Shown in pieces: positions 1 through 32,937 of a stretch of 32,937 bases of DNA. The notes under the pieces were generated by a model that was given only the letters and a program-made list of their open reading frames with translations, was not told where the DNA came from and made no database searches. Positions within the stretch are counted from its first letter, which is position 1. Each line of letters opens with the position of its first letter. Position numbers and translations under genes: made by a program. This DNA is from Rhodanobacter sp. 67-28 (GTDB taxonomy: Bacteria > Pseudomonadota > Gammaproteobacteria > Xanthomonadales > Rhodanobacteraceae), in assembly GCA_001898415.1 (NCBI GenBank), contig MKTU01000060.1:1-32937 (forward strand). Direction: 5' to 3'.

Positions 1-86
1 ATGACCAGCACGGGCGAAACGGCGGCATGGCTCATGGCGGTGATTCCGAAGACAGCAAGGGCAAGGAACAGGTATGGCGGCTTCAC
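1..86 (-). CDS. partial exported protein, third gene of the BlaI/M56 operon (cut by window edge)
   Basis: A reading frame on the minus strand runs from a GTG at 86-84 off the left edge of the window. Its first residues read VKPPYLFLALAVFGITAMSH followed by AAVSPVLV. This is a textbook short signal peptide, with likely cleavage after the Ala that follows SH. A strong Shine-Dalgarno GAGGAG lies about 7 nt upstream of the GTG. The frame starts 60 nt after the stop of the M56 protease and has the same orientation, so it is probably the third gene of that operon. Only about 28 codons are visible and I cannot name the product. It is exported to the periplasm or envelope, and may be what the BlaI/M56 pair controls. 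Confidence 0.62.
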   Translation of the reverse strand, partial: MKPPYLFLALAVFGITAMSHAAVSPVLV

Positions 87-146
87 ATGAGACTCCTCGA
101 ACGCATGTCGCGGAGTATAGCCAAGGGCGTCAGCCTGGCCCGGCAC

Positions 147-1463
147 TCAACAACCGACGCTGGGCGTCAACTCGATCTTGATAGTGTGATCTTCAACTGT
201 CCTGCCGTCCTTGCCGGCCACCTGCTGACCCACCTGGATCGTGGCCGTCTGTCCCGGATGGGTGCGGACCCTGGGATCGACCGGGGCCGGCAACGAACCG
301 CCGCTCAAATGCGCCTGCACTTCCAGCATGCCGTGTTCGCCCGGCACGACGGTGTAACGGCCATGCCATGGCGGCAGCGTGCCGATGGCGGTCTGGGTAT
401 CCGTGTAGTACTCGCCCGGTTTCAGGCAGCTCGTTGCGTGCAGGCGTGCAGGCTGCCCATCCACGCCAAGTGCCAGCTTGAGCGTATAGCGATGGGCGGG
501 ACCTGCGGAGTCGGACGACGATGCCGGCGGCCCGGGCTGGCTGGCAGCGAAGGCCAGGCCGCTCACAGCCAGCGCCAGCAGGAGCATGGTCGCCAGGCCG
601 GACATTCGGCGACGAGGATCGGGACGCGGCAATTTCAACATGGCGATACGCTCCGTGAGTGGGTGGCGAGGTGACCAGGAACAGCCCACGGGCAAGGCAA
701 GTATCGCCGATGGGGTTTTCAGCATGGCTTGCGCATACGCGCGCCGTTGCATGCCGTGCTGGCGCAGAACGCTGGCATCGCAGGCCAGCTCCTGGTCCTG
801 GCGAAATGCGGCAAGCGCCCACCATGAGAACGGATGGAACCAGAACGCCGCAGCGAGGCACTGCGCCAACAGACACCAGCAGCCGTCGCGCCGGCGCGCA
901 TGCGCCATCTCGTGGGCCAGGATCAACGCCTGCTCGACGCGGTCGTAGCGCCGTTCGAAATCCGCGGGGAGCACGATGCGGCACCGCCACGCACCGACCA
1001 CCGCCGGACCGACACTGGCACTTGCCGCGAGCAACACTGGCCAGCGCGAGAACGGCACGAGCAGTTGCTTGGCGCCCGAAAGGCGCTGCCGATAGCGCCA
1101 CTGGGCAAGCAGGCCCAGCAGGACCATCAACGCGGCGCCCGCCAACCACACCAGAGCCAGGCCGCCGCGCCAGTCGAACTCCGCTCCGTTGGCGTCCGGG
1201 ACAGGCAATGCGGCGCCCGCCGACGTGATCGCGTAGACCAGTGCGGGAAGCGTCGTACGCTCGGCTCCCGCCGCATGCGGCAACTGGCTCGCCAGCACCG
1301 CCAATGGCGGCAACAACCACAACTGGAACGCACGCTCGGTGCCGAACAGGCGGCGACACGGCCTGCGCAGGGCGGCGACGATTATTACGGCGACAGTGAA
1401 TGCCAGCAGTGCCAACCAGCCATGGCTGGCCCACACCGCCATCAGCGCATCAATGCTGCTCAT
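147..1463 (-). CDS. M56 family membrane metallopeptidase (BlaR1/MecR1-like)
   Basis: This 438-residue protein resembles the sensor-protease half of BlaR1/MecR1 systems. The N-terminal half has several hydrophobic segments (about residues 10-30, 45-60 and 100-120). The zinc protease motif HEMAH has H184, E185 and H188, in the context ILAHEMAHARRRD. A further membrane segment lies near 295-310. The C-terminal ~125 residues form a small extracytoplasmic domain, not the penicillin-binding domain of true BlaR1, so the inducing signal is unlikely to be a beta-lactam sensed by acylation. By family knowledge, the cytoplasmic zinc site cleaves or inactivates the partner repressor when a signal is sensed. 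The start ATG overlaps the end of the BlaI-type gene by 14 nt, which indicates translational coupling. The ligand is unknown. Confidence 0.88.
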   Translation of the reverse strand: MSSIDALMAVWASHGWLALLAFTVAVIIVAALRRPCRRLFGTERAFQLWLLPPLAVLASQLPHAAGAERTTLPALVYAITSAGAALPVPDANGAEFDWRGGLALVWLAGAALMVLLGLLAQWRYRQRLSGAKQLLVPFSRWPVLLAASASVGPAVVGAWRCRIVLPADFERRYDRVEQALILAHEMAHARRRDGCWCLLAQCLAAAFWFHPFSWWALAAFRQDQELACDASVLRQHGMQRRAYAQAMLKTPSAILALPVGCSWSPRHPLTERIAMLKLPRPDPRRRMSGLATMLLLALAVSGLAFAASQPGPPASSSDSAGPAHRYTLKLALGVDGQPARLHATSCLKPGEYYTDTQTAIGTLPPWHGRYTVVPGEHGMLEVQAHLSGGSLPAPVDPRVRTHPGQTATIQVGQQVAGKDGRTVEDHTIKIELTPSVGC

Positions 1464-1821
1464 CGTCGAGCTCCTTCAGCAGCTTGCGCAGTTCGGCGAT
1501 GTCCTTCTTCGACAGCTTGCGCTGCTCGGAGAAGTGCGCCACCAAGGGCGCCACGCGGCCGCCGAACAGGCGATCGAGCAGGCCCTTGCTCTCCTGCTGC
1601 ACGTATTGCTCGCGCGCCAGCAGCGGCGTGTAGAGGTAGCGGCGGCCGTCGCGTTCGGCCTGCACGGCCTTTTTCTTCAGCAGGCGGTTGAGCAGGGACT
1701 TCACCGTGCCCTCCTGCCAGCCCTGCGCGGGCCCGACCTCGGCCAGGATCTCCTCGGCCGTGCGCGGGGCCTCGCGCCAGAGCACGTCCATCACCACCGC
1801 TTCGGCTTCGCTGATCGCCAT
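1450..1821 (-). CDS. BlaI/MecI/CopY family transcriptional repressor
   Basis: This 123-residue protein starts MAISEAEAVVMDVLWREAPR and has the winged-helix layout of BlaI-type repressors. The recognition region includes GTVKSLLNRLLKKKAVQAERDG, which matches the family's T-x-K-T-L-L-x-R-L-x-x-K signature. The C-terminal half supplies the dimerisation helices (LSKKDIAELRKLLKEL). It is the first gene of a minus-strand operon with the M56 protease. Members bind dyads as dimers and are removed by proteolysis after the M56 partner senses its signal. Two TTAC-N4-GTAA dyads lie just upstream, one beside the ribosome-binding site and one over the candidate promoter, so autoregulation is likely. The ATG has a modest GGTGA ribosome-binding site. 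Confidence 0.92.
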   Translation of the reverse strand: MAISEAEAVVMDVLWREAPRTAEEILAEVGPAQGWQEGTVKSLLNRLLKKKAVQAERDGRRYLYTPLLAREQYVQQESKGLLDRLFGGRVAPLVAHFSEQRKLSKKDIAELRKLLKELDDEQH

Positions 1822-1831
1822 GAGTCACCGT

Positions 1832-1843
1832 TTACGCGTGTAA
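1832..1843. promoter_or_regulatory. operator dyad O1, TTAC-N4-GTAA
   Basis: The sequence TTACGCGTGTAA is a dyad with TTAC/GTAA half-sites around a 4-nt spacer. It lies 11 nt upstream of the BlaI-type start codon, just downstream of the candidate -10. The same architecture recurs 24 bp away. BlaI/MecI operators are likewise short A/T-ended dyads with TAC/GTA cores, so this is the likely autoregulatory site. Confidence 0.6.
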
Positions 1844-1851
1844 GTGAATCC

Positions 1852-1880
1852 ATGTTTACATGCGTAATTGTTCGCGTCAA
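1852..1880 (-). promoter_or_regulatory. candidate sigma-70 promoter of the BlaI/M56 operon
   Basis: Read on the minus strand, TTGACG (1880-1875) matches five of six bases of a -35 box. It is followed after exactly 17 nt by AAACAT (1857-1852), a weak -10 rescued by an upstream TG (TGT-AAACAT, extended -10). The position is about 30 nt upstream of the repressor start. The second operator dyad sits between the two boxes. This is pattern-based only. Confidence 0.5.
1856..1867. promoter_or_regulatory. operator dyad O2, TTAC-N4-GTAA
   Basis: The sequence TTACATGCGTAA has the same half-sites and spacer as O1, with centres 24 bp apart (a little over two helical turns). It overlaps the -10/spacer of the candidate repressor promoter, where a bound dimer would block RNA polymerase. 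It could also influence the divergent CoA-transferase gene, whose start is about 110 nt away. Confidence 0.6.
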
Positions 1881-1976
1881 GCCATGTGCCTGCCTGTCTG
1901 CGACCTTGGTACAAGGCCGGCCGGCGCGATTCCGTCGTATCCTTGGCAGCTGACTCTCCATGAGGAAGGCACGGCA

Positions 1977-3338
1977 ATGGACAAGGTTTACCCGAGCGCG
2001 ACGAAAGCCCTTGAGGGCGTGTTGTTCGACGGCATGACGATCGCCGCCGGCGGTTTCGGCCTGTGCGGAATCCCCGAGAACCTGATCGGCGGCCTGCTGC
2101 AGGCGGGCACCAGGGACCTGACCATCGTGGGCAACAACGCCGGCGTGGACGATTTCGGCATGGGCCCGCTGCTCAAGACCCACCAGGTCAAGCGCGTGTA
2201 CGCCTCGTACGTGGGCGAGAACAAGGAGTTCGAGCGGCAGACGCTGGCCGGCGAACTGGAGCTGCACCTGACGCCGCAGGGCACGCTGGCCGAGAAGCTG
2301 CGCGCCGGCGGCGCCGGCATCCCCGGCTTCTACACGCGCACCGCGTTCGGCACCAAGCTGGCCGAGGGCAAGGAGACCAAGGTATTCAACGGCAAGGAGT
2401 ACGTGCTGGAGGAATCCATCACCGCCGACCTGTCCATCGTCAAGGCGTGGAAGGGCGACGCGATGGGCAACCTGGTGTTCCGCGAGACGGCGCGCAACTT
2501 CAACCCGATGATCGCTACCTGCGGCAAGGTCTGCGTGGCCGAGGTGGAGCACCTGGTGCCGGTGGGCGAGCTGGACCCGAACAACATCCACGTGCCGGGC
2601 ATCTACGTCGACCGCATCGTGCAGGGCGAGAAGTACGAGAAGCGCATCGAGATCCGCACTCTCGCCGGCGCCAACACCGGCAAGGAAAACCCGACGCGCA
2701 CCGCGATGGCACAGCGCGCCGCGAAGGAATTGCGCGACGGTTACTACGTGAACCTCGGCATCGGCATCCCCACCCTCGTGGCCAACCACATCCCGGCCGG
2801 CGTGAACGTGGTGCTGCAGTCGGAGAACGGCCTGCTCGGCATCGGCCCATTCCCCACCGAGGATCAGGTCGACCCCGACCTGATCAACGCCGGCAAGCAG
2901 ACCATCACCACCCTGCCCGGCTCGGCGTTCTTCTCCAGCGCCGATTCCTTCGCGATGATCCGCGGCGGCCACATCGACCTGTCGATCCTCGGCGGCATGG
3001 AAGTCTCCGCCACCGGCGATCTCGCCAACTGGATGGTACCCGGCAAGATGGTCAAGGGCCCGGGCGGCGCGATGGACCTGGTCAGCGGCGTGCGCCGCGT
3101 GGTGGTGTTGATGGAGCACTGCGCGAAGGACGGCTCGCCGAAGATCAAGCAGCAATGCGAGTTGCCGATCACCGGCAAGGAATGCGTGGACCTCGTCATC
3201 ACCGATCTGTGCGTGTTCTCGGTGGAGAAGGGCAAGGGCCTGACCCTGATCGAGCTCAACGACGGCGTGAGCCTGGGCGACGTGAAGGCGAAGACCGGCT
3301 GCGCGTTCGCCGTGGCGCCGGCGCTGCAAGCGGGCTGA
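1977..3338 (+). CDS. fused A+B 3-oxoacid CoA-transferase (SCOT type)
   Basis: This 453-residue enzyme is a single-chain fusion of the two subunits of a class I CoA-transferase. Residues 1 to about 232 correspond to ScoA/AtoD ([12 protein letters not shown]..., CoA-binding glycine run [17 protein letters not shown]). Residues from about 237 correspond to ScoB/AtoA ([12 protein letters not shown]..., [16 protein letters not shown]). The catalytic glutamate is Glu283 in SENGLLG. The reaction moves CoA between succinyl-CoA and a 3-oxoacid such as acetoacetate or 3-oxoadipate; the sequence alone does not settle which. The ATG at 1977 is chosen because AGGAAGG lies about 8 nt upstream and the A-domain starts there; the open frame extends upstream without homology. 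It is divergent from the BlaI operon. A 13-bp dyad, CCTTGGTACAAGG, at 1904-1916 lies in its leader. It ends 6 nt before an inverted REP pair. Confidence 0.93.
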
Positions 3339-3344
3339 TTGATG

Positions 3345-3411
3345 GTAGGGCGGGCACTGTCCGCCGTTTTGCTCCGGAACCGAAAGAGCCGGCGGGCAGT
3401 GCCCGCCCTAC
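3345..3411. repeat. inverted pair of GTAG-headed REP palindromes (copy 1)
   Basis: Two 21-nt arms (3345-3365 and 3391-3411) are inverted with respect to each other, with one mismatch and a 25-nt loop. Each arm reads GTAG followed by a self-palindrome, GGCGGGCACTGCCCGCC (one T replaces C in the left arm). A GTAG foot plus hairpin is the known hallmark of REP sequences mobilised by RAYT (TnpA-REP) transposases, and inverted pairs are BIME-like. A second copy lies at 10268-10340. This one sits between convergent genes and supplies the stop codon of the histidine kinase. Confidence 0.9.
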
Positions 3412-4436
3412 GGAGCGGGTCGCGACGTGGCGCCCGCCGGCAGGGCGTCGGGAAAACGGATGCGCGCGATGCTTTCGCCTCCTGCATGCGTCTGCAGCTC
3501 CAGCGGCCAGCCGAAGCGGTCGCTGATCTGCCGCGCGATCGCCAGCTCGAATCCGTGCCGATCGGCACCGGGCGCGCCCGCATCGGCAACGGCATCGGCA
3601 TCGCCAGCGCCTTTCGCCGGAGCGAGGTTGCGCACGCTTACCATGCCGGGTTCGACGCTGACCACCACGCTGCCGCGCTCGGCCTGCTGGCAGGCATTGC
3701 GCAGCAACTGCCAGCACAGCACCGAGAACACCCGTGGCGAGCTGTCCAGCGCAAAGGTCGCCGGCTGTTCCAGGCGCAACTCGATCGGCCGGCCGCAGAG
3801 CATTTCGCGCGCGGCCTGAAGTTCGCCCTGCAGCACGTCGTTCACCACGAAGCGCTCGGTATCCACCGGCGTGCCGGCGTCGCGTGCGAGCACCAGCAGC
3901 GCCTCGACCAGCATTTCCAGTTCGCGCGAGGCACGCTTGATCCGGCGCACCGAGCGCGAGCCGAAATCGCTCAGGCCCTGCTCGTCGACCAGCATGTCGA
4001 CCGACATGCGGATCACCGTCAGCGGACTGCGCAGTTCGTGGCTGGCGTCGCGGGTAAAGTTGCGCTCGCGCTGACCGTAACCGGCGATGCGCGTGGCGAA
4101 GCCGTGCAGGCCGCGCGCCAGCGACGCCACGTCCGCATCCGTGCGGCGTGACAGGCGTTGCGGGTGGAAGGCTTCCGGGTCGGGCCGGGCATCGTTCCAG
4201 CCGGCCATCAATCGCGCCAGCGAGCGGATCTGCACCCACTCGTGCTGGGCGGCCAGGCACGCCAGCACGGTGGTGATGAGGATCAGCACGATCACCGCTT
4301 CCCACGGCGCGACGTTGAAAATGCCCATCGCGCCGATGATCAGCAGGGCCACGAACTGCAAGCCGAACACCCAGGCGATGCGTCGCTTGAAGGCTCCCGT
4401 GCGGAATGTGATCGCGTTCGACACCCTGCTGTTCAT
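3408..4436 (-). CDS. sensor histidine kinase, degenerate G1 box
   Basis: This 342-residue membrane kinase has two N-terminal transmembrane segments (about residues 22-40 and 46-64) with almost no periplasmic loop, so sensing may occur within the membrane. A HAMP-like linker follows, then the phosphoacceptor His133 in RDASHELRSPLTV. The N box is LLRNACQQAE (Asn247). The usual G1 box D-x-G-x-G is absent: the corresponding region reads VSVRNLAPAKG and continues into an Ala/Asp-rich insertion. The G2 region is recognisable only as GFELAIARQISDRFGWPLEL. ATP binding may therefore be altered. It lies 19 nt downstream of its response regulator. The TAG stop is formed by the GTAG end of the adjacent REP repeat, although the catalytic domain appears to reach its normal end. 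Confidence 0.85.
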   Translation of the reverse strand: MNSRVSNAITFRTGAFKRRIAWVFGLQFVALLIIGAMGIFNVAPWEAVIVLILITTVLACLAAQHEWVQIRSLARLMAGWNDARPDPEAFHPQRLSRRTDADVASLARGLHGFATRIAGYGQRERNFTRDASHELRSPLTVIRMSVDMLVDEQGLSDFGSRSVRRIKRASRELEMLVEALLVLARDAGTPVDTERFVVNDVLQGELQAAREMLCGRPIELRLEQPATFALDSSPRVFSVLCWQLLRNACQQAERGSVVVSVEPGMVSVRNLAPAKGAGDADAVADAGAPGADRHGFELAIARQISDRFGWPLELQTHAGGESIARIRFPDALPAGATSRPAP

Positions 4437-4455
4437 TGCCCTCGCCGCCTCGCCA

Positions 4456-5187
4456 TCACGCAGGTTGCTGCGCCGACGCCATTTCCGATTCCAGGTCGGC
4501 CAGCCGGTAGCCAGCGGAATGGATGGTATGTAGCAAAGGTCGTGCGAAGGGTTTGTCGATGACGCGGCGCAAGTTGTACAGGTGCGAGCGCAGCGTGTCC
4601 GAATCGGGCAGCGTGTCGCCCCAGATCTCGCGCTCGATGTCGCGCCGGCTGACCACGCGTGGCGATTCGCGCATCAGGATCGCGAGCAGTTTCAGGCCGA
4701 TCGGCGACACCACCAGATCCTGGCCCTCGCGGGTCAGCCGCAGCGTGGCGGTGTCCAGCGTCATGTCGCCCACGGTAAGCACTTCGGTGGATACCTGGCG
4801 GCGGTCGCGGCGAATCAGCGCGCGCAGCCGCGCCACCAGTTCGCGCACTTCGAACGGCTTGACCAGGTAGTCGTCGGCGCCGGCCTCCAGGCCGACCAGC
4901 TTGTCTTCCAGCGTGTCGCGCGCGGTGAGCATCAGCACGGGCGTGGACTTCTTCGCCTCCTTGCGCAGTTTGCGGCACAGCTCCAGGCCGTCCAGCCCGG
5001 GCAGCATCAGGTCCAGCACGATCACGTCGTAACTGTTGGATACGGCCAAGTGCAACCCGCTCACGCCGTCGGCCGCGTAATCGACGGAATAACCCCGCAT
5101 TTCAAGGAACTCGCCCACCATCTCGGCGATCTGGCGGTTGTCTTCAACCAGCAGGATCAGGCCCGCTTGCTCGTCATGAGTCGTCAT
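4456..5187 (-). CDS. OmpR/PhoB family response regulator
   Basis: This 243-residue two-domain regulator has a receiver at residues 9-125 with acidic pocket Glu15/Asp16, phosphoacceptor Asp59 (VIVLDLMLPGLDG), the MLTARD switch threonine and the VKPF lysine. A winged-helix DNA-binding domain occupies about residues 140-232 and ends HTIHSAGYRLAD. It is the partner of the histidine kinase 19 nt downstream. The family binds tandem half-sites upstream of target genes after phosphorylation. The target regulon cannot be told from the sequence. A 14-bp perfect palindrome lies 24 nt upstream of the start codon and is a candidate control site. Confidence 0.93.
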   Translation of the reverse strand: MTTHDEQAGLILLVEDNRQIAEMVGEFLEMRGYSVDYAADGVSGLHLAVSNSYDVIVLDLMLPGLDGLELCRKLRKEAKKSTPVLMLTARDTLEDKLVGLEAGADDYLVKPFEVRELVARLRALIRRDRRQVSTEVLTVGDMTLDTATLRLTREGQDLVVSPIGLKLLAILMRESPRVVSRRDIEREIWGDTLPDSDTLRSHLYNLRRVIDKPFARPLLHTIHSAGYRLADLESEMASAQQPA

Positions 5188-5210
5188 GTCTTGCCTCGCT
5201 GTGGTCCGGT

Positions 5211-5224
5211 TTCACATTTGTGAA
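5211..5224. promoter_or_regulatory. palindrome upstream of the response regulator gene
   Basis: TTCACATTTGTGAA has perfect 6-bp arms around 2 nt. It lies 24 nt upstream of the response regulator start, immediately next to GTATAC (5226-5231), which could serve as a -10 element. I found no good -35. It may be an operator, but the protein that binds it is unknown. Confidence 0.35.
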
Positions 5225-5274
5225 GGTATACCCGGAGCCACGGTGACGACGGCGTGAACTGGCCGCGGCGCCGT

Positions 5275-5901
5275 TCAGTGGACGTTGGGCGCTTGCAGCA
5301 GCGGTTGCAGCACCTTCCACACGTTTTCCAGCACGCGCGGCTCGGCGGCGGCCACCGGGTGCAGGCCGTCGGCCTGCATGAGGCCGGGGTCCAGCGCGAC
5401 GCCGTCGAGCAGGAACGGCAGCAGCGCGACCTTCCGCTGGCGCGCCAGGTCGGCGTAGATCGCACGCAAGCCGTCGCGGTACTGCGGGCCGTAGTTCACC
5501 GGCAGCTCGATGCCCAGCAGCAGCACGCGTGTCTTGTGCTTTTGCGCCAGCTCGATCATCGCCGTCAGGTTGTCGCGCAAGGCCGGCAGCGGCAACCCGC
5601 GCAGGCCGTCATTGGCGCCCAGTTCGATCACCAGCACCGCCGGCTGGTAGGTCTGCAGCAAGGCGGGCAAGCGGTGTCGGCCGCTCAGCGAGGTTTCGCC
5701 GCTGATGCTGGCATTGACCGCACGCCACTTCGGCACCATCTTGCCCAGACGGACATCCAGCAGATGCACCCAGCCGGCTTCGACCGGAATGTTGTGCGCG
5801 GCGGACAGCGAGTCGCCCAGCACCAGGACGGTCTTCGGCGCCGCCGCGTGGGCGACGCCGAAACCGCAGAGCAGAACCAGCAACCACAGGCAGCGCCGCA
5901 T
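5275..5901 (-). CDS. tesA: SGNH-family arylesterase / thioesterase I / lysophospholipase L1
   Basis: This 208-residue periplasmic hydrolase has a signal peptide (residues 1-19, ending VAHA) followed by the GDS block VLVLGDSLSAAHN with nucleophile Ser31. Block III is ELGANDGL, and the C-terminal catalytic pair is Asp178/His181 in DGLHP. It matches E. coli TesA in length and blocks. TesA hydrolyses acyl-CoA, lysophospholipid and aryl-ester bonds. The ATG at 5901 is chosen because the signal peptide begins there; the open frame upstream only mirrors the divergent ABC gene. The tesA and ybbA start codons overlap in a single CATG (5899-5902). The tesA-ybbA-ybbP neighbourhood is conserved in proteobacteria. 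Confidence 0.93.
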   Translation of the reverse strand: MRRCLWLLVLLCGFGVAHAAAPKTVLVLGDSLSAAHNIPVEAGWVHLLDVRLGKMVPKWRAVNASISGETSLSGRHRLPALLQTYQPAVLVIELGANDGLRGLPLPALRDNLTAMIELAQKHKTRVLLLGIELPVNYGPQYRDGLRAIYADLARQRKVALLPFLLDGVALDPGLMQADGLHPVAAAEPRVLENVWKVLQPLLQAPNVH

Positions 5902-6601
5902 GAATGATTCTTCCCGTCCCGTCCTCGAAGCCCGTGATGTTAGCAAGTCGGTCAACGGCCCCGAGGGGCGGCTCGACATCCTCGACGGCGTGGACCTGCG
6001 CGTGATGCCCGGCGAGAGCTTCGCCATCGTGGGCGCTTCCGGCTCGGGCAAGACCACCCTGCTCGGCCTGCTGGCCGGGCTGGACACGCCCGACCGCGGC
6101 AGCATCTCCCTCGACGGCCACGCGCTGGAGCAGCTGGACGAGGAAGCCCGCGCCGAACTGCGGCGGCGACTGGTCGGCTTCGTGTTCCAGTCGTTCCACC
6201 TGCTGCCGGCGCTCACTGCCGAGGAGAACGTGATGCTGCCGCTGGAACTGGAGGGCAGCAGCGCGGCGCGCAGCCGTGCGCGGGAGGCGCTCGAGGCGGT
6301 GGGCCTGAGCGCGCGGCGGCGGCACTACCCCGCGCAGCTTTCCGGCGGCGAGCAGCAACGCGTGGCGATCGCCCGCGCCTTCGTGCACGGCCCGCGCGTG
6401 CTGTTCGCCGACGAGCCCACCGGCAACCTCGACCAGCGCACCGGCCACCACATCTGCGACCTGCTGTTCGCGCTCAACCGCGACCACCGCACCACCCTGG
6501 TGCTGGTCACCCACGACGCCGGCCTGGCCGCGCGCTGCGATCGCCGCATCGAGCTGGAGGAAGGGCGCGTGGCGTCGACCGACGCGGGCGTGCCGGCATG
6601 A
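5900..6601 (+). CDS. ybbA: ABC transporter ATP-binding protein, YbbA/LolD type
   Basis: This 233-residue ATPase has Walker A GASGSGKT (residues 45-52, Lys51), the signature LSGGEQQ (147-153) and Walker B VLFADEP with Asp171 and Glu172, followed by TGNLD and the H-loop LVTHDA. These are hallmarks of the MacB/LolD/FtsE branch, which couples to FtsX-like permeases rather than carrying solutes through the membrane. Its ATG overlaps the divergent tesA start codon. Its TGA overlaps the permease ATG by 4 nt, so the two are translationally coupled. The physiological substrate of YbbAP is not established; by neighbourhood it may act with TesA on lipids or envelope components. Confidence 0.94.
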   Translation: MNDSSRPVLEARDVSKSVNGPEGRLDILDGVDLRVMPGESFAIVGASGSGKTTLLGLLAGLDTPDRGSISLDGHALEQLDEEARAELRRRLVGFVFQSFHLLPALTAEENVMLPLELEGSSAARSRAREALEAVGLSARRRHYPAQLSGGEQQRVAIARAFVHGPRVLFADEPTGNLDQRTGHHICDLLFALNRDHRTTLVLVTHDAGLAARCDRRIELEEGRVASTDAGVPA

Positions 6602-9084
6602 GCCTGCTGCGCTTGTCGCTGCGCAGCCTGCGTCGCGAATGGCACCTGCCTGAACTGCGCACGCTGGCCGCCTCGCTGGTGCTGGCGGTGGTGGCGCTGG
6701 GCGTGGTCGCCACGCTGGCGAGCCGGATCGAGCGTGGCATGCTGGCCAGCGCCGCGGAGTTGATCGGCGGGGACATCGGCGTATCCGCGCCGCAGGCCCT
6801 GCCTGCCGCCTTCGCCGACAAGGCACGCCAGGACGGCCTGCAGCTGACGCGCACCGCCGGCTTTCCCAGCGTGGCGTTCGCCCACGAACGCACCCAACTG
6901 CTCGACGTGCAGGCAGTGGATGCGCACTATCCGCTGCGCGGCACGCTGGAGCTGCGCGATCGCAACGGCCATGCGCTGCCGCCGAGCCGCGCGCCGGTCG
7001 CCGGCGAGGTCTATCTGGATCATCGCGCGCTGGTCGCGCTGGGCCTCGCGGTGGGCGACCGCCTGCAACTGGGCGGGCGCACGCTCACCATCGGCGCCGA
7101 ACTGCTGCGCCAGCCCGACGGCGGCGAATTGCTCGCGCTGGCGCCGCGCGCGCTGATGAGCCTGGCCGATGCCGAGCAGGCCGGCTTGCTCGGGCGCGGC
7201 AGCCGCGCGCGCCATCGGCTGTTGCTGGCCGGCTCGCCGGATGCGGTGCGCGCCTGGCGCGACTGGGTCGAGACGACCGCGCTGCCCTCGGGTGCGCAAC
7301 TGATTACGCCGGAGCAGACCCGGGAGCGCATGCGCAGTGCGTTCGACCGCGCCGGTTCATTCCTGCGGCTGACTGCGCTGCTGTCGGCCCTGCTCGCCGG
7401 CATCGCGATCGCCCTTTCCGCCCAGCGCTACGCGCGGCGCAAGACTGCCGAAGTGGCCTTGCTGCGCGCGCTGGGCACCTCGCGTCGGCGCGTGCTCGGC
7501 CTGCTGCTGGGCACCCTGGGTGCGCTCGCCGTGCCGGCGGCGGCGCTGGGCGTCGCGCTGGCATTGGGAATGGCGCAGCTGGCGTGGTTGCTGGCCAGTC
7601 AGCTGTTCGGCAACGTGCCCACGGTCTTGCCGCTGGCGCCGGCATTCGCTGCCGCGGCCATGGGCATCGCGGTGCTGGTGGGCTTCGCGCTGCCGCCGCT
7701 GGCACGGCTGGCCGAAGTGCCGCCGGTGGCAGTGTTCCGGCAGAGTCTGTCGCGGCGCGTGCGGCGCTTCGACGCGCTGTACCTGATCCCCGCGCTGGTG
7801 GCGCTGGGCCTGATCTGGGACCAGAGCGGCTCGCTGCAGCTGGCCGGTATCCTCGCCGGCAGCCTGCTCGGCGTGAGCGTGCTCGCGGCGCTGCTGGCCG
7901 GCGCGCTGCTGTGGCTGGCCCGGCGCATTGCGCCGGGCGCGCATCCGGCGTTGCGGCTGGGCCTGGCCGCGCTGGCGCGACGACCGGCGCTGAGCGTGAT
8001 CCAGGCGACCGCGCTCAGCCTGGGTCTGTGCGCGTTGTTGCTGCTTGCGGTGGTGGCACCGGCGTTGCTGCAAGGCTGGCGCCAGGAATTGCCGGCGGAT
8101 ACGCCCAACTGGTTCGCCCTGAACCTGCAAAGCGACCAGCGCGCCGGCTTTTCGCAATCGCTGGCGCGGATCGGCGCCGACCAGCTCAACATGCTGCCGC
8201 TGGCGGTGGGCAAGCTCACCGCGATCAATGGCCACGCCATCGACCAGTTGCAGTTCGCCGACCCGCGCGCGAAGGAGTGGACCGATCGCCAGCTGCGGCT
8301 GTCGTGGTCTGCGGCGCTGCCACCGGCGAACGAGGTGGTGTCCGGCACTTGGCATGGAGCTCAGCCAGGCCAGCCCGAGGTTTCGATCGATACGATGTGG
8401 CGCGACATGTTCGGCCTGAAGATCGGCGACACGATGCGCTTCGACGTCGGCGAGGGCAGCCTGGAGGCGCGGGTGGGCAGCATCCGCAAGGTCGACTGGA
8501 GCTCGTTCCGGGTCAACTTCTTCCTGCTGCTCGACCCGGCCCACGCCAGCGAGCTGCCGCACACCTGGCTGGCCAGCTTCCACCTGTCGTCCGGACACGC
8601 GGCGGAACTGGCGCAACTGTCGCGCGAATACGGCAACCTCAGCCTGGTCGACGTCGACTCGCTGCTCGATCGGGTGCGCGAGATCATCGACCGCGTGGGC
8701 AGCGCGGTGCGCTGGATCCTCGGCTTCAGCCTGCTGGCCGGCATCCTGGTGCTGGCCGCGGCGCTGGCCGCCAGCGCGGCCGAGCGGCGCCACGAGGCCG
8801 CGCTGCTGCGCACGCTGGGCGCGCGCCGTGCACAGCTGCGCGTGGCCGCCGCCTGCGAATTCGCCATGCTGGGCCTGGTCGCCGGCCTGACCGCCGCGCT
8901 GGGTGCCGCCGGCGGCGGCTGGTGGCTGGGTCGGGCGGTATTCCACATCGAGGGCTTCGTGCCGCCGGCGTGGCCGCTGGTCGCCAGCGCGGCCGCCGCC
9001 GCGCTGGTGGTGATGCTGCTGGGACTGGCCGGCACGCGCCGGGTCAGCCGCACGCCACCGATGCGCCTGCTGCGCGAGGGCTGA
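6598..9084 (+). CDS. ybbP: FtsX-like ABC transporter permease, YbbP type
   Basis: This 828-residue integral membrane protein has an N-terminal membrane segment (about residues 24-44) and a large periplasmic domain (to about 250). A cluster of three helices follows (about 258-375, with RRKTAEVALLRALGTSRRRVLG as the cytoplasmic coupling segment). There are further helices near 395-490, a second periplasmic domain, and a C-terminal FtsX module (about 710-820, with the parallel segment RRHEAALLRTLGARRAQLRVA). The doubled FtsX architecture with about ten helices and the length match YbbP (about 800 residues in E. coli). It forms a transporter with the ATPase encoded just upstream. Its function is probably mechanotransmission or lipid/protein handling at the inner membrane. 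Confidence 0.92.
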   Translation: MSLLRLSLRSLRREWHLPELRTLAASLVLAVVALGVVATLASRIERGMLASAAELIGGDIGVSAPQALPAAFADKARQDGLQLTRTAGFPSVAFAHERTQLLDVQAVDAHYPLRGTLELRDRNGHALPPSRAPVAGEVYLDHRALVALGLAVGDRLQLGGRTLTIGAELLRQPDGGELLALAPRALMSLADAEQAGLLGRGSRARHRLLLAGSPDAVRAWRDWVETTALPSGAQLITPEQTRERMRSAFDRAGSFLRLTALLSALLAGIAIALSAQRYARRKTAEVALLRALGTSRRRVLGLLLGTLGALAVPAAALGVALALGMAQLAWLLASQLFGNVPTVLPLAPAFAAAAMGIAVLVGFALPPLARLAEVPPVAVFRQSLSRRVRRFDALYLIPALVALGLIWDQSGSLQLAGILAGSLLGVSVLAALLAGALLWLARRIAPGAHPALRLGLAALARRPALSVIQATALSLGLCALLLLAVVAPALLQGWRQELPADTPNWFALNLQSDQRAGFSQSLARIGADQLNMLPLAVGKLTAINGHAIDQLQFADPRAKEWTDRQLRLSWSAALPPANEVVSGTWHGAQPGQPEVSIDTMWRDMFGLKIGDTMRFDVGEGSLEARVGSIRKVDWSSFRVNFFLLLDPAHASELPHTWLASFHLSSGHAAELAQLSREYGNLSLVDVDSLLDRVREIIDRVGSAVRWILGFSLLAGILVLAAALAASAAERRHEAALLRTLGARRAQLRVAAACEFAMLGLVAGLTAALGAAGGGWWLGRAVFHIEGFVPPAWPLVASAAAAALVVMLLGLAGTRRVSRTPPMRLLREG

Positions 9085-9090
9085 GCGCGC

Positions 9091-10230
9091 GTGGAACCTG
9101 CCGCGTCGTCACCCGCCACCGGCTGGCGCAAACGCCTGCAGCACGAATGGCTGCTGCTGGTGTTCGCCGCGCTGGTGCTGTTGCTGGCGCTGCTCGATCC
9201 GCGTCCGGTCGACGATTATCGGCACTGGCTGCAACTGCCCACGCTGGCCGGCCTGACCGGCCTGCTGATCGCGATCCAGGGCATCCGCGACAGCGGCCTG
9301 GTGCAGCACGCAGCGGCCGCTTCGCTGGCGCGGGCGCACTCGCTGCGCGGCCTGGGGCTGTTGCTGGTGGCCGCCAGCGCGCTGCTCTCGATGGTGCTGA
9401 CCAACGACGTGAGCCTGTTCCTGATCGTGCCGCTGACCGTGTCCATCGGCGCGATCTCCAACCTGCCGGTGCTGCGCATGGTGGTGCTGGAGGCGCTGGC
9501 GGTGAACGCCGGCTCCACGCTCAGCCCGATCGGCAACCCGCAGAACCTGCTGTTGTGGCAGCACTCGCGGCTGTCGTTCCTCGATTTCGCGCTGGCGATG
9601 CTGCCGGCCGCGGCCGTCATGCTGGCACTGGTGGCGGCGTTCACCTGGTACTGGCTGCCGCGCGATCGGGTGGCATTGAGCCCCCGGCACATCGACGGCG
9701 CGGTGCACTCGGGCCGCCTCGGCGCGTGGTCGATGATTGCGCTGGTCGGCATGGTGGTGGCGATGGAATACGATCTGGCGCCGCTGGGCGCCGTGGCGCT
9801 GCTGGTGCTGTTCGGGGCGCTGGCCCGCGCCTCGCTGGTGCGGATCGACTGGCTGTTGCTGCTCACCTTCGCCGCGATCTTCCTCGGCCTCGGCCACTTC
9901 GCCGAGCTGCCGCTGATGCAGCGCGTGCTCGACGGGCTCCATCTCGATCAACCGATGGTGCTGTTCGCCAGCGGCATTGTCGCCGCGCAGCTGATCAGCA
10001 ACGTGCCGGCGACCGTGCTGCTGCTCGAGCGAGCGCCGGATGCCATCGCGCTGGCGGTGGCGGTCAATGTGGGCGGCTTCGGCGTGGCGATCGGTTCGCT
10101 GGCCAACCTGATCGCCCTGCGCCTGGCAGGGCAGCCGCACGGCCTGCGGCAACTGCACCGGGTGTCGATTCCGTTCCTGCTGGTGTGCGCGCCGCTGGTG
10201 TATCTGGTCTGGCGCGGAATTCAGCCGTAG
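9091..10230 (+). CDS. SLC13 / ArsB-NhaD superfamily permease (YbiR-like)
   Basis: This 379-residue protein has roughly ten transmembrane helices. Two symmetric pore-type motifs are visible: TNDVSLFLIVPL in the first half and QLISNVPATVLLLERAP in the second. The loop GSTLSPIGNPQNLLLW is typical of ion-transporter superfamily permeases such as ArsB, NhaD and YbiR. It is probably an anion or Na+-coupled carboxylate permease of the inner membrane; the substrate cannot be assigned. The start is a GTG, 6 nt after the stop of ybbP, with GAGGG about 10 nt upstream inside that gene's end, so it is probably co-transcribed with ybbAP. An inverted REP pair follows 37 nt after its stop. Confidence 0.85.
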   Translation: MEPAASSPATGWRKRLQHEWLLLVFAALVLLLALLDPRPVDDYRHWLQLPTLAGLTGLLIAIQGIRDSGLVQHAAAASLARAHSLRGLGLLLVAASALLSMVLTNDVSLFLIVPLTVSIGAISNLPVLRMVVLEALAVNAGSTLSPIGNPQNLLLWQHSRLSFLDFALAMLPAAAVMLALVAAFTWYWLPRDRVALSPRHIDGAVHSGRLGAWSMIALVGMVVAMEYDLAPLGAVALLVLFGALARASLVRIDWLLLLTFAAIFLGLGHFAELPLMQRVLDGLHLDQPMVLFASGIVAAQLISNVPATVLLLERAPDAIALAVAVNVGGFGVAIGSLANLIALRLAGQPHGLRQLHRVSIPFLLVCAPLVYLVWRGIQP

Positions 10231-10267
10231 ACGCACCGAAGTGCCCGATGTTGTTCGCTCCAGCTTC

Positions 10268-10340
10268 GTAGGGCGGGCACTGCCCGCCATGCCTTTCGGT
10301 GATGCACGCGATCAAGAGCGGCGGGCAGTGCCCGCCCTAC
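10268..10340. repeat. inverted pair of GTAG-headed REP palindromes (copy 2)
   Basis: Arms 10268-10288 and 10320-10340 are perfect inverted 21-nt copies with a 31-nt loop. They carry the same GTAG foot and palindrome GGCGGGCACTGCCCGCC as the pair at 3345-3411. The loop sequences differ between the two copies, so the arms are what is conserved. The element lies in the 132-nt gap between two convergent genes and could act as a transcript-end hairpin. Confidence 0.92.
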
Positions 10341-10362
10341 GGGATGCCGGCTTGTGGCGGAA

Positions 10363-11142
10363 TCAATCGTCGTCGTGCGGCACGCTGACCTTGCCCTTGA
10401 TGCCGGAGTGGTCGACATCGCCGCTGCCCTTGGCGCCGAGCGTGAGATCGCCGCCGACATCGTGCACGGTCAGGTCGCCGGAGCCCAGCGTGTCGGCGTG
10501 CACGCTGCCGCCGACGTTGCGCAGCGTGACGTCGCCCGAGCCGATGCTGCCGATGCTGGCGTCGCCCTTGACGCCATCGATCTTGAAATCACCCGAGCCC
10601 ACCGAACCCAGCTGCAGGCTGCCGACATCGCTGGCGTCGACATCGCCCGAGCCCACGCTGGTGGCGAACTTGCCGGCGATCTGGCGCACGTGCAGGTCGC
10701 CGGAACCGACCGTGCTGCGCAGCTCCTGCACGCCGCGCACGTCGGCGTCGCCGGAGCCCACGCGCACGGTGACCGGCACGTTCGCCGGCAGGTTCACGGT
10801 GACGTCCAGGCTCATGCTGACGTTGCCGCCGAACAGGTTGAAATTGAAACCCTGGTGGTCGCCGCCGATGTCGATCAACAGCTGGTCGCCGTCGCGTCGC
10901 TGGGTGACCGTGAGCTTGTCCAGCGCGGCTTTCTTCGACGCACAGGCGCGTCCGACCAGGGTCAGGCCCCTGGTGTCGGCGCCGCCGATCAGGTGCAGGT
11001 CGTGGCTGTTGACGTCGATCTGCACGCTGCGGACGCCAGCCAGGTCCAGTTGCAGGTTGCGCGGGGCCTCGAACTCGCACGATCCGGCGGCAAACGCGGC
11101 GAACGGGGCACACAGCATGGCGGCGATGAAAAGACGGCGCAT
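10363..11142 (-). CDS. exported GSGD-repeat protein, DUF2807/DUF4097-like
   Basis: This 259-residue protein has a signal peptide (MRRLFIAAMLCAPFAAFAAG). After about 100 residues come seven copies of GSGD spaced 17-19 residues apart, each followed by alternating hydrophobic residues (for example GSGDLTVHDVGGDLTL). This periodicity suggests a beta-solenoid, as in the putative auto-transporter adhesin head GIN / DUF2807 and DUF4097 families. It ends in a charged tail, PHDDD. It is probably an envelope or surface protein of unknown function. A good ribosome-binding site (GAGGAG) precedes the ATG. It is divergent from the small periplasmic protein at 11281 across a 138-nt shared upstream region in which I saw no convincing promoter. 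Confidence 0.85.
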   Translation of the reverse strand: MRRLFIAAMLCAPFAAFAAGSCEFEAPRNLQLDLAGVRSVQIDVNSHDLHLIGGADTRGLTLVGRACASKKAALDKLTVTQRRDGDQLLIDIGGDHQGFNFNLFGGNVSMSLDVTVNLPANVPVTVRVGSGDADVRGVQELRSTVGSGDLHVRQIAGKFATSVGSGDVDASDVGSLQLGSVGSGDFKIDGVKGDASIGSIGSGDVTLRNVGGSVHADTLGSGDLTVHDVGGDLTLGAKGSGDVDHSGIKGKVSVPHDDD

Positions 11143-11280
11143 GGGACTCTCCTCGGTAGTCGGTCAGGCTTGGATGCAGCGGATCGCAAAAGGGTTGCAA
11201 GGATGACAGCAGTCTGAACACCGCAGTCAACTCCTGCGCGGCCGGCGCGTTGATCATCCCACTACCCACGGAGACAGCCC

Positions 11281-11775
11281 ATGCAACGCAAGACCCTCCT
11301 CGCCTCCGCCCTCGTCGCCCTGCTGGCCGGGTCGGCCACGTTCGCGATGGCCCAGAACGCGCCGGCGTCGCCCGCCAATCCGCACATGGTCGTCACCAAG
11401 CAGGCACGCATCCTTCCCGGCGACCGCGACCACGGCATGGCGGGCCATCACATGCACCACCAGCGCAGCGGCGTGATCGGCGACCTGCGCGCGCTGGAAC
11501 GGCTGTACCAGCAGGCCGGCCGCAGCAAGGACATGGCGGCGGTCTACAACGACGTGCTGGCCAAGTCGCAGGACCCGCGCGTGCGCGACTACGTCTACCA
11601 GCGACTGGCCCGCCTGCAGGCACAGCCGACCAATGTCGACCAGGCGATCGCCACGCTGCGCAAGGGGCTGGACGAAAACCTGGCCAACGAGGCGAAGATG
11701 CGCGCCGAGCGCGAGAAGATGCGTGCGGCATGGCAGCCGCGCGCCGCCAGCGACGCGACAGCTCCAGCGAAGTAG
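11281..11775 (+). CDS. small exported protein with His/Met-rich segment, function unknown
   Basis: This 164-residue protein has a clear signal peptide (MQRKTLLASALVALLAGSAT...AMA, cleaved after residue 24). A short His/Met cluster, DHGMAGHHMHH, covers about residues 50-60. The remainder is helical (GDLRALERLYQQAGRSKDMAAVYNDVLAKSQDPRVRDYVYQRLARLQ) and resembles a tetratricopeptide-like pair of helices. I do not recognise a named family. The His/Met cluster could bind a metal such as copper, but this is inference from composition only. GGAG lies about 8 nt upstream of the ATG. It converges on mazG with a shared GC-rich hairpin between them. Confidence 0.75.
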   Translation: MQRKTLLASALVALLAGSATFAMAQNAPASPANPHMVVTKQARILPGDRDHGMAGHHMHHQRSGVIGDLRALERLYQQAGRSKDMAAVYNDVLAKSQDPRVRDYVYQRLARLQAQPTNVDQAIATLRKGLDENLANEAKMRAEREKMRAAWQPRAASDATAPAK

Positions 11776-11785
11776 TCGCGACAGC

Positions 11786-11822
11786 AAAAACGGGATGACG
11801 CGGCGGCCACGGCCGCCGCGTC
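11786..11822 (-). terminator. GC-rich hairpin terminator after mazG (possibly bidirectional)
   Basis: A perfect 12-nt inverted repeat, GACGCGGCGGCC (11797-11808) and its complement (11811-11822), forms a very stable stem, realistically 11 bp with a 4-nt loop. It begins 3 nt after the mazG stop. On the minus strand the stem is followed by ATCCCG and then a TTTTT run (11790-11786), so it fits an intrinsic terminator for mazG. It could also stop the convergent plus-strand gene, though that side lacks a T run. Confidence 0.75.
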
Positions 11823-11824
11823 TG

Positions 11825-12628
11825 TCAGTGGCCGGCCTCGTCCTGCTTGGCGCGCCGCCACAACTGTTCCTGCTCCTCCAGCGTGCGCTCGGCAAACGCC
11901 GCGCCATCGGCCGCAGCCAGTTGCTCCATGCGGCGGAAGCGTCGTTCGAACTTCGCGTTGGCATGCCGCAGCGCCTGCGAGAAATCGACGCCGGCATGGC
12001 GTGCGAGGTTCACCATCACGAACAGCACGTCGCCGATCTCGTCCTCGAGGCGCGCCGGGTCGGCCCCGTGGGTGAACTCGACGCGCACCTCCTCCACTTC
12101 CTCGGCCAGCTTCTCCAGCACCGGCTGCGGGCCGGGCCACTCGAAACCGGTGGCGGCAGCGCGCTGCTGCAACTTGTGGGCGCGTTTCCACTCCGGCAGC
12201 CCGGTGGAGACGCCGGCCAGCGCGCTGTCATCGGCGGTCCGGCCCTTCGCCACGCGCTCGGCGGACTTGATCTGCTCCCACGCCTGCATCTGCTCGGTCA
12301 GGTCGGCGTAACGCGTGTCGCCGAACACGTGCGGATGGCGGCGCAGCATCTTCGCGCTGATGGCGTGGGCGACGTCGGCGAATTCGAACAGGCCCTGCTC
12401 GGCGGCCATCTGCGCGTGGAACACCACCTGCAGCAGCAGGTCGCCGAGTTCGTCGCACAGGTCGGTCCAGTCGCGCCGGTCGATCGCATCGGCGACCTCG
12501 TACGCCTCTTCGATCGTGTAGGCGGCGATCGAGGAAAAATCCTGCCGCACGTCCCACGGGCAGCCATGCTGCGGATCGCGCAGGCGCGCCATGATGGCGA
12601 GGAGGTCGTCGAGACTGTGTCGGGTCAT
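11825..12628 (-). CDS. mazG: nucleoside triphosphate pyrophosphohydrolase MazG
   Basis: This 267-residue house-cleaning enzyme hydrolyses NTPs and dNTPs to monophosphates and pyrophosphate. It contains two MazG modules: the N-terminal one begins LRDPQHGCPWD...YTIEEAYEVADAI and continues ELGDLLLQVVFHAQ; the C-terminal one has EEVEEVRVEF followed by LEDEIGDVLFVMVNLARHAGVD. The acidic metal-binding pairs (EExxE and ExxD) are intact in both, and the length matches E. coli MazG (263). The ATG at 12628 is chosen because the conserved MTRHSLDDLLAIMARLRDP begins there. No Shine-Dalgarno is visible. Instead the left arm of a 31-nt inverted repeat starts 7 nt upstream, so translation may depend on the upstream cysQ or on the hairpin. 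Confidence 0.94.
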   Translation of the reverse strand: MTRHSLDDLLAIMARLRDPQHGCPWDVRQDFSSIAAYTIEEAYEVADAIDRRDWTDLCDELGDLLLQVVFHAQMAAEQGLFEFADVAHAISAKMLRRHPHVFGDTRYADLTEQMQAWEQIKSAERVAKGRTADDSALAGVSTGLPEWKRAHKLQQRAAATGFEWPGPQPVLEKLAEEVEEVRVEFTHGADPARLEDEIGDVLFVMVNLARHAGVDFSQALRHANAKFERRFRRMEQLAAADGAAFAERTLEEQEQLWRRAKQDEAGH

Positions 12629-12634
12629 AAGACG

Positions 12635-12739
12635 GGAGTGAGTGGAGAGGAGTGAGACGTGAGAGAAAGCAGGAGCGTGCGCGGGTGGAGCGGGCGGAGG
12701 ACGACCCCCTCTCATCTCTCACTCCTCTTCACTCACTCC
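12635..12739. repeat. long imperfect inverted repeat between cysQ and mazG
   Basis: Arms 12635-12665 and 12709-12739 pair with three mismatches over 31 nt and enclose a 43-nt loop. Each arm is built from GGAGTGAG-type sub-repeats, so one strand is almost purely purine plus T. The right arm contains the cysQ stop codon and encodes its last residues (S-E-E). The left arm ends just before the mazG start. It may be a dispersed intergenic element, or a hairpin acting on the cysQ-mazG transcript. Confidence 0.8.
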
Positions 12740-13539
12740 TCGCTCCTGGTCAGTCGCGCGGTCCAGTCGATCGAGAGGTCGCCGACCGCGACGAACTCCG
12801 GATTCAACAGGGACTCGCCGCGGTTGTAGCGGAACGGTCGGCCGGCGAGATCGAGCACCGCGCCCCCGGCTTCGTCCAGCACGCATTGCGCCGCGGCCGT
12901 GTCCCATTCGCTGGTGAGGCCAAGGCGCAGGTAGATGTCCGCCTCGCCGCGCGCGATCAGGCAGAACTTCAGCGAGGAGCCGAGCGGCACATGGTCGTAG
13001 TCGTTGCCGATCAATTGTTCGAGCAGCCCACCCTGCGCGCCGCCATGCGAACGGCTGCCGACCACCCGCGGCGGATCGCCCAGCGGCCGCGTGCGGATGC
13101 GCCGCCACGGGCCACCCTCGCGCTCCTGCAGCCACGCACCCTGGCCCTGAGCGGCGGCGTACAGCTCGCCGGTGACCGGGGCCAGCACCACGCCCAGCAC
13201 GCTGCGGTGGTCGTCGATGAGCGCGATGTTGACGGTGAACTCGCCATTGCGCTTGACGAACTCGCGGGTGCCGTCGAGCGGGTCGACCAGCCAGTAGCGC
13301 GTCCAGTGCCGGCGCTCGGACCAGGGCAGGGCCTTGGCCTCTTCCGACAGCACCGGCAGTTGCTCCTGCAGCGTGGCCAGGCCGGCCACGATCACCCGCT
13401 GCGCGGCGAGATCGGCGGCGGTCAACGGCGAGTCGTCGCCCTTGGTCTGCACGGCGAAGTCGCCGTGGTACACCTGCAGGATCGCCGCCGCCGCCGCGCG
13501 GGCAATCGCGCCCACCTGCCGTGCCAATTCGGGGGGCAA
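12733..13539 (-). CDS. cysQ: 3'(2'),5'-bisphosphate nucleotidase
   Basis: This enzyme of about 268 residues in the inositol-monophosphatase superfamily removes the 3'-phosphate of PAP and PAPS, protecting sulfate assimilation from PAP build-up. The metal-site motifs are intact: VLSEEAK, WLVDPLDGTREFVKRNGEFTVNIALI and TSEWDTAAAQCVLDEAGG, with GSSLKFCLIARGEADIY between. These match E. coli CysQ closely. No ATG is available in frame near the conserved N-terminus. A TTG at 13539 is preferred because AGAGGA lies 7 nt upstream and it starts 2 nt after the nudE stop; a CTG two codons earlier is an alternative. The last residues SEE and the stop fall inside the inverted repeat at 12709-12739, so the tail may have been altered by that element. 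Confidence 0.92.
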   Translation of the reverse strand: MPPELARQVGAIARAAAAAILQVYHGDFAVQTKGDDSPLTAADLAAQRVIVAGLATLQEQLPVLSEEAKALPWSERRHWTRYWLVDPLDGTREFVKRNGEFTVNIALIDDHRSVLGVVLAPVTGELYAAAQGQGAWLQEREGGPWRRIRTRPLGDPPRVVGSRSHGGAQGGLLEQLIGNDYDHVPLGSSLKFCLIARGEADIYLRLGLTSEWDTAAAQCVLDEAGGAVLDLAGRPFRYNRGESLLNPEFVAVGDLSIDWTARLTRSEE

Positions 13540-13541
13540 GC

Positions 13542-14099
13542 TCAGGTCCTCTGGAAGCGCCCGGCGAGGTATTCGCGGGCCATGAACAACGCGGCGATCG
13601 AGCGCCCCTCGGTGACGTCGTCGCGACCGAGCAGGGTGTGCAGCTCGGACATCTTCCACGGCACCACTTCGAGTTCCTCCGGTTCGTCGCCGGCGAGTTT
13701 CTCCGGATACAGATCCTGCGCCAGCACTACGTGCGCCATGTGCGTCATGTACGACGGCGACAGCGACAGGTTGTGCAGGATCTTCAGCTTGCGCGCACCG
13801 TAGCCGATTTCTTCCTTCATCTCGCGCTCGGCGCCCTGCTCGGCGGTTTCGTCCTGGTCGAGCCGGCCCTTGGGCAGGCCCAGCTCGTAGCGGCCGACGC
13901 CTCCGCCGTACTCGCGCACCAGCAGCACGGTCTCGTCATCGAGCATCGGCACGATGATCACGGCGCCCAGGCCGCTGCCCTTGAGTCGTTCGTAGGTGCG
14001 CCGCACGCCGTTGGAGAATTCCAGGTCCAGCTGCTCGACCTGCAGGAATCGGCTGTCGGTGACGTCGCGGATGGCGTGGATGATCGGCAGTTTGCGCAT
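13542..14099 (-). CDS. nudE: ADP compounds hydrolase NudE (Nudix)
   Basis: This 185-residue Nudix hydrolase carries the box G-x5-E-x7-REMKEEIGY (GRLDQDETAEQGAEREMKEEIGY region, around residues 78-100), with the metal-binding REx2EE intact. The flanking sequences VREYGGGVGRYELGLPKG and LSLSPSYMTHMAHVVLAQDLYPEKL are characteristic of NudE, which cleaves ADP-ribose, Ap3A and NADH to AMP products. It is 2 nt upstream of cysQ, which consumes a related adenosine nucleotide (PAP). The pairing of nudE with cysQ is a common gammaproteobacterial arrangement. mazG downstream is a third nucleotide-sanitising enzyme in the same direction. The ribosome-binding site is weak (AAGG about 13 nt upstream). Confidence 0.93.
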   Translation of the reverse strand: MRKLPIIHAIRDVTDSRFLQVEQLDLEFSNGVRRTYERLKGSGLGAVIIVPMLDDETVLLVREYGGGVGRYELGLPKGRLDQDETAEQGAEREMKEEIGYGARKLKILHNLSLSPSYMTHMAHVVLAQDLYPEKLAGDEPEELEVVPWKMSELHTLLGRDDVTEGRSIAALFMAREYLAGRFQRT

Positions 14100-14122
14100 C
14101 CGGCGATTCTAACCTTTGCGCC

Positions 14123-14899
14123 TCAGCGCCGCAGGCGTTGCAAGGCCTGCGCGTGGAGCGCCGGCGTGCCGGCCAGCACACTGGTGGTATCCAGCGTCGG
14201 CGGGGCGCCGTCGAGATCGGTGAACACACCGCCCGCTTCGCGCACGATCACCGCGAGCGCGGCGATGTCGAGGATGTTCACGTCCGACTCGATCACCAGG
14301 TCCAGGCTGCCGCGCGCCAGCAGGTGGTAGTGGCAGAAATCGCCGTAGCCGCGGATGCGGTTGCTGTCACGGATCAGCCCGCCCAGCGCCGCCCAGCGGG
14401 CGTCGCCGGCGAGCGTCCTGATGTTGCCGGTCGAGATCGCCGCCTGCGCCATGTCGGTGGTGTCCGCCACGCGCACGCGTTCGCCCTCGAACCAGGCGCC
14501 GCCGCCGGCGCTGGCCCACATCGTCTCGCCGTAGATCGGCGCACTGGATACGCCCAGCACCAGTTCGTGGCGGTCCATCAACGCGATCTGGGTGGAAAAG
14601 AACGGCGTGCGGCGCACGAAGCTCTTGGTGCCATCGAGCGGATCGACCAGCCACAGCAAAGCGTCTCGTTCGCCCTGCAGGCCAAACTCCTCGCCGTAGA
14701 TCGCCGCCTGCGGCAGCGCGGCCTGCAGTACGCGGCGAATCGCCTGCTCGGCCTCGCGATCGGCCACCGTCACCGGCGTGGCATCGGCCTTCAGCTCCAC
14801 CTCGACGCCGCGACGCCAGTAGTGCGTGATGATTTCGGCGGCGGCAGCAGCAGCCTCGCGTGCCGCGGCCAGCGCGACGGCGGTAGTCTCGGGGTTCAT
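14123..14899 (-). CDS. inositol monophosphatase family phosphatase (HisN-like)
   Basis: This 258-residue enzyme belongs to the same superfamily as the nearby CysQ but a different branch. Motifs are IYGEEFGLQG, WLVDPLDGTKSFVRRTPFFSTQIAL and VNILDIAALAVIVREAGGVFTDLDG, all with metal ligands intact. The overall pattern (TPFFSTQIAL, GYGDFCHYHLLARGSLDLVIE) resembles HisN-type histidinol-phosphate phosphatases and related sugar-phosphate phosphatases. The substrate cannot be settled from sequence, and Xanthomonads usually use bifunctional HisB for histidine. Its ATG overlaps the gspN stop by 4 nt and nudE starts 23 nt after it, so gspN, this gene, nudE, cysQ and mazG probably form one operon. Confidence 0.87.
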   Translation of the reverse strand: MNPETTAVALAAAREAAAAAAEIITHYWRRGVEVELKADATPVTVADREAEQAIRRVLQAALPQAAIYGEEFGLQGERDALLWLVDPLDGTKSFVRRTPFFSTQIALMDRHELVLGVSSAPIYGETMWASAGGGAWFEGERVRVADTTDMAQAAISTGNIRTLAGDARWAALGGLIRDSNRIRGYGDFCHYHLLARGSLDLVIESDVNILDIAALAVIVREAGGVFTDLDGAPPTLDTTSVLAGTPALHAQALQRLRR

Positions 14900-15693
14900 G
14901 GCAGCGTGGCGTCCTGGCGGTTCGATGGAGGGTTGGCGGCCAGGCCACCGGCCTGCCGGATGTGCACGCTGCCGTCCGGCGCGACCGGCCCGAGCCGGGC
15001 CAGCCAGCGCTGCAACGCCGGATCGCCATGGCGGGCGCGCAGCGTGCTGTCCAGACGCCAGCCCAGCGGGCTCAGCTGCAATTCGCCGCGCACCTGCAGC
15101 GGCCCGTCGCCCTGATCGTGCCATTGCGCGTGGATCACGCCGCCCTGCGCCTGCGCGCTTCCCTGCAATTCACCCAGCGCCAGCTCGCCTTCGGTCGTGT
15201 GCACGGCGGCCCGCTGCCACCGGCCCTGCGCCTGCAACTGCAGCGGCCAGCCGCCTTGCAGCAGTACATGATCGACCGTCAGTTGCAGCTCGCCCAGCGG
15301 CGCGCCCCAGTCGACCGGAAGCGGAACATCCGTCGCGGCGAGATCGGCATGCAGCCGCCAGCCTTCGCCCTCGACGCGACCCTGCGCCGTGCGCCGCACG
15401 GTTCCGGAGAAATCCGCCTGCGGTCCGTCGAAGGCCAGCTGCATCTGCAGCCGGCCGAGCAGCGCGCGGCGCGACAACTGCCAGCGCACCTGTCCCAACC
15501 GTCGCCCATCGGCATCCAAGACGTTACCGGCAGCACCGTTCCAAACCGTGCCTTGCACCTGCTGCAGCCGCAGCCCGTGCAACTGCGGCTCGACCCACGG
15601 CATCACCCAGCGCGCCGGCAGAAACCACGCCAGCACCAGCACGACTGCCGCGAGCACCGCCAGGGCGACGAGAATTTTTCGAAGTCGAATCAA
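14896..15693 (-). CDS. gspN: type II secretion system protein N-like
   Basis: This protein of about 265 residues has one N-terminal membrane anchor (KILVALAVLAAVVLVLAWFLPARWV) and a periplasmic domain. It has the GspN pattern LPARWVMPWVEPQL...GLRLQQVQGTVWNGAAGNV, then LGQVRWQLSRRALLGRLQMQL and several beta-rich repeats. GspN is an accessory inner-membrane component of type II secretion. No other gsp genes are in the window, so this copy is detached from its system, at least locally. Start choice is uncertain: no ATG precedes the membrane segment, so a TTG at 15693 or a GTG at 15720 must be used, both with poor ribosome-binding sites. It is divergent from bioA, and any promoters must be packed into under 70 nt. 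Confidence 0.78.
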   Translation of the reverse strand: MIRLRKILVALAVLAAVVLVLAWFLPARWVMPWVEPQLHGLRLQQVQGTVWNGAAGNVLDADGRRLGQVRWQLSRRALLGRLQMQLAFDGPQADFSGTVRRTAQGRVEGEGWRLHADLAATDVPLPVDWGAPLGELQLTVDHVLLQGGWPLQLQAQGRWQRAAVHTTEGELALGELQGSAQAQGGVIHAQWHDQGDGPLQVRGELQLSPLGWRLDSTLRARHGDPALQRWLARLGPVAPDGSVHIRQAGGLAANPPSNRQDATLP

Positions 15694-15758
15694 GCGTCCA
15701 GTTCCGAATGTCCCGCGCACCGCTTGAGCATCCCGGGCGCAGCGTCGATCATAGCCGG

Positions 15759-17129
15759 ATGACCATTCCCGCAAACAACAACGCCGCGCTTGCCGAGCGC
15801 GATCTCAGGCACGTCTGGCATCCATGCACGCAGATGCACGACCACGGCGAAGGCGCGGTGCCGATGCTGCCGATCGTGCGCGGCGAAGGCGCCTGGCTGG
15901 TCGATGCCGAGGGCCGGCGCTATCTCGACGGCGTCAGCTCGTGGTGGGTCAACCTGTTCGGCCACGCCAATGCGCGCATTGCCGCCGCACTGGCCGACCA
16001 GGCCCGCACGCTGGAACAGGTGATCTTTGCCGGTTTCACCCACGAACCGGCGATCCGGCTGGCCGAGGAACTGGTGCGCATCACGCCGCCCGGACTGGAG
16101 CGCGTGTTCTACGCCGACAACGGCTCGTCCGCGATCGAAGTGGCGCTGAAGATGAGCTTCCACTACTGGCTCAACCGCGGTCATGGCGAGAAGACCCGCT
16201 TCATCGCGCTCAGCGGCAGCTATCACGGCGAAACCCTGGGTGCGCTGTCGGTCAGCGACGTGGCGCTGTATCGCAAGACCTACGCACCGCTGCTGCTGAC
16301 CCCGCTGCTGGCGCCCTCGCCGGACACCTATGAAGGCGAACCGGGCGAGACACCGGCACAGATAGCGGCGCGCCGGCTCGCCGAGCTGCGCACGCTGCTG
16401 GAACGCCACGCCCGCGAAACCTGCGCGGTGATCGTCGAGCCGCTGGTGCAGTGCGCCGGCGGCATGCGCATGTATCACCCGGATTACCTGACCGGACTGC
16501 GCGCCTTGTGCGACGAGTTCGCGGTGCACTTCATCGCCGACGAGATCGCGGTGGGCTTCGGCCGCACCGGCACGCTGTTCGCCTGCGAGCAGGGCCACGT
16601 GTCGCCGGACTTCATGTGCCTGTCCAAGGGACTCACCGCCGGCTTCATGCCGCTGTCGGCGGTGCTCACCACCGACGAGGTCTATGCTGCGTTCTACGCC
16701 GAGTACCGTGCCGGCAAGGCCTTCCTGCATTCGCACAGCTACACCGGCAATCCGCTGGGCTGCCGGGTGGCGCTGGAGACGCTGGCGATCTTCCGCGACG
16801 AGCCGGTACTGGAACGCAACCGGCAGCTGGCCACGCACATGGCGCGCCGGCTGGCGCCGCTGCGCGAGCATCCGCAGGTCGCCGACGTGCGCCAGACCGG
16901 CATGATCGCGGCCGTCGAGCTGGTCGCCGACAAGGCCAGCCGACGCCCGTACCCCGCGGACGAGCGGCGCGGCCTGCGCGTCTACCTGCACGGCCTGCAG
17001 CACGGCGTGCTGCTGCGCCCGCTGGGCAATGTCGTCTATTTCATGCCGCCGTACGTGGTCACCGAGCAGGAGATCGACCTGCTGGTGGATACCGCCATCC
17101 AGGGCATCGAGCACGCCGTGGCCGGTTGA
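15759..17129 (+). CDS. bioA: adenosylmethionine-8-amino-7-oxononanoate aminotransferase
   Basis: This 456-residue PLP enzyme of biotin synthesis converts 7-keto-8-aminopelargonate to 7,8-diaminopelargonate using S-adenosylmethionine as amino donor. Recognisable parts include LRHVWHPCTQMHDH at the N-terminus, the substrate-binding GVSSWWVNLFGHANARI, DNGSSAIEVALKMSFHYW, SGSYHGETLGALSVSD, VEPLVQCAGGMRMYHPDYL, the cofactor aspartate in IADEIAVGFGRTGTLFACEQ, and the Schiff-base Lys290 in LSKGLTAG. It matches BioA rather than other class III aminotransferases. The ATG at 15759 is chosen because homology begins directly after it; the frame is open far upstream. The ribosome-binding site is weak. No other bio genes are nearby. 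Confidence 0.95.
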   Translation: MTIPANNNAALAERDLRHVWHPCTQMHDHGEGAVPMLPIVRGEGAWLVDAEGRRYLDGVSSWWVNLFGHANARIAAALADQARTLEQVIFAGFTHEPAIRLAEELVRITPPGLERVFYADNGSSAIEVALKMSFHYWLNRGHGEKTRFIALSGSYHGETLGALSVSDVALYRKTYAPLLLTPLLAPSPDTYEGEPGETPAQIAARRLAELRTLLERHARETCAVIVEPLVQCAGGMRMYHPDYLTGLRALCDEFAVHFIADEIAVGFGRTGTLFACEQGHVSPDFMCLSKGLTAGFMPLSAVLTTDEVYAAFYAEYRAGKAFLHSHSYTGNPLGCRVALETLAIFRDEPVLERNRQLATHMARRLAPLREHPQVADVRQTGMIAAVELVADKASRRPYPADERRGLRVYLHGLQHGVLLRPLGNVVYFMPPYVVTEQEIDLLVDTAIQGIEHAVAG

Positions 17130-17158
17130 CCGACACCGTCCACGCGCTCCGTTATGCT
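17130..17158 (+). promoter_or_regulatory. candidate sigma-70 promoter of rsmE
   Basis: CCGACA (17130-17135) and TATGCT (17153-17158) are separated by 17 nt, with four matches each to consensus. They lie in the 51-nt gap between bioA and rsmE, and transcription would start about 15 nt before the rsmE ATG. Pattern-based only. Confidence 0.4.
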
Positions 17159-17180
17159 TGGATTTTTGCGGCCCTGACGC

Positions 17181-17930
17181 ATGCGCACCATCCGATTCCA
17201 CGCCGACCTGCCGCTTGCCGTGGGCGCCGACCTGGTGCTGCCGCCCGACGCGGCCGAGCACGCCACGCGGGTGCTGCGGCTGCCCGCAGGCGCGCCGGTG
17301 GTGCTGTTCAACGGCGACGGCTGCGACTACGCGGCCACCATCGGCAGCATCGACAAGCGCGCGGTGCGGGTACAGGTGACGGCGTGCAGCCCCGTGTACA
17401 ACGAGTCGCCACTGCCGCTGCTGCTCGCCCAGGGCATCGCGCGCGGCGACAAGATGGACCTGATCGTGCAGAAGGCCACCGAGCTGGGCGCGACCGGCAT
17501 CGTGCCGCTGCTGACCGAACGATCGGAAGTGCGCCTGGACGCGGAACGGGCCGCCAAGCGGCTGGCGCATTGGCAGTCGGTGGCGGTCAGCGCCTGCGAG
17601 CAGAGCGGCCGCGCACGCATTCCGCGCATCGCGCCGATCCAGCCGCTGGCGGCATGGCTGGGCGGGTTGGCTGACGATGGCGCGCTGCGACTGGCCTTGC
17701 TGCCGGGCGCCGAGAAGACGATCGGCGCGCTGCGCTTCGGTGCCGCCGGCGGCGTGCTGGTGATCGGGCCGGAAGGTGGCCTGGGTGAAGCCGACACCCG
17801 CGCACTGGCGCAGCACGGCTTCCTCGGCCTGCGCCTGGGCCCACGCATCCTGCGCACCGAGACGGCAGGCCTGGCGGCGCTCAGCGCCTTGCAGGCCTGC
17901 CACGGCGATCTGGCGATCGCCGGCGCGTGA
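17181..17930 (+). CDS. rsmE: 16S rRNA (uracil1498-N3)-methyltransferase
   Basis: This 249-residue SPOUT-class methyltransferase modifies U1498 of 16S rRNA in the assembled 30S subunit. The N-terminal PUA-like part includes EHATRVLRLPAGAPVVLFNGDG. The SPOUT part includes LLLAQGIARGDKMDLIVQKATELGATGIVPLLTERSEVR, the bioA-independent family signature SVAVSACEQSGRARIPRI, and the trefoil-knot SAM site VLVIGPEGGLGEAD with LRLGPRILRTETAGLAAL. All are complete and the length is usual for the family (about 243). It converges on the TonB-dependent receptor gene with only 6 nt between stops and no hairpin, so read-through or antisense overlap of transcript ends is expected. Confidence 0.96.
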   Translation: MRTIRFHADLPLAVGADLVLPPDAAEHATRVLRLPAGAPVVLFNGDGCDYAATIGSIDKRAVRVQVTACSPVYNESPLPLLLAQGIARGDKMDLIVQKATELGATGIVPLLTERSEVRLDAERAAKRLAHWQSVAVSACEQSGRARIPRIAPIQPLAAWLGGLADDGALRLALLPGAEKTIGALRFGAAGGVLVIGPEGGLGEADTRALAQHGFLGLRLGPRILRTETAGLAALSALQACHGDLAIAGA

Positions 17931-17936
17931 GCCGCG

Positions 17937-20834
17937 CTACAAGGCGTAGTTGACGCCGAGCAGCACGGTGCGACCCCAGGTGTCGTACTCCAGCGGGCGG
18001 GCGACTTCCACGCCGTTGGGCAGGCCGCTGACCTGTTCCGACTCGAACGGTTCGTTGGTCAGGTTGGACACCTGCAGCAGCAGCGACAAACCCTTCAGCC
18101 GTCCGTCCGGAAACTCGTAGCTGGCCTGCAGGTCGGTTTCCTTGTTGGCGCGGATGCGCGTGTAGCCGATCTGGTCGAACAGCGCCACGGCCTCGCCGGT
18201 GAAGCTGGAGCGGTAGCGCTCGGCCACCCGCAGCGCAAAACCGTGTGCCTCGTAGTAGAGCTGCAGGTTGGCAGTCTTGCGCGACAGGCCCGGCAGCGAT
18301 TTCGGGCCGCCCGGGATGTTCGAGATGGTGCTCTCGGGAATCGTGCTGTTGGTCAGCGCGAAATTGGCCTGGACGCCGAACCCGGCCAGCGCCGGCGACA
18401 GCCGCGCCCCGGACAGCGCCCCTTCCAGCTCGACGCCCTGCATGCGCCCGCCGGTGCCGTTCTGCGGCGTGGAGAACGTGCCGATGTCGCTGCTCGGCGT
18501 CAGCAGCGGGTTGTTGTTGGTGTAGCCGCTGAAGTCGTAGTCCGCCACGGTGCGGGTGTAGATGTAATTGAGGATGTTCTTGTTGAACACGTCGATGCCG
18601 ACATAGGTGGCGTCGTCGAAATACTTCTCCCACGCCAGGTCGGTGCCGACGGCGATGTACGGGCGCAGCTTCGGGTTGCCGCCGCTGCCCGACCAGCGCA
18701 CCTGGCCGGCACCCGGACCGTTCTGGACTTCGGAGACCGAGGCGGACGAAGCCACCTTTTCGTCGTCGATGCGCCCGCGGGTCAGCGTCTTGGCGAAGCC
18801 GAAGCGCAGGTACTGCTTGTCGCCCAGCTCGGCCACCAGGTTGAGGCTGGGCAGCACCTTGGTGTACGTGGCGCCGCCGGTGAGCGTGCCGACCTTGTCG
18901 TCACCGGTGGTCTGGAATGCCTGCGAGGATTGTTCGGTACGCACCACCTGCACGCCCGCGTTGCCGCGCAGGGGAATGCTGCCCAGCGTGGTGTCCAGGT
19001 TGAACTTCAGGTAGGCCACCGGCACTTTCTCGCGTACCGTGTAGTTGCGGTCGTAGTCGCCAGCGCCGTTGCGCTGGGTAAGGTAGAACTGCCGCTCCAG
19101 CGCGGCCAGCACGTCGTAGTCCACGATCGGGCCGATGCCGCCATAGCCAAGCGAGGTGCTGCCGCGCAGCACCGCCGGGTCGATCGGCACGCCGTAGGCG
19201 TGGTCGTAGGTGCCGGGGTCGGAACCGTTGCCGTTGAGGTAGGCGAAGAACACGTCGGCCTGCTTGGTCTTCTCGCGGTCGGACCAGGCGATGCCGGCCT
19301 CGACGCTGGAGAAGATCCAGCCCAGCGGATGGGAGATCGCCAGCCGCGCGGATTTCAGGTGGTCCTTCTGCCGGTCGAATTCCTGGCGGCCGTTGTAGCT
19401 GTAGTTGTCCGGGTCGGTGAACACCAGGCTGGCCGGGTCACCGGGGTTGAACGAGGTGCGGAAGTCGGGGAAACCGAAATCGCGCGGCGTGGTGAACTGC
19501 ACGTCGCCGAGCGCACCGCCGGGCAGGCCGGTGAAGGTGTAGGCATCGAGCAGCTTCACCCGCGCCGAGGAATAGGCCACGTCGCCGCTGACGACCCAGT
19601 CATCGCCGAAATGGATCTGGTTGCTCCAGTCCGCGGAGAACAGGTAATCCCGCTCGCGGTTGTAGCCGTTCTGCAGGATCGGCGCGATGCCCATGAGCGT
19701 GCCCGAGGTAACCAGCGGATAGGGCTGCAGCGGCACGGTGCCGACGTTGGCGTAGGACACGTTGTCGTACGGGCTGCTGGACCACTGCAGGCCGTTCTTG
19801 TACGAGCGCTTGTCGAAGCGGGAGTAGAACAGATTCAGCGTCGAGTAGTAGGTGTCGTTCGGCGCCCACTCCAGCACGCCCATCACGCCGTCGCGCACCT
19901 GGTCCTGCGACAGCGCGCGCAACTGCATGCCTTCCTGCGAGATCACGTTGTCGGGCATGCCCGGCGTATGCGGCCCGCCCCAGTTCTGGTCGATGCCGGC
20001 CGTGCCGTTGTCCACGCTCCACCACCACGCCTGGTACTGCCGCTGCTGGATCGGCGCGTCCTCGCGCGCCGCGCCGAGCGCGATGCCCAGCGTGTGGTCG
20101 AAGAACTGGTCGATCCAGGACAGGCTGAAGCGGTTCCCCCAGTCGCCCACGCCGGAGCCGGGGTTGAGCGAGCCGTTGCTGCCGCGTTGCCCGCGCAGGT
20201 TCGCGGCCAGCTTCATGCCATCGAAGTCCAGCGGCTTGATGGTGTGCATGTCGACGGTGCCGGCCAGCCCCTGGCCCAGCAGGCTGGCATCGGGTGTCTT
20301 GTAGACCACCACCTGGTTGATCAGCTCGGCCGGATACTGGTTGAATTCCACGCCGCGGTTCTCGCCCGTCGAGGCCTGTTCATGGCCGTTCAACAGCGTG
20401 GCGGTGAAGTCCGGCGACAGGCCGCGAATCGAGATCTGGTTGGCCTGCCCGTCCAGCCCGCGCTGGGTGGCCAGGCCGGACAGGCGCGACAGGCTGTCGG
20501 CGATGCTCGGGTCGGGCAGCTTGCCGATGTCCTCGGCCGAGACGACCTCCACGATCTCGTTGGACTGCTGCTTGACCTGCAGCGATTTCTCGATGCTGCC
20601 GCGAATGCCGGTGACGACGACGCGCTGCAGGTTCTTCACCGGCAGGCGCGGGTTCGTCGCATCCGCCGGTGGCGGCGTGCTCGATGCGCTGGCCGGCCCG
20701 GCGCTGTCCTGCGGCGTCGCGGCGCCGGCAGGCAGTGGCGTCAGCGCGAAGGTCAAGGCCGCCAAAAGCAGGCCCGCCGGGTGACGGCGGGCCAGACGCA
20801 AAGCAGCAGGAAACGACAGGCACGAACTCGGCAT
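17937..20834 (-). CDS. TonB-dependent outer-membrane receptor (Xanthomonas/Caulobacter type)
   Basis: This 965-residue outer-membrane transporter has a signal peptide (residues 1 to about 38), a proline/serine-rich spacer and a likely TonB box/start of plug, LQRVVVTGIRGSIEKSL (about 69-85). The plug follows with IVEVVSAEDIGKLPDPSIADSLSRL and ISIRGLSPDFTATLLNGHE, then a 22-strand-type barrel rich in aromatic and Asp/Asn residues. The plug wording is characteristic of the TonB-Xanth-Caul family, many of which take up carbohydrates. The substrate is not identifiable here, and no transport or hydrolase partner genes are adjacent. It ends LLGVNYAL, without the common C-terminal aromatic residue. 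The ATG at 20834 is chosen for its GAGGAG site 8 nt upstream and the signal peptide. The 182-nt upstream gap shows no clear promoter. Confidence 0.93.
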   Translation of the reverse strand: MPSSCLSFPAALRLARRHPAGLLLAALTFALTPLPAGAATPQDSAGPASASSTPPPADATNPRLPVKNLQRVVVTGIRGSIEKSLQVKQQSNEIVEVVSAEDIGKLPDPSIADSLSRLSGLATQRGLDGQANQISIRGLSPDFTATLLNGHEQASTGENRGVEFNQYPAELINQVVVYKTPDASLLGQGLAGTVDMHTIKPLDFDGMKLAANLRGQRGSNGSLNPGSGVGDWGNRFSLSWIDQFFDHTLGIALGAAREDAPIQQRQYQAWWWSVDNGTAGIDQNWGGPHTPGMPDNVISQEGMQLRALSQDQVRDGVMGVLEWAPNDTYYSTLNLFYSRFDKRSYKNGLQWSSSPYDNVSYANVGTVPLQPYPLVTSGTLMGIAPILQNGYNRERDYLFSADWSNQIHFGDDWVVSGDVAYSSARVKLLDAYTFTGLPGGALGDVQFTTPRDFGFPDFRTSFNPGDPASLVFTDPDNYSYNGRQEFDRQKDHLKSARLAISHPLGWIFSSVEAGIAWSDREKTKQADVFFAYLNGNGSDPGTYDHAYGVPIDPAVLRGSTSLGYGGIGPIVDYDVLAALERQFYLTQRNGAGDYDRNYTVREKVPVAYLKFNLDTTLGSIPLRGNAGVQVVRTEQSSQAFQTTGDDKVGTLTGGATYTKVLPSLNLVAELGDKQYLRFGFAKTLTRGRIDDEKVASSASVSEVQNGPGAGQVRWSGSGGNPKLRPYIAVGTDLAWEKYFDDATYVGIDVFNKNILNYIYTRTVADYDFSGYTNNNPLLTPSSDIGTFSTPQNGTGGRMQGVELEGALSGARLSPALAGFGVQANFALTNSTIPESTISNIPGGPKSLPGLSRKTANLQLYYEAHGFALRVAERYRSSFTGEAVALFDQIGYTRIRANKETDLQASYEFPDGRLKGLSLLLQVSNLTNEPFESEQVSGLPNGVEVARPLEYDTWGRTVLLGVNYAL

Positions 20835-20959
20835 GGCAACGGCTCCTCGAAGTGGACCCCACAGGCGAGCCCCCTGCCCGGTGGCCCGAGCGAGTTCGCC
20901 GGGGCGAACGATCACCCCAACAAGGTGCACAACGCGTCAAATTTCGCCATCCGGATGTT

Positions 20960-20984
20960 GCGGGCCGGGATGTACACGGCCCGC
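20960..20984 (-). terminator. possible weak terminator hairpin after chpC
   Basis: GCGGGCC (20960-20966) pairs with GGCCCGC (20978-20984) around an 11-nt loop, 33 nt beyond the chpC stop. No T run follows on either strand, so it is at best a weak intrinsic terminator or an RNA-protecting hairpin at the end of the pil-chp transcript. Confidence 0.3.
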
Positions 20985-21016
20985 CACCGACGCGCAGTCG
21001 CGCCGATGCCGTGGAC

Positions 21017-21550
21017 TCAGTGCAGGATGTCGGCCGCGCCGGGTGCGTCCGGCGGCATCTCGCCGGCGGCAGCGTCATCCTGGCCGGCATCGAGCAGGTC
21101 GAGCAGATGCGCCTCGATCCACTCCAGATCGGGGATCATCGCCACGTCGTCGCGTACCAGCACGTGCGCGCGCACGCCGTCGGGCAAGCCCTTGCCGTCG
21201 TGGGTGGGGATGATCAGCTCGGCATTGAGCGTGGTCAGGCGCGGGAAACCCTGGGTCTGCACCGCGATGAACGGCAGGCGCGGATCGCCGCCCAGCGCCT
21301 TGAGCACGGCCACGCGCACCACCAGCTCGCTGTCGCCCTCGGCGGTGCCGGCGAGCTGCGTGAACGACACCAGCGGCACGCGCCAGCCACGCCAGGCGAT
21401 GCGGCCAAGCAGCCAGTGCGGCGCGCCCTCGACCGGCTCGGGCGCGCTGTACGTCACCACCTCCGCGATCGTGGCATTGGGCAGCAGCATGCGCGCTTCG
21501 CCGACCGGCACCAGCACGCAGCGGATTTCACGCGGCAACGGATCACTCAT
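21017..21550 (-). CDS. chpC: ChpC, CheW-like coupling protein of the Pil-Chp system
   Basis: This 177-residue protein consists of one CheW-type domain (about residues 8-145): RCVLVPVGEARMLLPNATIAEVV, then APHWLLGRIAWRGWRVPLVSF, which is the diagnostic CheW strand pair around the receptor/kinase contact. A short acidic tail follows. ChpC is the second coupling protein of the type IV pilus chemosensory pathway and links additional receptors to ChpA. It is the last gene of the pil-chp operon. Its ATG overlaps the chpB stop by 4 nt. Its position and sequence argue for ChpC over PilI, which is encoded separately upstream. Confidence 0.88.
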   Translation of the reverse strand: MSDPLPREIRCVLVPVGEARMLLPNATIAEVVTYSAPEPVEGAPHWLLGRIAWRGWRVPLVSFTQLAGTAEGDSELVVRVAVLKALGGDPRLPFIAVQTQGFPRLTTLNAELIIPTHDGKGLPDGVRAHVLVRDDVAMIPDLEWIEAHLLDLLDAGQDDAAAGEMPPDAPGAADILH

Positions 21551-23328
21551 GGAAACACCTCGATCAGGTGCGCCGCCAGTTCGGACGGCGTACCGGAGAA
21601 ACTGACCAGTCGCTCGGCGAAGATCCCGCTGACCATGTCGGCGAAATGATCCCCGGACGACGATTCGACCCAGACCTGGCCGCCTCGATCATGGATCGCC
21701 TGCGAGCCGGCGATCGCGTCGTTGCCGCGCCCGGCAAAGACGATCGCCACCGCATCGCGGCCGAAGCCGTTCGCGGCCATGCTCAGGCTGGCGTCGATCG
21801 ACGGTTCCGGCGCGGCGTCGGCAAGCAGCTCCACGCTGCCGTCGCGACGCAGGCGAACCTGTTGGCCGGCGGGCACCATCAGCACCTCGCCCATGCCGAC
21901 GCGACGGCCGGCTTCGGCCACGCGTACCGGCAGCGGGCTCTTTTCGGCGAGCCGCGCGAGCATTTCCTGCTCGGTGTGGTTGCCCAGGTGCTGGGTCAGC
22001 AGGAACGTCAGGCGAGTGCTGGCGGGCAAGCTGCGCATGAACTCGCACACCGAGTCGACGCCATCGACCGCCGCGCCGAGCAACACGATCCGGCTCAGCG
22101 CCGAGCCGAGTTCATCCAGCACCATCTCGTGATCCGGCACGAAGGCCTGCGGCGCAATCGCCTCTTCCATCGAGACCAGTTCCAGGCTCATGGTCGGCTG
22201 CAGATCGGCGGCGACCGGCTCCACGTCGGGCGCCAGGAATTCCGCGGCGCTGAGTTTCTCGATGCCGAACGCGGCGGCGTCGGGCTTGTCATTTGATTCG
22301 ACCGGCGCCTCCTCGTCGAGCAAGGCCCAGTTGTCCGGCGCGCGCACCGGCGTCTCGGGTGCGGCGGGCACGACCGACGCAGCGGCATCCATCGCCTCGG
22401 CGGTCAGCTCCGGGGCATCCAGCGCCGAAAAGTCCAGCTCATCGACCGCGGGTGACGGCGCGCTTTCGTCCAGAGCGATGCCGTCGTCGTCGGAATCGGC
22501 CAGTTCCACCACGCCGAAGTCGCCGTCGTGCAACGGCGGCAGCTCCTCGTCGCCGGTGAAGCGCAAGCCCGCGCCGACCGTCTGCTCGTCCTCTTCGTCC
22601 GGCAATTCGCCGGAGGCGAGCAGCGCCTCGAGTTCGGCAGCCAGGTCATCCGATTCGGCGGTGATGCCGGGGTCGGCCGCCGGCTCGATCTCGTCATCGA
22701 ACGGAATGCCGGCGTGCGCATCGAACGCAGCGCCGGGAGCGTCGTCTTCGTTGGCCGCGGTCTGCAGCGGCTCGTCGGCGGGCAGGTCCGGCGGCGGCTC
22801 GTCTGCCATCAGCGGCGTCGCCATATCCTGCGCGATCGGCGCTGCCAGATCGTCTTCTGCCGGCGTGGCGAAGGTCGCGGGCTCGTCGACCGCGTCGCGA
22901 CCAAGGGTCTCCGTCACCACCGGCGCAACCGCTGCGACCAGCGCAGGCGCGACCTGCACCTCGCGCGCATCCTCGGGCCGCGGCGGGTCGATGTCGCCCA
23001 TCGCCAGCACTTTCACCGCCAGGTGGCGCGCCCAGCGCGCACGATCCCAGCCGGACAGCGCGCGGCTGGCCTGGGCATCGTTGAACACCACCCGCGGCCG
23101 GTCGCCGTCGATGATGTCGTACAACTGGTCGAGCGCATCGTCGGCGTCGTCGTCCAGGTTGATCACCAGTACATCCGCGCCCACCTGCTGCAGCAGTTCG
23201 CGGTTCAGCCCGGCCACGCCGCCCTCGTGGACGATCCGCGCGCCGCGCTCGTGCAGCGCATCGCGCAAATGCCCACCGAGTTCGCTGTCGTCGAACAGCA
23301 GCGCGACCGCGGGTGGCGTATCAGTCAT
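21547..23328 (-). CDS. chpB: ChpB, CheB-like protein with degenerate methylesterase site
   Basis: This 593-residue protein has three parts. Residues 1 to about 120 look like a degenerate receiver (VALLFDDSELGGHLRDALHERGA, VLVINLDDDADDALDQLYD). Residues about 125-400 form a long Ala/Asp/Glu-rich linker, probably disordered. Residues about 412-593 align with the CheB methylesterase domain. In CheB the catalytic triad is Ser in GASTGG, His in QHMP and Asp in GMGxDG. Here the first motif reads GAAVDG (Gly418-Ala419-Ala420), so the nucleophile Ser is Ala420. His447 (QHL) and Asp537 (GRGND) remain. The enzyme is therefore probably inactive as a methylesterase and may be structural. The start ATG at 23328 overlaps the chpA end by 8 nt. 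Confidence 0.85.
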   Translation of the reverse strand: MTDTPPAVALLFDDSELGGHLRDALHERGARIVHEGGVAGLNRELLQQVGADVLVINLDDDADDALDQLYDIIDGDRPRVVFNDAQASRALSGWDRARWARHLAVKVLAMGDIDPPRPEDAREVQVAPALVAAVAPVVTETLGRDAVDEPATFATPAEDDLAAPIAQDMATPLMADEPPPDLPADEPLQTAANEDDAPGAAFDAHAGIPFDDEIEPAADPGITAESDDLAAELEALLASGELPDEEDEQTVGAGLRFTGDEELPPLHDGDFGVVELADSDDDGIALDESAPSPAVDELDFSALDAPELTAEAMDAAASVVPAAPETPVRAPDNWALLDEEAPVESNDKPDAAAFGIEKLSAAEFLAPDVEPVAADLQPTMSLELVSMEEAIAPQAFVPDHEMVLDELGSALSRIVLLGAAVDGVDSVCEFMRSLPASTRLTFLLTQHLGNHTEQEMLARLAEKSPLPVRVAEAGRRVGMGEVLMVPAGQQVRLRRDGSVELLADAAPEPSIDASLSMAANGFGRDAVAIVFAGRGNDAIAGSQAIHDRGGQVWVESSSGDHFADMVSGIFAERLVSFSGTPSELAAHLIEVFP

Positions 23329-26300
23329 GAATCGGCTCCGCGGCACGTTGCTCCAGCACCTCGGCGATCTGCAGCAGCAGTTCCGCCTCCTGGTAGGGCT
23401 TTCCGAGGTATCGATCCACGCCGATGTCGAACGCGCGCTGGCGGTGCTTGTCGCCGCTGCGCGAGGTGATCATGATGATCGGCACGTCGCGCAACCGCGG
23501 GTCGGCCTTCATGTGAGTGGCCAGCTCGTAGCCGTCCATGCGCGGCATCTCGATGTCCAGCAGCATCAGGTCGGGTACGCGCTCGTGCAGCTTCTCCAGC
23601 GCGTCGACACCGTCCTTGGCGGTGCTGACCTCGTACTCGTGGCGTTCCAGCACGCGACCCGTGACCTTGCGCATGGTGATCGAGTCGTCGACCACCATCA
23701 CCAGCGGACGTACCAGCACCTCCTCGATGACCGGCGCCTTGACCGCGCTGAGGCCTTCGGCCAGGCGCTGCTCGCGGCGGATCATGCCGTGACGTACGAG
23801 CGGCGCCAGGTCGAGAATGATCAGCACCGAACCATCGCCCATGATGGTGGCGCCGAGCAGGCCCGGCACCGAGCTGATCTGCGGGCCGACCGACTTGACC
23901 ACGATCTCGCGCGAACCGAGCACGGCGTCGATGCGGATGGCCGCGCGCAGGTCGCCCGCGCGGGTCAACAGCAGCGGCTGCTGTTCGTCCTCGGTGGCGA
24001 GGCCGGGCGGCAGGCCGAGCAGCTCGGCCAGGTCGTGGACGCCGTAGTCCTCGTTGCCGTACTGGAACGATGGCTCGTCGGTGGCCAGCAGTGCGGCCAG
24101 GTCTTCCGGATTGACTCGCGCCACGCCCTGTACCGAGGTCATCGGGATGGCGAACGTGGCCTCGCCGATGCGCACCAGGATGGCCTGGGTGACGGCGAGG
24201 GTGAACGGCAGGCGCAGCACGAAGGTGGTGCCCTGGCCTTCCTCCGACTCGATCGACAGCGAACCGCCGAGCTGCTTGATCTCGTTGGCGACCACGTCCA
24301 TGCCGACGCCGCGACCGGCCAGCTGGGTGACCTGACTGGCGGTGGAGAAGCCGGGCTGGGTGATCAGCGACAGCAGCTGATTGTCGGTAGGCCGCGTTTC
24401 CGGACGCAGCATGCCGCGCTCGATGCCGCGCTTGCGGATAGCCTCGCGATTGAGGCCGCGACCGTCGTCGCTGACCCGCACCACCACCTCGGTCGCCTCG
24501 CGGGCCACCTTGATGCGCACCGCGCCCTCGGCCGGCTTGCCCAGCTTGCGCCGCTCGGCCGGACTCTCGATGCCGTGCGCGATGGCGTTGCGCAGCATGT
24601 GCTCGAACGGTGCCTTGATGCGGTCGAGCAGGTTGCGGTCCATTTCGCCGTGCGCGCCGTCGACGTAGAGCTGGGCCTGCTTGTGCTCCTCCTGCGCGGC
24701 CTGGCGCAGGGTGCGGCGCAGATTGGGCACCATCGTGTCGAACGGCAGCATGCGCGTGCGCAGCAGGCCGTCCTGCAGTTCGGTGCTGACCCGCGACTGC
24801 TGGATCAGCAAGGTTTCGGCCTGGCGGGTCAGCTCATCCAGCATGTTCTGGATGGACACCAGATCGGACACCGACTCGGCCAGCGCTCGCGAGTACTGCT
24901 GCAGTTGCGAGTAGCGATCGAGCTCGAGCGGATCGAACGCGGTCAGGCCCGCCTCGCGATGCTCGCGCTGGAAGCGCGCGATGATCTGCGCCTCGGTCTC
25001 GATTTCCAGCATGCGCAGCTGGCTGCGCAGGCGTGCCACGGTCTGTTCCAGCTCGACCAGGTTGAAGCGGTAGCCGGCCACCTGCTGTTCCAGTCGCGAG
25101 CGGTAGATCGCCACTTCGCCGGCATGGTTGACCAGGTTGTCCAGCAGGTCGGCGCGGACGCGGATCTGCTCCTGCGGCGAGTGCGTCTCGCGCGCCGTCT
25201 CGGGCAGCAGCTCGGGCAGGCTGTGCTCGTCCTCATGGGCGACGGGTTGCGGCGCCTCCTCCACCGGCGCGTGCGACGCGTCCGTCGCGGGTTCGGCCTC
25301 GCCGACCAGCGCGGTGGCGCCGGCAAGCTGCAGCAGGTGGTCGATCGCGGCCTGCGGATACTCCGGCATGTGGCCCTGCGACACGCGCTGGACCATCGTG
25401 TTGAGCTGGTCGAAGCTCGCCTCGAGCGCACTGATCAGCGTGCCGGTCTTGTCGGCGTCGCGGATGGGTTTTTCCAGCACCGTCTCGATCGCGTGGGCGA
25501 GGTCGCCCACCGACACCAGGCCTGCGATGCGCGCACCGCCCTTGAGCGTGTGCAGGTCGCGCTGCAGTTCGCCGACGCAGGACGTATCGGCGGGATCGGC
25601 GTGCCACTTGGCGAGCACGCCGTCGGCGCTGTCGAGAATCTCGCGCGCCTCGTCGATGAACACTTCGAGCAGGTCGGCGTCGATGCGGCTACCGTCGGGC
25701 AGCACGAACGCGGGCGCCGGTTCCACCCGAGTCGCGGCGGCCCTGGCGGCGGCCTGCTTGGCAGCCTGCTCGGCCGCAGCTTGTTCGGCTGCCGCCTGTT
25801 CCGCGGCGGCCTGCGCCGCCGCCAGTTGTTCCGCCTGCTCTGCCGCGGCTTGTTCCGCGGCAGCTTGTTCGGCAGCCGCCCGCTCGCGTGCGGCCTCCTC
25901 CTGCGCAGCTTGCTCGGCTGCGGCTTGCTCGGCAGCGGCCTGGCGAGCAGCTTCGGCGGCGGCGTTGGCCGCGGCGATGGCCGCGTCGGGCTCGAAGGCG
26001 CGCAGCGCAGCGGTCATCTCGGCAGCGGCATCCATGTGCTCGTCGTGACCGGTTTCCGCATCGACGCCTTCCGGCGCGGACGGCTCGGCGAGGGTCGGAG
26101 TCGACTCGCGGGCGGTGTCGGCCTCGATGGCCGGCTCGTCCACCGCATCATCGCCCGCTTGCGGCTCGAATATCACATGCGCGACTTGCGACTCGGGGTA
26201 GTCGTCGCGCATCTCGGTGATCTGCGCGGTGAGCGCGTCGACGTTGGGCAACGGCAACGCCGGGGCGTCGAACTGGGCCATTACCTGGTCGACCACGTCG

Positions 26301-29185
26301 GCCGCCTGGCCGAGCAGGCGCACGCCCGACGCGGGCAGCGGCTGGCCGGATGCGCGCAGGCGCTTGAACAGGCCTTCCAGCGGCGACAGCAACTGTGTCA
26401 GCAGCGGGATGTCGACCATCGCGATCGCGCCGTGCAAGGTGTGCACGGCCCGCAGCAGCTCCTCGCTGACCGGCAACGCGCCTTCGCTGCGCTGGATCGC
26501 GGTGCGGATGGTCTGCAGGTACTGGGCAACTTCGCTGCGCAGGATCTCCAGCAGCACCGGATCGATCGGCGGCATCGCCGGCATGTCCACCAGCGGTTCC
26601 GGCTCGGCCGGCACGGGCTCGGCGGCGGCCGCGCTTGCCACGTCGGCATCGGTAAGGCTGGCCCGCGGCACGTCGGCCGCGTCGACGGTGGCGCGCGGCA
26701 CGCGGCGGACCACCGTGCGGGTGACCGTTTCGGTACCGCGCTGCATGAAGTCTTCCACTCGTGCCGGCTGGCCCGCGGCCAGCCGCTCGGCGGCCTGCAT
26801 GATCGCGCTGAGCGGCACCTGCGGATCGCCCTCGCCCTTGAGCGCAGCCAGCAGTTGCGGCAGCGCGTCGATGGCGTGGCGGACCACGTCCTGCACGTTC
26901 TGGTCCGGCTCGATCGTATGGTCGAGGACGCGGTTGAGCATGTCCTCCACCTTCCACGCGAACTCGCCCAGCACGCCGGCGCCGACCAGGCGGCCGGAGC
27001 CCTTCAGGGTGTGGAACGAGCGGCGGATGCCGACCAGCGCCGGCGTCTGCGCCGGGTCGGCCAGCCAATCCTTCTGGGCCACCGCGAGGTTGTCGATCTC
27101 CTCCTGCATTTCCTCCAGGAAGATGTCGCGGATGTCGTCGTCGATGCCTTCGGCATCGGCGTTGAAGCGGGTGTTTGCCGCCAGCGGATCGGCGACGGGC
27201 ACCTGTTCGGTGACCTGCTCCTCGATCTCGACCCAGTCCTCGCCGACGGCGCTGGCCGGGCTCGCCGGTGCGCCGGTCTCCGCCAGTCGCAGCCCGTCGA
27301 GGTCATGCGTGGGTTCGGGCGAAGCCTGCGCGTCGCCGACGAACAGGCTGCCGAGATCGGCGCCGGGCAGCAGGCTGACGGACTCGGAGAGGTCGGGGTG
27401 CTGCTCGGCTTCGAGCGAAACGGAAGCCGGTGCCTCGGCGACCGGCGCGGGCTCCTCCACGGCCGCGCGCTGCGCCGGGACCGGCCAGTAGCCAAGCTGG
27501 GCCAGGCTGTGCTCGGCCACGTCGAGGATGTGTTCGAGGCCGCCACGGTGCTCGCGCGCCGCCTCCAGGTAGTACTCCAGCGCGGCCAGCGCGTCGGCCA
27601 GGTGATCCATCTGCGCACCGCTGGGCACGCGACGGTCCTGCAGCAATTCGTAGTCGATGAACCGGCCCACGCCCTGGGCCAGTTCGGCCGGGCGCGGCGA
27701 GGACAGCATGCGCATGGCGCCGGCCACCTCGTCCATCAACGGCGGCGCACCGGCCAGGCGATCGTGCTGCCAGCCCGACTCCACGAAGGCAACGATCGCG
27801 TCCTTCACCTTGCCGGTGTTGCCGATCGCTTCCTGCATCAGGGTGGAGACCACGCCGAGCGCTTCGCTGCGCGGCAGCCCCTGCGTGGGGTCGGCGGCAG
27901 CGGCAGGTTCGCCTTCGGAGCCGAGGCTCTCGATGTGGTCGTCCAGCGACGCCTCCACGTAGAGCAGCGCGCCGGCGACATCCAGCAGCGTTTCCTCGTC
28001 GGCAGGACGCAGGCGGTTGGCGATTTCGTCGAGCACGCGGCGCTGCTCGCCGACCACGCGGCGCGGCACCGCCAGCGCCAGCATGCCCAGCGTGTCGCCG
28101 ACCCGTTCGAGCACTTCGCCCTGGGCGGCAAGCTGGGCCGGATCGCCGTCCTGCTCGCGCAGGAACAGGTCCAGCGCTTCCTTGACGCGCAGCAGGTCGT
28201 CCTTGAGCGCGCGCGACACCGAATCGAGCAGGGCGCGGTTGTGCCCGGCCATCGAGCCGCGGGCGTGTTCCAGTTCACCGGCATCGGGCAGCAGGCTGTC
28301 CAGCGCGTAGGTGCTGCGCAACAGCTCCATGTGCGGGCTGCGCTGCTTGGCCTGGGCCACGATGTAGAGCAGCTTGCAGGCCACCTCGTCGGCATCGCTC
28401 GCGCGCAGGCTGTTCTCGCCATGTTCGATCAGCAGGCGGATGTTGCGATCCACCTTGCCGATCAGCTGGCGCACTTCGGGGGCGTGCCCCTTGAGCATGC
28501 CTTGTTCGAGACCTTCCAGCACCCCGGCGGCGATCCACCACAGGCGCCGGCCATGCACGTGATAACAACGCGCAGTGATCGCCAGCAGGGTCTTGCGCAT
28601 GGCGACCAGTTGCTGGGCCGCATCCTGGCCGCGGAACCACGCCAGCAACTGCTGCTGGAAACGCAGGCGCAAACCGGCCAGCTCCACGCGGTGCGCCGCG
28701 GCATAAGCCTCGCTCATCGCCGCCGGAGCCTGCTCCGGCAGGAAGGCGTCGAGGTTCGGATGGAACATCGACGACTCGGGCAGCGGCTCCAGCCCGCGGG
28801 TGGCACGCAAATCGTTCAGCAGCGGCAGCAGCACCACCGGCACGTCGCGATGGCCGCTGGACAGCCGTTCCAGGTAGTCCGGCAGCTGCATCAAGCCACG
28901 CATCAGGGCGGCGTAGGCTTCCTCGCGCTGGAGCACCTGGTCGTTCAACAGCGCGCCGACCAGGGCCTCCATCTCCGCGGTGACCGCCGCCGCGCCGTAC
29001 AGCTCGACCATCTTCAGCGTGCCGTGCACCTGATGCAGATGATCCGTGCAGGTGCGCATGAAATCGCGCTTCCCCGGATTGTCGACGTACGACTCCAGTG
29101 CCTCGCGGGCGATCGACAAGGTGTCGTCGAGTTCCGGCTTGACCCACTGCAGCGTGGTGAAATCGATGTGGTCTTGAAGTCTCAT
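23321..29185 (-). CDS. chpA: ChpA, multi-Hpt hybrid CheA-type histidine kinase
   Basis: This 1954-residue kinase is the core of the type IV pilus chemosensory pathway. The N-terminal Hpt-like domain has LHQVHGTLKMV (His54). Further phosphotransfer domains have SFHTLKGSG (His725), VHTLHGAIA (His915, lacking the usual Lys) and LHTLKGGAR (His1212). An AAAEQ-repeat linker spans about residues 1060-1150. The CheA core follows: dimerisation helices, N box HMLRNAIAHGIE, G1 DDGRGLN, G2 GRGVGMD, then a CheW-like domain. The C-terminal receiver has phosphoacceptor Asp1877 (LLDIEMPRMDG). In Pseudomonas aeruginosa ChpA is longer (about 2470 residues) with more Hpt, Spt and Tpt domains, so this is a shorter version. 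It phosphorylates PilG and PilH. A GAGAGG ribosome-binding site precedes the ATG. Confidence 0.95.
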   Translation of the reverse strand: MRLQDHIDFTTLQWVKPELDDTLSIAREALESYVDNPGKRDFMRTCTDHLHQVHGTLKMVELYGAAAVTAEMEALVGALLNDQVLQREEAYAALMRGLMQLPDYLERLSSGHRDVPVVLLPLLNDLRATRGLEPLPESSMFHPNLDAFLPEQAPAAMSEAYAAAHRVELAGLRLRFQQQLLAWFRGQDAAQQLVAMRKTLLAITARCYHVHGRRLWWIAAGVLEGLEQGMLKGHAPEVRQLIGKVDRNIRLLIEHGENSLRASDADEVACKLLYIVAQAKQRSPHMELLRSTYALDSLLPDAGELEHARGSMAGHNRALLDSVSRALKDDLLRVKEALDLFLREQDGDPAQLAAQGEVLERVGDTLGMLALAVPRRVVGEQRRVLDEIANRLRPADEETLLDVAGALLYVEASLDDHIESLGSEGEPAAAADPTQGLPRSEALGVVSTLMQEAIGNTGKVKDAIVAFVESGWQHDRLAGAPPLMDEVAGAMRMLSSPRPAELAQGVGRFIDYELLQDRRVPSGAQMDHLADALAALEYYLEAAREHRGGLEHILDVAEHSLAQLGYWPVPAQRAAVEEPAPVAEAPASVSLEAEQHPDLSESVSLLPGADLGSLFVGDAQASPEPTHDLDGLRLAETGAPASPASAVGEDWVEIEEQVTEQVPVADPLAANTRFNADAEGIDDDIRDIFLEEMQEEIDNLAVAQKDWLADPAQTPALVGIRRSFHTLKGSGRLVGAGVLGEFAWKVEDMLNRVLDHTIEPDQNVQDVVRHAIDALPQLLAALKGEGDPQVPLSAIMQAAERLAAGQPARVEDFMQRGTETVTRTVVRRVPRATVDAADVPRASLTDADVASAAAAEPVPAEPEPLVDMPAMPPIDPVLLEILRSEVAQYLQTIRTAIQRSEGALPVSEELLRAVHTLHGAIAMVDIPLLTQLLSPLEGLFKRLRASGQPLPASGVRLLGQAADVVDQVMAQFDAPALPLPNVDALTAQITEMRDDYPESQVAHVIFEPQAGDDAVDEPAIEADTARESTPTLAEPSAPEGVDAETGHDEHMDAAAEMTAALRAFEPDAAIAAANAAAEAARQAAAEQAAAEQAAQEEAARERAAAEQAAAEQAAAEQAEQLAAAQAAAEQAAAEQAAAEQAAKQAAARAAATRVEPAPAFVLPDGSRIDADLLEVFIDEAREILDSADGVLAKWHADPADTSCVGELQRDLHTLKGGARIAGLVSVGDLAHAIETVLEKPIRDADKTGTLISALEASFDQLNTMVQRVSQGHMPEYPQAAIDHLLQLAGATALVGEAEPATDASHAPVEEAPQPVAHEDEHSLPELLPETARETHSPQEQIRVRADLLDNLVNHAGEVAIYRSRLEQQVAGYRFNLVELEQTVARLRSQLRMLEIETEAQIIARFQREHREAGLTAFDPLELDRYSQLQQYSRALAESVSDLVSIQNMLDELTRQAETLLIQQSRVSTELQDGLLRTRMLPFDTMVPNLRRTLRQAAQEEHKQAQLYVDGAHGEMDRNLLDRIKAPFEHMLRNAIAHGIESPAERRKLGKPAEGAVRIKVAREATEVVVRVSDDGRGLNREAIRKRGIERGMLRPETRPTDNQLLSLITQPGFSTASQVTQLAGRGVGMDVVANEIKQLGGSLSIESEEGQGTTFVLRLPFTLAVTQAILVRIGEATFAIPMTSVQGVARVNPEDLAALLATDEPSFQYGNEDYGVHDLAELLGLPPGLATEDEQQPLLLTRAGDLRAAIRIDAVLGSREIVVKSVGPQISSVPGLLGATIMGDGSVLIILDLAPLVRHGMIRREQRLAEGLSAVKAPVIEEVLVRPLVMVVDDSITMRKVTGRVLERHEYEVSTAKDGVDALEKLHERVPDLMLLDIEMPRMDGYELATHMKADPRLRDVPIIMITSRSGDKHRQRAFDIGVDRYLGKPYQEAELLLQIAEVLEQRAAEPIHD

Positions 29186-29288
29186 GCGCCTCTCTCAGCG
29201 GTCACGCCATGCGGGCATTGCGAAACCAGCGAGACTGCCCCCCGTACTGTGCGTGTATTCATCCGGCTGCTGCCCACGTCGAGCAAAA

Positions 29289-31319
29289 TCATCCCGGCAG
29301 CTTGAAGTGGGCCACGGAACGCCGCAGGTCGCTTGCCAGTTGCGCCAAGGTGCCGATCGAGTCGGCCGTCTGGCTCGCGCCCTGCGAGGTCTGCGAGGTA
29401 ATTTCCTGGATCGCGTTCATCGACACCGAGATATCGGTCGCCGCCGCGGACTGCTCGCGCGCCGCGGTGGAGATGTTCTGAATCAGCGCGGACAGATCGT
29501 GCGAGACGCGCTCGATGTCGCCCAGCGCGCTGCCGGCGTCCTCGGCCAGTCGCGCACCGGCGACCACCTCGGCGGTGGTCTGCTCCATCGAGTTCACCGC
29601 TTCGTTGGTATCGGACTGAATCGTCTGCACCAGCGTCTCGATGCGCTTGGTCGCGCTGGTGGAGCGTTCAGCCAGTCGCTGCACTTCGTCCGCCACGACC
29701 GCGAAACCGCGACCCGCCTCGCCGGCCGAGGCCGCCTGGATGGCCGCGTTCAAGGCCAGGATGTTGGTCTGCTCGGCGATGTCATTGATCAGTTCCACGA
29801 TCGAGCCGATCTCCTGCGAGGATTCGCCCAGGCGCTTGATGCGCTTGGAGGTCTCCTGGATCTGGTCGCGGATGGAGTCCATGCCGGAGATCGTCTCGCG
29901 CACCACCTCGGCGCCGCGCGAGGCGATCTTCACCGAGCGCTCGGCCACGTCGGCCGATTCGGCGGAATCCTTGGACACCACGTCCATCGAGCTCACGATC
30001 TGGTTGATCGCCGAGGTCGCCGAGGTGATCTGCTGCGCCTGCTGCTCGGCCGCGTTGGCCAGGTGGCGGGCGGTGGTCTGGGTTTCCTGTGCCGAGGACG
30101 ACACCTGCTCGGACGTCTCGTTGATGGTGGTCACCAGCGATCGCAGCTCGTCGATGGCGTAGTTCACCGAGTCGGCAATGGCGCCGGTGATGTCCTCCGA
30201 CACCGTGGTCTTCACGGTCAGGTCGCCTTCGGCCAGCGAACCCATCTCGTCCAGCAGGCGCATGATCGCCTCCTGGTTGCGCTGGTTCAACTCGGTACTC
30301 TGGGCAAACCGCTTGCGCTGGTCGGTGACCAGGGCGATGACCAGCAGCAGGGCGAAGGCGACCGCGGCGATGGCGCCGAACAGGCCCCACCACACGTTCG
30401 GGAACAGCCGGCGCAGCGGCAGCTTGCCGATCTGGTCGGACAGGTCGTTGGCGCGCAGCAGGACGGTCTGCGAATCCAGCGAGGCCTGGTTGCCGGCCCG
30501 CTTCACGTCGGCGATGTTGGCGGCGGCGGCGGACAGCTTGGCCACCGGGTCGGCCAGCTTCGTCCAGCTGGCGTCCATCTCGGTAAGGATCTTGCGCGCG
30601 TTGGCGTCGGAGATCGGCCGCACGCCGCTGTCCGGGTTGCCCTCGATCAGGCCCTTGAGCACGCTGCCGTACAACTGCGCGTCGCGCGACAGGCCGTCGG
30701 CCGCGGACTGGGCGTTGTCGCCGCCCTGCAGCACCTCCTGCACGCGGCGGATGATGCGGTCGGCGGACAGCATCTGGCGCGAGGTACCGAGCATCTGTTC
30801 GGAACTGCCGTTGCGCTGCTGCAGGATGTTGACCACCTGCTCCATGCTGGAGTTGAGCAGCGGCATCTGCTGCGAAATCGTCGCCGCGCGCTGGCCCGAG
30901 TCGAGCACCACCGCCTTGTTCGAAAGGATCTTGCCGATATCGGCGTCGAGCTGCGCCCAGGCCGCGTCCAGCGCGGTCACGGCACGGCCGGCCGGCGACT
31001 TGTTGCCGTCGGCATAGGCTTGCATGCCGCTGTCGGGGTCACCCTTGTCCAGTCGCTTGACCGCCGAGTCGATGGCATTGCGGGTGGACTCGAGTTCCTT
31101 GAAGGAGTCCACGTTGCCGTCGGCGGATTCCAGCGCGAACTTCGCCGTCTGCTGCGACAGCACCTGGATCTGCGTGGTCAGCGCGACCGCCTGGCGATCC
31201 TCGCCGTTCTTCTGGTTGAGCATGAAGAAGTCGAGTGCCGCGAAACCGATCGCGATCAGCAGCAGGACAATGAGTGCGGTATATCCGCGTTCCCGGCTGA
31301 CGCCCCCTGTAGTACTCAT
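29289..31319 (-). CDS. pilJ: PilJ, type IV pilus methyl-accepting chemotaxis receptor
   Basis: This 676-residue receptor has a first membrane segment at about residues 13-33 ([21 protein letters not shown]) and a periplasmic PilJ-type ligand domain with two related helical modules (about 40-305). A second membrane segment lies near 312-331 ([19 protein letters not shown]), followed by a HAMP and a cytoplasmic signalling domain with the conserved hairpin [20 protein letters not shown] (about 515-535). It senses pilus-related surface signals, by family knowledge retracted PilA, and controls ChpA through PilI. The ATG at 31319 is preferred because GAGGTGA directly precedes it; a GTG two codons upstream (31325) overlaps that site. 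It ends 103 nt before chpA, and no pilK lies between. Confidence 0.95.
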
Positions 31320-31453
31320 GTTCACCTCATCGGTCTAACTGATATGTGCCGCCCATACGCACCGGCCCCTGCCGCGCTGCCCCGAAGCGGGTGCCGGCCT
31401 TCCGGTCTCCCCGCTCCAACCGCACGGCATCCCCTGCCGGCTTCACCCGGTCG

Positions 31454-31993
31454 TCAGGCAGCCGCCTGACGGAAATCCGGTGCACGCACGAGCCGGTTCA
31501 TGCTGAAAATCGCCAGTTGCTGCTCGCCCACCCGGTTGTCCACGAAACGCGCCAGCCGCGGATCGGCTTCTTCCTGCGCCTGCTGGCGCTGCTCCGCGTC
31601 CACCGTGCGCTGGCCGAGGACCTCGTCCACCAGCAAGGCGACGCTGCCGCCGCCCTGGCGCACCACCAGCAACCGGCTCCGATCGGAATGCTGGGTGCGT
31701 TCGCCGAACAGGAAGCGCCCGATGTCCACCACCGGCACCAGGTTGCCGCGCACGTTGGCCACGCCGAGCAGCCATGGCTGGGTGCCAGGCACCGGGGTCA
31801 GCACCGGCACGGCGAGCAGCTCGTTGATCTCGTCGATGCCGCTGACCAGCAGCCTGGAACCGACCCGGAAACCGATGCCGCGCCACAGGCCCGGTGCCTC
31901 GAACTTGTCCTGGGTATCGGAGGCATGCGCCAGCGACAGCCGCTCGTAGCGCGCCAGAATCTCGAACGGGGTACGGTTGGCGCTCTGGTTCAT
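31454..31993 (-). CDS. pilI: PilI, CheW-like coupling protein
   Basis: This 179-residue protein starts with a short N-terminal extension (MNQSANRTPFEILARYERLS) typical of PilI. A CheW domain follows: GIGFRVGSRLLVSGIDEINELL, PWLLGVANVRGNLVPVVDIGRFL and LLVVRQGGGSVALLVDEVLGQRTV. It bridges PilJ and ChpA in the membrane-associated signalling array. Its ATG overlaps the pilH stop by 4 nt, indicating translational coupling. The 134-nt gap to pilJ holds no further gene. Confidence 0.94.
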   Translation of the reverse strand: MNQSANRTPFEILARYERLSLAHASDTQDKFEAPGLWRGIGFRVGSRLLVSGIDEINELLAVPVLTPVPGTQPWLLGVANVRGNLVPVVDIGRFLFGERTQHSDRSRLLVVRQGGGSVALLVDEVLGQRTVDAEQRQQAQEEADPRLARFVDNRVGEQQLAIFSMNRLVRAPDFRQAAA

Positions 31994-32361
31994 GAGCCGC
32001 TCGACAGCAGATCGTTGATGCAGGCCAGCAGGTCTTTTTCGTTCACCGGCTTGGTGATGAAGGCGCGCGCGCCCTGGCGCATGCCCCAGACGCGATCGGT
32101 TTCCATCGACTTGGTGGTGATCATCACCACCGGCACGTGCTGGGTCTTGGGGTCGCGGGTGAGCGTACGGGTGGCCTGGAAGCCGTTCATGCCGGGCATG
32201 ATGACGTCCATGATGACCAGGTCAGGCTGTTCGGCGCGCACGCGCTCGATGCCCTCCTCGGCCGTGCTCACGGCTGCCACGTGGTGCCCGGCCCGCTCGA
32301 GCAGCGTGGTGAACACGCGTACGTCGGTGGGTGAGTCGTCGATGATGAGAATGTTTGCCAC
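31990..32361 (-). CDS. pilH: PilH, single-domain response regulator
   Basis: This 123-residue receiver-only protein has the acidic pair Asp8/Asp9, phosphoacceptor Asp52 (VIMDVIMPGMNGFQATR), the switch residues ITTK and the conserved KP lysine near the end (FITKPVNEKDLL). NGFQATRTLTRD with TDRVWGMRQGARAF is diagnostic of PilH. PilH acts as the counterpart of PilG, favouring pilus retraction or serving as a phosphate sink. The start codon is a GTG at 32361 with a strong GAGGGGGAG about 5 nt upstream. It lies 22 nt after pilG. Confidence 0.95.
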   Translation of the reverse strand: MANILIIDDSPTDVRVFTTLLERAGHHVAAVSTAEEGIERVRAEQPDLVIMDVIMPGMNGFQATRTLTRDPKTQHVPVVMITTKSMETDRVWGMRQGARAFITKPVNEKDLLACINDLLSSGS

Positions 32362-32383
32362 AGCTCCCCCTCAGGGTCTGCAG

Positions 32384-32794
32384 TCAGTGACTTGCTGCAG
32401 TACTGACATGTCGATGGATTGCGCCAAGCAGCTCGTCACGGGTGAACGGCTTGGTCAGGTATTGTTCGGCGCCGACGATGCGGCCGCGCGCCTTGTCGAA
32501 GAGTCCGTCCTTGGAGCTGAGCATGATCACGGGCGTGGCGCGGAACTCGGGGTTGTTCTTGATCAGGGCGCAGGTCTGATAGCCGTCGAGGCGGGGCATC
32601 ATGATGTCGACGAAGATGATCGCCGGCTTCTGGTCGGAAATCTTGGCCAGCGCCTCGAACCCGTCGACCGCGGTCAGCACCTCGCAGCCCTCTTTCTTCA
32701 GCAGGGTCTCGGCGGTGCGGCGGATGGTCTTGGAGTCATCGATCACCATGACCTTGAGGCCCGCCAAATCGGTAACGCTCACGTTCAAATTCAC
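32384..32794 (-). CDS. pilG: PilG, single-domain response regulator
   Basis: This 136-residue receiver-only protein has the near-invariant PilG sequence GLKVMVIDDSKTIRRTAETL, phosphoacceptor Asp63 (IIFVDIMMPRLDGYQTC), and VIMLSSKDGLFDKARGRIVG with the KPF lysine (YLTKPFTRDELL). PilG promotes pilus extension and, in Pseudomonas, adenylate cyclase activation through FimV/FimL. The start is a GTG at 32794 with a GGGGGAG site just upstream. Conservation with P. aeruginosa begins at about residue 12, so the first residues are lineage-specific. It is the first gene of the pil-chp operon. Confidence 0.96.
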   Translation of the reverse strand: MNLNVSVTDLAGLKVMVIDDSKTIRRTAETLLKKEGCEVLTAVDGFEALAKISDQKPAIIFVDIMMPRLDGYQTCALIKNNPEFRATPVIMLSSKDGLFDKARGRIVGAEQYLTKPFTRDELLGAIHRHVSTAASH

Positions 32795-32830
32795 TCACTC
32801 CCCCCTGTGGCTCGCCACGAGCTCAGGACA

Positions 32831-32860
32831 AGTATCAGGACATGCAACTGTTGTGCCCAA
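32831..32860 (-). promoter_or_regulatory. candidate promoter of the pil-chp operon
   Basis: On the minus strand TTGGGC (32860-32855) and GATACT (32836-32831; four of six matches to a -10) are 18 nt apart. They sit about 37 nt upstream of the pilG GTG, within the 143-nt region between pilG and the window edge. Nothing else is seen in that region. The -35 is poor, so this is a weak call. Confidence 0.3.
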
Positions 32861-32937
32861 TGGTACGCGTGTGGAAATCCCGGTGATCCGGCTGCTGCAA
32901 ACCCGCACCGTGGCGGCATCCCCGAAGCTTTGCTGTT

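What the first reader, a model, noticed from the sequence alone, without database searches (positions are those of the whole stretch)
21547..23328. ChpB looks like a pseudo-methylesterase: catalytic Ser replaced by Ala
The CheB domain motif GASTGG, which holds the nucleophile Ser, reads GAAVDG here (Ala420), while the His (QHL, His447) and Asp (GRGND, Asp537) of the triad are kept. By the established CheB mechanism, loss of the Ser abolishes receptor demethylation. The N-terminal receiver also looks degenerate, and a ~275-residue acidic linker has been gained. The operon seems to retain ChpB as a scaffold or sensor rather than an enzyme.
Basis: partly seen in the sequence, partly recalled or inferred. 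Interest (0 to 1): 0.72.

Follow-up and report, generated by a model that had tools for sequence, protein, structure and literature searches.

The report
ChpB pseudo-methylesterase lacking its methyltransferase partner
In this soil bacterium (Rhodanobacter) the pilus-steering system keeps a protein that looks like the enzyme which erases receptor methyl marks, but its cutting residue is gone and so is the partner enzyme that would write those marks; related bacteria lost both repeatedly, which suggests the protein now works without catalysis.

Summary
Minus strand 23328-21547 encodes a 593-aa ChpB whose CheB domain reads GAAVDG (Ala420, codon GCG) where CheB has GASTGG; His447 and Asp537 are kept. 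Near-identical database copies carry the same change.
It is not isolated. The operon has no pilK (methyltransferase). Of 154 deduplicated Xanthomonadales pil-chp loci, all 32 with pilK have an intact ChpB active-site motif; of 104 without pilK, 80 are degenerate, including one without the CheB domain and one without the gene; 18 are unknown. All 5 ChpB inactivations with known PilK state fall on PilK-loss branches. Of 37 PilK-less genomes without any CheR, 24 (two of them Rhodanobacter) keep a degenerate ChpB, 12 an intact one, one has lost it; PilJ's predicted methylation pairs persist there.
Best reading: a genuine pseudo-methylesterase, kept under constraint after its methyltransferase was lost. 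The non-catalytic (scaffold/docking) role is inferred. The unrecognised receiver and long linker are not specific: triad-intact ChpBs have them too. In the window's own genome flagellar CheR/CheB could still act on PilJ.

The parts
21547..23328 (-). chpB, 593 aa: receiver-like domain, acidic linker, CheB-fold domain without the nucleophile Ser
22996..23316 (-). N-terminal receiver-like domain (residues 5-111), ending near the conserved GWDRARWARHLAVK stretch
22114..22971 (-). acidic low-confidence linker (residues 120-405)
   Evidence: 26% D+E, 2% K+R; pLDDT mostly under 60
21550..22098 (-). pseudo-CheB domain (residues 411-593)
22069..22071 (-). Ala420 (GCG), position of nucleophile Ser164
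21988..21990 (-). His447, position of His190
21718..21720 (-). Asp537, position of Asp286
23321..29185 (-). chpA (CheA-like, Hpt domains, receiver); its end overlaps the chpB start by 8 bases
29186..29288 (-). 103-base pilJ-chpA gap, where PilK+ relatives carry pilK; no pilK here
   Evidence: the only CheR match in the genome is on contig C26
29289..31319 (-). pilJ receptor, 676 aa; predicted methylation pairs Gln411-Glu412 (30089-30084) and Glu622-Gln623 (29456-29451)
21017..21550 (-). chpC (CheW-like)
31443..32794 (-). pilI, pilH, pilG (pilH and pilG are receiver proteins; pilI is named by position, with no Pfam hit)

Best explanation
ChpB of this Rhodanobacter is a pseudo-methylesterase. 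Shown by sequence: the CheB nucleophile and its loop motif are gone; the predicted fold, the His and the Asp remain; pilK is absent; the same pairing recurs across Xanthomonadales. Inferred: with PilK lost, PilJ had no dedicated methylation to reverse, the esterase site was free to decay, and the protein was kept because it still does something non-enzymatic. Most likely it docks through its conserved N-terminal receiver-like domain (GWxxARWxRHLxxK) and its folded pseudo-CheB domain onto the polar PilJ-ChpA array or PilG, tuning array assembly or polarity rather than receptor methylation. Loss of catalysis: about 0.9. Non-catalytic retained function: about 0.6. The specific partner is a guess.
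For: Active-site alignment to solved CheBs. Eleven residue columns are at least 93% one letter in 64 triad-intact ChpBs but have another commonest letter in a 27-member Rhodanobacter-type clade; ten are the CheB positions 164-168, 281, 283, 304, 309 and 310, the eleventh is 202; His190 and Asp286 stay (that these positions lie at the active site is partly recalled, not measured). PilK: 32 of 32 PilK+ loci intact, 80 of 104 PilK- degenerate, 18 of 154 unknown. Of 6 inferred inactivations, the 5 with known PilK state are all on PilK-loss branches; loss and PilK- branches together make up 31% of the opportunity, p about 0.003 if independent, under irreversible loss. Of 24 CheR-less genomes searched further, 23 have one CheB-domain match, at chpB (one has none), and 23 have one MCP over the cut-off. 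Degenerate CheB domain: median dN/dS 0.25 in 264 pairs of this clade. Fold retained in the model. Three loci keep only the N-terminal domain and linker.
Against: No biochemical test. The independent-pairs test is underpowered (4 pairs on starred branches, p 0.125-0.5, none discordant). Three of 8 inferred PilK losses (family f12 and two lineages holding Dokdonella) left ChpB intact. Relative to ChpC, the CheB domain has dN 2.1 times in this clade against 1.4 in PilK+ loci, so it is somewhat relaxed here. The nucleophile letter drifts (80 A, 10 S, 5 T, 1 E, 1 G of 97; at least 9 changes), one member of the wider clade has also lost the His (L061, 1 of 28), and one PilK-less locus lost the whole gene, as slow decay would give too. 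This genome has a flagellar-type CheR and CheB. One paper lists pilK in the Xcc operon (PMC7698356, passage), against the absence seen in the two Xanthomonas-like loci here (L085, L088); X. campestris itself was not sampled by name.
Confidence: 0.65

Rival explanations
1. ChpB is simply decaying: after PilK loss there is no function left, and the gene has not yet been removed.
For: Nucleophile letter changes at least 9 times in the clade; chpB absent in L107 and CheB domain absent in L161, L168, L200; relative dN of the domain raised in this clade.
Against: Degenerate ChpB reading frames persist in 59 genus codes on the tree; dN/dS well under 1; His and Asp both kept in 27 of 28 members of the wider clade.
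Confidence: 0.2
2. PilJ methylation was handed to the flagellar CheR and CheB, so Pil-Chp still adapts by methylation and ChpB is redundant.
For: This genome has CheR and a triad-intact CheB on contig C26; PilJ keeps the predicted site pairs; 44 of 69 PilK- genomes with degenerate or missing ChpB have another CheR.
Against: 24 PilK- genomes with degenerate ChpB, including Rhodanobacter G093 and G146, have no CheR match at all, nor has one that lost chpB. In all 37 CheR-less PilK- genomes PilJ keeps pair 1, and in 36 of 37 pair 2, so conservation of the pairs does not show methylation.
Confidence: 0.15
3. The protein is still a hydrolase, using another nucleophile.
For: His and Asp of the triad are kept; Ser and Cys occur a few residues downstream in the window protein.
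Against: The nearby Ser426 is Ala in many close relatives; the loop glycine and the positions of Met283, Cys309 and Val310 are also altered.
Confidence: 0.05
4. Sequencing or assembly artefact.
For: None found.
Against: 53 of 121 aligned proteins carry the same motif set, and relatives carry other replacements at the same place.
Confidence: 0.01

Closest known systems
Pseudomonas aeruginosa ChpB (Pil-Chp system)
   Same: Same operon position and partners (PilG, PilH, PilI, PilJ, ChpA, ChpC); ChpB not thought to be phosphorylated (PMC12632253, passages)
   Different: P. aeruginosa ChpB is described as a methylesterase needed, with PilK, for PilJ methylation in vivo (same review, citing Patino 2025, which is not held here); this locus lacks pilK and the nucleophile. 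The P. aeruginosa sequence itself was not fetched.
CheB protein-glutamate methylesterase (1chd, 1a2o, 3sft, 6ymz)
   Same: Fold of the catalytic domain; His and Asp of the triad
   Different: No nucleophile Ser, no Gly-Gly after it, no Pfam receiver match, long acidic linker
Xanthomonas and Stenotrophomonas ChpB, named CheB or protein-glutamate methylesterase in databases
   Same: ChpB retained without pilK in the two Xanthomonas-like loci sampled (L085, L088)
   Different: Separate event on the tree; Gly at the nucleophile position and no His in 120 of 120 listed hits (of 1686), and no Asp in the aligned column (one gap), though a nearby Asp makes that column less sure; the following Gly-Gly mostly kept
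Pil-Chp clusters of Ralstonia solanacearum, Acinetobacter baumannii and A. baylyi
   Same: No pilK between pilJ and chpA, by the papers' gene lists
   Different: chpB and chpC reported missing in the first two (PMC7056806, PMC8088505, passages), not retained as a pseudoenzyme; for A. baylyi only the pilG-chpA gene list was seen (PMC5542475, passages)

Membership tests
CheB methylesterase (as an enzyme) | CheB catalytic-domain fold | tested here: met
CheB methylesterase (as an enzyme) | nucleophile Ser in GxSxGG | tested here: not met
   GAAVDG
CheB methylesterase (as an enzyme) | His and Asp of the triad | tested here: met
   His447, Asp537
CheB methylesterase (as an enzyme) | phosphorylatable N-terminal receiver | tested here: inconclusive
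   receiver-like fold, tied with flavodoxins, and no Response_reg match; the same lack of a match in five triad-intact ChpBs
CheB methylesterase (as an enzyme) | measured esterase or glutaminase activity | not testable with these tools
   needs biochemistry
ChpB of the Pil-Chp operon (as an orthologue) | position between chpA and chpC in a pilGHIJ-chpABC operon | tested here: met
ChpB of the Pil-Chp operon (as an orthologue) | co-encoded PilK methyltransferase | tested here: not met
   103-base pilJ-chpA gap; the only CheR match lies on another contig

The most novel reading that the evidence does not exclude
In a large part of Xanthomonadales the type IV pilus chemosensory system runs with no receptor methylation, and ChpB is a structural component whose enzyme site is dispensable; the Gln/Glu pairs of PilJ taken for methylation sites are kept for a different reason.
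Probability: 0.4. Interest if true: 0.75.

Novelty: new variant of a known kind. Interest (0 to 1): 0.6.

Why it matters
ChpB is treated as an adaptation enzyme, and Xanthomonas and Stenotrophomonas entries are named CheB or methylesterase although nucleophile and His are gone in the 120 listed hits. If the protein persists without catalysis, part of ChpB's role in pilus steering is non-enzymatic. The 37 surveyed PilK-less genomes without any CheR match, two of them Rhodanobacter (24 of the 37 were also searched for CheB and MCP domains, and 23 of these have a single MCP over the cut-off), offer natural tests of how a pilus chemosensory array works without methylation, and they caution that PilJ's predicted methylation motif is no evidence of methylation by itself.

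Tried and rejected
PilK 'fragments' in seven loci were spurious: they matched the leader of one untrimmed query ORF and vanished with trimmed queries. L069 was first scored PilK-less because of an overlong ChpA frame; it has pilK. The idea that linker growth goes with inactivation was rejected. PilJ site loss as a sign of lost methylation was looked for and not found. P. aeruginosa's third predicted site was not surveyed; the window's PilJ has Gln638-Glu639 there by number. N-terminal conservation is inflated, because most rows were cut out with a pattern for that very motif (23 loci did not match); one search is used instead. PilK- status was judged at the pilJ-chpA gap; a pilK moved elsewhere is excluded only in the 37 CheR-less genomes. 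Alignment of the active site in Oleiagrimonas (L052, L147) is ambiguous (differ); both readings are degenerate.

Dropped or unknown rows: of 200 loci labelled (120 unnamed including the window, 80 named), L089 and L091 were not the pil-chp locus; L107 and L155 have no ChpB ORF (L107 gene absent, L155 contig end); L115 (frame broken) was dropped before the tree; L148 is 10 bases and was never labelled. PilK is unknown in 36 of the 196 loci with a ChpB and in 18 of 154 on the tree, which also leaves out loci with no or under 350 aa of ChpA and those with identical ChpA ends. Six of 114 genomes, all with PilK unknown, were left out of the CheR searches. The single partial sub-cutoff CheR match of G212 was counted as none. 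One CheR-less genome is only 85% complete (G141, intact ChpB). dN/dS pairs are not independent and dS is partly saturated, most of all in f2 (median 0.52 for CheB, 0.45 for ChpC; PilK+ 0.44 and 0.40), so clades should not be compared by it. The tree is a quick LG+G4 tree with long branches.

Literature: (all 10 searches; listings with abstract starts) showed no paper on an inactive ChpB or on a link with PilK loss. Only passages were read, of PMC12632253, PMC10896506, PMC3927602, PMC7056806, PMC7698356, PMC5542475, PMC8416617 and PMC8088505. Most subscription papers are not held, so this is no proof of absence.

Full report

NOT AN ERROR, BUT NOT FIXED. Of 121 aligned proteins (120 listed of 766 hits, plus the window's), 53 share the exact motif set; among the 120 hits 8 have Ser, 1 Gly and 1 Thr at the nucleophile position. 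In a tree of 97 CheB domains of the Rhodanobacter-type clade the letter is A 80, S 10, T 5, E 1, G 1, with at least 9 changes. The Ser-bearing forms still lack the following Gly-Gly; whether they are active is unknown. Eleven residue columns are at least 93% one letter in 64 triad-intact ChpBs but have another commonest letter in the 27-member clade: CheB positions 164-168, 281, 283, 304, 309, 310 and 202. The window itself keeps the second glycine (Gly423) and has Asp422 for the first.

THE MISSING PARTNER. The pilJ-chpA gap is 103 bases; in relatives pilK lies there. The genome's only CheR match is on contig C26, near a second, triad-intact CheB. I examined pil-chp loci of 120 unnamed entries (the window among them) and 80 named ones. 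Of 196 loci with a ChpB, PilK+ 41: 41 intact; PilK- 119: 36 intact, 83 degenerate; unknown 36: 22 intact, 14 degenerate. Deduplicated to 154: PilK+ 32 of 32 intact; PilK- 24 of 104 intact, 80 degenerate; unknown 18. No PilK+ locus in the set has a degenerate ChpB. Under irreversible loss there are 8 PilK losses and 6 ChpB inactivations; the 5 with known PilK state all lie on PilK-loss branches, so the order of the two events is not resolved. If independent, the chance that 5 of 5 fall on PilK-loss or PilK-less branches is about 0.003; the sign test on independent pairs has too few pairs to decide (p 0.125-0.5, none discordant). Three PilK losses (f12 and two lineages holding Dokdonella) are not accompanied by inactivation.

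HOW FAR IT GOES. Of the 120 listed Xanthomonas/Stenotrophomonas-type ChpBs (of 1686 hits), 120 have Gly for the nucleophile and none has the His; of the 120 listed hits (of 322) to a triad-intact ChpB query, all keep S-H-D. Two Xanthomonas-like loci (L085, L088) lack pilK, although one paper lists pilK in the Xcc operon (PMC7698356, passage). In Lysobacter capsici AZ78 the locus tags (pilI 4389, chpA 4391, chpB 4392, chpC 4393; PMC8416617, passage) leave room for one gene only between pilI and chpA, consistent with no pilK there (inference). L161, L168 and L200 retain only the N-terminal domain and linker; L107 has lost chpB. Of 108 genomes searched for CheR, 37 PilK-less ones have none: 24 with degenerate ChpB, 12 with intact ChpB, one without chpB; 48 PilK-less ones have another CheR (44 degenerate, 4 intact); 22 are PilK+ and intact; 1 has PilK unknown. 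In 24 CheR-less genomes searched further, 23 have one CheB-domain match, lying at chpB, and one has none; 23 have one MCP over the cut-off and G409 has two. Receptor methylation by a known CheR thus looks impossible there, yet among the 37 PilJ keeps pair 1 (QE) in 37 and pair 2 (QQ or EQ) in 36. The intact, CheR-less cases may use CheB's glutaminase activity (recalled for CheB); that is untested.

WHY KEEP IT. The degenerate domain evolves under constraint: median dN/dS 0.25 (264 pairs) against 0.17 for ChpC and 0.20 for the N-terminal domain; its dN relative to ChpC is 2.1, against 1.4 in PilK+ loci, 1.65 in PilK- intact loci and 1.4 in degenerate f2 loci, so somewhat relaxed in this clade. 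In a 64-sequence alignment G93, W94, A97, R98, W99, R101, H102, L103 and K106 of the N-terminal domain are at least 90% conserved across intact and degenerate forms, and the three domain-less proteins keep most of the stretch. In P. aeruginosa, PilG is needed for ChpB to localise to the leading pole (PMC12632253, passage), which makes PilG a candidate partner; this is inference.

CONCLUSION. What is new here is the pattern: repeated loss of the writer (PilK) with decay of the eraser's active site while the eraser protein mostly stays. The non-catalytic role and its partner remain inferred.

Noticed in passing
window 30089-30084 and 29456-29451 (PilJ): PilJ's predicted methylation pairs are conserved even in relatives with no CheR match in the genome, so the motif is kept for another reason there.
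   Followed up: partly
L062, L066, L068, L076 (f12); L051, L056, L140-L145, L149, L151-L153 (lineages holding Dokdonella): Triad-intact ChpB persists without pilK, and in 12 genomes without any CheR match; a glutaminase or other role is possible.
   Followed up: partly
L107:14232-15014: chpB is missing between chpA and chpC; the spacer holds what look like short interspersed repeats.
   Followed up: no
L161:8865-9977, L168:1857-3053, L200:4438-5463: ChpB reduced to the N-terminal domain plus linker, with chpC starting close behind.
   Followed up: partly
window 25733-25942 (chpA): Tandem repeat of a 69-base (and 15-base) unit encoding an Ala/Glu/Gln-rich stretch of ChpA.
   Followed up: no
P0219: A ChpB of Xanthomonas/Stenotrophomonas type deposited under Bacillus subtilis; probably a mislabelled or contaminated record.
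   Followed up: no
L176: A MAG record titled Xanthomonas sp. groups with family f12, not with the Xanthomonas-like loci, on the ChpA tree.
   Followed up: no
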